Assembly (NCBI GenBank): GCA_943788095.1 | Contig: CALSOZ010000004.1 | Location: 62,001 to 126,000, forward strand | Reading direction: 5' to 3' | DNA from: an uncultured Flavobacteriaceae bacterium | Lineage (GTDB): Bacteria > Bacteroidota > Bacteroidia > Flavobacteriales > Flavobacteriaceae | Length of the DNA stretch: 64,000 nt | Shown: positions 1 to 64,000 of the stretch, piece by piece | Position numbering within the stretch: position 1 is the first letter of the stretch | Layout: each line of letters opens with the position of its first letter | Notes under the pieces: generated by a model | What the model was told of the DNA's origin: nothing | Database searches by the model: none | What the model saw: only the letters and a program-made list of their open reading frames with translations | Program-made: the position numbers and the translations under genes

Positions 1-890
1 ATCCCATCGGCATCAAATTTGGTGTTAAAATATTCTGTTTTGGTGGTCGAATTTCCTGGGTTATTTCGATACGAATAGCCAGAAGTATTAAAAACATTTA
101 TAGCTCCAGTACGGAAATTAATATTCCCTGAAGCCCCTAATTGATCGGGGTGGCCTGCATTTAGAATGATTGCACCATTCAATCCAAGAAGTTTGTTTCG
201 TCTCAAAATGATGTTTAAAATTCCAGCGGTACCTTCGGCCTCATAGCGTGCTGAGGGCGAAGTGATCACTTCTACTTTTGCAATGGCTTCTGCGGGTAAT
301 TGTCTCAGGGCGTCGGATGCGTTTAAACCTACTAATCCAGAAGGTTTTCCATTGATTAATATCCGAACATTTTCATTTCCTCTCAAGGCTACATTCCCTT
401 CAATATCTACCGAAACCGAGGGCACATTGTTCAACACATCACTGACCGTTCCACCTCTAACAGTGAGGTCTTTTCCAACATTGTATATTTTTTTGTCTAA
501 TTTTATTTCAACCGTCGTTTTTTCGGAAATAATATCAACAGCATCTAAGGCCTGAAGGTCTTCTTCAAGACTGATAACTCCTAAATTGATAGTTTGATTG
601 ACATTGAAATTTAATTTTGTAATCGTTTCAAATGAAAAATAGTCGATAGAAATATCATAAATACCTTCTGAAATAGAAATACTAAAATTTCCTTCTGTAT
701 CGGAGATTCCACCGCCAACAATTTTATTTTCAGGTTTACTAAAAAATGCAATAGTCGCATATTCAAGAGGTTGCTGGCTTTGCTTTTCAATGATTTTTCC
801 AGTCACCACAAATTCATTCACTGTTTTTTGAGCAAACAGTGATGAGGTTGTAAATATAATTAAGATTGCTACGTCTAAATATTTTGGCAT
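1..890 (-). CDS. TonB-dependent receptor family outer-membrane protein, 3' end cut by window edge
   Basis: Not in the ORF track because it runs off the window; translating the minus strand from the ATG at 890 gives an open frame of 296 codons. Residues 1-21 are a signal peptide ending SLFAQ. Next comes a CarboxypepD_reg-like beta-sandwich (EYATIAFF, DTEGNFSI), then a TonB plug domain with the typical RGNENVRILINGKPSGLVG segment and a start of the barrel (NIILRRNKLLG). The plug resembles the 'outer membrane beta-barrel family' of flavobacterial receptors, which have no certain substrate. Role inferred: TonB/ExbB-energised uptake across the outer membrane. Substrate cannot be told. The barrel's C-terminal two thirds lie outside the window. 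Confidence 0.85.
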   Translation of the reverse strand, partial: MPKYLDVAILIIFTTSSLFAQKTVNEFVVTGKIIEKQSQQPLEYATIAFFSKPENKIVGGGISDTEGNFSISISEGIYDISIDYFSFETITKLNFNVNQTINLGVISLEEDLQALDAVDIISEKTTVEIKLDKKIYNVGKDLTVRGGTVSDVLNNVPSVSVDIEGNVALRGNENVRILINGKPSGLVGLNASDALRQLPAEAIAKVEVITSPSARYEAEGTAGILNIILRRNKLLGLNGAIILNAGHPDQLGASGNINFRTGAINVFNTSGYSYRNNPGNSTTKTEYFNTKFDADG

Positions 891-978
891 TCGAATTGAT
901 TGAAATTGAACACAAAAGTAAACGGATATATAGTAGGTTTGGTTAAACTTCTGTTAAATAAAACAGGGATAAACTGGC

Positions 979-1320
979 TTATAAAACTTCAAGAATTCGG
1001 TCTTTTGGACGCCCAATCACTCCTTTGTTATTATGGATGACGATAGGGCGTTCAATAAGTTTAGGATGCTTCGCCATGGCATCAATCAATTGTTGATCTG
1101 ATAATTTTTTACCTTTGAAATCAGACTTCCATATCGCTTCATTTTTTCGGATCAGATCGATGGGAGGGATGTCCAAAATTATGATAATTTCCTTCAATTC
1201 GTTTGCGGTTAATGGATCGGATATGTAATCAAAAATGACATAGGGCTGATTAGATTCTTGAATCATTTGAAGCCCCTCACGAGATTTCCGACAGCGACTA
1301 TTGTGGTAAATTTTTATCAT
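979..1320 (-). CDS. arsC: ArsC-family (glutaredoxin-like) arsenate reductase / Spx-like protein
   Basis: 113 aa, the usual length of the ArsC/YffB thioredoxin-fold family. The active-site region is HNSRCRKSR with the single Cys at residue 10, matching the HNPxCxxSR pattern of ArsC; the later ERPIVI segment carries the conserved Arg that binds the oxyanion. It would reduce arsenate with glutaredoxin or thioredoxin, though many chromosomal single copies have no proven arsenate role. The ATG overlaps the prfB stop by 4 bp (ATGA), so it is the distal gene of a prfB-arsC transcript. No arsenite exporter or ArsR is nearby, so arsenic resistance is an inference from family only. Confidence 0.8.
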
Positions 1321-2424
1321 AGCGTATCCGTTTTTTCTTTTTGTCCCATCAACATTAAATAGGCTTTTAGGAAAGGAGTAATTTCTCCATTCATAACATT
1401 ATCAACATTGCCCGTTTCTTTGGATGTTCGGACATCTTTTACAAGTTTATAGGGGTGCATGACATAGTTTCTAATTTGACTACCCCATTCAATTTTCATT
1501 TTCCCTGCTTCAATATCTTCGCGCTGTGCCAGTTGTTTTTTGAGTTCAATTTCATACAATTGAGATTTCAACATTTGCATTGCTCTCGATCGGTTATCGT
1601 GTTGTGAACGCGTCTCTGAACACGAAATTTGAATCCCTGAAGGTTTATGAGTCAGTTGAACTTTAGTTTCTACTTTGTTTACATTTTGTCCTCCAGCTCC
1701 ACTCGAACGCGCGGTGGTGATTTCGATGTCTGCAGGGTTGATTTCTATTTCAATACTGTCATCTACAAGCGGATATACATAAACAGATGCAAAACTGGTA
1801 TGGCGTTTGGCATTGCTATCAAAAGGAGAAATACGGACCAAACGGTGGACGCCATTTTCACCTTTTAACCATCCAAATGCAAAATCGCCTTCAATTTGGA
1901 GCGTCACGGTTTTAATCCCAGCAACATCGCCATTTTGTAAATTGAGTTCGGAAATTTTAAAATTATTTTTTTCTGCATACATGACATACATCCGCATGAG
2001 CATATACGCCCAATCGCAACTTTCGGTACCACCAGCACCAGCCGTAATTTGTAACACTGCACTAAGGCTATCTCCGTCTTCAGATAGCATGTTTCTAAAT
2101 TCGATGTCTTCTAAAAACGTGGCGCTGAGTTCAAATTGTTTTTCAACCTCTTCAGCAGTTGTTTCACCTTCTTTATAAAAGTCATACAAAACTTCAAGAT
2201 CTTCTATATATGCTTGCGCTTTTTCAAAATCGGAGACCCATTTTTTGTTAACTCGTAGAGATTTCAAGAGCAGCTCGGCTGCTTTGGAGTCGTTCCAAAA
2301 ATCAGGTGAAAACGTTTTTTCTTCTTCATTTTGAATTTCGATGCGTTTGGCATCTAAGTCAAAGATACCTCCTCAACGCTCCAAGGCGCTCAAAAAGATC
2401 TTTTATGTGATCGTGTGTTATCAT
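1317..2424 (-). CDS. prfB: Peptide chain release factor 2 with programmed +1 frameshift
   Basis: RF2 ends translation at UAA/UGA. The ORF track shows only the long frame (316 aa from 2267), but the true gene starts at the ATG at 2424: 21 codons ([14 protein letters not shown]...RRYL) lead to an in-frame TGA at 2361-2359, and a +1 shift there continues as [12 protein letters not shown] into the long frame. Product is about 368 aa, the normal RF2 size. The recognition tripeptide SPF (RISPFDSN) and the catalytic GGQ ([11 protein letters not shown]) are present. The shift autoregulates RF2 level: scarce RF2 lets the ribosome slip past the TGA. Followed by arsC with a 4-bp overlap. Confidence 0.95.
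2358..2373 (-). promoter_or_regulatory. prfB programmed +1 recoding site
   Basis: The minus strand reads AGGAGGTATCTTTGAC. This is an internal Shine-Dalgarno (AGGAGGT) 3 nt before the slippery CTT codon followed by the TGA stop and a C, the same arrangement as the classic bacterial RF2 site. Slippage of tRNA-Leu from CUU to UUU places the ribosome in the frame that starts GAC (Asp). The frame on both sides was checked by hand and fits the full-length RF2. Confidence 0.95.
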
Positions 2425-2504
2425 ATTTATTTTTCGAATTACAAAAATAGAATTTATAGTATAGAATTAAAATAATATGTAGTTTTATATCCAAAATAAA
2501 ATTC

Positions 2505-3524
2505 ATGCAAATAGATTTACGAAGTGATACCGTTACAAGGCCCTCAAAAGGGATGTTAAACGCCATGATGACCGCCAAGCTTGGAGATGATGTCTATGCA
2601 GAAGATCCAACGGTGAATGCCTTGGAAGCTAAAGTAGCCACGCTTTTTGGAAAACCGAAAGCATTATTTTTCCCTTCCGGAACAATGGCCAATCAAACTG
2701 CTATCAAATTACATACACAACCTGGAGAGCAATTGATTTGTGATAAGTATGCACATGTTTATAATTATGAAGGTGGTGGCGTTTCTTTTAACAGTGGCGT
2801 GTCGTGCCAACTAGTAGATGGACATCGTGGTATGATGACGGCGGCGCAAGTTGAAGCTGCGATTAATCCACCCGATTTTTATCACAGTCCACTGACCTCT
2901 TTGGTAACTTTAGAAAACACCACCAACAAAGGAGGCGGTGCTTGCTGGGATTTTGAAGAAATTTTAAAAATTCGTTCGGTCTGTAATGTTCATAATTTGG
3001 GGCTTCACTTAGATGGTGCGCGATTGTGGAACGCTCTGGTTGCGAAGTCTGAAACACCTCAACAGTATGGAGAAATTTTTGACACGATCTCGGTGTGTTT
3101 TAGCAAAGGACTAGGGGCGCCCGTAGGTTCGGTTTTGCTTGGAAACGACGCATTGATAAGCAAAGCTTTGCGGATTCGAAAAATGTTGGGTGGCGGAATG
3201 CGACAAATTGGAATGCTTGCAGCGGCGGCTTCTTATGGGTTGGATGCGCAGTTTGATCGACTTAAAGAGGACCATCAGAAAGCCAAAGATATCGAAGGTG
3301 TTCTTCGGCAGTTAGAGGCGGTTTCTGTAGTGGAACCTGTAGAGACAAACATTGTGATATTTAAATTAAACCCTCAGTTTCCTCAAGAATTATTTTTAAA
3401 TAAATTAAAAGCACATGAGGTGCTTGTCAGTGATATGGGAGGCGGCAAGTTACGAATGGTCACACATCTCGATTATACCAACGCGATGCATGCCAAACTT
3501 TTAGAAATCTTGCAAAAACCTTAA
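2505..3524 (+). CDS. ltaE: Low-specificity L-threonine aldolase
   Basis: 339 aa PLP enzyme of the aspartate-aminotransferase fold that cleaves threonine or allo-threonine to glycine and acetaldehyde. The N-terminal signature IDLRSDTVTRPS and GDDVYAEDPTVNALE are those of the threonine aldolase family; the PLP lysine is in VCFSKGLGAPVGS and the preceding LHLDGARLWNA holds the PLP-ring Asp. Start ATG at 2505 fits the family N-terminus exactly. Divergent from prfB with about 80 bp between starts. Cytosolic; a glycine supply or threonine catabolic role is inferred from the family. Confidence 0.93.
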   Translation: MQIDLRSDTVTRPSKGMLNAMMTAKLGDDVYAEDPTVNALEAKVATLFGKPKALFFPSGTMANQTAIKLHTQPGEQLICDKYAHVYNYEGGGVSFNSGVSCQLVDGHRGMMTAAQVEAAINPPDFYHSPLTSLVTLENTTNKGGGACWDFEEILKIRSVCNVHNLGLHLDGARLWNALVAKSETPQQYGEIFDTISVCFSKGLGAPVGSVLLGNDALISKALRIRKMLGGGMRQIGMLAAAASYGLDAQFDRLKEDHQKAKDIEGVLRQLEAVSVVEPVETNIVIFKLNPQFPQELFLNKLKAHEVLVSDMGGGKLRMVTHLDYTNAMHAKLLEILQKP

Positions 3525-3565
3525 TATTTTTCGTAATTTTATAGACTCTTTTAAAATCTAATTTT

Positions 3566-5698
3566 ATGAAACTTAATATCCTTTCTCTAATTTTAATATG
3601 CTCACTAACTTCCTGTGACACTAAGACAACTAAATCAATGTCAGAATTACCGAATGCACCATTAGCAACTCAAATTCCTAAAAATTTAACCATCCATGAC
3701 GATGTGAGAGTTGATGAGTTTTATTGGTTAAACGATAAAGAAAATCCCGAAGTAATCGATTATCTCAATAAAGAAAACGACTACTATAACGCGAACACGG
3801 CGCATACCAAAGATTTTCAAGCGTCTTTGTTTGATGAAATGAAGTCCAGAATCAAAGAAGACGATAGTTCTGTGCCTTATAAGTACAATAGTTACTGGTA
3901 TATCACCAAGTATGAAAAAGGGAAAGATTACCCGATCTATACTCGAAAAAAAGGAACCTTAAAAGCGGCTGAAGAGCTCCTGTTTGATTGTAATGAAATG
4001 GCCAAAGACCATTCGTATTTTAGATTGGTTGGATTGAACATAAGCCCAAATAATAAGTTGATTTCTTATGGAATAGATACCACGGGCAGACGTCAATATA
4101 GCTTACATATCAAAGACCTTACAACCAATAAAGTTTTTAAGGAGGAAATATCAAACACCACTGGTGGGAGTACTTGGGCCAATGATAATAAAACCTTTTT
4201 TTATACCCTTAAAGACGAAACTACCCTACGTTCAGAAGCGATTTACAAACACCGATTAGATACCGACCCCAAATTAGACACGTTAATTTATGAAGAAATG
4301 GATGACACTTTTTCGGTGGGGGTTTATAAAACCAAATCCAAAAAATATTTAGTGATTGGCAGTTACAGTACGTTGACGACCGAATATCAGATTTTAAACG
4401 CAGATACACCTGACGGAGATTTCAAGATATTTCAACCCAGAACCCGCGGTTTAGAATATGGAATCTCTCATTTTGAAGATGCGTTTTATATCGTTTCGAA
4501 TGCCGATGGTGCTCAAAATTTTAAGCTATCCAAAACCTCGGAAACGCAAACCGAAAAAAAATATTGGAGCGATGTGATACCACACAGAGAAGGAGTGTTA
4601 CTTGAAGATATCGAGATTTTCAAGGACTTTTTAGTGGTTTCGGAACGTGAAAATGGTTTGAATCAGATCCATATAAAACGTTGGGATGGCACTGATAGTT
4701 ATTACCTCCCTTTTGAAAGTGAGACCTACACGGCGTATACAACGACTAATATTGATTTTGATACGACGATTTTACGATATGGCTATCAATCCCTGACCAC
4801 GCCCTCTTCTGTGATTGATTTTGATATGGTTACTAAGTCTAAAACCATAAAAAAAGAACAAGAAGTATTGGGTGGAAAATTTAAAAAAGAAAATTACACA
4901 TCCGAACGCTTGTGGGCAACTGCTGCCGATGGGACTCAAATTCCTATTTCGTTAATTCGTCGTATAGACACTAAAAAATCAGCCGACACTCCTTTGTTGT
5001 TGTATGCTTATGGATCTTATGGAAATACAATTGACCCCTATTTTTCGACAGTCCGAATGAGTCTGTTAGATCGAGGATTTATTTTTGCGATTGCTCACAT
5101 TCGGGGTGGCCAATATTTAGGTCGTCAATGGTATGAAGATGGAAAACTATTTAAAAAGAAAAATACGTTTTCAGATTTTGTGGACTGTTCAAAATACTTA
5201 ATTGAAAATAATTATACTTCTGCCAAGCATCATTATTCGATGGGAGGCAGTGCTGGAGGACTTTTGATGGGTGCGATCATCAATTTAGCGCCAGAGTTAT
5301 ACAATGGCGTGGTTGCTCAGGTGCCGTTTGTCGATGTCGTCACTACGATGTTAGACGATAGTATTCCGCTGACAACTGGAGAATATGACGAGTGGGGAAA
5401 TCCAAATGAGAAAGAGTATTACGAGTACATGAAGTCGTATTCGCCTTATGATAATGTGTCCAATAAATTATACCCAAATATGTTGGTTACGACAGGATTG
5501 CACGACTCTCAGGTACAATACTGGGAACCCGCAAAATGGGTTGCTCGCTTAAGAGCGCAGAATAAAAACACAGCTCAACTCTACCTTAAAACCAACATGG
5601 AAGCAGGTCATGGAGGTGCCTCTGGACGATTTGAAGCATTAAAAGAAGTGGCATCAGAATACGCATTTTTATTAGATCTTGAGTCAATCTTAAAATAG
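3566..5698 (+). CDS. ptrB: Oligopeptidase B (S9A prolyl oligopeptidase family), lipoprotein
   Basis: 710 aa. Residues 1-17 form a lipoprotein signal with lipobox LTSC, so the enzyme is predicted to sit in the periplasm or on the outer membrane. The middle is a beta-propeller and the C-terminus an alpha/beta hydrolase. Catalytic Ser is in SMGGSAGGLLMG, Asp in GLHDSQVQYWEP, His in EAGHGGASGRFE. These motifs match protease II, which cuts after Lys/Arg in short peptides. The first residues of the mature domain (IHDDVRVDEFYWL) are the usual S9A N-terminus. It lies 41 bp after ltaE and may be co-transcribed. Exported versions are common in Bacteroidota. Confidence 0.92.
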   Translation: MKLNILSLILICSLTSCDTKTTKSMSELPNAPLATQIPKNLTIHDDVRVDEFYWLNDKENPEVIDYLNKENDYYNANTAHTKDFQASLFDEMKSRIKEDDSSVPYKYNSYWYITKYEKGKDYPIYTRKKGTLKAAEELLFDCNEMAKDHSYFRLVGLNISPNNKLISYGIDTTGRRQYSLHIKDLTTNKVFKEEISNTTGGSTWANDNKTFFYTLKDETTLRSEAIYKHRLDTDPKLDTLIYEEMDDTFSVGVYKTKSKKYLVIGSYSTLTTEYQILNADTPDGDFKIFQPRTRGLEYGISHFEDAFYIVSNADGAQNFKLSKTSETQTEKKYWSDVIPHREGVLLEDIEIFKDFLVVSERENGLNQIHIKRWDGTDSYYLPFESETYTAYTTTNIDFDTTILRYGYQSLTTPSSVIDFDMVTKSKTIKKEQEVLGGKFKKENYTSERLWATAADGTQIPISLIRRIDTKKSADTPLLLYAYGSYGNTIDPYFSTVRMSLLDRGFIFAIAHIRGGQYLGRQWYEDGKLFKKKNTFSDFVDCSKYLIENNYTSAKHHYSMGGSAGGLLMGAIINLAPELYNGVVAQVPFVDVVTTMLDDSIPLTTGEYDEWGNPNEKEYYEYMKSYSPYDNVSNKLYPNMLVTTGLHDSQVQYWEPAKWVARLRAQNKNTAQLYLKTNMEAGHGGASGRFEALKEVASEYAFLLDLESILK

Positions 5699-5714
5699 AT
5701 TAAAAAAAAAATTG

Positions 5715-5722
5715 TAAGTTTG
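5715..5722 (+). promoter_or_regulatory. Candidate Bacteroidota -7 box (TAAGTTTG)
   Basis: TAAGTTTG fits the Bacteroidota TAnnTTTG -7 consensus and lies 27 bp before the TTG start of the next gene. No clear TTG at the -33 spacing was found, so this is a half promoter only. Confidence 0.4.
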
Positions 5723-5749
5723 AAATCTATTTAAATATAAAAACTTGAT

Positions 5750-6793
5750 TTGGTAAATAAAGAAAAATTAATATTCAATAATGTTTTAGAATTAGTGGGG
5801 AATACGCCATTAGTTAAGTTGAATATAGTCACTTCTGATTTCCCTGGCACCTATGTTGCGAAACTGGATTCTTTCAATCCCGGACATTCCTCAAAAGACC
5901 GAATTGCGCTTCATATCATTGAAGAAGCAGAAAATAAAGGGGTTCTTAAACCTGGAGATACCATCATCGAAACCACTTCTGGGAATACTGGATTTAGTAT
6001 TGCGATGGTCAGTATTATCAAAGGGTACAAATGTGTTTTGGCGGTGAGTTCAAAATCGTCTTTAGATAAAATTGACATGCTAAAAAGTATGGGCGCCAAG
6101 GTATATGTTTGTCCAGCAAACGTCCCTGCGGATGATCCGCGTTCGTATTACGAAGTCGCCAAACGTTTACACGAAGAAATTGAAGGCTCTGTCTATATCA
6201 ATCAATATTTTAATCACCTTAATTTAGAGGCACATTACAAAAGTACTGGGCCTGAAATATGGAAGAATACAGAAGGAAAAATCACGCATTTAATTGCGTG
6301 TAGTGGGACTGGTGGCACCATTTCGGGAACTGCGAAATATTTAAAAGAACAAAATCCAGATATTAAAATAATAGGCGTTGATGCTTATGGATCTGTTTTG
6401 AAAAAGTATCACGAAACCCGAGAGTTAGACCCTAGTGAAATTTACCCATATCGCATTGAAGGACTCGGTAAAAATTTAATTCCTTCCGTTACCGATTTTG
6501 ATCTCATCGATCAATTTATAAAAGTGAATGACGAAGATAGTGCTCACACTGCTCGTGAAATATCTAAAACCGAAGGTATCTTTGTAGGTTATACTTCTGG
6601 TGCAGTTGTACAAGCGGTTAAACAACTACAAGAAACTACCGCATTTAAACCGACAGATCTAGTCGTTCTTATTTTTCCAGATCATGGTTCTCGTTATATG
6701 AGTAAGGTATATAATGACCAATGGATGAAAGATCAAGGCTTTTTTGATCATCAAAAGCAAGATGCTGCTCAAAGCATCGAATTTATTAAATAA
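5750..6793 (+). CDS. CysK/CBS-family PLP enzyme; candidate cysteate synthase (CapA-like)
   Basis: 347 aa, fold-type II PLP enzyme. PLP Lys is at about residue 49 in [11 protein letters not shown], where cysteine synthases have SVKDR; the substrate loop TTSGNTGFS and phosphate loop GTGGTISG are intact. The start is TTG at 5750; no in-frame ATG precedes the conserved [14 protein letters not shown]. It could be an ordinary cysteine or cystathionine synthase, but it is directly followed (110 bp) by an alpha-oxoamine synthase. In capnine (sulfonolipid) synthesis of gliding Bacteroidota, CapA makes cysteate from O-phosphoserine and sulfite and CapB acylates it; this neighbour pair fits that scheme. 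Family certain, substrate inferred. Confidence 0.6.
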
Positions 6794-6872
6794 TTTCTCA
6801 GACAAATTTTCCAATACTCCTATAGACATCATCATAATTGTCTTAATATTATGTATTCATAATATTATTGTA

Positions 6873-6880
6873 TAATTTTG
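6873..6880 (+). promoter_or_regulatory. Candidate -7 box (TAATTTTG)
   Basis: TAATTTTG matches TAnnTTTG and sits 22 bp before the ATG at 6903. It would let the oxoamine synthase be transcribed apart from the upstream PLP enzyme. The matching -33 element is not obvious. Confidence 0.4.
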
Positions 6881-6902
6881 TGAAGCAAACTAACATTGAA
6901 TT

Positions 6903-8165
6903 ATGACAAGAGATTTATTCGACAAAATCTATAAAGATAAAGGACCACTAGGGAAATGGGCAAGCCAAGCAGAAGGGTATTTTGTATTTCCAAAATTAGA
7001 AGGTCAGATTTCAAACCGAATGAAATTTCAGGGTAAAGATGTGATTACTTGGAGTATAAATGATTATTTAGGCCTTGCAAATCATCCCGAAGTCAGAAAA
7101 GTGGACGCTGAAGCTGCAAACGATTACGGATCTGCCTACCCAATGGGTGCTCGGATGATGTCTGGACATACCTCACTTCACGAACAATTACAAACTGAAT
7201 TAGCAGAATTTGTAAGCAAAGAGTCAACCTATCTCCTAAATTTTGGATATCAAGGCATTATGTCTACCATTGATGCGCTGGTTGGTAAAGATGATATTAT
7301 AGTTTACGATGTAGATTCGCATGCCTGTATCATTGACGGCGTTCGTTTACACATGGGGAAACGGTTTACCTACAAACATAACGATATTGAAAGCTTAGAA
7401 AAAAACCTCGAACGTGCTACCAAAATGGCTGAACATACCGGCGGTGGAATTCTTGTAATTTCGGAAGGTGTTTTTGGAATGCGTGGAGAACAAGGAAAAT
7501 TAAAAGAAATTGCAGCCTTAAAAGAAAAATTCAATTTTAGATTTTTAGTCGATGATGCACATGGTTTTGGAACCTTAGGGAAAACGGGCGCTGGCGCCGG
7601 TGAAGAACAAGGCGTTCAAGACGATATTGATGTGTATTTTGCAACCTTTGCGAAGTCCATGGCAAGTACGGGTGCTTTTATCGCTGCCGATAAAGAAATT
7701 ATAGACTATTTAAAATATAACTTACGTTCACAAATGTTTGCAAAATCGCTGCAAATGCAATTGGTTAAAGGCGCTTTGAAACGTTTAGACATGATCCGAA
7801 CCATGCCCGAACTCAAAGAAAAGCTCTGGACCATTGTAAATGCTTTGCAATCTGGATTAAGAGACCGCGGATTCGATTTAGGAAGCACGCAGAGTTGTGT
7901 TACACCAGTGTATTTAAAAGGAAGTATTCCCGAAGCGATGGCCTTGGTCAAAGACCTTCGTGAGAATTACGGAATTTTCTGTTCTATTGTGGTGTATCCA
8001 GTAATCCCTAAAGGATTAATTTTGTTGAGGTTAATACCAACATCGATGCATACTTTAGAGGATGTAGATGAAACACTAAACGCCTTTTCTGTAATTAGAG
8101 AACGCTTAGAAAAAGGAATTTACAAACGCCTATCAGCATCTGTTGCAGCAGCAATGGGTGAATAA
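6903..8165 (+). CDS. Alpha-oxoamine synthase; serine palmitoyltransferase or cysteate acyltransferase (CapB-like)
   Basis: 420 aa PLP enzyme that condenses an amino acid with an acyl thioester. Signatures of the family: SINDYLGLANHPEV, GSAYPMGARMMSG, the substrate-Asp/His segment LVDDAHGFGTLG and the PLP Lys at about residue 251 in FATFAKSMASTG. It resembles the Bacteroidota SPT-type enzymes rather than KBL or BioF, with an N-terminal extension DLFDKIYKDKGPLGKWA. Products would be 3-ketosphinganine (serine) or 3-ketocapnine (cysteate). The upstream CysK-fold gene favours cysteate; this is inference. Convergent with the next gene, stops 5 bp apart. Cytosolic or inner-membrane associated. Confidence 0.75.
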   Translation: MTRDLFDKIYKDKGPLGKWASQAEGYFVFPKLEGQISNRMKFQGKDVITWSINDYLGLANHPEVRKVDAEAANDYGSAYPMGARMMSGHTSLHEQLQTELAEFVSKESTYLLNFGYQGIMSTIDALVGKDDIIVYDVDSHACIIDGVRLHMGKRFTYKHNDIESLEKNLERATKMAEHTGGGILVISEGVFGMRGEQGKLKEIAALKEKFNFRFLVDDAHGFGTLGKTGAGAGEEQGVQDDIDVYFATFAKSMASTGAFIAADKEIIDYLKYNLRSQMFAKSLQMQLVKGALKRLDMIRTMPELKEKLWTIVNALQSGLRDRGFDLGSTQSCVTPVYLKGSIPEAMALVKDLRENYGIFCSIVVYPVIPKGLILLRLIPTSMHTLEDVDETLNAFSVIRERLEKGIYKRLSASVAAAMGE

Positions 8166-8169
8166 TCTG

Positions 8170-9285
8170 TTAAAGCTCTTTTCGAAACGTACTTCGCTTT
8201 TTAATTAACACGGGATTAAAATCTAACCATAATTTTTGAATGGCTATATTGTCAGCCAATTCTGGGGTTCGACGGCATTCTACAATTCCTTTTTCAACAA
8301 AGGTTTTATGAAATGCGCTAAAAATTATGGAATGAACTCCTTTTTTTTGGTATTTGGGATGCACTCCAATTAAGTAAAAATTTAACTTTTTGGACTGCTT
8401 CGCTTTTAAAATATTAAAAATTCCAAACGGAAATAATTTACCTTTAGATTTTTGTAATGCTTCTGAAAAAGAGGGCATTGCAATTCCAAATGCGATCAGT
8501 TCATCCGTCTCATCAATCACAAATTTGATGTATTCTGGATTGATAAAACTTAAAAATTTCTTCTTTAAAAAATCTTTTTGAATGTCGGTAATTCTTACAA
8601 AAGACGATAAGGCGGCATAGCTTTCATTAAATAAATCGAACATTTTATCCGCATACGGCATCAAATCTTTTGTACTCTTAAAACTTAAAGATTTTAGTTT
8701 ATAACGCTCTCTTACGACTTTTTCTAACTTGTCAGATTTATCAATTTTAATATCACTAAACTGGTGTTTATGTTCTATATATTCTTTTTCCACTTGAAAA
8801 TTTAATTGTTTCAAGTGATCGACATAATAGGGATGATTATACCATGTAACCATCGTTCCAATTTCGTCATATCCGTAAGTGAGCACGCCTACTTTATCTA
8901 AATTAGAAAACCCAATAGGGCCTTCCATATGATCCAATTTATGAGTTTTTCCAATGGCTTCTACTTTGTCTAATAATGCTTTGGTAACTTCGAGGTCGTC
9001 AATCATATCCAACCATCCAAAACGCATTTTATTCACGCCTTGATCTTTGATTTCTAGCCAATTGGTGATGGCTGCTACACGTCCAACAATTTTATCATCT
9101 TTATAAGCGAGAAAGAGTCGAGCATCGGCATTTTGCAGAACCGGATTTGTCGCTTTGTCGAAGATCTTTATTTCCTCACTTATAATAGGAGGGACCCAAT
9201 ATTTTGAGTTTTTGTAGAGTGAAAAAGGAAATTTCACAAACTTTTTATGTTCCTTTTTTGTAAGGGCTTCTTTAATTAAAATCAT
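8170..9285 (-). CDS. GNAT-fold N-acyltransferase-like protein; candidate ceramide/sulfonolipid N-acyltransferase
   Basis: 371 aa. The N-terminal domain begins with FPFSLYKNSKYWVPPI and FLAYKDDKIVGRVAAI, and the C-terminal domain contains FYLIGVHPKYQKKGVHSII, a GNAT acyl-CoA-binding pattern (Q/RxxGxG-like QKKGVH). Such proteins are often misnamed GTP cyclohydrolase in flavobacterial genomes; no cyclohydrolase motif is present. The family resembles the GNAT-type proteins linked to bacterial ceramide synthesis, so N-acylation of the long-chain base made by the adjacent oxoamine synthase is a reasonable guess. The gene is convergent, not co-operonic, with that enzyme. Function not proven by sequence. 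Confidence 0.6.
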   Translation of the reverse strand: MILIKEALTKKEHKKFVKFPFSLYKNSKYWVPPIISEEIKIFDKATNPVLQNADARLFLAYKDDKIVGRVAAITNWLEIKDQGVNKMRFGWLDMIDDLEVTKALLDKVEAIGKTHKLDHMEGPIGFSNLDKVGVLTYGYDEIGTMVTWYNHPYYVDHLKQLNFQVEKEYIEHKHQFSDIKIDKSDKLEKVVRERYKLKSLSFKSTKDLMPYADKMFDLFNESYAALSSFVRITDIQKDFLKKKFLSFINPEYIKFVIDETDELIAFGIAMPSFSEALQKSKGKLFPFGIFNILKAKQSKKLNFYLIGVHPKYQKKGVHSIIFSAFHKTFVEKGIVECRRTPELADNIAIQKLWLDFNPVLIKKRSTFRKEL

Positions 9286-9322
9286 AAGCTATCCATCGTC
9301 AAATCGTTAGTCATTCTGCTTT

Positions 9323-10276
9323 TTATTTTTTCCTTTTTTTCTTTTTTCGAGATTTTCTACCACCTAATTTTTTTGCAGAGTTACTATTATCTATATTCTC
9401 TTTGTCAACATGTCGATCTAATCTATAAGAAGCTCCAAAATTAATACTTAAAACAGATGGTGTGTCTTTTACATTGAGTGTAAACGCTGTATCCAATTGT
9501 ATATTTTGATTCCACAAATAGCCCCCTCCAAATCTAAATAAATTATCAGCATAAAAATCGCTTTTAATCCCTTGTGTTTCTCCAAAAATCACCCACTTAG
9601 GATTAAAGGAGTGGGTTAATGTCACAATATACTGGAACTCTTGTTGCTCGCTTGTGATACGATCCATAATGATATTGGTTACAAACACCCATCCACCAGA
9701 AAAATTATTTTGAGTGATTAAAGCACCTCGATAACTCAAGCCTTCCACTCCAGGAGCTGTATATGGGTTGTCTTCATTATCAAAATTTACGCCTGCTGAA
9801 ACGGAAATAGCTGGTATTAAGTTTTTTAATTGAAAACTTCTATTGGCATGATAGCTGTAAAGATTGGGTTTTTTGTTTAAGTTTTTTTTATTTGGATCGT
9901 ACACCAAATATTTTGCACCAGCATTTAATGTCTTAAAATTTGAGCGCTTATTTTCAACTCCACCAAGAGCATCGTACAACTGAACATCACTCTGGAACGT
10001 TCCTTGGACATTAAATTCCAAAGCTTCTTTCCAAAATCCATAATGTGCCGCAAAATCTACGCCATATCCAGAGACTTCATACTTGGGATGAATAGCTCTT
10101 TTTTCTTTCACAATATAAGGCCCTACTTCAAACTGAAACACTTGAGTACCAACAGCGAACGCACTTTGTGAGGCGCCGGGTCGATTCGAGTTTATAACAT
10201 CGGTATATTGCGCATGGGCATTTGGATAGAACCCAAAAACAGCGATAAAAATAATCAGGTAAGAATAAAATTTCAT
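9323..10276 (-). CDS. Outer-membrane transporter-like beta-barrel (MetA-pathway/phenol-type), lysine-rich tail
   Basis: 317 aa with a signal peptide ending PNAHAQ at about residue 22. The body alternates aromatic and polar residues like a beta-barrel and begins with INSNRPGASQSAFAVG, typical of flavobacterial 'transporter' proteins in the PF13557-like group. The C-terminus is odd: after the last strand come about 35 residues ending in a run of Lys/Arg (GGRKSRKKKKRKK), beyond the usual terminal aromatic of a barrel. Substrate unknown. Transcribed alone, 37 bp downstream of the GNAT-like gene's start, so the two may be co-transcribed with this gene first. Confidence 0.65.
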   Translation of the reverse strand: MKFYSYLIIFIAVFGFYPNAHAQYTDVINSNRPGASQSAFAVGTQVFQFEVGPYIVKEKRAIHPKYEVSGYGVDFAAHYGFWKEALEFNVQGTFQSDVQLYDALGGVENKRSNFKTLNAGAKYLVYDPNKKNLNKKPNLYSYHANRSFQLKNLIPAISVSAGVNFDNEDNPYTAPGVEGLSYRGALITQNNFSGGWVFVTNIIMDRITSEQQEFQYIVTLTHSFNPKWVIFGETQGIKSDFYADNLFRFGGGYLWNQNIQLDTAFTLNVKDTPSVLSINFGASYRLDRHVDKENIDNSNSAKKLGGRKSRKKKKRKK

Positions 10277-10414
10277 TTAAAACACTTTCATCAAACCTAC
10301 ATAATTTTTTTATATTTATAATTAATTAGAAGTATTTTCTTAACTGATTTCCACCTTTTTTCTTCTACTTTGAATCATTTTATATAATAATTTATCTAAT
10401 AAAAATAAGAATTG

Positions 10415-10422
10415 TATTTTTG
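10415..10422 (+). promoter_or_regulatory. Candidate -7 box (TATTTTTG)
   Basis: TATTTTTG matches TAnnTTTG, 16 bp before the ATG of the DUF4834 gene and likely drives the DUF4834-YfhO-GT4 operon. No good -33 TTG at usual spacing. Confidence 0.4.
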
Positions 10423-10438
10423 AAGAAATAATCTACCG

Positions 10439-10705
10439 ATGTTACAAACTGCGTCTATTATTGGATTCCTTAGAACGATTCTAATTTTTGTTTTGGTTTA
10501 CACCATTTTTAAGTATTTGATGCGCCTATTTGCGCCGTATATAGTTAAATCGATCGCTAAAAAAGCGGAGGCACATTTTAGAAACCAATCAGCTCCAAAA
10601 CCACCGACTCAAAAAGAAGGTGAGATTAGTATTGATAAAATACCAAATTCCAAAACATCTAATAAAGATGTGGGCGAATATGTGGATTATGAAGAGGTTG
10701 AATAA
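10439..10705 (+). CDS. DUF4834-type small membrane protein
   Basis: 88 aa. One hydrophobic segment at residues 8-26 (GFLRTILIFVLVYTIFKYL) is followed by a basic amphipathic stretch and an acidic, disordered C-terminus ending DVGEYVDYEEVE. This shape matches the DUF4834 family of Bacteroidota, whose function is unknown. It begins an operon with YfhO (11 bp gap), an arrangement common in Flavobacteriaceae. It would be anchored in the inner membrane with the tail in the cytosol. Confidence 0.75.
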   Translation: MLQTASIIGFLRTILIFVLVYTIFKYLMRLFAPYIVKSIAKKAEAHFRNQSAPKPPTQKEGEISIDKIPNSKTSNKDVGEYVDYEEVE

Positions 10706-10716
10706 AAAGACAAACG

Positions 10717-13125
10717 ATGAATTTTAGCTTAAAAAAATTTGGCATACACTTTTTAGTAATTTTAGGCTTTGCTTTGGTTGCTGTGCTGTATTTCAATCCA
10801 GTGTTAAAAGGGCAAAAAATTTATCAAAGTGACATTGTACAGTATACTGGCATGGCCAAACAACAGATCGATTTTCGAGATGTTTATGATGCCGAATCCT
10901 ATTGGACCAACAGTGCTTATGGTGGAATGCCAACCTATCAACTAGGCGCTAAATACCCTCATAACTACATTAAAAAATTGGATTTAGCTCTTCGGTTTTT
11001 ACCAAGACCGGCAGATTATCTTTTTCTATATCTTTTCGGATTTTACATTTTGTTGTTGGTTTTAAAAGTAGACTATAAAGTCGCCGTTTTAGGTGCGCTC
11101 GCCTTTGGGTTTTCTACCTATTTGATCATAATTCTAGGGGTTGGGCATAATTCAAAAGCCCATGCAATTGCTTATATGCCGCTGGTGTTATCAGGTATTA
11201 TTTTGACGTATCAAAAACGTTATTTTTTAGGGTTTATAATCACGGTGGTTGCTTCTGGATTGGAATTGGTAACTAACCACCCTCAAATGTCGTATTACCT
11301 CGGTTTTTTAATTGTAATTCTAGCGATTTCATATTTTGTGCAAGCCTATAAATCAAACCAACTGAAAGCTTTTTTTAAAGCTTCAGGGATTTTGATCGTT
11401 GCTGCGATTTTGGCATTTGGTATGAATGCCACCAATTTATTGGCAACTAGTGAATATACCAAAGAAAGCACACGTGGTCAAAGTGAATTAACAATTAATG
11501 CGGATGGCAGTGTAAAAGAACAAACAACAGGCTTAGAGAGCGCCTATATTACGCAATATAGCTATGGGATTTTAGAAACGTTTAATTTGTTCATCCCAAG
11601 ATTTATGGGCGGTGGTAATAGAGAAAATCTCGGCAAAGATTCGGAAACTTATAAAGCTTTCAGAGCTTTGGGAGCGACGCCGCTTCAAGCCCTTCAAGAA
11701 TCCGAACAGGCACCAATGTATTGGGGCGATCAACCTATTGTAGAAGCGCCAGCCTATGTTGGAGCAGTGGTGATTTTCCTTTTTGTCTTGGCGTTATTTT
11801 TATATAATGGCCGCTTCAAATGGTGGCTGATTGCTGGTGTTTTAACATCCTTACTATTATCTTATGGAAAAAACCTATCATTTTTAACGAACTTTTTCAT
11901 TGATTATATTCCTCTATATAACAAATTTAGGGCGGTAAGTTCTATTCAAGTTATTTTGGAACTGTGTATTCCACTTTTAGCAACTTTAGGATTAACGCAA
12001 TTGTTTCAAAAAGATGTAAGCTCAAAAATGAAGTTAGATGCGCTCAAGAAATCTCTCAGTATTGTTGGGGGATTGACGGTCTTATTTTTAGTTTTTAAAA
12101 ATAGTTTATTTGATTTTGTTGGAAACAGTGACGGCCAGTTTCAACAGTATTACGGCGTATCATTTGTAGAAGCGATTCGTGCGGACCGAAGTGCAATTTT
12201 TAGCGCAGATTCCATGCGAACTTTGCTGTATGTCTTAGCTGCTGCAAGCTTGATTTTTGCTTACATCAAACAAAAATTATCTCAAAATACAACCATTATT
12301 ATTTTAGGTCTTATCCTTGTTTTTGATTTAGTAGGCGTCGACCGTCGCTATGTAAATTCAGATGATTTTGTGCCGGCCATCAAAGTTGATCGTCCCTACC
12401 AAGCAAATTCTATTACTAAAGAATTATTAAAAGATACCACGAACTTTAGAGTGTTTGATATGTCGGATAATTCGACTAAAACCTCCTATTTTCATAATTC
12501 AATTGGGGGATATCATGCAGCAAAATTAAGACGATTCCAAGAGTTGCAAGAATTTCATATTGATAAAAACAATTTTGAAGTTCTAAATATGCTAAATACC
12601 AAATACATCATCTATCAAGATAAAGAAGGGGAGACCCGATATTTTGAAAATGAAAAAACCAATGGCAATGCTTGGTTTGTAGATGCGATTGAAAGCTATG
12701 ATTCTGCAGATGAAGAAATTTTAGCTTTAAATAAAATTAAAACCAACACCACAGCTATAGCCAATAGTACGGAACTTAGTTCGCGACGTTTTACCAAAGA
12801 TTCCACCGCCTCAATTCAGTTAGTTGATTACAAGCTCAATCAGTTGGTTTATGAAACAAAGAGTTCTGAAGATGGATTTGCGGTATTTTCGGAAATTTAT
12901 TACAAGAATGGCTGGTCTGCTACCCTTGATGGAACTCCTGTAGATCATTACAACGTTAATTATGTGCTTCGCGGCATGGAAATTCCAAAGGGCTCACATA
13001 GAGTCGTATTTCAATTTAATCCAACGGTAGTCAAAACAGGATCCACGATTGCTTTAATCAGTACTGTTTTAGTCGTGATTTTGATGTTGGGGATAGCGAT
13101 TCTTAATTCCAGAAAACCATCGTGA
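10717..13125 (+). CDS. YfhO-family polytopic membrane protein
   Basis: 802 aa. The N-terminus carries one membrane helix and then the segment SDIVQYTGMAKQQIDFRD, which holds the acidic residues typical of GT-C-type and YfhO proteins, followed by about ten further membrane segments up to residue 560. A soluble domain of about 200 residues follows (DTTNFRVFDMSDNS, GYHAAKLRRFQELQE) and the protein ends with one more helix. In Gram-positives YfhO helps decorate teichoic acid; in Bacteroidota it probably acts on a surface glycan. It overlaps the downstream glycosyltransferase start by 4 bp (GTGA), which supports shared function. Confidence 0.85.
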   Translation: MNFSLKKFGIHFLVILGFALVAVLYFNPVLKGQKIYQSDIVQYTGMAKQQIDFRDVYDAESYWTNSAYGGMPTYQLGAKYPHNYIKKLDLALRFLPRPADYLFLYLFGFYILLLVLKVDYKVAVLGALAFGFSTYLIIILGVGHNSKAHAIAYMPLVLSGIILTYQKRYFLGFIITVVASGLELVTNHPQMSYYLGFLIVILAISYFVQAYKSNQLKAFFKASGILIVAAILAFGMNATNLLATSEYTKESTRGQSELTINADGSVKEQTTGLESAYITQYSYGILETFNLFIPRFMGGGNRENLGKDSETYKAFRALGATPLQALQESEQAPMYWGDQPIVEAPAYVGAVVIFLFVLALFLYNGRFKWWLIAGVLTSLLLSYGKNLSFLTNFFIDYIPLYNKFRAVSSIQVILELCIPLLATLGLTQLFQKDVSSKMKLDALKKSLSIVGGLTVLFLVFKNSLFDFVGNSDGQFQQYYGVSFVEAIRADRSAIFSADSMRTLLYVLAAASLIFAYIKQKLSQNTTIIILGLILVFDLVGVDRRYVNSDDFVPAIKVDRPYQANSITKELLKDTTNFRVFDMSDNSTKTSYFHNSIGGYHAAKLRRFQELQEFHIDKNNFEVLNMLNTKYIIYQDKEGETRYFENEKTNGNAWFVDAIESYDSADEEILALNKIKTNTTAIANSTELSSRRFTKDSTASIQLVDYKLNQLVYETKSSEDGFAVFSEIYYKNGWSATLDGTPVDHYNVNYVLRGMEIPKGSHRVVFQFNPTVVKTGSTIALISTVLVVILMLGIAILNSRKPS

Positions 13126-14402
13126 AAAAGGTTTTAATCATCACCTACTATTGGCCACCTGCAGGCGGTCCGGGCGTTCAACGTTGGTTGAAATTTGTTA
13201 AATACCTTCCTGATTTTGGAATACAACCGATTGTTTATTGTCCAGAAAACCCCAATTATCCAACATTAGATCCCTCGTTAGAATCTGAGGTGAATTCTAA
13301 AATAACCGTTTTAAAAACGCCCATTAATGAGCCTTATAAATGGGCTCAATTGTTTTCGAAGTCCAAAACAGATCATCTATCTAAAGGCTTGATTTCGAAT
13401 CAAAAAAAACAATCTATTTTAGAAAAAGGACTTCTATTTATACGAGGAAATTTTTTCATTCCAGATGCGCGAGTCTCATGGGTTCGTCCATCGGTTTCAT
13501 TTTTGTCTGACTATATTAAGGTGCACCAAATCGATACAATTATTACCACGGGTCCTCCACATAGTTTACATCTAATCGGATTGAAATTAAAGCAATTACA
13601 CCCTGTTAGATGGATCGCAGATTTTAGAGATCCTTGGACTCAAATCGGCTATCATAAAAAATTAATGCTAAGTTCATTTGCTAAAAAAAAGCATCAGACA
13701 TTAGAGGCAACGGTACTTAACGCTGCCGACGAATTAGTCGTTACCAGTTTACAAACGAAGCAGCTATTTTCTAAATTAACAAACACAGCCATCACAGTCA
13801 TCACCAATGGTTTTGATTTTGAGATTACCAACAGCAGTACATTAGATTCAAAGTTTACCTTATCTCATATCGGATCTTTACTAGAGGGACGAAATCCGCA
13901 AATTTTATGGAAAGTGTTGTCAAATTTAGTGAAAGAATCTACCGAGTTTTCTTCTGCTTTTCAATTAAATTTAATTGGGTCTGTTAGTTCAAACGTCATG
14001 GATTCTATAGGTAGTTTTGGTCTTGAAAATCATATCCAGAATCATGGCTATGTCTCACATACAGATGCTTTAGAGTTTCAAAAAAATGCTCAACTGTTAT
14101 TACTGATAGAAGAAAATTCAAAAGAAACAGAATACATTATCCCTGGGAAATTATTTGAATATATGGCCTCTAAACGTCCAATTATCGCGATAGGTCCAAA
14201 TACTTCAGATATTGAAAAAATAATAAACCAAACAAATTCTGGGACCTATTTCAGATATGATAATGAAGATTTGCTTCGAACTACCTTGAGGGCGCATTTT
14301 GAGGCTTTTAAGACTCAACAATTAAGAGCAAATTCCAAAGGATTAGAGATGTACAGTCGAAAGTTTTTGACAAAACAATTAGCTAAAAAAATTCTGACTT
14401 AA
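13122..14402 (+). CDS. Family 4 glycosyltransferase
   Basis: 426 aa GT-B enzyme starting with GTG at 13122, which overlaps the YfhO stop. N-terminal donor/acceptor domain begins ITYYWPPAGGPGVQRWLKF, the usual start of the flavobacterial GT4 group. The C-terminal domain has the nucleotide-sugar EX7E-like segment around IPGKLFEYMASKRPIIAIG. It would add a sugar to a surface polysaccharide or lipid carrier on the cytosolic face. Last gene of the DUF4834-YfhO-GT4 operon. Sugar specificity cannot be read. Confidence 0.88.
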   Translation: MKKVLIITYYWPPAGGPGVQRWLKFVKYLPDFGIQPIVYCPENPNYPTLDPSLESEVNSKITVLKTPINEPYKWAQLFSKSKTDHLSKGLISNQKKQSILEKGLLFIRGNFFIPDARVSWVRPSVSFLSDYIKVHQIDTIITTGPPHSLHLIGLKLKQLHPVRWIADFRDPWTQIGYHKKLMLSSFAKKKHQTLEATVLNAADELVVTSLQTKQLFSKLTNTAITVITNGFDFEITNSSTLDSKFTLSHIGSLLEGRNPQILWKVLSNLVKESTEFSSAFQLNLIGSVSSNVMDSIGSFGLENHIQNHGYVSHTDALEFQKNAQLLLLIEENSKETEYIIPGKLFEYMASKRPIIAIGPNTSDIEKIINQTNSGTYFRYDNEDLLRTTLRAHFEAFKTQQLRANSKGLEMYSRKFLTKQLAKKILT

Positions 14403-14405
14403 TAT

Positions 14406-14444
14406 TAAAAACTCCGTAGTGATGTGGGATATTCACCTACGGAG
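14406..14444 (-). terminator. Rho-independent terminator of the downstream minus-strand gene
   Basis: Inverted arms CTCCGTAG (14412-14419) and CTACGGAG (14437-14444) are followed on the minus strand by TTTTTAAT. The T-run is only on the minus side, so it ends the 14477-15475 transcript; it may also help on the plus strand after the glycosyltransferase. Confidence 0.7.
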
Positions 14445-14476
14445 CTTTCAACTAACTAACTAACAAACTAAAAATA

Positions 14477-15475
14477 TTATTTTCTTCGTCTCGCGGCTGT
14501 TTTCTCTGTCCGTGCTCTTGGACTCCTTTGTGCCACAACATTTGAATTTGGAATTCGGCTAGATATTTTCGTTCTCTTTTTTGGGCTTGAACTTGTCGTT
14601 CTCGCTTTTGCTCGATTTGCCGTAGATTTTGATGTTGTTTTGCGGACGTAAGGGCGTGTTGTGGGATTGGTACGTTTTGTACGTTTAACGGTTTTTGTTC
14701 TAACCGTTGGGTTTGATGAACGTGCAACGCTTGTTTTTGATCTTGATTGTGTTGCTATGCGTACATCTGAGCGTGTTCTATTAGTGACAGATTTTCTTGA
14801 ATCTCGTTTGACTTTATATCGATCACTATGGTTCGATCGCGTTGTAGCAACTCTATTTTGACCCTGTCGATTTCTAAACACAGTAGGACGTCGATTGTTT
14901 CTATACGGACTTTCGTATCGATATCTAATAGGCTTGTAGTGTCTTCTATAGGGCGTGTTGAAGTTGACACAAAAATTTAATTTGGGTGCTCTATAATAGG
15001 AATGCCAAATGCTTGGCGTATAAAAACGATGCTGACGATTGACATATCCATTACAATGCGCGTTGTTGTAATGGTCATATCTAATATTCATGCCACCAAT
15101 CCAAGATATTTGTCCTCGGTAATCATAATTAATATGCACAGTTCCAGCTTGACTGATTCGTCCATAATAATCATAAAATATTGGGAGGTTTTCAATTTGA
15201 ATGACGGCACCATAATTATCGTATTGAATATAGGCACCATAATCATAACCCGTATTAAAACTAACATTTATACCATGATGGTTTGAATACCTATTTCGAC
15301 CTTGTCGGTATCTAAGGACATTAAAATCAAATTGGCCATCTTTAAAAATAGCAAACTCAACACCTTGTTCATTAAATATGAAAGAATTATGGGATCTCGA
15401 TTGATTTGGAAACGGTGTTGCATATACAGTCCCGAATAAGGCGATACTAACGAGGGTTAAAAATAATTTTTTCAT
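14477..15475 (-). CDS. Secreted hypothetical protein with long arginine-rich tail
   Basis: 332 aa. Residues 1-19 are a clear signal peptide (LTLVSIALFGTVYATP). Residues 25-190 are rich in Tyr, Asn and Gly, with repeated YDYxG-type stretches (NTGYDYGAYIQYDNYG, YDYYGRISQAG) resembling a small beta-sheet domain seen in flavobacterial hypotheticals. The last 135 residues are strongly basic and low in complexity (RTKTVKRTKRTNP, RSPRARTEKTAARRRK). The tail would bind polyanions such as DNA, RNA, LPS or polysaccharide, but this is inference. Single-gene unit with its own terminator. I know no function for the family. Confidence 0.7.
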   Translation of the reverse strand: MKKLFLTLVSIALFGTVYATPFPNQSRSHNSFIFNEQGVEFAIFKDGQFDFNVLRYRQGRNRYSNHHGINVSFNTGYDYGAYIQYDNYGAVIQIENLPIFYDYYGRISQAGTVHINYDYRGQISWIGGMNIRYDHYNNAHCNGYVNRQHRFYTPSIWHSYYRAPKLNFCVNFNTPYRRHYKPIRYRYESPYRNNRRPTVFRNRQGQNRVATTRSNHSDRYKVKRDSRKSVTNRTRSDVRIATQSRSKTSVARSSNPTVRTKTVKRTKRTNPTTRPYVRKTTSKSTANRAKARTTSSSPKKRTKISSRIPNSNVVAQRSPRARTEKTAARRRK

Positions 15476-15585
15476 AATACAAAGTTTTTAAAAGTTAAAC
15501 TCAACTTTGTATTACCAAACAACGTGCCAAAAATAAAATAAACAAATAAACAATTGATTGTTAGTTACTTATGTTTTAAGTAATA

Positions 15586-18375
15586 TTAAAGTAATTTACT
15601 TTTTAGAAAATGCCCAGTGGAAGATGTTTTGGATTTAGCAACGGATTCTGGTGTGCCTTCAGCCAGTATGTAACCGCCGTTAGCACCGCCTTCAGGTCCC
15701 AAATCAATCACATGATCGGCACATTTAATAAGGTCTAAATTATGCTCAACCACTACTATAGAATGCCCTTTATCAATTAAAGCATTGAATGATTTAAGCA
15801 GTTTTTTAATATCGTGAAAATGAAGCCCAGTCGTGGGTTCGTCAAAAATAAACAGCCCCGTTTCTGCTTTGGATCCTTTGCCTAAAAAGGAAGCTAATTT
15901 TATTCGTTGTGCTTCTCCTCCAGAAAGTGTTGATGAACTTTGCCCCAACGTAACATAGCCCAAACCGACATCTTGAAGTGGTTGAAGTTTTGTTTTGATT
16001 TTAGTCACGTTATGGGTCTCAAAAAAGGCAATGGCATCGTCAATGGTCATATTAAGGACATCATCGATTGTTTTGTCGTGGAATTTGATTTCTAACACTT
16101 GTTTTTTAAAGCGTTTTCCGTTACAGTCATCACATTCTAGCTGCACATCTGCCATAAACTGCATTTCTATGGTCACATTACCTTCGCCTTTACAGGTGTC
16201 ACAGCGACCGCCGTCTACATTGAATGAAAAATGTTTGGGTTGGTAATTCCTTAATACGCTTAACTTTTGTTTAGAAAACAAAGCCCTAATATCATCATAG
16301 GCTTTGATATAAGTCACAGGATTCGATCGGGAGGAGCGTCCAATTGGGTTTTGATCAACAAATTCGATAAACTTAACGGTGCTAAAATTACCTTCGATGC
16401 TCGTAAATTCACCAGCCTTCTCACCATAACCTCCAATAGATTTTAGTAGCGCAGGATATACGATGCGTTTAACGAGCGTACTTTTACCACTTCCAGAAAC
16501 ACCTGTCACAACCGTTAGCATGTTTAATGGGAATGTAACATCTATATTTTTTAAATTATGCTCGCGTGCGCCTTTAATCGTTATATGGTATTTTGAAGTC
16601 CGACGCTTTTTTGGAACTTCAATTTCTAGAGATCCATTTAGATATTGTGCGGTAAGTGTATTACTTTTTAAAAGCGATTTGTAAGTGCCACTCGCCATTA
16701 CTTCACCACCAAACGTACCAGCTTCGGGGCCTATATCAATGATGTAATCGGCCGCCGCCATAATGGCTTCATCGTGTTCAACAACAATAACGGTATTGCC
16801 TAAATCTCGCAATGCATTTAGCACATTGACAAGCCGTTCGGTATCTTTTGAATGGAGTCCAATACTAGGTTCATCTAAAATATACATGGAACCAACCAGA
16901 CTGCTCCCGAGTGAGGTTGCTAGATTAATCCGTTGACTTTCGCCTCCAGATAACGTATTTGATTTTCTGTTTAAGGTTAAATAATCCAACCCTACATTGG
17001 TCAAAAAATCCAAACGATTATGAATTTCTTTGAGCAATCGTTTTGCAATTTCTTGTTCTTTAGAATCTAGAGTTAAATCATTAAAAAATGTTTTTAAATC
17101 TTTGAGCGACATTTCAACTAAATCAGTGATGGAAGCCGCACCAACTTTTACAAAATTAGCTTCTTCACGTAATCGTTTTCCGTGACAATTTCCACATTTT
17201 GTTTTACCTCTATAACGGGATAACATCACGCGGTTTTGAACTTTATAGGCCTTAGATTCTAAGTCTTCAAAAAAAGAATTTAACCCTGTAAAATGAGTGT
17301 TCCCTGTCCATAATAAGTGTTGATGATTTTGTTCAAATTCAAAGTAAGGTTTATGAATAGGGAAATCAAACTTATGGCTATTATTAACCAATTGATCTCT
17401 GTAATATTTCATGCTTTCACCCCGCCACGGAAACACTGCGTTTTCGTAAATAGAGAGGGAGGTGTTTGGAATGACTAAGGTTTCATCAATCCCAATGACA
17501 TCGCCATAGCCTTCACATTTTGGACAGGCGCCATAGGGATTGTTAAAGCTAAATAAATGGGTGTTTGGTTCTAAAAACTTTTGACCATCAAGTTCAAATG
17601 AATTACTAAATTCACGACTGTCAGAATTCTCTAGTTTTTCAATTTGACATCGTCCATTGCCTTCAAAAAAGGCCATTTCAATCGCATCTGCTAAACGGTT
17701 ATAAAAATCGTCTTCGTCTTTTACAATGATCCGATCAACGACTAGACTGATGGCTTTTGGAAGTTTTTTAAAATTTTCTATTTGTTCGATACGTTCAACC
17801 CGATCACCGATCTTGATTCGAGCATATCCCTGATGTTGAAGCGCTTGTAGTTTATTTTCGATGGTACGTCCTTCTTCTAAAATAATCGGAGCAAGTAAAA
17901 GAAGTTTTTCGCCGATTTCTAAGGTTTTCACGTAGTTGATCACATCGCTAGTCGTATCTTTTTTCACTACATTATTAGAAGTAGGGGAATAGGTTTTTCC
18001 GATACGCGCAAAAACTAATTTTAAATAATCATAAATTTCGGTCGTCGTTCCAACCGTCGATCGTGGATTGGTAGAATTCACTTTTTGTTCAATGGCGATC
18101 GCTGGTGCAATTCCTTTGATGTAATCGACATTTGGTTTGTTGAGTCGTCCCAAAAATTGACGGGCATAACTCGATAAACTCTCCACATAACGGCGTTGCC
18201 CTTCTGCATATAAAGTATCAAATGCCAAACTTGATTTTCCAGATCCAGAAAGCCCTGTAATCACAACCAATTTGTGTCGTGGAATCGCAACATCAATATT
18301 CTTTAGATTGTGCAATTTTGCGCCCTTGATTAGAATGTGCTGTTTTGGACTTAGTTTTGAAAGGTCTAGTGGCAT
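15586..18375 (-). CDS. uvrA: Excinuclease ABC subunit A
   Basis: 929 aa, standard UvrA length. Two ABC ATPase modules: Walker A GLSGSGKSSLAFDT near the N-terminus and GVSGSGKSTLVKRI after residue 600; ABC signatures NTLSGGESQRI and STLSGGEAQRI. Zinc-binding Cys pairs are intact (CPKCEGYG, CGNCHGKR, CDTCKGEG, CDDCNGKR). It scans DNA for bulky lesions and loads UvrB in nucleotide excision repair. Start ATG at 18375 fits the family (LDLSKLSPKQHILIKGAKLHN). Divergent from the sigma factor gene. Confidence 0.97.
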   Translation of the reverse strand: MPLDLSKLSPKQHILIKGAKLHNLKNIDVAIPRHKLVVITGLSGSGKSSLAFDTLYAEGQRRYVESLSSYARQFLGRLNKPNVDYIKGIAPAIAIEQKVNSTNPRSTVGTTTEIYDYLKLVFARIGKTYSPTSNNVVKKDTTSDVINYVKTLEIGEKLLLLAPIILEEGRTIENKLQALQHQGYARIKIGDRVERIEQIENFKKLPKAISLVVDRIIVKDEDDFYNRLADAIEMAFFEGNGRCQIEKLENSDSREFSNSFELDGQKFLEPNTHLFSFNNPYGACPKCEGYGDVIGIDETLVIPNTSLSIYENAVFPWRGESMKYYRDQLVNNSHKFDFPIHKPYFEFEQNHQHLLWTGNTHFTGLNSFFEDLESKAYKVQNRVMLSRYRGKTKCGNCHGKRLREEANFVKVGAASITDLVEMSLKDLKTFFNDLTLDSKEQEIAKRLLKEIHNRLDFLTNVGLDYLTLNRKSNTLSGGESQRINLATSLGSSLVGSMYILDEPSIGLHSKDTERLVNVLNALRDLGNTVIVVEHDEAIMAAADYIIDIGPEAGTFGGEVMASGTYKSLLKSNTLTAQYLNGSLEIEVPKKRRTSKYHITIKGAREHNLKNIDVTFPLNMLTVVTGVSGSGKSTLVKRIVYPALLKSIGGYGEKAGEFTSIEGNFSTVKFIEFVDQNPIGRSSRSNPVTYIKAYDDIRALFSKQKLSVLRNYQPKHFSFNVDGGRCDTCKGEGNVTIEMQFMADVQLECDDCNGKRFKKQVLEIKFHDKTIDDVLNMTIDDAIAFFETHNVTKIKTKLQPLQDVGLGYVTLGQSSSTLSGGEAQRIKLASFLGKGSKAETGLFIFDEPTTGLHFHDIKKLLKSFNALIDKGHSIVVVEHNLDLIKCADHVIDLGPEGGANGGYILAEGTPESVAKSKTSSTGHFLKSKLL

Positions 18376-18397
18376 TTATTAAATTAAAATTAGTTTG

Positions 18398-18405
18398 CAA
18401 AGATA
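18398..18405 (-). promoter_or_regulatory. Candidate uvrA -7 box (TATCTTTG)
   Basis: On the minus strand TATCTTTG matches TAnnTTTG 22 bp before the uvrA ATG. A -33 TTG is not evident and no LexA-like palindrome was seen. Confidence 0.45.
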
Positions 18406-18468
18406 CTATTAATATGAAAAATATTAAAGCAGACTTAAACCTACTTATACATAAAAACTAAAATAAAT

Positions 18469-18500
18469 TTGTAAAATTGAATGGATTGTTGTTATATTTG
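18469..18500 (+). promoter_or_regulatory. Bacteroidota-type promoter of the sigma factor gene
   Basis: TTG at 18469-18471, a 21-bp spacer and TATATTTG at 18493-18500 form a full TTG/TAnnTTTG promoter. The start codon follows 95 bp later, leaving a sizeable untranslated leader. Confidence 0.55.
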
Positions 18501-18595
18501 ATCAATTAATTTAAAGCAAACGCTTATAGAATAACATTACTTTTTTAATTTTTCAACCATGCACACCCATATTGTGCGTTATTAAAAGTAAAGTT

Positions 18596-19180
18596 ATGAT
18601 CTCAAAATCTCAAAGTGATGCTACCCTTGTCAGTAATTATATTAAAGGAGATGAACCTTCTTTATCAATTTTAATCAATCGTCACCAACAACGGCTCTAT
18701 AGTTTTATATACTCCAAAGTGTATGACCGTGATGTGACCGAAGATGTCTTTCAGGACACCTTTATCAAAGTCATCAAAACTTTAAAATTAGGCAAGTATA
18801 ATGAGGAAGGTAAGTTTTTACCTTGGGTGATGCGGATCGCTCATAATTTAGTCATTGATCACTTTCGAAAAAATAACCGGATGCCAAAATTTAACAACAG
18901 CGGCGATTTTGATATATTTTCGGTACTAAGTGATGGTACTCTTAATGCCGAAGGCGAATTAGTCCAATCTCAAATTGTTCAAGACATAAGAGCTCTTGTG
19001 GAAGAATTGCCAGACGATCAGAAAACTGTTTTGATCATGCGCATGTATAACGACATGAGTTTTAAAGAAATCTCCGAAAATACAGGCGTAAGTATCAATA
19101 CCGCTCTGGGACGGATGCGTTATGCCTTGATCAATCTTCGTAAATTAATCGAAAAACACAATATTATTTTAACAAATTAA
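18596..19180 (+). CDS. RNA polymerase ECF-type sigma factor
   Basis: The ORF track begins at a TTG (18572); I prefer the ATG at 18596 because it gives MISKSQSDATLVSNYIKGDE, the usual N-terminus, so 194 aa. Region 2 is seen as YSFIYSKVYDRDVTEDVFQDTFIKV and LPWVMRIAHNLVIDHFRKN; region 4 as LPDDQKTVLIMRMYNDMSFKEIS with the helix-turn-helix up to TALGRMRYALINL. No anti-sigma gene is adjacent; instead a 47-aa protein follows. In related genomes the uvrA-sigma-small protein order recurs, so it may be a constitutive or growth-linked sigma. Target promoters unknown. Confidence 0.9.
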   Translation: MISKSQSDATLVSNYIKGDEPSLSILINRHQQRLYSFIYSKVYDRDVTEDVFQDTFIKVIKTLKLGKYNEEGKFLPWVMRIAHNLVIDHFRKNNRMPKFNNSGDFDIFSVLSDGTLNAEGELVQSQIVQDIRALVEELPDDQKTVLIMRMYNDMSFKEISENTGVSINTALGRMRYALINLRKLIEKHNIILTN

Positions 19181-19250
19181 AGGCGTTTTAAAATATATTG
19201 AGCAATTTGTCGTTAATGTAAGTAACAAACTAACTAACAATGACAGGCTC

Positions 19251-19394
19251 ATGGCAAAACTTTACACTCAAAAACCCTCTAATTCTAATACATTTAAACC
19301 CAAGACAGAAACCATAAATTTTCTTTTGAATTACTCAAAAGCATTGAAAGTTTCTACTTATAAGGGACTTAAATTTGAGTCCATACTCAATTAG
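19251..19394 (+). CDS. Conserved 47-aa small protein (missed by ORF track)
   Basis: ATG at 19251 to TAG at 19392-19394 encodes MAKLYTQKPSNSNTFKPKTE followed by TINFLLNYSKALKV and ending FESILN. The pattern of a Lys/Pro-rich start, an amphipathic ETIxFLLNYSKAL helix and an FExxxN end is one I recognise from small flavobacterial proteins placed after this sigma factor. It lies 70 bp after the sigma gene and just before a strong terminator, so it likely ends that transcript. Function unknown; a sigma-binding role is possible but untested. Confidence 0.65.
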   Translation: MAKLYTQKPSNSNTFKPKTETINFLLNYSKALKVSTYKGLKFESILN

Positions 19395-19406
19395 TTTAGA
19401 ACTTAT

Positions 19407-19434
19407 AAATCCCAACAGCTGTTGGGATTTTTTT
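19407..19434 (+). terminator. Strong Rho-independent terminator after the small protein
   Basis: Perfect 12-bp stem AAATCCCAACAG / CTGTTGGGATTT (19407-19430) with no separate loop, followed by TTTT on the plus strand. It ends the sigma-small protein unit. Confidence 0.85.
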
Positions 19435-19802
19435 ATATCCTTTATAGTAAGAGGCTTTTTGGAGCTGGCGCCACGCTAAGGCGGAACAAGAGCAAATGAT
19501 GATCGCGCTAGCATGGGGTTTTTAATTAATGCATTTATGATTCGGTTAGTATAAGGCAAGTTCGGTAGTAAAATTGTTGCACTTTCAGGTTTGCTCTGAG
19601 CCAAATTAAAAATTTAGTGGTGTTTGTTTAAGTGACAAAATGACAATTATACTGAAAAAATGACTGTTAGGGAGGCAATTTTAATAACATCTGCTGGATA
19701 AAATTCAGTAAATCCATTTTGGCATTTTTTTTGTTTTTTTTGAAGTCGAAATCAATGGAGATTTCAAATTTGAAATAATGTTTAATTTAAAATTTTGTAA
19801 TT
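19435..19802. other. Gene-free spacer with short repeat motifs, left edge of a probable inserted segment
   Basis: No ORF is supported. It holds AGCTGGCGCCACGC at 19463-19476 and CGGTTAGTATAAGG at 19543-19556; close copies of both (GCTGGCGCC, CGGTTTAGTATAAG) occur in the spacer at 22.2-22.3 kb on the other side of the heat-shock/lipoprotein/esterase segment. The last 60 bp are T-rich leader of the small heat-shock gene. Base composition around 19460-19510 is more GC-rich than its surroundings. Confidence 0.5.
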
Positions 19803-20282
19803 ATGAGCAATTTAGTAAGTGTTCCTAAAAAAGGAAGTTTAGTGAACAGTAATTCAAATCAAAACTTCCCAACTTTGTCAAATTGGTTAGATGATATTTT
19901 TAATCGTGACCTAATACCTTCAGTATTTACCTCAAACTTTAATACTGGAATTACTTTGCCAAAAGTTAACATCATAGAAACCGCAAATGATTTTGCAGTA
20001 GAAATGGCAGTTCCAGGTCTTAAGAAATCAGATTTCCAAATTGACATTGACAATCAAGTATTATCAATCTCGACAGAGACAAAGGAAGACAATGAACACA
20101 AAGAAGAAAATTATACTCGTAGAGAGTTTGGTTACTCTTCTTTCAAAAGAACCTTTACTCTGCCTGAAAGTGTAAATGCTGATAAAATTAATGCAAGTTA
20201 TAACGAAGGCATTTTGAGTATTCTCTTACCCAAAAAAGAAGAGGCAAAACAAAAGCCAGCTAGAAGCATTAAGATTTCATAA
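19803..20282 (+). CDS. Small heat-shock protein, Hsp20/alpha-crystallin family
   Basis: 159 aa. The alpha-crystallin domain covers about residues 53-145: PKVNIIETANDFAVEMAVPGLKK, the Arg-rich YTRREFGYSSFKRTFTLPESV and the ending NEGILSILLPKKEE, followed by the tail ARSIKIS, which carries an IKI oligomerisation motif like I-x-I. It holds unfolded proteins in an ATP-independent way in the cytosol. Preceded by a long T-rich leader that could carry a stress promoter, but no CIRCE-like inverted repeat was seen. Followed by an acidic lipoprotein gene. Confidence 0.93.
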   Translation: MSNLVSVPKKGSLVNSNSNQNFPTLSNWLDDIFNRDLIPSVFTSNFNTGITLPKVNIIETANDFAVEMAVPGLKKSDFQIDIDNQVLSISTETKEDNEHKEENYTRREFGYSSFKRTFTLPESVNADKINASYNEGILSILLPKKEEAKQKPARSIKIS

Positions 20283-20316
20283 TCGATTTACTTAAATTTT
20301 TGATTGATGAGTAAAG

Positions 20317-20358
20317 TATATAGTAGGGGACCGAGTAATCGGTCTCCTAACTATACTC
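20317..20358 (+). other. Imperfect hairpin between the heat-shock gene and the lipoprotein gene
   Basis: AGTATATAGTAGGGGACCGA pairs, with a few mismatches, with TCGGTCTCCTAACTATACT across a short loop. It is followed by only TTAAAAATG, so it could be a weak terminator, processing site or mRNA stabiliser between the two genes. Confidence 0.5.
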
Positions 20359-20390
20359 TTAAAAATGTTTAATCCTTAAAATTTAAAGCG

Positions 20391-20870
20391 ATGAAAAAAT
20401 ATGTTTTATTATTCATGATTGGTATGTTAAGCGTGAGTTGCAACAGTCAAAATAAAGATCTAAAAAATAAGGAAAGTGAAGAAAAATCAATTAAAGAACC
20501 AAAGGGCTCTTGGAAAGTAGATAAAGAATTTGACGAAAATGGAAATTTAATTAGATATGATAGTATTTATTCTTGGTCTTCCGATGATAAATACGACAAT
20601 CTATCATTTTCAGAGCGAGATAGTTTGATGCAATCTTTTAAATCAAGATTTTTCACCAATTTTTCGGTATTTGAAAACCGAGGGTTTGAAGATGTTTTTT
20701 CTAAAGACTCACTTTTTAGTAAACATTTCTTTAATGATGATTTTTTTGAAAGTGATTTTGGTTCAGACTTTATGGATATTGACAAAATATGGCAACAGAT
20801 GAATGCAAGACAGAAAAATTTTTTAGAAAAATATCGTTCAGAATTTATTAAACCCGAAGACGAAAACTAA
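20391..20870 (+). CDS. Acidic hypothetical lipoprotein next to Hsp20
   Basis: 159 aa. Signal peptide with lipobox LSVSC, Cys at residue 17, then a Lys/Glu linker, a KGSWKVDKEFDENGNLIRYD segment (repeat of the kind 'DENGNLIRYDSIYSW' found in MORN/toxin-like or envelope proteins) and an acidic, Phe/Asp-rich C-terminal half (NDDFFESDFGSDFMDID). It would be anchored in the outer or inner membrane leaflet facing the periplasm. It lies 108 bp after the small heat-shock gene and may be co-induced with it. No known function; the Phe/Asp pattern could bind partly unfolded protein, a guess. Confidence 0.7.
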   Translation: MKKYVLLFMIGMLSVSCNSQNKDLKNKESEEKSIKEPKGSWKVDKEFDENGNLIRYDSIYSWSSDDKYDNLSFSERDSLMQSFKSRFFTNFSVFENRGFEDVFSKDSLFSKHFFNDDFFESDFGSDFMDIDKIWQQMNARQKNFLEKYRSEFIKPEDEN

Positions 20871-20890
20871 ATAGTTTTCGTTTTTTTTTT
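20861..20890 (+). terminator. Rho-independent terminator overlapping the lipoprotein stop codon
   Basis: Stem CGAAAACT (20861-20868) / AGTTTTCG (20873-20880) with loop AAAT, then ten T. The first arm contains the end of the coding region including the stop. Confidence 0.85.
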
Positions 20891-20933
20891 GAGAGTTCGT
20901 TTGTTATTGCGGTTATAGATTGTTAGCCTTTCG

Positions 20934-22190
20934 TTATTTTTTATTTAGAGCTTCAATTCTTTTTTTATAAAAATTGCCACCACTTATTTCATAGGCTTTG
21001 TTTAAGTATTTTATGGCATTTTCTTTGTCGTTTTGAGATTCATAATACTCAGCCATCGAATCATAAGCATTTGCACTTGTTGGATTATACTTAATATTCA
21101 TTTCAAAAAAAATAAATGCCTTCTTGGGTTGTCCCATTTGCATATTCATGTAACCATAGCCATTTAACATTTCGTCTATCATCGGTGCAGTGGGAACACC
21201 AAAACGTTCGGTATAAATTTGTTCCTGCTCCTTCAATAGCGAAACCAATTCTTCTATAGGGGTTTCTGGATTATTATATTTTTGAGGAGATTTAAACTGA
21301 TACCATTCAAAAAGAAAAATCAGCCCATCTCTTATTGATGGTAACGGCACTGTACCATGTAAATCTTCATTATAAACCTTCCATGAAAAATTTAATCCAT
21401 TTTGTTTTTGAGATTTAGTATAATTTGAAAACTCGATGATTGAACGTGGAAACAAAGTAAACTCTGAAGAGTCATCCATAATATTCTCCATGGTTATTTC
21501 TTCATTCCACATATGTAGTTGCTCTGCTGCTAAAGACACAAAAAGGGATTTGCCTTCATAACTTTCTGTACTCAACTTTTCTTTTACCTCCTTCAATAAT
21601 TTCTGGTCGTCCCAATCCAAACTCGGATCTATCGCTATATAATTTTGAAAAATATGTGCATGATTTACCATCATATTTATAGTAAATAAACCGGCATAAG
21701 AATGCCCTATTAAGGTACGATAGGCCATGGTTGGATACTTACTATCAATATATGGGATGAGTTCCTCTTCCATAAATTTAGTAAAGGTTTCTGCACCTCC
21801 TGTTTCACTATTAAATGCACTACCGCGTCTCATTTTTATCTGCGAAGTCGTTAAATCTCTTACCCGGTTGCTGCGATTAGAAACCCCAACAAGTATCATA
21901 TGTGGTAGATAATGCCCCCAATAATTTCCATAAACAGCTTCCAAAGTGCCTTCTAGTGAAAATCCATCCATTAGATAAATCACGGCATATTTTTCATTAT
22001 TATCTGGCTGAAAATTAGATGGTAATCTTACCCAAAAGTCACGACTTTCACTTAAAGTTTTAGAAAATATGGAATCTACTATCCGATTTTGAAATTGCTC
22101 TGTTTGGGACTCAGTTTTTTGTGCAATTGCATGTTGATTTACCATTAAAATCGATCCGATAAGTCCTAATAAGTAGATGTAATAGTTCAT
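20934..22190 (-). CDS. Secreted esterase-like alpha/beta hydrolase with C-terminal TPR
   Basis: 418 aa. Signal peptide 1-23 (GLIGSILMVNQHAIAQ). The middle is a Fes/enterochelin-esterase-like domain (PF00756-type): YAVIYLMDGFSLEGT oxyanion strand, nucleophile in TLIGHSYAGLFTI, and DPSLDWDDQKLL. The catalytic His is probably the one in EDLHGTVPLPS. Residues 330-415 form TPR-like helices (GYGYMNMQMGQPKKAFIFFEMN, SANAYDSMAEYYESQNDKENAI). Such fusions occur in Bacteroidota as periplasmic esterases of unknown substrate. Placed in a segment bordered by repeat motifs, transcribed opposite to the heat-shock pair; see findings. Confidence 0.82.
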   Translation of the reverse strand: MNYYIYLLGLIGSILMVNQHAIAQKTESQTEQFQNRIVDSIFSKTLSESRDFWVRLPSNFQPDNNEKYAVIYLMDGFSLEGTLEAVYGNYWGHYLPHMILVGVSNRSNRVRDLTTSQIKMRRGSAFNSETGGAETFTKFMEEELIPYIDSKYPTMAYRTLIGHSYAGLFTINMMVNHAHIFQNYIAIDPSLDWDDQKLLKEVKEKLSTESYEGKSLFVSLAAEQLHMWNEEITMENIMDDSSEFTLFPRSIIEFSNYTKSQKQNGLNFSWKVYNEDLHGTVPLPSIRDGLIFLFEWYQFKSPQKYNNPETPIEELVSLLKEQEQIYTERFGVPTAPMIDEMLNGYGYMNMQMGQPKKAFIFFEMNIKYNPTSANAYDSMAEYYESQNDKENAIKYLNKAYEISGGNFYKKRIEALNKK

Positions 22191-22559
22191 TAAATTCCTT
22201 TGAATTCAAATATAACTAAATTCACACGTTAAACTAACGGTTTAGTATAAGAAAAGGAGGGCAGTTGTAAGCGTTATTTTTCGGATTAAGCTAAAAACCT
22301 AATTTAATTAATTCAACCCCTGCTGGCGCCTCACATTTGCGTGGTGCCGAAAATAAACTAATACTATTCATATACTCGTATTATATATTTTCTATTCAAT
22401 TTTTTCTTCTTACTCTTGCTGCCCAGCTGCGCAAAGTCTCCCGACTTTGAGTTTATATAACTCTCGTTATTTTTAAGTTTAAAATTTATTTTAACACTTC
22501 AAAATTTACATTTCATTTTACGCTTTTTTTTAATTGCGCGATTTTGCGCAGCTGGCTGT
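22191..22559. other. Gene-free spacer with intergenic repeats, right edge of a probable inserted segment
   Basis: No coding ORF supported. Contains CGGTTTAGTATAAG (22238-22251) and GCTGGCGCC (22322-22330), both echoed at 19.46-19.56 kb, and a 133-bp element with 13-bp inverted ends described separately. The first 40 bp are the leader of the esterase gene. The rest is very AT-rich. Confidence 0.5.
22423..22555. repeat. Short element with 13-bp perfect inverted ends (CCAGCTGCGCAAA)
   Basis: CCAGCTGCGCAAA at 22423-22435 is repeated inverted as TTTGCGCAGCTGG at 22543-22555; the match extends to 15 of 16 bases inward. Just inside the left end is a hairpin CAAAGTC tccc GACTTTG. The interior is AT-rich with no ORF. 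This is MITE-like in size and form, or a relic of a deleted element. No target-site duplication could be confirmed. Confidence 0.55.
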
Positions 22560-23207
22560 TTATTTATAATAGGCATCAATCACCGATTTTCGTCCAATGG
22601 TTTTGGTAATGATATCTGCGTCTAAATTCCACCCACGGGCAGGGGAATATTCGCGGCCATACCAAATAATTTGCAAGTGCAAATCGTTCCAGAATTCTTT
22701 TGGAAACAGTCGTTTGGCATCTTTTTCTGTCTGTACTACACTTTTACCATTGGTTAGGTTCCAACGGTACATCAAACGATGAATATGCGTATCCACTGGA
22801 AATGCAGGCACGCCAAAGGCTTGTGCCATGACCACACTCGCCGTTTTATGTCCCACAGCTGGCAAGGCTTCCAAAGCACTAAAACTTTGAGGCACCTCTC
22901 CGTTATGGGAGTCTATGATAATTTTTGACAAGCCATAAATCCCTTTACTTTTCATAGGCGATAAGCCACAAGGGCGTATGATTTGTTTGATCTCATCAAC
23001 AGATAACTTAAGCATGTCGTACGGATTATCGGCTTTGGCGAATAAGAGCGGTGTAATTTTATTGACCCGTACATCTGTGCATTGCGCAGATAGTAATACC
23101 GCAATTAAAAGGGTGTATGGATCTTTGTGATCTAGGGGGATCGGGATTTCGGGATAAAAATCTTTTAAGGTTTTTATAACAAAATTTACCTTCTCAGTTT
23201 TAGTCAT
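22560..23207 (-). CDS. nth: Endonuclease III homologue lacking the 4Fe-4S cluster
   Basis: 215 aa HhH-GPD DNA glycosylase/AP lyase for oxidised pyrimidines. The helix-hairpin-helix is LEALPAVGHKTASVVMAQAFG with catalytic Lys in GHKTA, and the catalytic Asp is in FPVDTHIHRL. The C-terminal C-x6-C-x2-C-x5-C cluster of E. coli Nth is absent: the region reads REYSPARGWNLDADIITKTIG with no Cys. Loss of the cluster is seen in some members of the family. Divergent from bcp with starts only 34 bp apart, so the promoters overlap. Cytosolic base-excision repair. Confidence 0.88.
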   Translation of the reverse strand: MTKTEKVNFVIKTLKDFYPEIPIPLDHKDPYTLLIAVLLSAQCTDVRVNKITPLLFAKADNPYDMLKLSVDEIKQIIRPCGLSPMKSKGIYGLSKIIIDSHNGEVPQSFSALEALPAVGHKTASVVMAQAFGVPAFPVDTHIHRLMYRWNLTNGKSVVQTEKDAKRLFPKEFWNDLHLQIIWYGREYSPARGWNLDADIITKTIGRKSVIDAYYK

Positions 23208-23241
23208 TCGTTTATCTTTGAAAAAATCAAAGATACTAATT

Positions 23242-23694
23242 ATGACTACATTACAAATAGGGGATCAAGCCCCAAACTTTCAATCGGTCGATGAAAGCGG
23301 AAACACCATCACCTTAGCAGATTATAAAGAAAAAAAACTCGTTTTGTTTTTCTATCCCAAAGCGAGTACACCTGGTTGCACGGTTGAAGCCTGTAATTTA
23401 AGCGATAATTACAGTCGGTTTACGGCGCAAGGCTACGATATTTTGGGCGTGAGTGCCGACAGTGCAAAGCGACAGTCTAACTTTAAAGATAAATATGGAT
23501 TTCCGTATCCGTTGTTAGCCGATGAAGACAAATCGGTGATTACTGCTTTTGGCGTCTGGGGTCCTAAAAAATTTATGGGGAAAGAGTATGACGGAATCCA
23601 CCGCACCACCTTTGTCATTGATGAACAAGGCGTTATTGAAGACGTTATTCTAAAAGTGAAAACGAAAGAACATACAGCTCAAATTTTAAAATAA
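23242..23694 (+). CDS. bcp: Thioredoxin-dependent peroxiredoxin, BCP/PrxQ type
   Basis: The ORF track starts at a TTG (23218); the ATG at 23242 gives MTTLQIGDQAPNFQSVDESG, the normal N-terminus, so 150 aa. Peroxidatic Cys and resolving Cys are five apart in STPGCTVEACNLSD, the atypical 2-Cys PrxQ arrangement. It reduces H2O2 and organic peroxides using thioredoxin. Typical downstream motifs FGVWGPKKFMGKEYDGIHRT are present. Divergent neighbour of nth; both deal with oxidative damage. Followed by a bidirectional terminator. Confidence 0.95.
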   Translation: MTTLQIGDQAPNFQSVDESGNTITLADYKEKKLVLFFYPKASTPGCTVEACNLSDNYSRFTAQGYDILGVSADSAKRQSNFKDKYGFPYPLLADEDKSVITAFGVWGPKKFMGKEYDGIHRTTFVIDEQGVIEDVILKVKTKEHTAQILK

Positions 23695-23723
23695 AAAAAA
23701 GCGACCAATCGGTCGCTTTTTTT
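23693..23723 (+). terminator. Bidirectional Rho-independent terminator
   Basis: A8 then GCGACC AATC GGTCGC then T7 (core 23701-23716). It ends bcp on the plus strand and the convergent 23734-25173 gene on the minus strand. Confidence 0.9.
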
Positions 23724-23733
23724 ATGAATAGAT

Positions 23734-25173
23734 TTATTGCACCTCGTATCCAAAAAGTTTTTGGTCTTTAATCAACTCAGAAACGCCTTCTGGAATCATT
23801 TCCTCCCAACCCGGTTCTCCAGTAGAGATCATTTTGAAAACTTTCCGAGAGAATATGTCTAGAATTTCGGGATCGTAATTCGTGATGTCCACCATCTTCC
23901 CATTGTATTTAAAATACTTGTATAACTCTTTCATCCGTGGATGAACTTTTAGGTTATCGCTTGTGGTAAGTGTATTATTTTCATTGAGCATTGGATAGAG
24001 ATAGACTTTCATGTCTTTGTAAAACAGTTTTCCAAATGCTTCTAAGACGCCACCACTCAAATGTCGGTAGTATTTTTCGTCAAAAACATCAATTAAATTA
24101 TTAATACCCATGGCCAATCCCATCCGTTTTTTGGTATATAAGTTGAAGTATTCTACAAGCTTATAATACTCTTGAAAGTTCGAAATTAGAACCGTTTGTC
24201 CTAGCGAGCACAGCAATCTAGCGCGGTCCATAAAATCTTGTTCATCAATCTCTCCACCAGAAGCTCTCAGGTTAGATAATGTGATTTCAAAAATCACCTG
24301 TGTCTTTTCTTTTAGAACTTTATTTTCTTTTAAAAACATGTCGTATGATCTCTCATACATATCCATATTGACTTTGGTCACAGGTCGAAAACTACCTCGA
24401 AAAGCTAAGATATTTTTCTTGTATAAGACTCGTGCAGGGAGTACATTATTACCGTCAGGAGCAAACATAACGGCGTCTGTCATCCCGTTTTTTAATAACT
24501 GTAAGCTCATCAATCGATTGTCAACATCTTTGAAATCAGGGCCCGAAAAATTGATGGTATCAATTTCTAACTGATCTTTATCGATATGATCATATAAATA
24601 GCGCAACAGTTTTTTTGGCTGATTGTATTTGTAATAAGCACCATAAATTAGGTTGGTTCCTAATTTACCGAGTGTTTCTTGTTGTAAACGAGCATCGGTT
24701 TCTTTAAAACGGATGTGAAGTGTAATTTCATTGTATTCCTCTTGTTCAGAATCAATCTGATATCTAATTCCAACCCAGCCATGGCCTTTAAATCGCTTTG
24801 CGAAATCAATCGTAGCCACGGTATTTGCATAGCTAAAAAACATTTTGTTTGGATACTCATCTCTAGAAAGACGATTTTCAATAAGTCTTACTTCATGAGA
24901 TAGCATTTTTTTTAAGCGATCTTCAGTCACATACCGATTCTCTTTTTCAGTTCCGTAGATGGCATCACTAAAGGCTTTGTCATAGGCAGACATCGCTTTT
25001 GCAATGGTTCCAGAAGCTCCCCCGGCCCTAAAAAATTGCCGCACTGTTTCTTGTCCGGCACCAATCTCAGCGAAGGTTCCGTAAATATTTTCATTTAAAT
25101 TTATTCGTAATGCTTTGTCTTTTAGGGATGGGATGCTTTCCATTTTAGCATCCCCTTTAAGCGTTATTTCCAT
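23734..25173 (-). CDS. Conserved 479-aa protein of unknown function
   Basis: Strong, ungapped protein with no signal peptide or membrane helix. N-terminus SLKDKALRINLNENIYGTFAEIGAGQETVRQFF, then GGASGTIAKAMSAYDK and a region on ribosomal-like pairs HVRFKETDARLQQETLGKLG. I recall this as a protein widely kept across Flavobacteriia and present in other phyla, where it has received inconsistent names (such as NaMN adenylyltransferase) with no supporting nucleotidyltransferase motif visible here. Single-gene unit between two strong boundaries. It is likely cytosolic; I do not assign a reaction. Confidence 0.8.
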   Translation of the reverse strand: MEITLKGDAKMESIPSLKDKALRINLNENIYGTFAEIGAGQETVRQFFRAGGASGTIAKAMSAYDKAFSDAIYGTEKENRYVTEDRLKKMLSHEVRLIENRLSRDEYPNKMFFSYANTVATIDFAKRFKGHGWVGIRYQIDSEQEEYNEITLHIRFKETDARLQQETLGKLGTNLIYGAYYKYNQPKKLLRYLYDHIDKDQLEIDTINFSGPDFKDVDNRLMSLQLLKNGMTDAVMFAPDGNNVLPARVLYKKNILAFRGSFRPVTKVNMDMYERSYDMFLKENKVLKEKTQVIFEITLSNLRASGGEIDEQDFMDRARLLCSLGQTVLISNFQEYYKLVEYFNLYTKKRMGLAMGINNLIDVFDEKYYRHLSGGVLEAFGKLFYKDMKVYLYPMLNENNTLTTSDNLKVHPRMKELYKYFKYNGKMVDITNYDPEILDIFSRKVFKMISTGEPGWEEMIPEGVSELIKDQKLFGYEVQ

Positions 25174-25239
25174 CTTTAAAATTAAGGAGGTTTACAACAC
25201 AAAGGTATCATTTTAGATAAGCTTACAAAAAAAATAACC

Positions 25240-25247
25240 TATTTTTG
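25240..25247 (+). promoter_or_regulatory. Candidate -7 box (TATTTTTG)
   Basis: TATTTTTG matches TAnnTTTG, 17 bp before the TTG start of the MBL hydrolase. No clear -33. Confidence 0.4.
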
Positions 25248-25264
25248 TTGAAATTATTAACTCA

Positions 25265-26026
25265 TTGAAAATTACATTTTTAGGTACGGGAACATCACAA
25301 GGAATTCCAATTATTGGAAGCACACATCCGGTGTGTTTAAGTGAAGATTTTAAGGACAAACGCCTTAGAGTTTCGGTCTTAGTGGAGTGGAGTGATTTGT
25401 CGGTTTTAATAGATTGTGGCCCCGATTTTAGGCAACAAATGTTACGATCCAATTGTACCAAAATCGATGCCGTTCTTTTTACCCACGAACACAGTGATCA
25501 TACGGCAGGGCTGGACGATTTAAGACCTTTTTTCTATCGACAAGGCGCTATTGATGTATTTGCACAAGAGCGTGTGTTGAAATCGCTATACAAACGTTTT
25601 GATTATATTTTTAAAAAAGATAACAAATATCCGGGGGTTCTGACTTTGAAGGAGACTCAAATTACAGACACTCCTTTTTTAATTGGACCTCATAAAATCA
25701 CCCCCATAAATGTACTGCACAATGCACTTCCGATTTTTGGATATCGAATGGGTGGGTTTGCTTATATCACCGATGCTAAAACAGTTGCAGAGATTGAAAT
25801 TGAAAAGCTTCAAGGTTTAGATGTTTTGGTGGTAAATGCCTTGCGAATAGAACCTCATGTATCTCATTTTAACCTTGAGGAAGCCTTGGCGTTTATCAAA
25901 TTGGTAAATCCCAAAAAAGCCTATCTAACCCATATTAGTCATCATTTAGGATTTCATGAAACCGTCGAAAAAAGCCTCCCTACAAATGTGAAACTCGCTT
26001 ACGATCAACTACAAATATCTATTTAA
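25265..26026 (+). CDS. MBL-fold metallo-hydrolase (PhnP-like)
   Basis: 253 aa, starting with TTG; the N-terminus KITFLGTGTSQGIPIIG is the family's first strand and leaves no room for a later start. The zinc motif is FTHEHSDHTAGLDDLRPF, with further His in PINVLHNALPIFGYR and YLTHISHHLG. This set matches the PhnP/ RNase Z-like phosphodiesterase group that hydrolyses cyclic phosphate or nucleotide esters. No phosphonate genes are near, so the substrate is unknown. Followed within 2 bp by a small membrane/coiled-coil protein gene. Confidence 0.88.
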   Translation: MKITFLGTGTSQGIPIIGSTHPVCLSEDFKDKRLRVSVLVEWSDLSVLIDCGPDFRQQMLRSNCTKIDAVLFTHEHSDHTAGLDDLRPFFYRQGAIDVFAQERVLKSLYKRFDYIFKKDNKYPGVLTLKETQITDTPFLIGPHKITPINVLHNALPIFGYRMGGFAYITDAKTVAEIEIEKLQGLDVLVVNALRIEPHVSHFNLEEALAFIKLVNPKKAYLTHISHHLGFHETVEKSLPTNVKLAYDQLQISI

Positions 26027-26027
26027 A

Positions 26028-26219
26028 ATGAAAAAAAACATCTATCTATATTTACTTGTATTCTCTCTTTTAGTCAATGTGTTTCAATATGTGAACTCTA
26101 AAGGGATTATTGATAAATATGAAAAAGACATCAAAAAATTCAAAGCTAAAATTGAAGTTTTAAAAAACTCAAACTCAGAAGCCTCTCTTTTAGAAAACGA
26201 CAACAATAAAGTCGAATGA
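26028..26219 (+). CDS. Small membrane-anchored coiled-coil protein
   Basis: 63 aa. Residues 5-22 form one membrane helix (IYLYLLVFSLLVNVFQYV), followed by a Lys/Glu-rich helix (YEKDIKKFKAKIEVLKN) likely to form a coiled coil. It starts 2 bp after the MBL hydrolase stop, so is translationally linked to it. FtsL/DivIC-like shape but too short and without known motifs. Function unknown. Confidence 0.6.
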   Translation: MKKNIYLYLLVFSLLVNVFQYVNSKGIIDKYEKDIKKFKAKIEVLKNSNSEASLLENDNNKVE

Positions 26220-26269
26220 CTCTAAACATCCAAACAATCTGAAACTAAAGAGGTCTCATTATAAGCTCA

Positions 26270-26923
26270 CTATATTTTAGTCACAATCCAATCTCTTAGT
26301 TCATAGAAATTTTGAGGCGAAACACCATGGCCAACAGGAAATTCACTGTAGGTATGTGCGATGTTTAAGGACTTCAAAAACACAGGGGTTTGTCGTGCCC
26401 AGTCAATTGGGATTACTTGATCGACGGTCCCATGAGAACAATAAAAATTGAGATGCGAATAATCTAAGGATTCTAAATTTTCAGGTAAAATATCATGGTT
26501 GACATAGCCACTTAATCCAATGATTTTTTTAATTTTAGTGGGATGATTCAGTGCGGTTGCCATTCCTAAAATGGTGCCCTGACTAAATCCTAATAACGAA
26601 ACGTTCGTTTTATCTACAGGGTACTGATCACAGGCCAAATCAATACAATCGATCAGAACTTGCATCGATAACATTGCTTGCTCATTATCATTCCATTTAT
26701 TTTGTTCGGCATCAAAATTAATCGCGTACCATGCATTTCCACTCGGTTGGAGTGGATATGGGGCTCGAATTGATATGATGAATAATTCTTCTGGGAGTTC
26801 ATTTGCAAATGAAAACAGATCGTTTTCATCACTGCCATAGCCATGTAGCATCACTAATAATGGAGCCTTTTCTGTTAATGTGGAGGGTCTTGTAATATGA
26901 ACTAATGGGAGTTGAACACTCAT
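26270..26923 (-). CDS. Phospholipase/carboxylesterase-family serine hydrolase
   Basis: 217 aa alpha/beta hydrolase. N-terminal LVMLHGYGSDENDLF gives the oxyanion hole, the nucleophile is in VSLLGFSQGTILGMA, the Asp in SHGTVDQVIPIDWAR and the His in FPVGHGVSP. This is the carboxylesterase (YpfH/EstB-like) family acting on short acyl esters. Cytosolic, no signal peptide. Last gene of the BatA / dihydroorotase-like / membrane protein / esterase operon, starting directly after the stop of the membrane protein gene. Confidence 0.88.
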   Translation of the reverse strand: MSVQLPLVHITRPSTLTEKAPLLVMLHGYGSDENDLFSFANELPEELFIISIRAPYPLQPSGNAWYAINFDAEQNKWNDNEQAMLSMQVLIDCIDLACDQYPVDKTNVSLLGFSQGTILGMATALNHPTKIKKIIGLSGYVNHDILPENLESLDYSHLNFYCSHGTVDQVIPIDWARQTPVFLKSLNIAHTYSEFPVGHGVSPQNFYELRDWIVTKI

Positions 26924-27256
26924 TTATTTAATTTTTTTAAAAGCATTTTGATAGAGGTTACCAACTAAAGGAATTGGAATCATTTTACCAGATAAGGCGG
27001 TCGAAAATCCATAGATAAATAGAATTCCAAATGACATCCAAAAAGAGAGTGTAATTTGCCAATTATCAAAATAGCCAATTGGGTAACCAAGCGCCATAAA
27101 TGAGAGCCATAATCCCAAAGATTGACGAATATGAAAATAGGCAAATTTGCTTTTTTTCTCAGTGTTGGTTAGATAAGCAATGAGCACTCCAATAAGATAA
27201 AAATAACTTATAACAGCACTTGTTTTTCCGGATTTAATATCTTGATGGTCTGGCAT
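26924..27256 (-). CDS. Small polytopic membrane protein (DUF4870/Tic20-like)
   Basis: 110 aa with three to four hydrophobic segments (AVISYFYLIGVLIAYLTN, LGLWLSFMALGYPIGYF, LSFWMSFGILFIYGFSTAL). The pattern KKSKFAYFHIRQSLGLWL matches the xxHxRQSLxL signature of the DUF4870/Tic20-like family. Function unknown; in Bacteroidota it often travels with this operon. It overlaps the dihydroorotase-like gene's stop by 1 nt (TAATG). Confidence 0.75.
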   Translation of the reverse strand: MPDHQDIKSGKTSAVISYFYLIGVLIAYLTNTEKKSKFAYFHIRQSLGLWLSFMALGYPIGYFDNWQITLSFWMSFGILFIYGFSTALSGKMIPIPLVGNLYQNAFKKIK

Positions 27257-28512
27257 TAAAGAGCGATTGAGGTTCTATTGTTTGCAATGATTCCATACAC
27301 AGATCCTTTTAATTTAGACCCTATAAAAAGTGAGTTTTTAGATTTTGACAGCAAATGTTTTGCTTCAAAAACAGAAGATCCAGAGGGATTAAATAAGGTT
27401 AGATGCGCTGTAGCTCCAACTTTAATGGATTCATTTTTTAAACCAAACCGTTGTTTTCCTTTGGTCAGTAGTTGCACAGCTTTTTTGGTTGAAAATAATG
27501 AATTTAAAGCGCCGAACGCACTTTCAAGTCCTAAGGTGCCATTCATAGCATACTCAAATTCAATTTTCTTATACTCAATTTCTATCGGGGTGTGATCCGA
27601 AGTTACCATGTCAATTGTGCCATCTTTTACCGCTTCAATCAGAGCTTCTATATCAGTTGCGGTTCGTAGTGGGGGATTGACTCTAAAGTTTGTGTCATAG
27701 TCCGATAGATTTTCATCGGTAAACATCAAGTTATGAATCGCGACACTACAACTGACGTCTAATTTTTTAGTTTTCGCTTCTCTAATTAATTCGACAGATT
27801 TTTTAGTAGAAATCGTTGGGATATGTAATTTACCACCGGTATATTCTAAGAGAAACAGATCGCGGGCGATTTGTAACTCTTCGGCAAGAGTGGGAAGTCC
27901 TTTTAGTCCGAGACGTGTGCTTGTTATATTTTCATTCATGACGCCATTTGTCGCAACCTTTGGTTCGTGAGGAAAAGACTGTACCAGTCCATCAAAATTA
28001 GCAGCGTATTGCAGTGCTATTTTAAGTAAATTAGGATTTTCTATGGGTTTTTTATAATCTCCAAAAGCAATGCTTCCGGCGGTTTTCATATCAAATAATT
28101 CAGCCAAATCAACGCCTTCACTGCCTTTGGTAAGGGCGCCAATAGGGTGGAGGTTGGTTGTAGCAGTAGACGCTTTCGAAATCACAAACGCAATGTCTGC
28201 ATGCGAATCTAGGACTGGGTTTGTATTGGCATTGAGAGCAATGTCTGTAAATCCAGAAGCAGCAGCAACGTTTAATCCATTTGTAATGGTCTCTCGTTCT
28301 TCATAGCCTGGTTCACCAAAAGACACACTGCTATCAAACCAACCACTTGAAATATGGAGATTTTCTAATTTTAGAACGGGATAATTATTCGGATTTTTAA
28401 GCGTTTTAGCAATTTGAGTAATGAAACCATTTTCAACTAAAATATCTTGAGTCTGAGTGTGGAAATCACTTGTGGTATCAAGTATGGTAGCTGATTTTAT
28501 AAGTACGTTCAT
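27256..28512 (-). CDS. Dihydroorotase homologue with lost metal ligands (probable pseudoenzyme)
   Basis: 418 aa amidohydrolase fold. The canonical metal motif PGFIDxHxHFREPG is here SSGWFDSSVSFGEPG, so both His of HxH (residues 62-64) are gone. The later HxxHxST strand reads LHIPTISTKK, losing its second His. The C-terminal DHTPI box is retained. Such non-catalytic DHO-like proteins (PyrC'/PyrX) in other bacteria serve as structural partners of aspartate transcarbamoylase; that role here is inference. Overlaps BatA by 4 bp (ATGA). A second, active PyrC should exist elsewhere in the genome. Confidence 0.85.
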   Translation of the reverse strand: MNVLIKSATILDTTSDFHTQTQDILVENGFITQIAKTLKNPNNYPVLKLENLHISSGWFDSSVSFGEPGYEERETITNGLNVAAASGFTDIALNANTNPVLDSHADIAFVISKASTATTNLHPIGALTKGSEGVDLAELFDMKTAGSIAFGDYKKPIENPNLLKIALQYAANFDGLVQSFPHEPKVATNGVMNENITSTRLGLKGLPTLAEELQIARDLFLLEYTGGKLHIPTISTKKSVELIREAKTKKLDVSCSVAIHNLMFTDENLSDYDTNFRVNPPLRTATDIEALIEAVKDGTIDMVTSDHTPIEIEYKKIEFEYAMNGTLGLESAFGALNSLFSTKKAVQLLTKGKQRFGLKNESIKVGATAHLTLFNPSGSSVFEAKHLLSKSKNSLFIGSKLKGSVYGIIANNRTSIAL

Positions 28513-30434
28513 TTAAAATATTTTAAGATGAGCATTTCAAAAGCTAATAATGTTAGTGCAAAAATAACAAACCATTTCCATAACCACGTCACATTCGACT
28601 CAATTTTTATGGTATTTAGTGTGTCGTTGAGTGATTTTTCTATAGAAACTCCTTTCATTTGTGTCAGATCATGATAGCGAAGTTGACTTTCATCGCGATT
28701 GTAATTATAACTCACAGTGGTTAATGTGTCTTTGTTTTTTAAAACTGCATAATGACCAGGTTCACGAGGGTTTTCTTTGGTAGTGATGCTCACTTTGGTA
28801 TTAAAATTGGTCTGTAGAGGAATAAATTGGGAGTCTTTATGGCTTAATTTTAAAATGCGATCGCGTTGTAAGTTGACTTTAAGATCAAAATTATTTTCGG
28901 CACCAATCCAATAGTGTAAAGGAGGCGTTTTTAAACTTGATCGCCCGATATTATATAAGGTCGGGACAATTAGCGGCGAATGTATAAAGTTAGACGCCTC
29001 AGATTCAACTGGTGCTGTAAAGACAAATAACGACTTAAATTGAACTAAAAATGCCTGTTGATTTTCAAAAGATAAAATTCGGTTTGTAGTGGTTGATAGC
29101 GGGTAAAATACCTGAACGCTTGGGTATTGAAAATTTGATATTTTTTCTTCAAAAACATTTTTTAAAATAGGATGGTTAAACGCAATGTTAGTAATGCGTT
29201 TTTCTTGCGTTTTGATCGGTTTAAGTTGGTGGGTTGTTTGTGTTGACAGTACTTTGTTATAAGAAGATAAATCTCCCGTTTTGTTCGGAATCAATAGGAC
29301 AGTGCCTCCAGTATTCATAAATACGTCAAGACTGTTTTTTAAGGCAATTGAAATCTGTTTTATTCCATTTAAAATAATTAGATTTTGCATCTTTATTTGA
29401 CCATAATCCAACGTCTTTAAATTTTGGTTTTTAAATATAAATTCGTCATTAGAGTAGAGGTTCTTTAAAAATGTAGAACTTGAGTTTTCATGAATCGCCA
29501 AAACCGCAATTTTTTCGGTTTTTGGGATATTAAAATAGAAGTCGTCATCGTAAAGAATTTGCGTATCATCAATAGACAATTTCCCTTTAAACTCAAGGGT
29601 ATTTGGCAATACAAATGAAGTTTTGAAATTTTTAGATTTCACTAAAATCGACTTCCCAATGACCTTTGCATTTTGATATAATGTCACCGGAATACTGTCG
29701 TTTGTATCTGAGGTAGTTTTTCCAGAAACATTCAATGTGTAGTTGGTATTTAAGCTGGATTCTAAACGAACGTTATCAATATAATTATTGGCCGTATTTA
29801 TGGGTTTTAAAGGCACTAACAACACTTGAATGGTGGTGTCTGTGTTCGTTAAAATTTTGTCTTCATGTTGTTGAAAGTCAGACACTAAAATGAGTTTTTT
29901 AGAACGGGTCTTGTCCTCTGAAAAGAGCGTCTTTCCTTTTAAAATCAAACGATTTAAATCCAATTGATTTTGACTGTAATCTAGAGAAAGTAGCTCAGTT
30001 TTTAAATCTTTTAGAGGGATTGATTTATAACTTTGATCATTGGTGAAAACACTTATTTTTTCAAGTTCATCAAAGCCCGTAATGACCTCTTGAACGGCTC
30101 TGCTAAGCAGTGGGCCTTTGGGACCAATTGCCTGCATGCTAAAGGAGTTGTCTAAATAAATAACCGTTTCAGAGCTGTTTTTTTGAGCCAATTGATTTGA
30201 TAGGAAGGGTTGACTAAATGCCAAAATAATACACCCAATTGCGAGGAGTCGTACTATAAGAATCAGCCATTTTTTTAATTGCGAACTTTTTCGAGTTTGT
30301 AATCGTATTTTTTGTAATAATGCAACGTTTGTAAACGCTTGTATTTTGAAGCGTCTGAGTTGAAATAAATGAATTAAAACAGGGATGAGCAGTGCGGGAA
30401 GGGCGTAAAAAAATTCTGGGTGTAAAAACTGCAT
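28509..30434 (-). CDS. BatA-type membrane protein with N-terminal double-helix domain and VWA-like region
   Basis: 641 aa. The N-terminus MQFLHPEFFYALPALLIPVL is the BatA N-terminal two-helix domain (TIGR02226-like), second helix at about residues 55-80 (LIVRLLAIGCIILAFSQPF). It is followed by a VWA-like region with ETVIYLDNSFSMQA, a MIDAS-like DxSxS. One helix closes the C-terminus (WKWFVIFALTLLAFEMLIL). Bat proteins in Bacteroidota relate to aerotolerance or envelope stress, but this long single form's role is not proven. First gene of its operon. Confidence 0.85.
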   Translation of the reverse strand: MQFLHPEFFYALPALLIPVLIHLFQLRRFKIQAFTNVALLQKIRLQTRKSSQLKKWLILIVRLLAIGCIILAFSQPFLSNQLAQKNSSETVIYLDNSFSMQAIGPKGPLLSRAVQEVITGFDELEKISVFTNDQSYKSIPLKDLKTELLSLDYSQNQLDLNRLILKGKTLFSEDKTRSKKLILVSDFQQHEDKILTNTDTTIQVLLVPLKPINTANNYIDNVRLESSLNTNYTLNVSGKTTSDTNDSIPVTLYQNAKVIGKSILVKSKNFKTSFVLPNTLEFKGKLSIDDTQILYDDDFYFNIPKTEKIAVLAIHENSSSTFLKNLYSNDEFIFKNQNLKTLDYGQIKMQNLIILNGIKQISIALKNSLDVFMNTGGTVLLIPNKTGDLSSYNKVLSTQTTHQLKPIKTQEKRITNIAFNHPILKNVFEEKISNFQYPSVQVFYPLSTTTNRILSFENQQAFLVQFKSLFVFTAPVESEASNFIHSPLIVPTLYNIGRSSLKTPPLHYWIGAENNFDLKVNLQRDRILKLSHKDSQFIPLQTNFNTKVSITTKENPREPGHYAVLKNKDTLTTVSYNYNRDESQLRYHDLTQMKGVSIEKSLNDTLNTIKIESNVTWLWKWFVIFALTLLAFEMLILKYFK

Positions 30435-30479
30435 CTGATGATTTGATTGCTCAAATATAAAAACTAAATTTTGATTTGC

Positions 30480-30797
30480 TTAACAGAAGAAGAAATAATC
30501 GCGCATCGCCATCATTTTATGTGTTTGTAAGTAGTGTGTTATTTCTTGTTGTGCCTCTTGATTTGCAACAGTAATTATGCTTTGAGGACTTTTGATTTCA
30601 CTCAGACACTCAAAAGATTTTAAAGTTTGACCGTAAATGGTTTTTCCAATTTTATTAGGATTATCACAAACCCACTCAAAGGGCACATTATTTTTTTTAA
30701 GTAATTGAGCTACTTTTTTTCCTTTTCGTCCGGCGCCCCAAACTACTATTTGTTTTTCGGTATCATGAGTTAGTTCTAAAAAGTAAGAGACTTTCAA
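30480..30797 (-). CDS. Rossmann-like C-terminal part of a glycosyltransferase, separated by frameshift
   Basis: 105 aa ORF with TTG start. It has a dinucleotide-binding-type segment IVVWGAGRKGKKVAQLL and ends DYFFFC. In relatives this region forms the C-terminal part of a longer GT2 protein. Reading the frame upstream of the TTG gives RTSRIDAHYAENSFLELKVS, continuous with what is expected after a GT2 domain, although the preceding gene stops in another frame. So this is probably the 3' end of a broken GT2 gene and not an independent gene. It might still be translated from the TTG. Confidence 0.55.
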   Translation of the reverse strand: MKVSYFLELTHDTEKQIVVWGAGRKGKKVAQLLKKNNVPFEWVCDNPNKIGKTIYGQTLKSFECLSEIKSPQSIITVANQEAQQEITHYLQTHKMMAMRDYFFFC

Positions 30798-30799
30798 TT

Positions 30800-31495
30800 C
30801 TAAAAATGAATTTTCGGCATAGTGCGCATCGATTCGCGAGGTTCTGATTGGCGTGATCGCGCCAGATGGTGGAGGACTTCCGTTGCTGGGAATACATTTT
30901 CATCTCGTGTTTTATAAAATCGAAATGCTAAGTCATAATCTTCGGGGTAGGTACTCGTTGGCGTAAAGCCTCCACAGTCCTCAAAATCAGATTTATAAAC
31001 CATCCAACAAGGCGATGGAATGACACATTCCTTATAAATGTCCTCAAAATTACGGCCTTTAGAAGTTAACGAATTTAGCCATGTTTCGTAGCGCTTGTAA
31101 CCGTCTCCAATCCCTTTTTCTGAGAAGTAACGGACCGCTCCTAGTGCCATGTGACCTTCACCATGTAAACAAAGCTGTTTTTGCATGCTCTGGAGCTTAT
31201 GGATCGCCATCAGGTCATCACTGTCCATCCGTGTGATCAAAGTGCCCTTAGCATGTTTATAAGCAGTCTGTAGGGCCTCAATAATCCCTTTTCCATCATT
31301 CGAAAACAAATGAATTCGAGCCTCCTTATCAGCGTATTTCTGTACAATTTGACAACTTGAATCTGTGGAGCCATCATCGACAATAAGCAGTTCCCACTGT
31401 GTGTAGGATTGCTGAAGAATCGATTCTAAACAATCGACTAAATAGCGTTCCGTGTTTTTGAAGGGTACTAAAATACTTATCAGTGGTGTTTGCAT
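30800..31495 (-). CDS. Family 2 glycosyltransferase, probably truncated by frameshift
   Basis: 231 aa GT-A enzyme: LISILVPFKNTERYLVDCLES, nucleotide Asp in LLIVDDGSTDSS, metal motif DSDD in TRMDSDDLMAIHK and acceptor-side YPEDYDLAFRFYK. The frame then shifts: the ORF ends ...LARSRQSEPRESMRTMPKIHF, while the neighbouring frames hold WRDHAN and then RTSRIDAHYAEN, the expected continuation into the 30480-30797 ORF. Two +1 base insertions (at + strand positions near 30865 and 30846) would explain this. The catalytic domain is intact. Starts 1 nt into the S10 peptidase stop (TAATG). Confidence 0.75.
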   Translation of the reverse strand: MQTPLISILVPFKNTERYLVDCLESILQQSYTQWELLIVDDGSTDSSCQIVQKYADKEARIHLFSNDGKGIIEALQTAYKHAKGTLITRMDSDDLMAIHKLQSMQKQLCLHGEGHMALGAVRYFSEKGIGDGYKRYETWLNSLTSKGRNFEDIYKECVIPSPCWMVYKSDFEDCGGFTPTSTYPEDYDLAFRFYKTRDENVFPATEVLHHLARSRQSEPRESMRTMPKIHF

Positions 31496-32982
31496 TAGTA
31501 TTTTGCAGCCTTTCCATTGGCCGACGATTCTTTTAGAAAGGTCCTTAAATCATCATTGGCCTTGATTAAATCTTCAGTTCGCAAATACATCATGTGGCCA
31601 CTTCGGTACCCTTTGAAGGTGAACCGATCTTTCATTTTTCCACTTGGATCGACTTGTGATAGGGTGTATTTTGCATTAAAATAGGTGGTAGCACCATCAT
31701 AATATCCCGATTGATTTAACACTTTAAGGTAAGGGTTTTGTGCCATCGCTAAGCGAAGATCATCACGGGTATTATCGTCGTCTTTGTTCCATGGGTTTAC
31801 ATCGCCAAACATGTTATATTTTAAATCAGTTTCAAATTTTAATTCACTTTTAATGTAGTGGTTAATTGCCGGGGTAAACGAGTGAAGCCATGATGTTAAC
31901 TCTGCACTGTAATCTGGGCGATCGCCCGCTTCTTTTTTGTCAATTCCTATATAGCGAGAATCCAAACGTCCGATGGTTTGACCCGTTTGATCTCGAAGTA
32001 ATTCTTTCCAGAAAAAGGAATTAGGAACCGCTAAGTTGTGTTGTAAAATCACTTTTTGGCTCAAGCCCGAATAATAGGCCATTTTTTCGCTGATCGCCAT
32101 TTTTTCAGCAGGGTCAATAAAGCCTCCTTTTGCAAGCGCAGGAAGAAGTGTGTTGAGGGCAAATTTTTCTGATTCTGGAAGAATCTCTAACAAGTCTCTA
32201 GATTGAAGTGCTTCTGGTAATTGATTGTGATACCAAGCGGTTGCTGTAAAATAAGGAAGGTTTAAAGCCGATGAAATCGGGCTTCCAACACGTAGTACTT
32301 TGTAATCTGCAGGCGAGACCATGATGACGCCATTTAAATACATCCATTGATTTTGTTGTAATTTTAGCGATAATCCCATCACACGAGTGCCGCCATAACT
32401 TTCTCCAATGATATATTTTGGCGATTCCCATCTGTTTTTCCGACTGATAAAGGTGTTGATCCATTCGGCTAAATACTTAATGTCTTGATTGATCCCAAAA
32501 AACTGTTTTCGATCGGGCAGCGCTCCTTCTTTATTGGGGAGCATTCGGGAGTAAGCTGTGTTTACAGGATTTACGAACACAATATCTGCGGCATCCAAAA
32601 TAGAATTTGGATTGTTCTTAAAACCATAAGGTTGTACGGGATAGCCTTCAGAATCTACATTCAAAATTCGGGGTCCGGTATAGGCCACATGCATCCAAAC
32701 AGAGGCAGATCCAGGTCCACCATTAAAGGAAATAATAAGCGGGCGCTCAGCGCTGCTTTTCACATAATTTCGAGTGTAATACGTATAAAATAAACTCGCA
32801 ATTGGTGTGCCATCTTTATCCCAAACAGGCTGCATACCTGTTTCTGCCGTATAATCAATATTGACCCCTTTGATGGTGGTAGAATGTGTGGTCGTAACGA
32901 TCGTATCGACTGGAATTTCAATCGATTGACTTGAGCCAATGAATATCGAAACTAAACTTATATATAGACAACTTTTTTTCAT
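31495..32982 (-). CDS. S10-family serine carboxypeptidase-like protein, exported
   Basis: 495 aa. Signal peptide 1-20 (CLYISLVSIFIGSSQS). The fold is alpha/beta hydrolase with ISFNGGPGSASVWMH (oxyanion hole), the nucleophile in IIGESYGGTRVMG, Asp near YYDGATTYFNAKY and His in KGYRSGHMMYLR. All match S10 peptidases, which remove C-terminal residues at low pH. In Bacteroidota such proteins are exported and act on peptides or esters in the periplasm or outside. First gene of a unit followed by the GT2 gene. Confidence 0.9.
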   Translation of the reverse strand: MKKSCLYISLVSIFIGSSQSIEIPVDTIVTTTHSTTIKGVNIDYTAETGMQPVWDKDGTPIASLFYTYYTRNYVKSSAERPLIISFNGGPGSASVWMHVAYTGPRILNVDSEGYPVQPYGFKNNPNSILDAADIVFVNPVNTAYSRMLPNKEGALPDRKQFFGINQDIKYLAEWINTFISRKNRWESPKYIIGESYGGTRVMGLSLKLQQNQWMYLNGVIMVSPADYKVLRVGSPISSALNLPYFTATAWYHNQLPEALQSRDLLEILPESEKFALNTLLPALAKGGFIDPAEKMAISEKMAYYSGLSQKVILQHNLAVPNSFFWKELLRDQTGQTIGRLDSRYIGIDKKEAGDRPDYSAELTSWLHSFTPAINHYIKSELKFETDLKYNMFGDVNPWNKDDDNTRDDLRLAMAQNPYLKVLNQSGYYDGATTYFNAKYTLSQVDPSGKMKDRFTFKGYRSGHMMYLRTEDLIKANDDLRTFLKESSANGKAAKY

Positions 32983-33068
32983 TGTATTTAGTATTTGTGT
33001 TATGCGCCACTAAAATACAATCTTTAATACAAAGTTGAATCGTTAATTATAAAATATAGAATTTTGAT

Positions 33069-33296
33069 TTAAAATTGTTCCAATGTACTTGCAACTATGG
33101 CTTCGGCTTTTGCTTGTTCACTTGTGTGGACATACAGTTCTTGAAATCCATAAGTCGAAGTTCCAAAACCCGCCAATCGAGCGGATTCTGTTTCATCTTT
33201 TACTATGGGTGTGATGCCTTGTTTTTCAAGATTTTGAGTGATGAGTTGTACCACAATAAAACTGCCAGCATATAGTTTCGAATAATTAGATTCCAT
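33069..33296 (-). CDS. DUF2007-type small protein
   Basis: 75 aa, cytosolic. Contains KLYAGSFIVVQLITQNLEKQGITPIVKDE and ends VHTSEQAKAEAIVASTLEQF, the length and pattern of DUF2007, a ferredoxin-like small domain with proposed signalling role. It lies 5 bp after the stop of the head-GIN protein gene and so is last in the PadR-PspC-DUF2807-DUF2007 operon. Confidence 0.8.
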   Translation of the reverse strand: MESNYSKLYAGSFIVVQLITQNLEKQGITPIVKDETESARLAGFGTSTYGFQELYVHTSEQAKAEAIVASTLEQF

Positions 33297-33301
33297 AGAG
33301 T

Positions 33302-34024
33302 TTAATTTTTTGTATCTATACGACCACCCGAAGAAGAATTTACGACTGTTTTTATAGAAGATTCATGATTTTTGATATGTCCTCCACTTGAGGCATTCGC
33401 CTTAAAAGATTCAATACAATTTACGGATAAATTGGCACCGCTCGACGCATCGGCTTCACAAAAGTCTGCAATTAATTTTGAAGCGTTTATTTGACTTCCA
33501 CTCGAAGAATTTCCAGAAAAATCTTTTGCATGACCTTTTAGTTTCATGACCGCACCACTCGAACTTCTACTGGTTAATTTTTCGGTCTCAACCGTTAGTT
33601 TCATCTCACTTCCACTCGATGACTTTAGATCAAGACTCGGAACTTGAAGCGTGTTGGTGCTATACACGTAGCTGCCGCTCGAAGACGTGATTCCTTCAAT
33701 TGTTTTGAAATGAACCATGACTTTTTTTGCGGATACATGGTGTGTATTTTTATCAAGATAAATTTTAAGCGTCCCGTTTTCAACTTCAGTGATGATTAAT
33801 TCTTGAATGTTTTCATCGGTTTGCACCGAAATACTAGGGGTTTCACTTTGGGTTAAAAAAAGATCGATTCCGGAACTCACTTTGATGCTGTTAAAGGATT
33901 CTGTTGGTGTTCGTTGCTCGGTGACTACCACGCCGTTGGTGTACGAAAAAATGGGGTTGAGTTGGCAGGAATTTAAAGCAAGCGTCACAATCGCAATACT
34001 AATAAATTTGATAAGTGTCATCAT
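33302..34024 (-). CDS. Head-GIN domain (DUF2807) lipoprotein
   Basis: 240 aa. Lipobox ALNSC at residue 20. The DUF2807 beta-helix-like body shows repeated SSG/SSS turns: EGITSSSGSYVYS, DLKSSSGSEMK, SRSSSGAVMKL, NSSSGSQI, ASSGANLSV, NASSGGHIKN, NSSSGGRID, each about 20 residues apart, a parallel-beta ladder. Exported and membrane-anchored, function unknown; in Bacteroidota it nearly always accompanies PspC and PadR genes. Part of that operon here, 20 bp after the PspC gene stop. Confidence 0.85.
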   Translation of the reverse strand: MMTLIKFISIAIVTLALNSCQLNPIFSYTNGVVVTEQRTPTESFNSIKVSSGIDLFLTQSETPSISVQTDENIQELIITEVENGTLKIYLDKNTHHVSAKKVMVHFKTIEGITSSSGSYVYSTNTLQVPSLDLKSSSGSEMKLTVETEKLTSRSSSGAVMKLKGHAKDFSGNSSSGSQINASKLIADFCEADASSGANLSVNCIESFKANASSGGHIKNHESSIKTVVNSSSGGRIDTKN

Positions 34025-34044
34025 GATAATTTGGTTTTAGGTTA

Positions 34045-35643
34045 TTATTGTTCATTTAGGTTAGGGCAATCCAAACAACGCATGGATTTATGATCTACTT
34101 TGAGATAATGTTCTTCGCTTCCATTGTCTAAGATGTCATTATATCTTGAACTGTTTCGATGGTAAGAATAGGTGTTTTCATCAGGGTACAAGACACTTCC
34201 AATTGGAAGGTACAATATGATTTCAACCTTTTGACCTCTGAATTTATGGTCTATATCGGTTAGAAAATAGCCATTAAGAGATAAGGTATTATTTTTGAAT
34301 TCGTACAAATAGTCCACGTTTTGAGCTCTTTTTTGAGCACTAATATAATTCACACCTAAAGCTATTTTTTCGACTGAAATCGTTGCGGTAGAATCTTTGG
34401 TGGATCTCACAATTAGACGGATATCAGAGCCGTAAATTTGTTTCGTATTCGCTTCATCATATATGATATTTAAATTATTGTCACGGTGCAGATATTTTGA
34501 GTAGATAGGGTTGCCTTTCATTTCCAGATATAAGGTATCCATTTTAGTGATTGGTAATTCTGATTGTTGGGTCACACTCGCATCTACTCTGTAGTCTGCG
34601 GCTTGCTTCATTCCAAAAATGAAGAGCGTTATTAGTGCAATCAACCAAATCCCTAAGAGTGAAAATTTTGTATATCGATTTAAGAAAGAGGTTCGTTTGG
34701 AGACCATATGCAATCCTAAAAATAACAGAAGAACAATGGGGATTCCGGTGATTAGTAAGGCTAACATAGAGACTAACCAAAGGGGTAAGCCAGAGGAGTT
34801 TACCAAATCGGCGAAGTCAAGTCCTGGAAAGTGAAAAATGTCGGCGACGCCAACGGTTACTAAGCTTATGAAAAATCCGATGAGGCCGATAATACTAGCA
34901 AACACAAAAATCAACCCGATGGCTTTGATAAACACATTAAATAAGAGTAAAATAATATCGCCTAACGCTTCAAAAAATGAACGGGATTTAGATTGGATAT
35001 TAGCCCCTAAATCATTTAATCGGCCATCATTGACACGGTCTTTCATGCGTTCTAGACTGTCTTTAACATTCCCAAACTCCTCTTTTATTTTTTTTTCTAT
35101 ATTGGAAATGTTAACAGGCTTTCCCATCATGGATAATTTTTCGGCAGTTGTATTGGCTGCTGGAATCAAAACCCATAAAATTAAGTAGAGGACGAGTCCA
35201 GTCCCAGCGCCAAAAATTAACAGTATCCAAAGGAGTCTAAGAATGAGAGGATCGATCCCAAAATAATGCCCAAACCCTGCAGAGACACCGCCAACATAGG
35301 CGTTGTCTGGATCTCTAAATAAGCGACGTTTATTGTTGTTGGAGTTGTTTCTTTTAGGGGCTTCATCTAAAGGATCTTCGTCTATTTGATAATCTTCGGG
35401 TTGCCCCATGATGGAGATAATTTCATCCACTTCTTTGTTCGAAATCACTTGCTGACTGGTCTTGATACGTTCCGAAAAGAGCTCTGCGACACGGGCTTCG
35501 ATATCTGCAATGATTTCAGAGGCACCTTGGGTGTTTTTAAGTGATGTTTTGATCGCTTCAAAATAGTTTTGAAGTGTTTCATACGCATCTTCATCGATAT
35601 GAAAAAAGATGCCAGCTAGATTTATACTTACAGTTTTGTTCAT
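34045..35643 (-). CDS. PspC-domain membrane protein
   Basis: The ORF track starts at 35700, inside padR. The ATG at 35643 gives MNKTVSINLAGIFFHIDEDA, overlaps the padR stop by 4 bp (ATGA), and fits the family, so 532 aa. N-terminal HAAS-like domain (ETLQNYFEAIKTSL, EIIADIEARVAELFSE), then a PspC domain LFRDPDNAYVGGVSAGFGHYFGID, followed by about five membrane helices and a C-terminal exported beta domain. PspC links membrane stress to regulators; with PadR upstream and DUF2807 downstream it forms a standard Bacteroidota envelope-stress module. Confidence 0.9.
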   Translation of the reverse strand: MNKTVSINLAGIFFHIDEDAYETLQNYFEAIKTSLKNTQGASEIIADIEARVAELFSERIKTSQQVISNKEVDEIISIMGQPEDYQIDEDPLDEAPKRNNSNNNKRRLFRDPDNAYVGGVSAGFGHYFGIDPLILRLLWILLIFGAGTGLVLYLILWVLIPAANTTAEKLSMMGKPVNISNIEKKIKEEFGNVKDSLERMKDRVNDGRLNDLGANIQSKSRSFFEALGDIILLLFNVFIKAIGLIFVFASIIGLIGFFISLVTVGVADIFHFPGLDFADLVNSSGLPLWLVSMLALLITGIPIVLLLFLGLHMVSKRTSFLNRYTKFSLLGIWLIALITLFIFGMKQAADYRVDASVTQQSELPITKMDTLYLEMKGNPIYSKYLHRDNNLNIIYDEANTKQIYGSDIRLIVRSTKDSTATISVEKIALGVNYISAQKRAQNVDYLYEFKNNTLSLNGYFLTDIDHKFRGQKVEIILYLPIGSVLYPDENTYSYHRNSSRYNDILDNGSEEHYLKVDHKSMRCLDCPNLNEQ

Positions 35644-35981
35644 TTTTTTGTGGTTTTTGGTACGGTTACTAAAGTGACTGCATTGTGAAGTTCGTTCCAT
35701 GTAGTCGTTAATTCAACTAAAAATAAGTGCCCTGTTTCAGTCAGAGCATAATATTTTCTTGGGGGACCTGTAGTGGATTCTTCCCAACGATAATTGAGTA
35801 ATCCAGCATTTTTTAGACGGGTGAGTAGGGGATAGATGGTGCCTTCGACCACTAACAGTTTCGCCTCTTTTAATGTTTTTAAAATTTCAGCAACATACGC
35901 ATCTTGATTTTTTAAGACCGATAGTATGCAGAACTCTAAAACACCTTTTCGCATTTGCGCTTTTGTGTTTTCTATCTTCAT
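35640..35981 (-). CDS. PadR-family transcriptional regulator
   Basis: 113 aa winged helix. Opens QMRKGVLEFCILSVLKNQDAYV and EILKTLKEAKLLVVEGTIYP, wing region LKNAGLLNYRWEESTTGPPRKYYALTETG. All are PadR signatures. It likely represses its own operon (PspC, DUF2807, DUF2007); no operator could be identified. First gene of the operon, with a -7 box 17 bp upstream. Stop overlaps the PspC start. Confidence 0.93.
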   Translation of the reverse strand: MKIENTKAQMRKGVLEFCILSVLKNQDAYVAEILKTLKEAKLLVVEGTIYPLLTRLKNAGLLNYRWEESTTGPPRKYYALTETGHLFLVELTTTWNELHNAVTLVTVPKTTKK

Positions 35982-35997
35982 AGATATTAATTTTTAA

Positions 35998-36005
35998 CAA
36001 ATCTA
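35998..36005 (-). promoter_or_regulatory. Candidate -7 box of the padR operon (TAGATTTG)
   Basis: On the minus strand TAGATTTG matches TAnnTTTG, 16 bp before the padR ATG. The surrounding TTAACAAAT and TTATGTATAAC runs could hold a PadR site but no exact palindrome was found. Confidence 0.45.
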
Positions 36006-36370
36006 ATATATAAAAAGGTATTATGTATAACATAGTATTATATTTTAACATAAAATTAACAAAAAGGGTGGCGTTTCTCTAGAGTATAAGGAGAGAACTG
36101 AACAGACTTTGAATCCAGTTTTGGGGAAAAAACACCCAAATAAATGGATAGGATTTGATAATGAGATCACAAATCGCTGTGGCAAATTAGGCAGTATGTG
36201 ATACAATCGTTTGCTATAAGAGGTTTTTATTCTGATGCCGAAAAAAGTTAAGCATGTCAAGAAAAAAAATTTTCAGGCGGTCAACTTTATATTTGTTTTA
36301 AAATTGAAGGGTATAGGAATCGATGGATAACGACCAATAGTGGAGATAGAATGTGAATTTTTTTGTCCAA
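36006..36370. other. Spacer with a possible coding relic
   Basis: No complete gene. On the plus strand a start-less open frame from about 36052 to the TGA at 36199-36201 reads GGVSLEYKERTEQTLNPV and HPNKWIGFDNEITNRCG, which looks protein-like and could be the decayed end of a gene; I do not recognise the family. The minus-strand ORF 36045-36260 in the track is its antisense shadow. The rest is featureless. Confidence 0.35.
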
Positions 36371-36410
36371 AAAAAAATCGAGGTATCTAATTAATATAGA
36401 TACCTCGATT
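36371..36410 (-). terminator. Strong Rho-independent terminator (minus strand)
   Basis: Arms AATCGAGGTATCTA (36376-36389) and TAGATACCTCGATT (36397-36410), a 14-bp perfect stem with a 7-nt loop, followed on the minus strand by a run of T. It ends the transcript of the 36435-37175 gene. Confidence 0.9.
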
Positions 36411-36434
36411 AAGAGTCCTTAACAGCTTTGATTT

Positions 36435-37175
36435 CTAATTGGCTGTATAGTATAGTTCAACTGAGTAATCTCCAGCTGGTAAAAGGACATTAGTCATCCC
36501 GTTACCCGTAACAAATTCATTTGTAAGAGAATCATAATCTCCAGTAGATTCTAAAACTAATTTATCTGTACTATCATAAATAACAGCTTTTCTAAATTGT
36601 TTTACTGTATTTGCAGCTAATGTGGTTGTACCTAAATTTATATGTGTACTTGTCCCATTTGCCGTTCCAGTTAATCGGATGATTTGCTCTACATCGCCAC
36701 TAGCGGTTGTCAAAGCCGAGGGTACAGGCGTATCGTCAGCAATGGTTACGGCACCGCCACCGCCTCCCATAGAAGTTCAAGTTCCACCATCCCAAGTTGC
36801 TCGTGTAGGGTTAGCGTAATAATAAAATCCAGGGGATACATCTGGGCTACCACTGCCCATCTCTCCAATAACTGCGCCTGTTCCTGTGTTATAGACCACT
36901 AATCCATCATAATAATTTGGATTATTTGCCGGAGTGCCTACAGCTCCACTATCAAAAACATCTGTGGCAATAATGTTTGTTAAATCTGTACTAGGAAACA
37001 AAATTCCTTTACCTGCACCATTAAAAGAATTATAATTAATAGCACTTGAACCATCTATAAACGCCATACTACTACTTCCAGATGTATTAGAAGCTTCGGT
37101 TTGAATTATTTGTGCGTGAATCGAAATTGACACTATAAATGATAATGACAATATTATATTTTTCATATTTTTCAT
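36435..37175 (-). pseudogene. Secreted tail/fibre-like surface protein interrupted by in-frame TGA
   Basis: Two track ORFs, 36777-37175 and 36435-36770, lie in the same frame and are separated only by TGA at 36777-36779 (ATWDGGT-stop-TSMGGGGGAV). The motif expected at this place is WDGGTWTSMG, so TGA most likely replaces TGG (Trp). Joined length would be 246 aa: signal peptide (IILSLSFIVSISIHAQ), a Gly/Ser-rich part with GLVVYNTGTGAVIG, then a beta-rich C-terminus. Related in style to the next gene upstream. The role is unknown; such proteins resemble phage-tail or adhesin subunits of Bacteroidota. Confidence 0.7.
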
Positions 37176-37200
37176 ATTTTAAATTTAAAAAGGTTATATT

Positions 37201-38457
37201 TTAATTAGCAGATTTCACCCACTGGACACCAGTACAAATGAAAGTTCCCGATAAAGATGAATTGACAATACCTGCAGGTGCACCTACAACAGTTATCCCT
37301 TTTGCACCACCATTTATAATTACTATTATACGACCTGCATTTTCTGAAGGCGTAGGAAGAGTTATGTCTGTATAACCAGGTCCAGCGCCACTATTAACGA
37401 TATTAAACACATTATTCTCAGTATTCGCTGAATAATCAGGATTTGCAATTAAATCAACGTCCAAGATACCACCAGAACCTATTGTAAAATCAGGTCCAGC
37501 AGCTGCACCACCACTCATAGCGGTCCATGCGGTGCCGCTCCAGAAATAGAAACCAGTACTAGCGGGGTTGTTACTATAAACTAATTGGCTAATTTTTGAG
37601 CCATCAGTTGTCGTTGTTGTCATGTCGTCCGTTACTATGGGTACTGCAATTCCGTCAACAGTGTTAAGGGCACCAGGGGTGTCTCCGGCTGCACCAACCA
37701 CATCTAAAGTGGTTGTAGGCGATTGAGTTCCAACCCCTACTTGTGCAAAAGTGGTTAAACTACCAGCGATAAAAAAAAGTGTTAATAATTGATTAATTGC
37801 ATTTTTAACGCCATTTTTTGGAGGGGGTGTCGGATGTTTGAAGTGTGTATGATATCCATTGATACGGATCGCTCCAAATTTGGAACTCTGTTTGTTTATA
37901 AACACCACGGTTGGGTGTTGTTGAGCGGCGGGTGGCACGCTGTATTTATAAAGTTGAAGGGTCGGAACCGTCGCAAAAGGAATCGATTCCTTTATGTGTG
38001 TTGTATATATAAGTTGTCCGGAAGTGGAAGTATGTATAGCTGCATTTTTCCCCAGTACTAAAGCGGATTTGTCATGGAGCTGTAAATCATGGGACAGAGT
38101 GAGGTCTCCGTTTAGGATTTTCAATTGGTATTGGAGTGCAATGGTGGTTTCTAAACGAACCAAATGTGCATTTTTTAATTCAAGATTTGGAAGTTTTAAA
38201 AGTGTTTGGTTACTCAGAATTTGTTGCAAGGATAAACTGTTTAAATACAACGTTCCTTTGCCCAAAATATCGGCTTCAAATTGGTTTAGAGATTCCGTAG
38301 AGGTTAGGAAAGTTGTTTCTTCCCTTAAAGAAAATACCATGCCCTCAGAAACATAAATCTGCCCTTTTACTAGGAAGCAAAACAGCATAAAAAACACACT
38401 GACCAATATTTGGTTAGGGTTTTTTGTAGATTTAAATTTGACGTTTGGGGTTTTCAA
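37201..38457 (-). CDS. Secreted surface protein fused to a second secreted protein (internal signal peptide)
   Basis: 418 aa. Residues 1-32 are a signal peptide (NQILVSVFFMLFCFLVKGQ), and residues 33-210 resemble a beta-rich exported protein (LREETTFLTSTES). At residues 218-239 comes a second, complete signal sequence (AINQLLTLFFIAGSLTTFAQ) followed by VGVGTQSPTTTLDVVGA, the usual N-terminus of fibre-like Bacteroidota surface proteins, ending FYFWSGTAWTAMSGGAA and beta strands. So two ancestral genes read as one frame; the second has no ATG/GTG/TTG here. Located upstream of and 26 bp from the TGA-broken gene. Confidence 0.75.
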   Translation of the reverse strand: MKTPNVKFKSTKNPNQILVSVFFMLFCFLVKGQIYVSEGMVFSLREETTFLTSTESLNQFEADILGKGTLYLNSLSLQQILSNQTLLKLPNLELKNAHLVRLETTIALQYQLKILNGDLTLSHDLQLHDKSALVLGKNAAIHTSTSGQLIYTTHIKESIPFATVPTLQLYKYSVPPAAQQHPTVVFINKQSSKFGAIRINGYHTHFKHPTPPPKNGVKNAINQLLTLFFIAGSLTTFAQVGVGTQSPTTTLDVVGAAGDTPGALNTVDGIAVPIVTDDMTTTTTDGSKISQLVYSNNPASTGFYFWSGTAWTAMSGGAAAGPDFTIGSGGILDVDLIANPDYSANTENNVFNIVNSGAGPGYTDITLPTPSENAGRIIVIINGGAKGITVVGAPAGIVNSSLSGTFICTGVQWVKSAN

Positions 38458-38982
38458 ATTTTTTATTATCAGATAGCTTGGGGCTATTTTAGTTAATGTT
38501 TATAGTTTTTTTTTAAGAGTTAGATTGGTTAAGTGAGTGAAATTAATTTATAATATATTGAAGCGTCACAACAAGAAATAGTGTTGTACGATTTTAAATT
38601 CTTTGACTTTTTATAGCGATTTTTTTGACTTGGGGTCATAAATAAACTATTTTATTATATGGTGTTAACTACATATTTTAAACTTATATGTCAAAATACA
38701 TATTAATAACGCGACAAATATAATAATAAAAATTTAAAAACCAAGTCTGAACTTTTTTTTTAAAAAATTACTAAATGCTACTAGAACGATGTATTGAAAA
38801 TTTTTAGTATAATTTAAAGATGTAGTGGGTGTCATTTGGTTAGAATAATTTAAAGAAACTCAAATTTCTAGTCCGTATCTTTTGGCAACTAAATAAATAC
38901 AAATTAGTTATAAATCTCTTTGAAAAGGCTATATTTATCAACGATTTTTTCCTTATTTGTATGTAACTAGAAGCGAGACCAC
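38458..38982. other. AT-rich spacer without gene
   Basis: 525 bp with no supported ORF on either strand, no clear hairpin terminator and no repeat noted. It carries divergent upstream regions of the fused surface gene and of the DUF4442 gene. Confidence 0.6.
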
Positions 38983-39438
38983 ATGACCTTTACACCGAGA
39001 AAACTAAACTTATTTACGTTATTCAAACTACCAGCTGCCTATTTTACGGGTGTCCGAACCAAATCCATTGATGCACAAACATGTGTCGTGGTGGTGAAAC
39101 ACCGCTGGATTAATCAGAATCCTTTTAATTCTATGTTTTGGGCGGTACAAGGCATGGCTGCTGAATTTGCAACGGGTGCACTAATAATGATGAAAATCAA
39201 AGCCTCCACTAAAAACATATCGATGTTGGTCCTAAACACTAAAGCATCCTTCTCCAAAAAAGCAAAAGGCCGCATCTCTTTTTCTTGTGATCAAGGAACT
39301 CTTATCGATGCCGCCATTGAAAAAGCCCTCGAAACAGGCGAGGGGCAACGCTTTATATTAACTGCCTCTGGAATGGATCAAGACGGAGATATTGTCTCTT
39401 CGTTCGACTTCGATTGGTCCATCAAATTGAAACATTAA
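38983..39438 (+). CDS. DUF4442 hotdog-fold thioesterase-like protein
   Basis: 151 aa. Contains WINQNPFNSMFWAVQGMAAEFATGALIMM, in which the hotdog helix sits after HRWxNQNPF, the DUF4442 pattern. Hotdog proteins of this type often hydrolyse acyl-CoA; catalytic residues are not clearly readable here. Cytosolic, single gene, no operon partner within 100 bp. The substrate is unknown. Confidence 0.8.
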   Translation: MTFTPRKLNLFTLFKLPAAYFTGVRTKSIDAQTCVVVVKHRWINQNPFNSMFWAVQGMAAEFATGALIMMKIKASTKNISMLVLNTKASFSKKAKGRISFSCDQGTLIDAAIEKALETGEGQRFILTASGMDQDGDIVSSFDFDWSIKLKH

Positions 39439-39562
39439 ATAAATCAGAAAAAATTGTTAAAGTTTATTTGTTGTAGGTGTTTTTTATTACTTTTATAAAA
39501 TAACCTTTAAAAATATAGCCTATTCAATAACATTACTTTTTATTAATTTAAATTTTTCTAGA

Positions 39563-39757
39563 ATGTCAAGAGCAATGTTTGAGTACACCAAAACAGTACT
39601 AAATAAGGTAAGCTTCGATGCTAATCTTTTTTGTAAAGAAGTACAAAAGGCAGTTAAACGCTTATTACCATACGAAATTGAAGAATTGAAATTATTTATT
39701 CAAAACTTGATTAAAACAAATCCAGATTTGAAACAATGTATGGTTTATTTGAGTTAG
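39563..39757 (+). CDS. Conserved small protein, flavobacterial
   Basis: 64 aa: MSRAMFEYTKTVLNKVSFDA, then LFCKEVQKAVKRLLPYEIEEL and ending CMVYLS. I recognise it as a recurrent flavobacterial small protein kept with nearly fixed wording; no domain name or function known. All-helical, cytosolic. Followed by a bidirectional terminator shared with oxyR. Confidence 0.75.
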   Translation: MSRAMFEYTKTVLNKVSFDANLFCKEVQKAVKRLLPYEIEELKLFIQNLIKTNPDLKQCMVYLS

Positions 39758-39784
39758 TCTTTTTAAAATAATTAAACTGTGTTA

Positions 39785-39809
39785 AAGTGGCCGAAAGGCC
39801 ACTTTTTTT
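39785..39809 (+). terminator. Rho-independent terminator (bidirectional)
   Basis: AAGTGGCC GAAA GGCCACTT followed by five T. Stem of 8 bp with a GNRA-type GAAA loop. The last T overlap the oxyR stop codon (TAA on the minus strand). Confidence 0.85.
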
Positions 39810-40746
39810 AGGTTGCGACTGGGCTGATGATTTGAACATTTTGAAATGCAATGGCGCCTCGTATAATTCCTGAGATGATAATGTGTAACGCATCAATAAT
39901 TTGAATCTTTAATTCGCTTTTATGATAAATCAAGCTCACTTCCCGAGCCGGCGAAGGTTCGTTGAAAAAATGTAAGTTTCCATGCTCTTTTTCTTTTAAA
40001 TCTAAGGTGTGTAAATAGGGGAGCAATGTCATTCCCATGCCTTCATTGGCTAGTTTTACCAACATTTCAAAACTGCCACTTTCTAATTGAAATTCATCGT
40101 GATCTTTGGTTTTTAGTCCTTTACATAAATTCAAAACTCCATCTCTAAAACAATGACCATCTTCTAATAACAACATATCATCAATGTCCAAATCCGACAC
40201 TTCTAATGTCTTTTTAGAGGTTAATCGATGGTTGCTAGGGATGTAGCCTACAAAGGGTTCGAAAAATAAGACGCGTTCTTTAATGTGTTCATTTTTTAGA
40301 GGGGTTGCCGCTATGGCAGCATCCAAATGTCCATCCTCAATGCGTTCAATGATTTCTTCGGTATTTAGTTCTTCGATCTTTAGCTTTATTTTTGGATACC
40401 GCTTGATAAACGTTTTTAGAAACATTGGCAGCAACGTTGGCATGACGGTTGGGATGATTCCCAATCTGAACTCCCCACCAATAAACCCTTTTTGTTGATC
40501 GACAATATCAGTAATTCGATCGGCTTCATTGACGATATTCTTGGCTTGATTGACAATTTTGCGGCCTACTTCGGTCAATTCAATGGGCTTCTTACTGCGG
40601 TCAAAAATTTGAACTGACAATTGGTCTTCCAGTTTTTGAATTTGCATGCTCAGCGTCGGTTGTGTGACGAAACATTTTTCTGCGGCTTTGGTGAAATTTT
40701 GGTGCTCAGCAACTGCTAAGACATATTTGAGTTGTGTGATGGTCAT
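39808..40746 (-). CDS. oxyR: LysR-family peroxide sensor OxyR
   Basis: 312 aa. The N-terminal winged helix is TITQLKYVLAVAEHQNFTKAA with the LysR recognition TQPTLSMQIQKLED. In the regulatory domain MLLLEDGHCFRDGVLNLCKG places Cys199 and Cys208 at exactly the E. coli OxyR numbers, with the same spacing of eight residues. Oxidation to a disulphide by H2O2 would switch on peroxide-defence genes. No target gene (katG, ahpCF, dps) is adjacent; regulated genes may include bcp or the SOD of this window, but no binding site was located. Confidence 0.95.
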   Translation of the reverse strand: MTITQLKYVLAVAEHQNFTKAAEKCFVTQPTLSMQIQKLEDQLSVQIFDRSKKPIELTEVGRKIVNQAKNIVNEADRITDIVDQQKGFIGGEFRLGIIPTVMPTLLPMFLKTFIKRYPKIKLKIEELNTEEIIERIEDGHLDAAIAATPLKNEHIKERVLFFEPFVGYIPSNHRLTSKKTLEVSDLDIDDMLLLEDGHCFRDGVLNLCKGLKTKDHDEFQLESGSFEMLVKLANEGMGMTLLPYLHTLDLKEKEHGNLHFFNEPSPAREVSLIYHKSELKIQIIDALHIIISGIIRGAIAFQNVQIISPVAT

Positions 40747-40833
40747 AATAGTTCGTATTGAGACTGCAAAGCTATCAATAAAAACTATTAAAAATACTTT
40801 TTTAAATAGATTTTAACAGTTGATTTATTGAAA

Positions 40834-40862
40834 CAAAAAAAGCCTATCCAATTGGATAAGCT
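40834..40862 (-). terminator. Terminator of the M3 peptidase gene
   Basis: Plus-strand AGCCTATCC AATT GGATAAGCT forms a stem with one C/A mismatch; on the minus strand it is followed by TTTTTTTG. It ends the minus-strand peptidase transcript. Confidence 0.8.
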
Positions 40863-40886
40863 TTTTAAATACGATATGTAATTCTT

Positions 40887-43022
40887 TTAGTTCACCGGAA
40901 AACCACGGTCGCGCATCAAAGCTTCTTTTTGAGCATCTCGGCCTCTAAACAATCTATAAGCTTCTGCAGGGTCTATAGAGTTTCTAGGTTCAAACAAATA
41001 CTTTACCAAACGCTGGGCGAGGTCTTTGTCGTAAAACCCGCCTGGGGCTTCTTGAAAGGCTTCTGCTGCATCGGCAGTCAGTACATCTGCCCACATATAA
41101 CCATAGTAAGCCGTGGCATAGCCTTCTCCAGAAAATACATGTCCAAAATGAGGCGTGCGGTGACGCATTGGAAGTTCCGTCGGCATTTTCAGTTCTGCTA
41201 AAGTGTCTCTTTCAAAGGCATCAATATCAATGTTTTCGGGGTCTGCAAGGTGGAGTTTCATGTCCATCAAGGCAGAAGCTAAATATTCAGTGGTTCCAAA
41301 TCCTTGATTAAAAGTCGCTGCTTTTTTAATTTTTGCAACTAATTCTTGAGGAATGACGGCCCCTGTTTTGTAATGCACCAAAAACTGGTTGATCACTTCG
41401 TCTGTGGACAGCCAACGCTCTAACAATTGAGATTGAAATTCGGTGTAATCTCTCACGCCTCCGTTAAGGGTTGGATATTTGACTTTGGATGAAAAGAAGT
41501 GCAAAGCATGTCCAAATTCATGAAAAAAGGTGGTCGCATCGTCCCAAGAAACGAGCAAGGCTTCACCTTCTGCGGGTTTTACAAAGTTGGAGTTGTTAGA
41601 CGCCAATACTGTTTTTTTGCCGTCAAAGGTCGTATGACTGCGATAGGTGGTTGCCCAGGCTCCAGAACGTTTGCCTTGACGGGCATACGGATCTAAATAC
41701 CAAAGTCCAATGTGGGCTCCAGAATCTTTGTCTGTCACTTCCCAAACATTGACGTCTTCATGAAACACTGGGACACTGCCGTCCGGAACGGGCGTAAACT
41801 CATAATTAAATAAGCGTCCAGCCACGTAAAACATTGCTTCGGTCAATTTATCAAGTTGTAGATATTGTTTGACTTCATCACTGTTTAAATCGTATTTGGC
41901 GACTCGAACTTTTTCGGCATAAAATCGATAGTCCCAAGGTTCAATGGTGATATTATCGCCATTTGCATTGGCCACGGCTTGCATGTCCGCCACTTCTTCG
42001 TGAACGCGCGCAATGGAGGCTGGCCAAACGGCTTCCATCAAAGCCAAGGCATTTTCGGGTGTTTTCGCCATGCGATCTTGTAAACGCCATTCGGCATAAT
42101 TTTGATGCCCTAATAATTCTACACGCTCCCGGCGCAATTTTAGAATTTGAGCAATGAGACTATTGTTGTCATATTCATCGCCATTGTCACCTCGTGAGTA
42201 ATAATTAGTCCAAACCTGTTTTCTTAAAGCTCTGTTTGTAGAATACGTCAAAAAGGGATCCATAGAAGATCGCGTATTGGTAATCGCAAAAAGGTTTTCT
42301 TTTCCTTTTTCGGTAGCGATGGCAGCAGCCGATTTAATAAACCCATCTGAAAGTCCATCCAACTGATCGTCATTTAAATAGGTCACATAATTTTCTTCAT
42401 CGTGAAGTACGTTGTCTGAAAAGGTATTGTAAAGGGTTGACAACTCTTTGTCGATCGCCGCATAACGGGCTTTCTTTTCGGCATTTAGTTCGGCACCCCG
42501 CATGGCAAAACTGTTATAAGTAAGTTCTACAACCCGTTGTTGGTCGGCTTCTAAGGGCGTTTCTAAAGAGGCGTCGTAAACCGATTTAATGCGATTGAAA
42601 AGCGCCTTGTTTTGACTGATGCTTGACGAAAATTCAGAAAGCTTTGGAGCCAATATAGCTTGTATGTCTCTAAATTCTGGCGAAGACATATTAGAACTCA
42701 TGATGCCGTAATACGAAAAAACGCGGTCCAATTCTGCTCCCGATCGTTCCATCGCAGCGATGGTGTTTTCAAACGTTGCTACGTCACTTGAATTGGCAAT
42801 CGCTTCAATCTCAGAAAGGTTGAGTTCCATGCCCGTTTCGACAGCTTCTTGAATGTCATTCACTGTCATTTGATCAAAAGCAGGAACGCCCCCATATGGG
42901 CCTTTCCATTCTTGTAATAATAAATTGTCTTCTGGTTTCATAGTTTCTTTACAACTTGTCATAAGTGTGATGAGACTCAAAACAAGTACTTTGGAGTACG
43001 AGGTAAATGGTAGTGTTTTCAT
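40887..43022 (-). CDS. M3-family metallopeptidase (Dcp-like), lipoprotein
   Basis: The track starts at 43130; the ATG at 43022 gives MKTLPFTSYSKVLVLSLI with lipobox LMTSC (Cys at 24), so 711 aa. The zinc motif is TTFFHEFGHALHFFSS with the third ligand Glu about 28 residues on (DYTEFQSQLLER). The pattern FSGEGYATAYYGYMWADVL is typical of peptidyl-dipeptidase Dcp/oligopeptidase. It would cut dipeptides or short peptides in the periplasm. Ends FRGRDAQKEALMRDRGFPVN as usual for the family. Transcribed alone, its stop close to its own terminator. Confidence 0.93.
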   Translation of the reverse strand: MKTLPFTSYSKVLVLSLITLMTSCKETMKPEDNLLLQEWKGPYGGVPAFDQMTVNDIQEAVETGMELNLSEIEAIANSSDVATFENTIAAMERSGAELDRVFSYYGIMSSNMSSPEFRDIQAILAPKLSEFSSSISQNKALFNRIKSVYDASLETPLEADQQRVVELTYNSFAMRGAELNAEKKARYAAIDKELSTLYNTFSDNVLHDEENYVTYLNDDQLDGLSDGFIKSAAAIATEKGKENLFAITNTRSSMDPFLTYSTNRALRKQVWTNYYSRGDNGDEYDNNSLIAQILKLRRERVELLGHQNYAEWRLQDRMAKTPENALALMEAVWPASIARVHEEVADMQAVANANGDNITIEPWDYRFYAEKVRVAKYDLNSDEVKQYLQLDKLTEAMFYVAGRLFNYEFTPVPDGSVPVFHEDVNVWEVTDKDSGAHIGLWYLDPYARQGKRSGAWATTYRSHTTFDGKKTVLASNNSNFVKPAEGEALLVSWDDATTFFHEFGHALHFFSSKVKYPTLNGGVRDYTEFQSQLLERWLSTDEVINQFLVHYKTGAVIPQELVAKIKKAATFNQGFGTTEYLASALMDMKLHLADPENIDIDAFERDTLAELKMPTELPMRHRTPHFGHVFSGEGYATAYYGYMWADVLTADAAEAFQEAPGGFYDKDLAQRLVKYLFEPRNSIDPAEAYRLFRGRDAQKEALMRDRGFPVN

Positions 43023-43081
43023 AAGATACAGTTTTATAGATTTTGAATCGTTTGACAATTTACTTAAAATATAATTAGTGT

Positions 43082-43771
43082 TTATTCTAAAATTTCTACT
43101 TTCCGAATGAATACATTTTGAAGTGGCCAATCGGAGTCATCGGTGGGAACGGCTGCAATTTTATCAACGACCTCCATACCGCGAATTACGTTTCCAAAAA
43201 TGGTATAATCGCCATCCAAATGATGCGCGCCGCCGCGTTGTTGTACAATAAAAAACTCAAAAGGGGAGGCTTTCTTATAAGGGTTTTCTATGTTTTTGCT
43301 CGGCATGCTTAGCATGCCACGATGGTGTTTAAACCCTTTGTCATGATCATTTGGAAGTAAGTATTTCCCAATTTTTTGACGTTTTCGTAAGGTCTGACGG
43401 TCATCGCTATTGCCGCCTTGAATCACAAAATTTGGGATGACTCTATAAAACTGAGTTTGGTCGAAATATTTTTTTTTGATGAGGTAAATGAAATTGGAAC
43501 GGTGAAATTTTGTTTCCTCAAACAATTGGATATCAATAGTGCCAAAATCGGTCGTAATTCGAACCTTATTTTCTTTGTGTTTTTGATCATAGTCCAAGAA
43601 AAACTCCATCACATTGGCATCGCTCAGAAGAAAATTTGGTTCTTTTTTTTCAGTAGTCACTTTTTTTGTGATGGAAGTAGAGTCGCTTTTTTTTGGCGTG
43701 ATTGTTTTTGTTTTCTTACCTTCACAACTCAACAAAACACAGCTTAAAAAGAAAAGTATAACTAGTCGCAT
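43082..43771 (-). CDS. Cyclophilin-type peptidyl-prolyl isomerase, lipoprotein
   Basis: The track start at 43849 adds 26 residues; the ATG at 43771 begins LVILFFLSCVLLSC, a lipoprotein signal, so 229 aa. The cyclophilin domain has FGTIDIQLFEETKFHRSNFIYL, YRVIPNFVIQGGNSDD, and GGAHHLDGDYTIFGNVIRGM. It catalyses proline cis-trans isomerisation in the periplasm during outer-membrane or surface protein folding. A long charged linker (KKSDSTSITKK) separates the lipid anchor from the domain. Divergent from the Nudix gene; starts 30 bp apart. Confidence 0.92.
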   Translation of the reverse strand: MRLVILFFLSCVLLSCEGKKTKTITPKKSDSTSITKKVTTEKKEPNFLLSDANVMEFFLDYDQKHKENKVRITTDFGTIDIQLFEETKFHRSNFIYLIKKKYFDQTQFYRVIPNFVIQGGNSDDRQTLRKRQKIGKYLLPNDHDKGFKHHRGMLSMPSKNIENPYKKASPFEFFIVQQRGGAHHLDGDYTIFGNVIRGMEVVDKIAAVPTDDSDWPLQNVFIRKVEILE

Positions 43772-43801
43772 GAGTTGTATAGATTTATAGAATTGAAAGA
43801 T

Positions 43802-44455
43802 ATGAGATTTAAGGCATTTGAAAAAGCGATTTCTGAAATAAATAAACACCGTTTACCAGGATTAGAGGCGCAATTAAAAATGGCACCCTCGTTTCGTAAA
43901 CAATTAATGGAGCAGTATAAAGAAGATCGTAAAACGGCAAAATTAGCGGCCGTACTCGCCTTATTTTATCCGAGCAACGAAGGTGACACACTTTTAGTGC
44001 TAATTATGCGAAAATCTTACAAAGGCGTTCACTCGGCTCAGATTGGTTTTCCTGGTGGGAAACCAGAACCTGAAGATGCTAATTTTAAAGAAACTGCATT
44101 GCGTGAGACTTCGGAAGAGGTGGGCGTTCCGTCTGATAAAATTACTGTTTTACGAGATTTGTCATCCATTTACATACCGCCTAGTAATTTTCAAGTCCAT
44201 CCTTTTATAGGCCTCTCACATGAAACGTTAAGTTTTACGCTTCAGGCATCTGAAGTTGAGGCGGTTTTAGAAATACCCTTAACTGATTTTATGAACGACC
44301 ACTCTGAAGTTTTGTCGAATGTTTTATCGGAGGATGGTGTATCTTATGAAGTGCCGGCCTTTAATTTAAATAACCATATTGTTTGGGGCGCCACAGCGAT
44401 GATGCTTATGGAAATTAAAACAATGTTAAATAAAATTTTTAAAAAAATAGCGTAG
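43802..44455 (+). CDS. Nudix hydrolase, probable CoA pyrophosphatase
   Basis: Track start at 43775 is a TTG-type start; the ATG at 43802 gives MRFKAFEKAISEINKHRLPG, 217 aa. Nudix box GFPGGKPEPEDANFKETALRETSEEVGV is complete, preceded by the CoA-ase sequence SYKGVHSAQIGFPGG, the UPF0035-like upstream pattern. It likely trims CoA derivatives to phosphopantetheine and 3',5'-ADP. Cytosolic. Its stop overlaps the -7 box of the next gene. Confidence 0.9.
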   Translation: MRFKAFEKAISEINKHRLPGLEAQLKMAPSFRKQLMEQYKEDRKTAKLAAVLALFYPSNEGDTLLVLIMRKSYKGVHSAQIGFPGGKPEPEDANFKETALRETSEEVGVPSDKITVLRDLSSIYIPPSNFQVHPFIGLSHETLSFTLQASEVEAVLEIPLTDFMNDHSEVLSNVLSEDGVSYEVPAFNLNNHIVWGATAMMLMEIKTMLNKIFKKIA

Positions 44456-44460
44456 GTTTG
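44453..44460 (+). promoter_or_regulatory. Candidate -7 box (TAGGTTTG) of the acyltransferase gene
   Basis: TAGGTTTG matches TAnnTTTG, 23 bp before the ATG at 44484, overlapping the Nudix stop codon. Confidence 0.4.
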
Positions 44461-44483
44461 CACAACCAATTTTAACAATCAAT

Positions 44484-45281
44484 ATGAGTTTATTTAAAAA
44501 AAATATATTCGGTCAATATTTGTTTCTCAAAAAATGGGTCATTCGCATTGCGGGTGTATTAAGTCACCGACGTTATCGAGGGTTTAACGAACTTCAAATA
44601 GAAGGCTCAGAGATTTTACGAAGTTTACCCCAGAACAAGGTTTTGTTTATTTCTAATCATCAAACCTACTTTGCAGATGTGATGGCGATGTTTCATGTGT
44701 TTAATGCCGCGCTGAGTGGACGCGATGACAATATTAAAAATGTAGGCTATTTGTGGGATCCAAAATTGAATGTTTATTTTGTAGCAGCGAAAGAAACCAT
44801 GAAGTCAGGATTACTTCCAAAAATATTCGCATATGCGGGTTCGATCAGTATAGAACGTACTTGGCGTGCTTCTGGCGAAAATGTCAATCGTCAGGTTAAA
44901 ATGAGTGATATTTCTAATATTAATAAAGCTTTAACTGATGGTTGGGTGATTACTTTTCCTCAGGGAACCACCACGCCTTTTAAGCCCATCCGAAAAGGAA
45001 CGGCTCATATTATCAAGCATTATAAACCAATTGTTGTACCGATTGTAATTGATGGGTTTCGACGTTCATTTGATAAAAAAGGGATTCGTGTAAAGAAGAA
45101 AAATATTCTTCAAACCATGGAAATTAAAGCCCCTTTGGAAATTGATTATGAAAATACATCGATTGATCAAATTGTGGAAAAGATAGAGTTTGCAATTGAG
45201 CAACATCCTTCATTCTTAAAGGTTATTTCTCAAAAAGACCTTTTAGAAACGGAATCGCTGAATAAAAAACGAAATTGGTAG
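44484..45281 (+). CDS. 1-acyl-glycerol-3-phosphate acyltransferase (PlsC-like)
   Basis: 265 aa. The catalytic HX4D is in FISNHQTYFADVMAMF and the acceptor motif is TFPQGTTTPFKPIRKG (FPEGT-like with Gln). Membrane-associated; it places a second acyl chain on lysophosphatidate or a similar lipid. The Gln in place of Glu in FPxGT is the only variation seen. Upstream Nudix gene is co-directional with 28 bp between; possible operon. Confidence 0.88.
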   Translation: MSLFKKNIFGQYLFLKKWVIRIAGVLSHRRYRGFNELQIEGSEILRSLPQNKVLFISNHQTYFADVMAMFHVFNAALSGRDDNIKNVGYLWDPKLNVYFVAAKETMKSGLLPKIFAYAGSISIERTWRASGENVNRQVKMSDISNINKALTDGWVITFPQGTTTPFKPIRKGTAHIIKHYKPIVVPIVIDGFRRSFDKKGIRVKKKNILQTMEIKAPLEIDYENTSIDQIVEKIEFAIEQHPSFLKVISQKDLLETESLNKKRNW

Positions 45282-45295
45282 TTAGATCAATCTGT

Positions 45296-45937
45296 TTATA
45301 GGGTTTTTAACTCTTTATAGTTCAATTTTAATCGCTTTAATAAAAGTCCATAAATCAGATAATAAAATCCTAATAGGATGACTGTAATGATGGCCATTGC
45401 GAGCAGACTTAAAGCGACAACAATCAAATAAAAGATATAAATATTATTGGCACCTTCAGATTCGATTCTAGTGAGCATCGTTTGAATTTCAGGGTTGTTT
45501 GTCAATTCGATATAGACGCCTATCACAATAGATACACACATGAATCCGAGATTAAAAATCACGTACTGTTTAACGGTTTTCCGTGTTTTTAATATTTGCT
45601 GCATCAAGGTCTTTATGTTGTCGGTTGCAGAAATACTTTTGTAGTTTTTGTAAAATAAAAAGATGAAAATAAATAAAACTACATATCCTATAATTGTGAG
45701 GGGATAAAAAATATGTTCAACATTATAGTTGTTCATTTTTTCTAAACTCTCAGCACCATCCAATAGAAATGAAATCAGGGTCCATACAGCAAATTCTAAA
45801 ACACTAATAATAAAAATCCACTTCACGATTGATGAAGATCTCATATTAATTAATTTGTAAAGGTCTGCCTTATTTAAGCTAGGATAGTTTGTCGAAGACT
45901 TATTCCAATGTTTTTTCAGTAGTTCTAATTCATCCAT
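45296..45937 (-). CDS. Four-helix membrane protein paired with ECF sigma (possible anti-sigma)
   Basis: 213 aa. N-terminal cytosolic part ELELLKKHWNKSSTNYPSL with an amphipathic stretch, then four membrane segments (WIFIISVLEFAVWTLISF, FYPLTIIGYVVLFIFIFLFY, FNLGFMCVSIVIGVYIEL, FYLIVVALSLLAMAIITVIL). It begins 2 bp after the sigma gene stop, so is expected to be co-transcribed with it. A short cytosolic N-terminus plus membrane anchor is the form of several flavobacterial anti-sigma-like proteins, but there is no ZAS/FecR motif. Regulatory role inferred from position only. Confidence 0.75.
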   Translation of the reverse strand: MDELELLKKHWNKSSTNYPSLNKADLYKLINMRSSSIVKWIFIISVLEFAVWTLISFLLDGAESLEKMNNYNVEHIFYPLTIIGYVVLFIFIFLFYKNYKSISATDNIKTLMQQILKTRKTVKQYVIFNLGFMCVSIVIGVYIELTNNPEIQTMLTRIESEGANNIYIFYLIVVALSLLAMAIITVILLGFYYLIYGLLLKRLKLNYKELKTL

Positions 45938-45939
45938 AA

Positions 45940-46434
45940 TTAAGAATTTAACTGGGTTTTTAATTTTGTTTTGATACGGTTCATTCGTACACGCGCATTG
46001 ATCTCGCTAATTCCTAGGGTTTCACTAATCTCTTTATAATTTTTGTTTTCTAAATACAAGAAAACAATTCCTTTGTCGATATCGTTTAGTTTTCGTACGG
46101 CACCATATATAAGTTTCAGTTGTTCATCCTTGGTGTCATCATATACTTCATAAGATAATTTAAATTCCACCGATTCGATCCGTTGACTTTGTACTTGGCG
46201 TAAGGATTTTCGATACAAGGTAATGGCAGTATTTAACCCAACCCGATACATCCAAGTACTAAATTTTGAGTCGCCTCTAAATTTTGGAAATGCTTTCCAT
46301 AATTGGATTGAAATTTCCTGAAACAAATCTTTGTGTGCGTCAGAATCATAGGTGTAGATTCTACAAACCTTATGCACAATGTTCTGGTGTTCCTGTAAAA
46401 GGGTTACAAAATTTTGTTCTGTTACTGATTTCAA
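45940..46434 (-). CDS. ECF-type RNA polymerase sigma factor
   Basis: 164 aa. Region 2: QNIVHKVCRIYTYDSDAHKDLFQEISIQLW and STWMYRVGLNTAITLYRK; region 4: LNDIDKGIVFLYLENKNYKEISETLGISEINARVR, helix-turn-helix intact. Small ECF sigma with a membrane protein partner downstream. The start ATG fits the family. Its stimulus is unknown. No autoregulated promoter was identified upstream. Confidence 0.92.
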   Translation of the reverse strand: MKSVTEQNFVTLLQEHQNIVHKVCRIYTYDSDAHKDLFQEISIQLWKAFPKFRGDSKFSTWMYRVGLNTAITLYRKSLRQVQSQRIESVEFKLSYEVYDDTKDEQLKLIYGAVRKLNDIDKGIVFLYLENKNYKEISETLGISEINARVRMNRIKTKLKTQLNS

Positions 46435-46498
46435 ATTGGTTATCTAGTTGAATTATTAGTATCTCAATTTACTAATTTGTTACACTTATTATTAAATA

Positions 46499-47389
46499 TT
46501 ATAAATCTTTTTCAAGAAGCTCTCCCGCTTCAATTTTGAAGGGTACTAGATTTTGACGAGGGGGATATAAACAGGTTGTGAATTCAGAGAACGCACAAGG
46601 CGGATTGTATAGGTAATTAAAATCTAGTGTTAGACGACCATCTACCTCAGGTAACTCAAGATACATATAACGTCCACCGCCATACGTAGTTTCTCCAGAA
46701 GTAAGGTCGCCAACCATGAGGAAGCCTTGACTGCCAATATCTAATGAATAAGGAGTGTTTTTATATGTAAAATGTACTTGTCCAATAAAGTTAGTAACCT
46801 CATTAACGCCTAATTTTGAAGCGACTGTTTCTTGTTGAGCGGTTTCAAAGTAGTTAAAGTTGGCATCGAAAATAAAATCTGAATTTATATCATAACTTTT
46901 AAATCCTTCAAACGCATCTATAGCGGGGTTTTTAGAATCCCAAACTCGTAGATACAGTGCACCAGAACGAGTAATCACTTGCCATTTTAGGGCTTTGTAA
47001 GTTAATTGAACAGAATTTCCAAACGCATCAATTGGCAGGGCTAAAGATTCGATTTGATCGCCAGTTTCAGTAGACACTTTTATATTTTTTGATGCTTGAA
47101 ATTTAAGACCTTTTTCTGATAAATGGATACTACCAATAGAGGGAGGTAAGTAATCAATATTCAAAACAAATCGATTTGAAGCTGCTTTTCCAAAGGAGTT
47201 AGAAATAGAATCTAATTTAAATAAACCTGCTAATTCTAGATACTTGACACGATTTTCGGATCTCAGTTCTCGGTTTTGGTTCAGCATAGACAGATAGTCC
47301 GCATCCATTACCACTTTTTTGTTGGTATGATTACAATTGAAAAGCAGTGCTACAATTAAGCTGAATATCAAACACTTTTTCATAATCAT
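46499..47389 (-). CDS. DUF1684 lipoprotein
   Basis: 296 aa. N-terminal LFNCNHTNKK gives a lipoprotein signal. The body ends with NPPCAFSEFTTCLYPPRQNL and VPFKIEAGE, which is the classic DUF1684 C-terminus, where NPPCAxxxxxTCPxPxxxNxL is the motif. The domain is a beta-sandwich of unknown function found in Bacteroidota and Actinobacteria. It overlaps the downstream side of the DUF1456 gene by 1 nt, so forms a two-gene unit with it. Confidence 0.88.
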   Translation of the reverse strand: MIMKKCLIFSLIVALLFNCNHTNKKVVMDADYLSMLNQNRELRSENRVKYLELAGLFKLDSISNSFGKAASNRFVLNIDYLPPSIGSIHLSEKGLKFQASKNIKVSTETGDQIESLALPIDAFGNSVQLTYKALKWQVITRSGALYLRVWDSKNPAIDAFEGFKSYDINSDFIFDANFNYFETAQQETVASKLGVNEVTNFIGQVHFTYKNTPYSLDIGSQGFLMVGDLTSGETTYGGGRYMYLELPEVDGRLTLDFNYLYNPPCAFSEFTTCLYPPRQNLVPFKIEAGELLEKDL

Positions 47390-47643
47390 TATTTCGGTTT
47401 CGTACTCGACCCTTTAGGAGGCATAGGCCCTCTTAGGTGAATAATCAAGCCGTCTAAGAAATTTCTCAAAAATTGATCGCCACATTCCATGTATTTTTCG
47501 TGTTTCTCATTTCTGAAAATTGCATTGAGTTCACTCTTGGTGATTTTGAAGTCTTTTAAACCGCAAATTTTTACAATATCATCGTCTCTTAATTTATGAG
47601 CGACTCTAAGTTTCTTGAAAATATCGTTATTGTTTAATCCCAT
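47389..47643 (-). CDS. DUF1456 family protein, half length
   Basis: 84 aa. The segment NNDIFKKLRVAHKLRDDDIVKICG and the ending LRNFLDGLIIHLRGP match one unit of DUF1456. The E. coli homologue YehS carries two such units in about 156 aa; here only one is present followed by PPKGSSTKPK. It is cytosolic and precedes the DUF1684 gene with 1-nt overlap. Function unknown. Confidence 0.75.
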   Translation of the reverse strand: MGLNNNDIFKKLRVAHKLRDDDIVKICGLKDFKITKSELNAIFRNEKHEKYMECGDQFLRNFLDGLIIHLRGPMPPKGSSTKPK

Positions 47644-47799
47644 ACTAACAAAGGTACGTATTTTTAAAACGTATTCTTCAACTCTATTGGGGGCAAATAG
47701 AGCGTGTAAACGATTTAAAAAGACTTTAATTAATTTAAAAATAATACTCAGGGCTGCTCTTGTCAGTTTACAGATTTATCTTCTGACAGATCACTCCAT

Positions 47800-48372
47800 T
47801 TACTCGATAATTCCTGCACAACTGACTCTGCTTCCAGCAGCACCAGAAGGTTGAGAAGTGTAATCATCAGTCCCTTGATGGATGATGACGCTTTTCCCAA
47901 GAATGTCTTTAGCAGGATCGCCACAACCTATACACCATTCGTCAGTGCTAAATTGTACGATCGTTTCTTCTGCGTTTTTAACCATGAAATTACCAATATC
48001 GCCTTTGTGATAGCCTGTTTCAACACCCCATTTTCCATGTGGTTGGTTGGTGGGATTCCAATGGCCACCAGCCGATTTTCCATCAACAGAACTACAGTCA
48101 CTTGTTTGGTGAATATGAATTGCATGTAAGCCTTCTGATAAACCTGAAATTTTGGCATTCATTTCAACCATGCCATTCGTTTCAGTAAAATGAACAACCC
48201 CATTGACATTACTGTCACTTTTTGGATTTAAGTGAATGGAAAGCGATTTCGATTCTTGAGTTTTCTCAACACTTACTGCTTTATTATTAGTTTTTGAATC
48301 TGATTTTTTGGGTTCAGATTTACATGCGATGACGAATATACTAAGCGTAATTAAGGAAATTATTTTTTTCAT
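47800..48372 (-). CDS. sodC: Cu/Zn superoxide dismutase-family lipoprotein
   Basis: 190 aa. Lipobox FVIAC with Cys at 17, then linker, then SOD fold: metal His in HAIHIHQTSDCSS, GGHWNPTNQPHGK and VIIHQGTDDYTSQP, with the disulphide Cys in CSS and VSCAG. The protein is periplasmic and removes superoxide. Note Cys also in EWCIGCGDPAKD within the loop, an addition relative to E. coli SodC. Divergence: transcribed singly between two spacers. Confidence 0.88.
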   Translation of the reverse strand: MKKIISLITLSIFVIACKSEPKKSDSKTNNKAVSVEKTQESKSLSIHLNPKSDSNVNGVVHFTETNGMVEMNAKISGLSEGLHAIHIHQTSDCSSVDGKSAGGHWNPTNQPHGKWGVETGYHKGDIGNFMVKNAEETIVQFSTDEWCIGCGDPAKDILGKSVIIHQGTDDYTSQPSGAAGSRVSCAGIIE

Positions 48373-48486
48373 AATCTAAAAAATTTATTTTATCGAAAGT
48401 TAATTAAAAAATCAGAACCTCCGGATTTTATTGGTTAATAATTTTAAATAGTTTAGATTTTGGGTCAGCTGAAAGTCGCTTTAATT

Positions 48487-48771
48487 CTATAGTTTCTTTG
48501 GATTAATCTTTTCGGTGAGTTGGCTACTAGGCTTAAAACGCACCACTTGTTTGGCGGGAATAAAAATAGCATCATTGGTTCTCGGGTTTCTCCCATTTCG
48601 AGCCGCTCTTTCATAAACGGACCAACTTCCGAACCCTTGCAGACTCATTCGTTTCCCCTCTTTTAGAGTCTCGCTAACGCCAGCTACCAGAGCTTCAAGT
48701 GCCTTGTTTGCAGCAGATCTAGATATACCTGCGTTTAGCGCCATTTGGTCAATTAAGTCATTTTTTGTCAT
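48487..48771 (-). CDS. HU-family DNA-binding protein
   Basis: 94 aa. DLIDQMALNAGISRSAANKALEALV, then RMSLQGFGSWSVYERAARNGRNPRT and IFIPAKQVVRFKPSSQL show the HU/IHF beta-arm and Pro-containing arm tip. Nucleoid architecture. The C-terminal ends EKINPKKL. It lies 12 bp after fmt in the same direction and ends the ATPase-recQ-fmt-HU operon. Confidence 0.95.
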   Translation of the reverse strand: MTKNDLIDQMALNAGISRSAANKALEALVAGVSETLKEGKRMSLQGFGSWSVYERAARNGRNPRTNDAIFIPAKQVVRFKPSSQLTEKINPKKL

Positions 48772-48783
48772 AGGTTCTAGTGA

Positions 48784-49734
48784 TTAAATCATTTTAGCAT
48801 TTTCATCAAATGTGAATCCATTTAAAAAGGACACGGCATCCATTTGTCGTTTTCCAGGAAATTTAAAGTTGATGAGTTCAATAAATCCGCCCTTAACGGC
48901 GACTTTAATTGCTTTTTTAGAAATGATGAGATGTCCAGCTTTAAATTCGTGAGCTTCAGAATGTTTCACAACCTCATACAATTTAATATTTAAAAGATCC
49001 TCACCATTGGCCAAAAGCCCCCAAGCCGCAGGATAGGGATGAAGTCCCCGAACTAGGTTGTAAATACGATCCATTGTACTAGTCCAATCCACTTTACAAT
49101 TATCTTTATTTAATTTATAAGCCGTTTTGGTTTCTTTTAGAGGTTGCGTCGTGGTTTTTACGTTTTCATCTTCAATGGTTTTGATGGTTTTTAAGACCAA
49201 TTCACTTCCTAAATGCATCAATTTATCATGTAATTCACCTGCATTTTCTGTAGGATGAATATCGATTTTAGACTGTAAAATAACCGCTCCTGTATCAATT
49301 TTTTCATCAATAAAAAAGGTGGTAACACCCGTTTCTTTTTCACCGTTGATAATTGCCCAGTTAATCGGAGCAGCTCCGCGATAATCAGGAAGTAAAGAAG
49401 CATGTAAATTAAAAGTTCCTAATGCGGGCATTTGCCACACAACTTTTGGGAGCATTCTAAATGCTACTACAATTTGAAGATTGGCTTTTAAATTTTTTAA
49501 ATCATTTAAAAAAGAAACTTCTTTTAAATTTGCAGGTTGTAAAACGGTCAATCCTTTAGACTTAGAAAACACTTTGACGGCCGATTCATGAATTTTTTGA
49601 CCTCTTCCTGCAGGCCGACCGGGAGCGGTAATGACCCCTGCAATTGTATACTTTTTTTGTAAAAGTCCGTCTAATATAGTCACTGCAAATTCGGGCGTGC
49701 CCATGAATACAATACGAATGTCTTCTTTTTTCAT
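48784..49734 (-). CDS. fmt: Methionyl-tRNA formyltransferase
   Basis: 316 aa. Formyl-THF site: RIVFMGTPEFAVTILDGL, HASLLPDYRGAAPINWAIINGE with catalytic N/H/D set, and GVTTFFIDEKIDTG. It formylates Met-tRNA for initiation. C-terminal OB-like domain from 210. It overlaps the recQ stop by 4 bp (ATGA). Confidence 0.96.
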   Translation of the reverse strand: MKKEDIRIVFMGTPEFAVTILDGLLQKKYTIAGVITAPGRPAGRGQKIHESAVKVFSKSKGLTVLQPANLKEVSFLNDLKNLKANLQIVVAFRMLPKVVWQMPALGTFNLHASLLPDYRGAAPINWAIINGEKETGVTTFFIDEKIDTGAVILQSKIDIHPTENAGELHDKLMHLGSELVLKTIKTIEDENVKTTTQPLKETKTAYKLNKDNCKVDWTSTMDRIYNLVRGLHPYPAAWGLLANGEDLLNIKLYEVVKHSEAHEFKAGHLIISKKAIKVAVKGGFIELINFKFPGKRQMDAVSFLNGFTFDENAKMI

Positions 49735-51629
49735 AATGCTTTGAGTTGGTATGTATTTCTTTCGGTAATTTCGATTATTCCTCTTTCTAAGAGGTTCGCT
49801 AAAATAGCGGTTAATGTGTTGCTATCAAAAGAACTTAAGGTTTCAAGTTTTCGAGACGAGAGCGAATCTTTTTTCAGTAAAGTTAAGATTGTTTGAGTAT
49901 CCTTTTTTGAAAATGATTTGTTTTTGGATCGTTCCAAACAACTCGAACAAATTCCACATGCTTTTGAGTCAGTTTCTTCAAAATATGAAAGTAACTTTTG
50001 ACTTTTACAAACGCCATCATTTTTAATGTAATCAAACACGGATTGAAGCTGTGCTTTTTTTAAATCGTGTTGTTGGGTTACAATTTTTGAAATTCTATGA
50101 ATTGTTTTATCATCCTCTCGCGGTTCTATAAACGTGATTTGTGCATCGGTTTTAGAAAATTCGAACGTTACAATTTCAGCGGCGTTTAAAGCGGTTAGTT
50201 CTGCAATGACTTGAGCTTCTGTAAGGTTTGTTTTTTTAGCGATGGTCTGCGTGTAAATTTCTGTAGAATGGTCAAAAACGCCTTCATACGTTCTTAAAAT
50301 CAACTTTATAATTAAGGCTTGTTTTGGATGCTCTTCAATGTAATTAAACAAGGCCGTATTTCCAATTTTAATCTGTATATAGGCCGTATTTTTAAATCGT
50401 TCTTCCAACGAAATAATGCTCGTACGATCTAAAATTCTGAGTGCATTGTAGGTCAATGCGGAAGGGAGTTTATAGGTGCTGCAAAATAATTTAAAATTAA
50501 AACTATGAACCGTATTGACCCCTTCTCCATAAGAAATTTGGAAATAATTACACAACCGCTTATAGATGGTTTTTAAAAAATCTACATCTGGTAACGCATT
50601 GATAAATTGATTTTTGGAATCTGTGTCATCCGAAGTATTCCGAAGAATCACAGCGTATGCATTTTCATTATTTCGACCTGCGCGGCCAGCTTCTTGGTAA
50701 TAACTTTCTAAACTTTCAGGCAAATTATGATGAATCACGGTTTGCACATTTGCTTTGTCAATTCCCATTCCAAAGGCATTTGTCGCCACCATAACTTGAT
50801 TTTTATTAGCCGTCCAAAGATCAAATTGTGTGTCTTTTTCTTTGGGGCTTAATCCGCCGTGATAATAGCCACTTGCAATTCCGATATTATTTAAATACCC
50901 TGCTATCTCAAGTGTAGCTTTTCGATTTCGCACATAGATAATTGAGGTGCCAGAATATTTTTTTAAAATTTGAACGGTTTTAAAGTATTTATCTTCGCAC
51001 TCTAAAGTCAGATACGCCAAATTTGGGCGTTGAAACGAGGTCTTCAAAATCTGTGGAGCAATACAATCCAATTGAATACAAATGTCCTCAACTACTTTGG
51101 CAGTTGCTGAGGCTGTTAAACCAATTACATTTACATTAGGCTGGAGGGCTCTGAGCGATTTAATATCTCGATAGGCAGGTCTAAAATCGTGCCCCCATTG
51201 ACTGATACAATGCGCCTCGTCCACCGCAATTAGATTGACATTCATTTGTTTGATGCGTTCTTGAACTAAATCTTGTTGAAGCCGTTCGGGAGATAAGTAG
51301 AGAAATTTATAGTTTCCATAAATACAATTATCCAACATCCGATCGATGTCCTCATACGTATATCCACTGGTTAACGCCATGGCTTTGATGCCCTTCTCTT
51401 TGAGTGTATTGACTTGATCTTGCATCAATGCAATGAGTGGAGAGACCACAATACAAATCCCCTCTTTGATTAGCGCAGGAATTTGAAAGCAAACCGATTT
51501 TCCGCCTCCCGTTGGTAGCAGTGCAATGCAGTCCTCTTTTGCCAAAACCGCTTCGATAATAGCTTCTTGTTGGGGTTTAAATTCTGAAAATCCCCAATAG
51601 TGTTCCAATAGTTCAATTGGATGCTTCAT
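49731..51629 (-). CDS. recQ: RecQ-family DNA helicase, no HRDC domain
   Basis: 632 aa. Walker A LLPTGGGKSVCFQIP, DEAHCISQWGHDFRPAY for motif II, and the second helicase domain with MGIDKANVQTVIHHNLP and YYQEAGRAGRN. Zn-binding Cys in GVCKSQKLLSYF, CGICSSCLERS. After the RQC wing the protein ends without a clear HRDC domain (C-terminal SLSSRKLETLSSF instead), a short RecQ form common in Bacteroidota. 3'-5' helicase in recombination repair. Overlaps neighbour genes by 4 bp on both sides. Confidence 0.94.
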   Translation of the reverse strand: MKHPIELLEHYWGFSEFKPQQEAIIEAVLAKEDCIALLPTGGGKSVCFQIPALIKEGICIVVSPLIALMQDQVNTLKEKGIKAMALTSGYTYEDIDRMLDNCIYGNYKFLYLSPERLQQDLVQERIKQMNVNLIAVDEAHCISQWGHDFRPAYRDIKSLRALQPNVNVIGLTASATAKVVEDICIQLDCIAPQILKTSFQRPNLAYLTLECEDKYFKTVQILKKYSGTSIIYVRNRKATLEIAGYLNNIGIASGYYHGGLSPKEKDTQFDLWTANKNQVMVATNAFGMGIDKANVQTVIHHNLPESLESYYQEAGRAGRNNENAYAVILRNTSDDTDSKNQFINALPDVDFLKTIYKRLCNYFQISYGEGVNTVHSFNFKLFCSTYKLPSALTYNALRILDRTSIISLEERFKNTAYIQIKIGNTALFNYIEEHPKQALIIKLILRTYEGVFDHSTEIYTQTIAKKTNLTEAQVIAELTALNAAEIVTFEFSKTDAQITFIEPREDDKTIHRISKIVTQQHDLKKAQLQSVFDYIKNDGVCKSQKLLSYFEETDSKACGICSSCLERSKNKSFSKKDTQTILTLLKKDSLSSRKLETLSSFDSNTLTAILANLLERGIIEITERNTYQLKAL

Positions 51630-52171
51630 TCAGTAGAATTTAAATGATTTTCAATAAATTCAACGCGTTCTTCAATGGTACCAAAAGGGGTCTCAATAAT
51701 GGTATATCCATATTCTGTATACGATTTAACCAGGAAGTCATGAATTATTAAAGCTTGCTCAAATGTTTCATAGCGCTCATTGTCTTGCTCATAAATAGCT
51801 TTCCAAGGTTTTAAAATAAATACCTTATGATACTGATATTGATTACAAATCGTTTTAAAAGAGTCTGGATAACTACTTTTCAAATAATCTAAATACGCCA
51901 CAACATCGGGGAGACCACGATCAAAAAACACCACTTTTTTAGAACTCTTGTCTGCATCTAAAAACTGTTTTTGACGACCCAATAAGAGTTGTTTACTAAA
52001 CAATAAAGGATCCTCTAGGAACAATTGCTCAATGCCTTTTTCTTGTGCTTCGACCGTAATTTGTCTAGAAATCTCTTCCATACAACAATAGCCTTTGGCC
52101 ATAAGGGCGCCAATTAAAGTTGTTTTTCCAGTACTAGGACCACCAATTAATGCTATTTTTTGAGTATTCAA
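51626..52171 (-). CDS. AAA/NadR-like ATPase (kinase-type P-loop)
   Basis: 181 aa. Walker A ALIGGPSTGKTTLIGAL, central KVVFFDRGLPDVVAYLDYLK (Walker B region, DRGLPD) and C-terminal NERYETFEQALIIHDFL. It fits the AAA_28/NadR-kinase fold of small ATP-binding proteins; substrate unknown. First gene of the recQ-fmt-HU operon, with 4-bp overlap to recQ. A nucleoside or vitamin kinase role is possible but not shown. Confidence 0.85.
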   Translation of the reverse strand: MNTQKIALIGGPSTGKTTLIGALMAKGYCCMEEISRQITVEAQEKGIEQLFLEDPLLFSKQLLLGRQKQFLDADKSSKKVVFFDRGLPDVVAYLDYLKSSYPDSFKTICNQYQYHKVFILKPWKAIYEQDNERYETFEQALIIHDFLVKSYTEYGYTIIETPFGTIEERVEFIENHLNSTE

Positions 52172-52235
52172 GTTGTTTTATTTAATTCTTGTAAAATTCG
52201 TGATTTAAAAGGGAAATAAAAAATCAGATATAATG

Positions 52236-52243
52236 TATATTTG
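52236..52243 (+). promoter_or_regulatory. Candidate -7 box (TATATTTG)
   Basis: TATATTTG matches TAnnTTTG, 18 bp before the ATG of the DUF493 gene. Confidence 0.45.
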
Positions 52244-52261
52244 TAGTCTTAGAGTCAAATC

Positions 52262-52555
52262 ATGGATACACCCGCAAACCCAGAAGCGTTTTATAATAAT
52301 TTAAAAGAAAAGTTGTACGATACTGCTATCTGGCCTTCTGAATATTTGTATAAGTTTATTGTTAAAACGGACCTTTTAAAAATAAAAACGATTGAATCTG
52401 TTTTTGACAATATGGGAGCAGTTATCAAGACGATTCCTTCTCGAAAAGGGAATTACACCAGCGTTTCGATTAACGTGGTGATGCAGACTCCGGAGTCTGT
52501 AATAGTAAAATATAAAGAAGTTGGAAGCCAAGTTGAAGGTGTTATTTCCCTGTAA
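52262..52555 (+). CDS. DUF493 (YbeD-like) protein
   Basis: 97 aa. LYKFIVKTDLLKIKTIESVFDNMG then RKGNYTSVSINVVMQTPESVIVKYKEVGS. This ferredoxin-like alpha/beta domain is YbeD-type; its function is unproven and in proteobacteria it sits by lipoate genes. Here it is 97 bp before the DUF4290 and murA genes, an order common in flavobacteria. Confidence 0.85.
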   Translation: MDTPANPEAFYNNLKEKLYDTAIWPSEYLYKFIVKTDLLKIKTIESVFDNMGAVIKTIPSRKGNYTSVSINVVMQTPESVIVKYKEVGSQVEGVISL

Positions 52556-52652
52556 ATATGCTGCTTTTAATCAACTTTTAAAATACTATTAAACTGACAC
52601 TATTTTTTTGTATTTTGCAAACACTTAATTTTTAAAAACAAAGATCGCCTAC

Positions 52653-53306
52653 ATGACAGCGTTAACAGATCAACTAGAATATAATACAGAACGAGAACAC
52701 TTAATCATACCTGAATATGGGAGACATTTACAAAAAATGATCAACCATGCCGTGGCTCAAGAGTCGAAGGAAGAACGGAATCGCTTGGCAAAAGCGATTA
52801 TTTCTGTGATGGGTAACATGCAACCACATTTACGTGATGTCCCAGATTTTCAACATAAACTTTGGGATCAATTATTTATCATGTCTGATTTAAAGTTAGA
52901 TGCAGATTCTCCTTTTGAGAAGCCAACAGAAGAAATGTTAAGCATCCGCCCAGAACCCTTAGAGTATCCTCAAAACTTTCCGAAATATCGGTTTTATGGA
53001 AACAACATCAAAACCATGATTGATGTGGCCAACACTTGGGAAGCTGGTGAAATGAAAGAAGCTTTGGAATATACCATTGCCAATCACATGAAAAAATCAT
53101 TCTTAAACTGGAATAAAGATACGGTAGAAGATGTCGTTATTTTTGGCCACCTTTTTGAATTATCAGGTGGAAAAATTGACTTGCGTAACAGTAAGGAAGC
53201 CTTAAGTGAAGTGTCTAGTTTGCTTAAAGTACAACGAAAATTCACCTCTCAAAAGAAACCAGCCAAAAAGAATAACAACCATCAAAGAAATAGAAAACGG
53301 TACTAA
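52653..53306 (+). CDS. DUF4290 protein
   Basis: 217 aa. The N-terminus TDQLEYNTEREHLIIPEYGRHLQKMI and the central LKLDADSPFEKPTEEM mark DUF4290, known only in Bacteroidota. The C-terminus is basic and low complexity (KPAKKNNNHQRNRKRY). The gene lies 55 bp before murA; the repeated DUF4290-murA order points to a cell-wall or growth link, inferred only from context. Confidence 0.85.
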   Translation: MTALTDQLEYNTEREHLIIPEYGRHLQKMINHAVAQESKEERNRLAKAIISVMGNMQPHLRDVPDFQHKLWDQLFIMSDLKLDADSPFEKPTEEMLSIRPEPLEYPQNFPKYRFYGNNIKTMIDVANTWEAGEMKEALEYTIANHMKKSFLNWNKDTVEDVVIFGHLFELSGGKIDLRNSKEALSEVSSLLKVQRKFTSQKKPAKKNNNHQRNRKRY

Positions 53307-53361
53307 TTTCTAGCTAAATTAGGACTTTAGTACACTTACTACTCATTTAAATTCATCAACA

Positions 53362-54675
53362 TTGAAAACTTTTAAAATTGAAGGCGGATACCAGTTAAAA
53401 GGGGCGATTCAACCACAAGGTGCTAAAAACGAAGCGCTTCAAATACTGTGTGCAGTGATTTTATCCCCTGATAAAATCACGATTCACAATATCCCTGATA
53501 TTATAGACGTCAATAAGCTTATTATTTTATTAGGAAAATTGGGTGTTAAAGTTGAAAAGTTAGCAAAAGGCAGTTATTCTTTTCAGGCCGATGAAATTAA
53601 TTTAGAGTATTTAGAAACAGAAGCTTTTAAAGTCGATGGTCGTGGACTAAGAGGGTCTATAATGATTGTAGGGCCACTTTTGGCGCGCTTTGGAAAAGGA
53701 TATATTCCAAAACCAGGCGGCGATAAAATTGGACGTAGACGTTTAGATACCCATTTCGAAGGATTCATCAAATTGGGGGCCAACTTTAGATACAACAGAG
53801 AAGATCATTTCTACGGGGTCGAGGCAAAAGAACTTAAGGGGACTTATATGTTGCTCGACGAAGCCTCTGTCACAGGAACCGCCAATATTGTCATGGCAGC
53901 GGTGTTAGCCACTGGAACCACCACTATATACAATGCAGCTTGTGAACCGTATTTGCAGCAACTTTGTAAAATGCTCAATAGAATGGGCGCTAAAATATCG
54001 GGGATTGGTTCAAATATGCTGACTATCGAAGGTGTTAAAGCTTTGGGAGGCACAGAACATACGATGTTACCAGATATGATTGAAATTGGAAGCTGGATTG
54101 GATTAGCGGCCATGACCAAAAGTGAATTAACGATTAAAAATGTCAGCTGGGACGATTTGGGTGTGATTCCAAATGTGTTTGGAAAATTGGGAATTACTAT
54201 CGAAAGAAAAGGAGATGATATTTTTATCCCTGCTCATTCAGACGGTTATCAAATTCAAAATTATATTGATGGTTCAATTTTAACCATTTCGGATGCCCCG
54301 TGGCCTGGGTTTACGCCAGATTTATTAAGTATTATTCTGGTGGTTGCAACACAAGCAAGAGGCAGTGTTCTCATCCATCAAAAAATGTTTGAAAGTCGCT
54401 TATTCTTTGTCGATAAATTGATTGATATGGGCGCAAAAATCATCCTTTGTGATCCACACCGTGCCTCTGTAATTGGACACGATTTTAAATCGAGCCTGAA
54501 AGCGACAACGATGACCTCTCCAGATATTAGAGCGGGTGTTTCCTTATTAATTGCGGCACTTTCTGCCAAAGGGACTTCAACCATTCACAATATCGAACAA
54601 ATTGATCGTGGTTATGAAAACATAGACGATCGTTTGCGTGCTATTGGCGCTAAGATTGAACGCATTGACTCATGA
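53362..54675 (+). CDS. murA: UDP-N-acetylglucosamine 1-carboxyvinyltransferase with Asp at the fosfomycin site
   Basis: 437 aa, TTG start. N-terminal FKIEGGYQLKGAIQPQGAKNEAL carries the substrate Lys/Asn of MurA. The loop that in E. coli holds catalytic Cys115 (GGC) is here KPGGDKIGRRRLDTHFEG, with Asp at residue 121. Cys to Asp is a known natural change that keeps activity and blocks fosfomycin alkylation. Other motifs ASVTGTANIVMAAV and PGFTPDL (catalytic Asp/Arg loop) are intact. First committed step of peptidoglycan synthesis. Overlaps the phnA-like gene by 4 bp. Confidence 0.97.
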   Translation: MKTFKIEGGYQLKGAIQPQGAKNEALQILCAVILSPDKITIHNIPDIIDVNKLIILLGKLGVKVEKLAKGSYSFQADEINLEYLETEAFKVDGRGLRGSIMIVGPLLARFGKGYIPKPGGDKIGRRRLDTHFEGFIKLGANFRYNREDHFYGVEAKELKGTYMLLDEASVTGTANIVMAAVLATGTTTIYNAACEPYLQQLCKMLNRMGAKISGIGSNMLTIEGVKALGGTEHTMLPDMIEIGSWIGLAAMTKSELTIKNVSWDDLGVIPNVFGKLGITIERKGDDIFIPAHSDGYQIQNYIDGSILTISDAPWPGFTPDLLSIILVVATQARGSVLIHQKMFESRLFFVDKLIDMGAKIILCDPHRASVIGHDFKSSLKATTMTSPDIRAGVSLLIAALSAKGTSTIHNIEQIDRGYENIDDRLRAIGAKIERIDS

Positions 54676-55250
54676 ACATAGGAAAAGCACTTCAAGACCG
54701 AAGCCAACTAGCCTGTGAACTTTGTAAAGCCACTGAAAACCTAAACATTTACACGCTTCTACCTTCCAAGAAAATAGATCTTACAGATAGTATTTATGCC
54801 TGTCAAACGTGTACTTCACAAATCGAAAATTCTGATTTAATTAATCCCAACCATTGGCGCTGTCTTAACGACAGTATGTGGAGTGAATTTCTTCCGGTTC
54901 AAATTATTGCATGGCGCATGTTAAATCGGGTTACCTCTGCCGGATGGTCTCAAGATTTGTTAGACATGATGTATTTGGATGATGAAACATTAGAACTGGC
55001 GAAGGCGCTGGGCGATGGTGTGGAGGAAGCGGCCAAGCTTGTTCATAGAGATGTGAATGGCGTCATTTTAAAAGCAGGGGATAGTGTGGTTCTAATTAAA
55101 GATTTGAAAGTGAAAGGTACCAGTATGGTTGCCAAACAAGGAACGGCCGTAAGACGGATTTCATTAGATCATGAAAATGAAACTTACATAGAAGGCAAAG
55201 TGGATGGAAAACACATTGTGATTATCACCCAATACGTCAAAAAATTATAG
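54672..55250 (+). CDS. PhnA-domain protein
   Basis: 192 aa. N-terminal zinc-ribbon-like Cys pairs (LACELCKATENLN and YACQTCTSQ) and C-terminal PhnA domain VILKAGDSVVLIKDLKVKGTS with IEGKVDGKHIVIITQYVKKL. Despite the name, PhnA-type proteins are not proven to act on phosphonates; role unknown. Overlaps murA by 4 bp and is convergent with the photolyase gene, stops adjacent (55250/55251). Confidence 0.9.
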   Translation: MNIGKALQDRSQLACELCKATENLNIYTLLPSKKIDLTDSIYACQTCTSQIENSDLINPNHWRCLNDSMWSEFLPVQIIAWRMLNRVTSAGWSQDLLDMMYLDDETLELAKALGDGVEEAAKLVHRDVNGVILKAGDSVVLIKDLKVKGTSMVAKQGTAVRRISLDHENETYIEGKVDGKHIVIITQYVKKL

Positions 55251-56552
55251 CTATTTAGCCAAGGCTTCTTTGTAGGTTGTAAGACAACGTTCTCTTGCAA
55301 ATTTATGATCTACCATTGGCGTAGGATACGTTAATTCCTGATACTCTGGAACCCATTTTTTAATGTATGTGTGCGCTTTGTCGAAGTTAGTGACTTGTGT
55401 GGTTGGGTTAAAAATTCTAAAATAGGGTGCCGCATCGACGCCACAACCGGCGACCCATTGCCAATTACTCACATTGCTAGAAAGTTCAAAATCATGGAGC
55501 TTTTCTGCAAAATAAGCTTCCCCCAAACGCCAATCGATCAAAAGATGTTTACACAAAAAACTTCCCACCAACATCCGAACACGGTTGTGCATAAATCCAG
55601 TTTGATTTAGTTCGCGCATGCCAGCATCGACGAGTGGATAGCCCGTAGTTCCATCACACCATTTTTTAAATTCTTCAGGATCATTACGCCATTTAATAGC
55701 ATCATATTGTGGTTTAAAACTTCGTGTGACGGTATGTGGAAAATGCCATAAAATCTGCATAAAAAACTCCCGCCAAATCAGTTCTTTTAAAAAAGTGATA
55801 TTATCATGTTGAACCGCCTTAGTAACGATTTCCCGAACACTCACGGTTCCAAATCGTAAGTGAGGTCCTAGTTTTGATGTCCCATCAACTGCTGGAAAAT
55901 TTCGAGTGGCTTCATAATTCTCTATGATTTCTTTTTCAACCTTGTAAGGTGCAATTTTAACGGGATTGGGTTCAAATCCCATAGCACTCAAATCGATCCA
56001 ACTCAATGAATTTGATTTATAGGTGTTGTCCAATAATTTTTCCGAATCATAAGGCTTATAGTCTTCTGAATTAAAGGCAGCTAACCATTTTTTTGAAAAG
56101 GGTGTATAGACTTTATACGGCAGCCCATCGTCTTTTGTGATTTCATTTTTTTCAAAGATAACTTGATCTTTATAGGATTTAAAAGCGATCGATTTTGATT
56201 CTAATAATTTTGAAACAGCAGTGTCTCTTTCAAGTGCATAGGGCTCATAATCATGATTGTAATACACGGTACTCACATCGTATTGAATCGTAATTTCATT
56301 CAATACATCGACAGGTGAACCGTGGTAAACCGCCACACCACTTCCGTGTGTTTGTAAACGTGCATTAATTTCAGAAAGCTGATGGTGAATAAATTCAACT
56401 CTCGCATCATTTTTAGGCAACGATTCTAAAATAGCAGGATCAAAAATGAAAATAGGAAGTACCGCTTCGTTGGCCTGTAAAGCTTCAAATAATCCATGGT
56501 TATCGTACAGTCTTAAATCTCTTCTAAACCAAAATAGTGCTACTTTTTTCAT
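55251..56552 (-). CDS. Class I-like DNA photolyase
   Basis: 433 aa. The N-terminal antenna domain starts ALFWFRRDLRLYDNHGLFEAL; the FAD domain has GTSKLGPHLRFGTVSVREI, LIWREFFMQILWHFP, and ANVSNWQWVAGCGVDAAPYFRIFNP. The Trp in RLVGSFLCKHLLIDWRLGEAYF and SNWQW parts of the electron chain are present. It repairs cyclobutane dimers in DNA using blue light. Distal gene of the light-response cluster; starts 4 bp inside the SRPBCC gene stop (ATGA overlap). Confidence 0.92.
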   Translation of the reverse strand: MKKVALFWFRRDLRLYDNHGLFEALQANEAVLPIFIFDPAILESLPKNDARVEFIHHQLSEINARLQTHGSGVAVYHGSPVDVLNEITIQYDVSTVYYNHDYEPYALERDTAVSKLLESKSIAFKSYKDQVIFEKNEITKDDGLPYKVYTPFSKKWLAAFNSEDYKPYDSEKLLDNTYKSNSLSWIDLSAMGFEPNPVKIAPYKVEKEIIENYEATRNFPAVDGTSKLGPHLRFGTVSVREIVTKAVQHDNITFLKELIWREFFMQILWHFPHTVTRSFKPQYDAIKWRNDPEEFKKWCDGTTGYPLVDAGMRELNQTGFMHNRVRMLVGSFLCKHLLIDWRLGEAYFAEKLHDFELSSNVSNWQWVAGCGVDAAPYFRIFNPTTQVTNFDKAHTYIKKWVPEYQELTYPTPMVDHKFARERCLTTYKEALAK

Positions 56553-57013
56553 GAGTAGTTTCCAAATAATTCAATTAATTTCTTTTGTCTGTATGCGAAA
56601 ATCTCTTCTAATTTAGGCTTCACAATAAAGGGATGTACCAACTGTCCAAGCCATCCCATTGGGACTTTATAATCAATAATATCTTCCATTTCTACCCCAC
56701 CATCAATTGCTTTAATAAAATGCTTATGATGCCAAAGTGCATAAGGTCCAAACCGTTGTTCATCAACAAAATAGTGCTGATCTTTCACTTGTGTGATTTC
56801 TGTGACCCATTTGGTTTTGATTCCTAAAATAGGCGTTACTATATACTGGATAATTTGACCTGCATACATAGGGCGATCGGCTCCATAAATAATATCAAAA
56901 CTCATATACTCTGGGGTAATAGTTTTTAGATTTTTTGGATTCGATAAAAATTCCCAAGCTGTTTCCACACTAATAGGGAAATTTTGCTTTTTATGTAATC
57001 GGTATAATTTCAT
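56549..57013 (-). CDS. SRPBCC-fold ligand-binding protein
   Basis: 154 aa. START/Bet v1-like: YRLHKKQNFPISVETAWEFLSNPKNLKTITPEYMSF is the usual N-terminus of the SRPBCC proteins found beside photolyases, and YADRPMYAGQIIQY / MGWLGQLVHPFIVKPKLEEIF continue it. It binds an unknown hydrophobic ligand, perhaps a carotenoid or quinone. In the light cluster between TspO and photolyase; 4-bp overlap with the latter, 1-bp gap to TspO. Confidence 0.85.
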   Translation of the reverse strand: MKLYRLHKKQNFPISVETAWEFLSNPKNLKTITPEYMSFDIIYGADRPMYAGQIIQYIVTPILGIKTKWVTEITQVKDQHYFVDEQRFGPYALWHHKHFIKAIDGGVEMEDIIDYKVPMGWLGQLVHPFIVKPKLEEIFAYRQKKLIELFGNYS

Positions 57014-57014
57014 T

Positions 57015-57476
57015 TTAATTGTATAATGCGATGTATAGATTTAAAGAAGTGGCTAGTAATAACCAGATGCAATAGGGGAGAACATAAAAGGTTTTGTTTT
57101 TTAGCGAATGTTTAAATGCGACAAGAAAATAGAACATCAATAGAGTTAAAAACAGGATATTGAGTAAGCCTAAAATAATGAAGTGTTGGTTGAAAAACAA
57201 ATAGTTCCAAAAGACGTTCAAAGCAAATTGTAAGCTAAATAATAGAATTACTTTTTGAGATCGGTCTGTTTGAATTAAATACGCCATATAAATCGAAAAT
57301 AGCAGCATAATACTACTCCAAGCCAACCCAAAAACCCACCCATGTGGGGTCCATGGTGCTTGATTAAGATTGATGTACCATTCAGATCGTGGACCCTCAT
57401 TCATGAGCAAAGTACCAATAGCAAGTGCCCCAAAATTAATAACTATAAAAAGGACTAATCCTTTGTAAAATTTCAT
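57015..57476 (-). CDS. TspO/MBR membrane protein
   Basis: 153 aa with five membrane helices. Typical segments WYINLNQAPWTPHGWVFGLAWSS and FALNVFWNYLFFN (Trp-rich WNxxFF). TspO binds porphyrins and other tetrapyrroles and responds to oxidative stress and light in bacteria. In this cluster it may limit photosensitiser build-up. 1 bp from the SRPBCC gene; 2-nt overlap region with the small gene upstream (TAAATG). Confidence 0.9.
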   Translation of the reverse strand: MKFYKGLVLFIVINFGALAIGTLLMNEGPRSEWYINLNQAPWTPHGWVFGLAWSSIMLLFSIYMAYLIQTDRSQKVILLFSLQFALNVFWNYLFFNQHFIILGLLNILFLTLLMFYFLVAFKHSLKNKTFYVLPYCIWLLLATSLNLYIALYN

Positions 57477-57644
57477 TTAATCTCTAAGATTTTCAATTTC
57501 ATTTAAAACCGTCTGAGCCTCGGCATATTTAGCATCACTTGCAGAGCGATCTGTAGATGAAAGTTGATGCCATTCTGACATTAATTTTTTATAACGGTCC
57601 TGAAGTTTTTCTATTGGGGTTTTTTTCTTAAAAATTCCAAACAT
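57477..57644 (-). CDS. Lacal_2735-family small protein (missed by ORF track)
   Basis: 55 aa from ATG at 57644 to TAA at 57479-57477: begins MFGIFKKKTPIEKLQDRYKK, then LMSEWHQLSSTDRSASD and ends LNEIENLRD. This fits the Lacal_2735 family of tiny flavobacterial proteins (FGxFKKK start, LxKxYxxLM, SxTDRxxSD). All helical and probably cytosolic; function unknown. It is tucked between the glutathione peroxidase stop (2 bp) and TspO start, so is part of the light-response operon. Confidence 0.8.
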   Translation of the reverse strand: MFGIFKKKTPIEKLQDRYKKLMSEWHQLSSTDRSASDAKYAEAQTVLNEIENLRD

Positions 57645-57646
57645 GT

Positions 57647-58231
57647 TTATTTAAATTGGCGGGTTATTTTACTGCTTAATGGTTTTGTGATTGAATAGAA
57701 GTAGTCTACAAATTGTCCGTTTCCATCAACCAAATACTTTTGAAAATTCCATTTAACGGAAGTGCTTTTAACACCATTCAAGTCTTTTTTGGTCAGCCAC
57801 TGATAAAGAGGATGCTGCCTGTCTCCTTTGACATCAACTTTCTCGGTCATTAGAAAAGTAACGCCGTAGTTTTTTTGACAAAAGGATTGAATCTCATCAG
57901 AACTACCAGGTTCTTGGCCACCAAACTGATTGCAAGGAACTCCTATTACCATCAACTTATCTTGATAGGTATCGTATAGTTTTTGAAGGTCTTCATATTG
58001 TCCAGTAAAGCCACATTCAGATGCAACATTCACAAACAGAAGGTGTTTTCCTTTGTACTTGTTTAAATCGATAGGACTTCCATCAATATTATTAATTTCA
58101 ATATTATATAAAGACATACTTTGGATGATTTTTGATTGCGATTTAGATTGAATTGAAAATGTTAGTATGGCAGCTAAAACCACGGCAATTAAAGTTTTAA
58201 TTTTTTTATAATTTAAGTGATACAATACCAC
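57647..58231 (-). CDS. Glutathione peroxidase-family thiol peroxidase, possibly exported
   Basis: 194 aa. The peroxidatic Cys is in NVASECGFTGQYEDL (Cys, not selenocysteine), with Gln in GVPCNQFGGQEPGSSDEI and Trp in SVKWNFQKYLVDG. N-terminal LIAVVLAAILTFSIQSKSQS suggests export; the domain proper starts at Met39 (SLYNIEINNID), an alternative cytosolic start. Reduces lipid or H2O2 peroxides, likely with thioredoxin. Overlaps the SDR gene by 26 bp. Peroxide defence suits the light cluster. Confidence 0.88.
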   Translation of the reverse strand: MVLYHLNYKKIKTLIAVVLAAILTFSIQSKSQSKIIQSMSLYNIEINNIDGSPIDLNKYKGKHLLFVNVASECGFTGQYEDLQKLYDTYQDKLMVIGVPCNQFGGQEPGSSDEIQSFCQKNYGVTFLMTEKVDVKGDRQHPLYQWLTKKDLNGVKSTSVKWNFQKYLVDGNGQFVDYFYSITKPLSSKITRQFK

Positions 58232-58889
58232 AATCTAAGTTAAATATCTGTCCGGAAATTGATTTAGAAACATCCGAAATTAGGTATTCAGCCATTGCAG
58301 CGACTTCTGAAGGTGCAAGATATTTTTTCAGAGGGTGTCTTTGAATGGTACTTTCTATCATGCGTTCATTTCGAAGAAATTTAGATGCTAATTCGGTGTC
58401 AGTAATTGTAGGCGCAATTGCATTCACTCGAATGGTAGGGGCTAAGTCTGCAGCCACCGATTTGGTAAGTCCTTCAACGGCAGATTTTGCCGTGGCAACA
58501 CTTGCATGAAAAGGCATTCCTAATTTTGTGGCAACCGTACTAAACAACACAATTGAAGCCGATTCACTCTGTGATAGAGCTTTAGTATAGGCTTGAATTG
58601 CTTTAACGGCACCAATCACATTGATTTCAAAATCCGTTCTAAAATCATCTAACTTTAGCCTATTAAAAGGTTTTAAGTTGATGCTTCCAGGACAGTAGAT
58701 TAAGCTATCCGCTGCTTCAATTTCTGGCAATTCATCCGTTAATATATCGCAGGTATGGTGCGATAAATTAGCATGTTGGAAATCTGGTGCAGTTCGACTA
58801 ATATTGATAACCTCATGCGCTTTAAGAAGACTTTCAGTAATTGCTTTTCCAATCCCTTTACTGCCTCCAATAATAATAATTTTTTTCAT
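58206..58889 (-). CDS. Short-chain dehydrogenase/reductase
   Basis: 227 aa. Rossmann IIIGGSKGIGKAITESLLKAH, catalytic motif near HASVATAKSAVEGLTKSVA (the YxxxK position reads VATAKSAVE, so the usual Tyr is replaced by Val/Ala, with the Lys kept), and DLAPTIRVNAIAPTITDTELASK. Cofactor and substrate unknown. The Tyr appears lost, so activity may differ. Starts 4 bp inside the 74-aa gene upstream. Confidence 0.8.
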   Translation of the reverse strand: MKKIIIIGGSKGIGKAITESLLKAHEVINISRTAPDFQHANLSHHTCDILTDELPEIEAADSLIYCPGSINLKPFNRLKLDDFRTDFEINVIGAVKAIQAYTKALSQSESASIVLFSTVATKLGMPFHASVATAKSAVEGLTKSVAADLAPTIRVNAIAPTITDTELASKFLRNERMIESTIQRHPLKKYLAPSEVAAMAEYLISDVSKSISGQIFNLDCGIVSLKL

Positions 58890-59110
58890 GCTCTTAGTGG
58901 ACGTCCTTTTAAACGTTTTTCTATTTTTTGTTTTATCGCAGTTAAGCGTTTCATTTGATCCATTAATTTAGGATCTTGACTGGTTTTATAAATCTCGTTG
59001 ATTCCTAATATTAATCCTTTTACTTCTCTTGATGCCTCAATACGCTCACTCGTCGTTTTAAATGTGAGGGGTTTGAGTTCAAAAGCTTCAGCTTGTTTAA
59101 TAACATCCAT
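58886..59110 (-). CDS. Small conserved protein of the light cluster
   Basis: 74 aa, helical and basic: SERIEASREVKGLILGINEIYK, DPKLMDQMKRLTAIKQKIEKR and a basic end LKGRPLRA. No known domain. It lies between folE (2 bp) and the SDR (4-bp overlap), so is co-transcribed. Nucleic acid or protein contact is possible from its charge; function unknown. Confidence 0.65.
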   Translation of the reverse strand: MDVIKQAEAFELKPLTFKTTSERIEASREVKGLILGINEIYKTSQDPKLMDQMKRLTAIKQKIEKRLKGRPLRA

Positions 59111-59112
59111 AG

Positions 59113-59802
59113 TTATAGTTTTAAATAATTTTGTAATTCAGCAATTTTTGCTGAGGTATTAAATGTACCACCATAAAAAGCGGTAACGGTTGCAGAGGTA
59201 TCGTCTTTAATTCCTCTAGAGGACACACATAAATGCTTTGCGTCAATAATGACAGCTACATCTTCGGTTCCTAATATGCCTTTCAATTCTTCTGCAATTT
59301 GATTGGTCAATCGTTCTTGAACTTGAGGCCTTTTGGCATAATACTGTACAATTCGGTTCAATTTAGATAGACCAATTACCCTTCCTGATGAAATGTAGGC
59401 AACATGCGCTTTCCCAATAATTGGTACAAAGTGATGTTCGCAGTTCGAATAGAAAGTAATATCTTTTTCTACCAACATCTGGTTGTATCGATATTTATTT
59501 TCAAATAACGCAACTTTTGGTTTATTTTTAGGGTTTAATCCAGAAAAAATTTCATCAATATACATTTTTGCAACACGTTCAGGAGTTCCTTTAAGAGAAT
59601 CATCTGTAAGATCTAATCCTAAAACATCCATTATTTCTTCAAATAAAACAGCAATTTTCTTTTTCTTTTCTTGATCGGAAACTTTAAAAGCGTCTTTCTT
59701 CATTGGCGTTTCTAAGCCCGTAAAAAGATGATCATCTCCAATTTCATGATTTGAAAACCCATTTAACAGATCTTTATTTTCTATAGTAACTTTGTTATTC
59801 AT
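59113..59802 (-). CDS. folE: GTP cyclohydrolase I
   Basis: 229 aa. After a 40-residue extension rich in charged residues, the folE domain: VLGLDLTDDSLKGTPERVAKMY, zinc and GTP site ITFYSNCEHHFVPIIGKAHVAYI, then SGRVIGLSKLNRIVQYYAKRPQVQERLT and ATVTAFYGGTF. First step of pterin/folate synthesis. Placed in the photolyase cluster it probably feeds the methenyl-THF antenna of photolyase/cryptochrome, a reasoned inference. The cell may hold a second folE elsewhere. Confidence 0.94.
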   Translation of the reverse strand: MNNKVTIENKDLLNGFSNHEIGDDHLFTGLETPMKKDAFKVSDQEKKKKIAVLFEEIMDVLGLDLTDDSLKGTPERVAKMYIDEIFSGLNPKNKPKVALFENKYRYNQMLVEKDITFYSNCEHHFVPIIGKAHVAYISSGRVIGLSKLNRIVQYYAKRPQVQERLTNQIAEELKGILGTEDVAVIIDAKHLCVSSRGIKDDTSATVTAFYGGTFNTSAKIAELQNYLKL

Positions 59803-59810
59803 ATAATATT

Positions 59811-60083
59811 TTATCGCTTAGATATTTTATTGTGTGTTATTTGCCGTTGTCTGGTACATTTAAATCTTCCAGATTCAAATGATCTTAATTTTTGATGTTT
59901 TGTTTTTCTGCCTTGAACACGTGCTCGCCATAGTCGGAAACTTTTTGGTTTCATATAGGTTCGCATGACCTTGATCACTTCTTGTTCACTTAGTTTGAAC
60001 TGATGTTCAATTGCTTCAAAAGTGGTGCGATCCTCCCAAGCCATTTCAATAATTCGATCTAATTCTACGGTATTAAAATTCAT
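59811..60083 (-). CDS. TIGR03643 family protein
   Basis: 90 aa. VELDRIIEMAWEDRTTFEAIEHQFKLSEQEVIKVMRTYMKP and RLWRARVQGRKTKHQKLR match TIGR03643, which is found next to photolyases and is a small helix-turn-helix-like domain. Function unknown. It overlaps the 142-aa gene by 4 bp and precedes folE by 8 bp. A regulator role within the cluster is possible. Confidence 0.9.
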   Translation of the reverse strand: MNFNTVELDRIIEMAWEDRTTFEAIEHQFKLSEQEVIKVMRTYMKPKSFRLWRARVQGRKTKHQKLRSFESGRFKCTRQRQITHNKISKR

Positions 60084-60508
60084 AAAACAGGGAGCTTATA
60101 GCGTTCGTCGAACTGTACTTTTTCTTCAAGTAATGATCTTAAAAATCGTTTATTTTCATAAAAATTTCTCGATTTTTTAAAATGTATAAATTTTCCTTGA
60201 GCATGGATACTCATTCCATCTGTTTTGTATAATACCAAATGGTAAAATGGAATTGCCCAAGTGAAGTTTTGTTGCCCTTTTGTGACATGAACTAAAATGC
60301 CTTTTTTACGCATTTCAATATTGGCGTAATTTAGATCGGAAACCGTATTTAAAATTGGATTTAAATTTGGACTAACTTTGTCCACAATCATCCGTTTTGA
60401 GCCTACACCTCGACGTTTAATCGCTTCAAAAAAACTGTAGGGTTTACCAACAAAATCTTCAAATAATTGCCGATGTTCCTTGTTGTAGTATGTTGTATCT
60501 AGAACCAA
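60080..60508 (-). CDS. Hypothetical protein of the light cluster
   Basis: 142 aa, TTG start. Contains YNKEHRQLFEDFVGKPYSFF, RRGVGSKRMIVDKVSPNLNP, and RFLRSLLEEKVQFDERYKLP. No domain recognised, alpha/beta, cytosolic. It is the first gene after the internal promoter with the repeated boxes, and overlaps TIGR03643 by 4 bp. Frequent companion in photolyase clusters would have to be tested; I know no function. Confidence 0.65.
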   Translation of the reverse strand: MVLDTTYYNKEHRQLFEDFVGKPYSFFEAIKRRGVGSKRMIVDKVSPNLNPILNTVSDLNYANIEMRKKGILVHVTKGQQNFTWAIPFYHLVLYKTDGMSIHAQGKFIHFKKSRNFYENKRFLRSLLEEKVQFDERYKLPVL

Positions 60509-60525
60509 TAGTAGTGTTTAAGTAT

Positions 60526-60578
60526 CAAACATACATAATGTTGAGTCATTTACATTAACAATTAAACAAATATTAACA
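60526..60578 (-). promoter_or_regulatory. Internal promoter with repeated TGTTWAAT boxes (candidate light-regulator site)
   Basis: On the minus strand: TGTTAAT (60578-60572), TGTTTAAT (60568-60561), TGTTAATG (60560-60553), then TATGTTTG (60533-60526), a perfect TAnnTTTG -7 box, 18 bp before the TTG of the 142-aa gene. The three repeats cover the -33 region. The arrangement suits a MerR/CarH-LitR-type or other repressor overlapping the promoter. This is inference; no regulator gene is in the window. Confidence 0.5.
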
Positions 60579-60594
60579 TTTATTATCATAAAGA

Positions 60595-62127
60595 CTACAA
60601 ACTCTCTGGAGCCTCCATTATTTTGGACGCTCGTAATTTTATTGAAATGAGCTCTTCAGTAGAAAATTTATTTAAGACTGAATACATCATTTTCATGCGA
60701 AAATTGCCTGATAATTGAGCACGTTTGTCATCCAAAAAATTCCAGTACAAACTATTAAATGGACAGGCATTTTCTCCTAAGCGTTCTTTGACATTGTACT
60801 GACAATCGCCACAATAATTACTCATTTTATTGATGTAGCTTCCAGATGATACATAGGGTTTAGTCGCAATCAATCCACCATCGGCAAACTGACTCATCCC
60901 TCGAGTATTGGGGAGCTGAACCCATTCCAAGGCATCGATATAAATCCCCAAATACCAAGCATCTACGGCATCGGGATTGGTTTGGGTCAATAGCAAATAA
61001 TTTCCCGTAATCATCAAACGCTGAATGTGATGTGCATAGGCATTGTCAAGTGAGTTATTGATCGTTTTGTTTAGGCAATTCATTTTGGTCTCTCCAGTCC
61101 AAAAGAATTCTGGAATTGGCTGATGATTATCAAGCGTATTTAAAGTTTTATACTCCGGCATTTGTGCCCAATACATTCCTCGCATATACTCTCGCCAACC
61201 AATCACTTGTCGGATGAATCCTTCAACTTGTGAAATAGAAATTTCATCACTATGAGATCGATAATGTGCTAAAACAGACCTTATAATTTCTTGGGGATTT
61301 ATAATTTTAAGGTTCATTGCAAACGACAAACGTGAGTGAAACAAATACACTTCGTCGGTATGTAATGCGTCCTGATAATCCCCAAATTGAACTAATAAAT
61401 ACTGATTAAAATACTCGAGTTGTTGTAGAGATTGTGATCGGTTTATCGGATACGAAAAAGTAGTTCCTTTGAATCGACCAATGGTTTCAACTCCAGACGT
61501 TTGAATCGCAGTTAATATCGAATCTACGTTGGTGTCAAACTGAATAAAGGGAGGGATTCCTGGAGAACCTTTCCATTTATTCCGATTACTTTGGTCATAG
61601 TTCCATTCACCACCTTCAGGCTGTTCGCCTTCCATTAAAATATGATGTTTTTTACGCATATATCGATAAAAGCGTTCCATTAACAACTGCTTTTTTCCTT
61701 CAAAGAATATCGAAAGTTCATCGCGAGTGGTATAAAAATGTTCCGTATCAAATTCTTGAGTCGGAATGGATACTAACTTGCAAATAGATTTAAGTTGCTC
61801 ATCCAATCGGTATTCATCGGGCGATTGGTATTCAAATGTTTCAACATTCTGAGAAGCGATCAGTGCCGTTATGTTTTCTCTCAAGTCCTGATGATTTGAA
61901 GCGTCTTCCAAAGTCAAATAAATTACGGAATGCCCTTGCGATTTTAACTCTTCTGAAAACGCCCGCATGGCCGCGAAAAACCCAACCACTTTTTGAATGT
62001 GGTGTTTGACATAATCGGTTTCTTGCCGCATTTCAAACATGCAATACACGGTTGATTCTGAAACAGATGAATACCAAGAGTGTTGTGCGTTGAGTTGATC
62101 TCCAAGAATAAGACGTAGTGTTTTCAT
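60595..62127 (-). CDS. Fe-S bacterial photolyase-related protein (PhrB-like, (6-4) type)
   Basis: 510 aa of the deoxyribodipyrimidine photolyase-related family. N-terminus TLRLILGDQLNAQHSWYSS; Cys ligands of the 4Fe-4S cluster are seen as ETKMNCLNKTI, then NYCGDCQYNVKERLGENACPFN (C-x2-C-x12-C), matching PhrB spacing. Trp/Tyr chain residues in YLGIYIDALEWVQLPNTRGMSQ are kept. It probably repairs (6-4) lesions. Starts 1 bp from the DASH stop (62128/62127), with its promoter region shared with that operon. Confidence 0.93.
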   Translation of the reverse strand: MKTLRLILGDQLNAQHSWYSSVSESTVYCMFEMRQETDYVKHHIQKVVGFFAAMRAFSEELKSQGHSVIYLTLEDASNHQDLRENITALIASQNVETFEYQSPDEYRLDEQLKSICKLVSIPTQEFDTEHFYTTRDELSIFFEGKKQLLMERFYRYMRKKHHILMEGEQPEGGEWNYDQSNRNKWKGSPGIPPFIQFDTNVDSILTAIQTSGVETIGRFKGTTFSYPINRSQSLQQLEYFNQYLLVQFGDYQDALHTDEVYLFHSRLSFAMNLKIINPQEIIRSVLAHYRSHSDEISISQVEGFIRQVIGWREYMRGMYWAQMPEYKTLNTLDNHQPIPEFFWTGETKMNCLNKTINNSLDNAYAHHIQRLMITGNYLLLTQTNPDAVDAWYLGIYIDALEWVQLPNTRGMSQFADGGLIATKPYVSSGSYINKMSNYCGDCQYNVKERLGENACPFNSLYWNFLDDKRAQLSGNFRMKMMYSVLNKFSTEELISIKLRASKIMEAPESL

Positions 62128-63438
62128 TTAAAATAATTTAGTTTGAAGCCATTTTTTTCGGTACGCTCCATTGGAGTCATAGCGCTCGGCTTGAAGTTTG
62201 ACATTAAACGTTCGATTTCGAGGGTCGTTTCCGACTCCTGAGACGTACATCCAATTGCCATAATTACTATGTACATCATAATCGATCAAAAGTGCTTCAA
62301 AGTACGCCGCACCAATGCGCCAATCCAATTGCAGTGTTTTGGAAAAATAGGAAGCGACATTTTGCCGACCTCTATTGCTCATCCAACCTGTTTTTTGTAA
62401 TTCAAGCATGTTTGCATTTACAAAATCATTTGAAGTGGTACCGTTGATCCATTGATCTACAAGCGCAACGTCCTGATTCCAGTCGTATGTTTTTTCTAGA
62501 ATCCCTTCGATTTTAAAAATATGAGAGCCATGTTTTAACGAAATATATTTAAAATAATCGCGCCAAATTAATTCGAAAACCATCCAATACGTTGAATCAT
62601 TTGCTCCATAAGTTGCTTCAAATTTTTTAACATTCCAGTAAATAGTTCGAGGGGAAAGACTTCCATTGGCTAGCCAAGCAGAAAATTTAGAACTATAATT
62701 GACACCGATCAATCCATTCCGAGTTTTTTTATAAACACCTAAGGCTTTACTTTCAAAAAAATAGGATTCAATTCGCAGGTTTCCCTGTGTTTCTCCGCCT
62801 TTAAATGGAAACGCCGATTCTGGGACTTGATGGGGCGTTTGATAGCCTAAAAAATCAAGAGTCGGTATGTTAGGTGTATTTTCTAAAAGATTTGTTTTTG
62901 GCATTTTTTCAGGAGCTACCAAAGGACGAATTTTAACCGATTTCTCAATGGCTTTTCTAAAATGAGTAAATACTCGAGGCGTATCCTTTGCTTCAAAATG
63001 AAGATCTTCTGGATGGTATAAAAATTGATTGTAATAAGATTTAAAATCAACCGTTTTTGAAATTGTATTGAGGCTCGATTGATAAGTTTTCACTTCTTCA
63101 GTTGTCCATTCATTTTGACGATAAACGGTGGTAATTTCATGCTCAGAAATCAGTTTGTTGAGACACTTTTCTGGTGCCTCATGCAAGACAATTAACGATA
63201 TATTGAGGCGTAGTAATTGTTGTTTGAGATCTTCTAAGGATTCAAGAAGGAATTGAGTGCGGAATACGGCAGTTTTTTTAAACCCATATTTTGTAGGTAT
63301 AAAAAATTTTGGATCTAAAAAATAAACACCGATGACTTTTTCAGACGATTCAACGGCTGCATTAAGGACGTAATTATCGACTGTTCTTAAATCATTTCCA
63401 AACCAAACTAAGCTTGTTTTTTTCGAAGACTGCTGCAT
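62128..63438 (-). CDS. DASH-family cryptochrome
   Basis: 436 aa. N-terminus TSLVWFGNDLRTVDNYVLNAA; C-terminal FAD part ending GNWMYVSGVGNDPRNRTFNVKLQAERYD is the DASH signature. It repairs dimers in single-stranded DNA or senses light. Its start overlaps the DUF2256 gene end by 31 bp, so translation is coupled. Followed without gap by the Fe-S photolyase. Confidence 0.95.
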   Translation of the reverse strand: MQQSSKKTSLVWFGNDLRTVDNYVLNAAVESSEKVIGVYFLDPKFFIPTKYGFKKTAVFRTQFLLESLEDLKQQLLRLNISLIVLHEAPEKCLNKLISEHEITTVYRQNEWTTEEVKTYQSSLNTISKTVDFKSYYNQFLYHPEDLHFEAKDTPRVFTHFRKAIEKSVKIRPLVAPEKMPKTNLLENTPNIPTLDFLGYQTPHQVPESAFPFKGGETQGNLRIESYFFESKALGVYKKTRNGLIGVNYSSKFSAWLANGSLSPRTIYWNVKKFEATYGANDSTYWMVFELIWRDYFKYISLKHGSHIFKIEGILEKTYDWNQDVALVDQWINGTTSNDFVNANMLELQKTGWMSNRGRQNVASYFSKTLQLDWRIGAAYFEALLIDYDVHSNYGNWMYVSGVGNDPRNRTFNVKLQAERYDSNGAYRKKWLQTKLF

Positions 63439-63548
63439 TTTTTACTACAATATTTAACGGATTCCCAGTTTTTCTCCCATTTTTTTCGCCATGTGAAAGG
63501 TCGATTGCATTGAATGCAAATTTTGCTGGGGAGAAACTGTTTTTTCAA
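63408..63548 (-). CDS. DUF2256 zinc-ribbon small protein
   Basis: The track ORF (63614) is too long; a TTG at 63548 gives MKKQFLPSKICIQCNRPFTW, 46 aa, the usual DUF2256 length. Two Cys pairs (ICIQCNRPF and VKYCSKKCSSLR) bind zinc. Well-known neighbour of cryptochromes. Alternative: start farther upstream, but that would overlap the flavin reductase stop. Function unknown. Confidence 0.75.
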   Translation of the reverse strand: MKKQFLPSKICIQCNRPFTWRKKWEKNWESVKYCSKKCSSLRKKQA

Positions 63549-63561
63549 TGTGAATGCATCT

Positions 63562-64000
63562 TTATTTTTTTGGGCGCTGGTATTCGATTCGTTGTTTAAG
63601 CGATGGCAAGGCATAGCCGTCCAGGCCGTTGATCGCCACTATATTTGCTTTCGCTAAATCGACAAATCCATCCGCTTCTACAATATCATCTTTGATATAT
63701 AAATCCTTTATCTCCGCAATAAGTTGAACCGTATTATTGGCTTTGATGATGTATTCCTCACAATAGGTGAGTGCCATTTGAATGGGGGCTCCTTTTACAA
63801 ACGGCGCATGCCAATCATTTTTGTATTCTTCCTCCAGTTTTGTAATGTCAAATTCTGAGATCCCTTTATCATATTTAGCTGAGGTATGGTGTGCCTGCTC
63901 AATAATATCTAAATGGATATGATTCACTGTGAATTGGCCTGTTTCTTTGATGTTTTCGTACGTATTTCTGGGCACATCACTCACGGGTCTAAATACAATT
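63562..64000 (-). CDS. Flavin reductase-family protein, 5' end cut by window edge
   Basis: The track starts at a GTG (63984), but the frame continues open to the edge: upstream codons read IVFRPVSDVPRNTYENIKE, which is the family's conserved strand. So the gene is truncated. Contains GQFTVNHIHLDIIEQAHHTSA, PIQMALTYCEEYII and ends YQRPKK. FMN-binding split barrel; it reduces or binds flavin, possibly providing reduced flavin to the photolyases. First visible gene of the cluster; upstream part unseen. Confidence 0.85.
   Translation of the reverse strand, partial: IVFRPVSDVPRNTYENIKETGQFTVNHIHLDIIEQAHHTSAKYDKGISEFDITKLEEEYKNDWHAPFVKGAPIQMALTYCEEYIIKANNTVQLIAEIKDLYIKDDIVEADGFVDLAKANIVAINGLDGYALPSLKQRIEYQRPKK

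Follow-up and report, generated by a model that had tools for sequence, protein, structure and literature searches.

Which enzyme attaches the second acyl chain of a sulfonolipid is the question raised by a three-gene locus in the 64,000-nucleotide stretch of Flavobacteriaceae DNA analysed here (the window), which comes from a 1.74-Mb genome that is 75% complete. Sulfonolipids, major lipids of the outer membrane in Bacteroidota, are needed for efficient gliding and serve as signals for choanoflagellates and for mammalian immune cells. Enzymes are known for three early steps of their synthesis, the first to the third, and N-acylation then gives the mature lipid, as in the sulfobacins and lipids of the RIF-1 type. 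Our search of the literature found no published assignment of the N-acylating enzyme, although most subscription papers were out of reach and an assignment may exist there. A first-pass annotation, made from the letters of the DNA alone, had picked out three open reading frames, namely a CysK-fold PLP enzyme, an alpha-oxoamine synthase and a convergent GNAT-like protein, and had read them as CapA, CapB and an N-acyltransferase. All three lie where it had placed them, with the synthase and GNAT-like genes converging so closely that their stop codons are 4 nt apart. As set out below, the first two are known enzymes, and the GNAT-like protein is a candidate for the last step of the pathway.

The capA and capB genes

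The gene at 5750-6793 (+ strand, 347 aa, TTG start) is assigned to the cysteate synthase CapA, a PLP enzyme of the CysK/CBS fold. Its product matches NF053679, the equivalog that NCBIfam names 'cysteate synthase', at 626.2 bits, above the cut-off of 600, whereas the cystathionine beta-synthase (CBS) model gives 396 bits, below its cut-off of 510, and the best solved relative is PDB 9k2p with 502 bits, against 280 for the next best. When eight CBS/CysK-type paralogs, taken from genomes of Flavobacteriaceae, were put into a tree as comparators, 16 CapA rows including 9k2p were split from the paralogs by a 100/100 branch, and two of these paralogs reach only 467 and 477 bits with the CapA model. 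The grouping with true cysteine or cystathionine synthases, which the first-pass annotation had named as a danger to its own reading, was thus not found. That the enzyme is such a synthase and stands next to capB by accident is hardly credible on this evidence, even though CBS paralogs within Flavobacteriaceae are 53-59% identical to CapA, and the recurrence of the CapA-CapB pair across the family (see below) speaks against it as well; we rejected a CBS/CysK identity for this gene. Less weight falls on the PLP loop. The unusual HSSKDR sequence is indeed present, and CapA relatives carry HS[STA]KDR, QSSKDR or LSSKDR where the CBS/CysK paralogs of Flavobacteriaceae read NSVKDR or NSTKDR; but Rv1077, a CBS, carries GSSKDR, so the loop alone proves little about CapA identity and is a weaker marker than had been held.

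The gene at 6903-8165 (+ strand, 420 aa), an alpha-oxoamine synthase, is identified from its solved relatives and its active site as the cysteate C-fatty-acyltransferase CapB/SulA. Its best solved match is PDB 28eh (706 bits), deposited as 'Cysteate-C-fatty acyltransferase', and SulA of Alistipes finegoldii (PDB 7u7h) gives 566 bits, whereas the serine palmitoyltransferase (SPT) 3a2b gives 243; against the Bacteroidota SPT model NF047600 it scores 293.7 bits, far under the cut-off of 640. Lys281, the residue that separates cysteate enzymes such as SulA from SPT (PMC9304779), is present with identical numbering in the window protein and in all 110 CapB loci aligned, whereas 3a2b has Ala, and the catalytic residues Lys251, His140, Asn53 and Arg376 are also kept. 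Matches to CapB put the genome within Flavobacteriaceae, the nearest named ones being in an uncultured Flavobacteriaceae MAG (96%), Paucihalobacter, Psychroserpens and Algibacter. A synthase that uses serine, in a locus that makes an ordinary sphingolipid, would fit the SPT fold of the protein and the SPT linkage of GNAT relatives elsewhere; the scores, Lys281 and the adjacent capA make this a very remote prospect, and an SPT identity was rejected. In sum, a curated family model, solved relatives, a tree and an active-site residue all confirm the CapA-CapB pair proposed in the first-pass annotation.

Both genes are ordinary for Flavobacteriaceae, and NCBIfam already has a model for CapA. Among 131 genomes of the family, nearly all of different genera, CapB occurs in 130 and CapA (at least 62% identity) in 127, and in 123 of these 127 the two lie no more than 2 kb apart. 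The order prolyl oligopeptidase-CapA-CapB is intact in 77 of 80 named loci; the first of these genes (3566-5698, + strand, family S9, PF02897/PF00326) has no known role in the pathway and, standing directly upstream of capA, accompanies the locus more constantly than the GNAT gene does. On the other side, the gene for an outer-membrane channel-like protein (Phenol_MetA_deg, PF13557; 9323-10276, - strand, as the GNAT gene) is present in 56 of the 80 loci, and together with a YfhO-like membrane protein (9323-13125 for the two) it adjoins the locus in about 55 of 80 cases, including loci that lack the GNAT gene. A genome of the same genus carries a small gene pair between capA and capB (L177 5673-6358), one member of which, named by eye, is VapC/PIN toxin-like. 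Across the class, CapB-like proteins were found in 220 of 247 sampled genomes, and of 30 loci read from that search just 5 had CapA no more than 1.5 kb from capB; with Lys281 kept throughout the aligned loci, the cysteate acyltransferase is far more widespread in the class than the studied sulfonolipid producers suggest.

The reductase step

The first-pass annotation had noted that no SDR for the ketone step is adjacent, and this proved correct: a KdsR-like SDR lies on another contig of the window genome (C13, ~49908-50706). A frame break near codon 97 divides it in two, and 3-ketodihydrosphingosine reductase (KdsR, NF049977) is the curated family that fits either half best. The neighbouring transaldolase-like gene is frame-broken too (L176 3900-5449), which makes an assembly error in this contig likely. 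Intact versions in six CapB-bearing relatives tested score 244-278 bits against the NF049977 cut-off of 400 and so are not formal members of that family, and in three genomes lacking CapB the best match reached at most 127 bits. As a class-wide partner of CapB the SDR was rejected, with strong matches in only 20 of 247 genomes; these 20 include every Flavobacteriaceae genome sampled, and other families must use other reductases. Inspection of the conserved neighbours of the SDR gene revealed no further lipid gene. The GNAT family also has a third clade, further removed, with members beside or close to KdsR-like SDR genes (L221 4797-6904 and L208 6040-9958): the two genes are divergent neighbours in one genome (G156) and about 2 kb apart in another (G001), a further hint of long-chain-base metabolism.

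The convergent GNAT-like protein

The gene at 8170-9285 (- strand) encodes a tandem-GNAT protein of 371 aa for which Pfam and NCBIfam gave nothing over threshold and sub-threshold GNAT scores only, and a PDB sequence search gave no significant match. Every one of the 45 relatives aligned shows PF00583, at a best E of 2.7e-13, the acyl-thioester motif YQKKGV stands at residues 312-317, and the predicted structure (mean pLDDT 92.4) resembles solved tandem-GNAT proteins with E values of 1e-11 to 1e-12. The window family aligns with E. coli YghO over its full length (hhalign probability 100, E 1.1e-42, 359 columns), and a single-sequence BLASTP already gives E 3e-33. PMC9386255 gives YghO as the counterpart of CC_1154, the ceramide N-acyltransferase (bCerS/CerS) of Caulobacter. 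Its annotation in E. coli K-12 is that of a putative DNA-binding transcriptional regulator (L186 21044-22216), while papers group it with the bCerS N-acyltransferase. Homology thus makes the window protein a member of the YghO/bCerS family. When 47 sequences of the family were placed in a tree, one main group held YghO, five SPT-linked Bacteroidia proteins and a more distant unlinked clade, and the other held the window protein together with every CapB-linked protein and an SPT-linked one from the genome G102. As the clade of the window protein is separate from that of YghO (100/99 support), it is a relative of bCerS and not an orthologue.

The genomic company of the family is that of long-chain-base synthases. 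In six Bacteroidia genomes a GNAT-family gene lies directly downstream of an SPT gene, overlapping it by 4 nt in two of them (G102 and G213), and the SPTs of G102 and G038 score over the curated SPT cut-off; G102 is also the genome whose SPT-linked member falls into the window protein's own clade. It has been stated that the three ceramide genes of sphingolipid-producing Bacteroidota are not close together (PMC11334938), to which these neighbour cases are exceptions for two of the three. In E. coli BL21(DE3), yghO is 3 kb from spt, with genes for an ACP, an epimerase and an acyl-AMP ligase in between. Strong GNAT relatives in genomes that lack CapB seemed at first to speak against an N-acyltransferase of sulfonolipids, but SPT was then found in most of those genomes, which turned the observation into support: of the 27 CapB-less genomes of the class, 11 have a GNAT match that reaches 130 bits or more, and 9 of these carry SPT, against none of the other 16 (Fisher p 1.2e-5); counted by taxonomic family, the figures are 4 of 6 versus 0 of 9 (p 0.011). 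The exceptions, G241 (1.2 Mb) and G176, have the GNAT family and neither CapB nor SPT.

Within the 131 Flavobacteriaceae genomes the GNAT gene is present in 121, none of which lacks CapB, and the only genome without CapA and CapB is also without it. The gene converges with capB within 6 kb in 98 of the 121 and is far from it in 23. Nine complete CapB-bearing genomes of the family have no GNAT-family member at a profile E of 1e-3, and many CapB-bearing genomes of other families also lack one. The loci of Mesonia, Gramella, Christiangramia, Gillisia and Salegentibacter retain the usual neighbours but not the gene, which is cleanly absent. In such organisms a different enzyme must act, or capnine must stay free.

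Discussion

Together, these data support a model in which this is a sulfonolipid locus of Flavobacteriaceae and the GNAT-like protein is the N-acyltransferase of sulfonolipid synthesis, a reading to which we give a probability of roughly two in three. CapA would form cysteate from phosphoserine and sulfite, and CapB would join cysteate and an acyl thioester to give 3-ketocapnine and CO2, both reactions being established for the respective families and the latter being of the type that SPT performs with serine. The KdsR-like SDR would then reduce 3-ketocapnine to capnine, and the GNAT protein might take a further acyl chain from acyl-CoA or acyl-ACP and place it on the amino group of capnine or 3-ketocapnine to yield the N-acylated sulfonolipid. 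Whereas the presence of the SDR can be read directly from the genome, as can the identities of CapA and CapB and the family of the GNAT protein, we infer the substrate of the latter, and N-acylation could come before or after the reduction. The role suggested for this protein in the first-pass annotation has gained independent support from its full-length homology to YghO/bCerS and from the operon linkage of the family to SPT, and is still best worded as a candidate function.

A different role for the GNAT protein deserves consideration. CapA and CapB could be as named while the GNAT protein N-acylates some other amine, on an aminolipid or a small molecule, and lies beside capB by inherited gene order, with an unrelated enzyme acylating the sulfonolipid. 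The nine CapB-bearing genomes without the family would be in keeping with this, as would the two genomes that have the family in the absence of both synthases and the further GNAT-family clades of no assigned role. Moreover, genes without a lipid role are equally well conserved at the locus: in the 80 named loci the outer-membrane channel, YfhO-like and glycosyltransferase neighbours are about as constant as the GNAT gene, so that gene order alone is no proof of a shared pathway and may reflect inherited synteny. The case for an N-acyltransferase of sulfonolipids rests mainly on two things, homology to bCerS and a tight linkage to SPT genes that extends to the window's own clade; both of these, and the co-occurrence with SPT in CapB-less genomes, speak against a different amine as substrate, and we regard that alternative as unlikely, at around the level at which it still has to be kept in mind.

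Returning to the N-acyltransferase reading, we further propose that a distinct Bacteroidota clade of the bCerS/YghO family, once acting on long-chain bases made from serine, was recruited to those made from cysteate and serves as the sulfonolipid N-acyltransferase in most Flavobacteriaceae, thus completing a CapA-CapB-reductase-N-acyltransferase pathway; this wider proposal seems to us probable, with slightly less assurance than the function of the window protein itself. The GNAT gene, unnamed in Pfam and NCBIfam, would in any case represent a specific candidate for the last sulfonolipid step in those 121 genomes, and, if the proposal is true, the synthesis of sphingolipids and of sulfonolipids would be tied to one acyltransferase family.

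Comparison with known systems

The two PLP enzymes are the same as the CapA-CapB pair of Capnocytophaga ochracea (Liu et al. 2022, cited in PMC12927429), which likewise has consecutive accessions (ACU93374/ACU93375), and the window CapB agrees with A. finegoldii SulA (PDB 7u7h, PMC9304779) in fold, in active-site residues including Lys281 and in numbering. Alistipes makes cysteate through an archaeal-type synthase (PMC10191378), whereas the window locus has CapA. The distance of the SDR from capAB is as already described for the reductase genes of C. gleum and A. finegoldii (PMC11211663), and the resemblance to KdsR and 3-ketocapnine reductases (NF049977) lies in the best curated family of both halves, the intact relatives being under its cut-off. 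The published pathway of CapA, CapB and CapC has no N-acyltransferase assigned in the accessible literature, whereas the window locus holds a candidate for one.

The closest parallel for this candidate is the bCerS/YghO system (PMC9386255, PMC11087976), with which it shares homology along the whole protein and a family linked to the gene of a long-chain-base synthase. The connection to Caulobacter CC_1154 runs through those papers, our own homology having been computed against YghO, to which the window protein is about 25% identical from a separate clade; it also carries the canonical GNAT motif where YghO reads YQFSRIG. The Caulobacter pathway acylates first and reduces afterwards, in the periplasm (PMC11087976), whereas here the candidate reductase is a KdsR-type SDR and the order may differ. 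The bCerS/YghO system stands beside SPT, which uses serine, and the window protein stands beside CapB, which uses cysteate.
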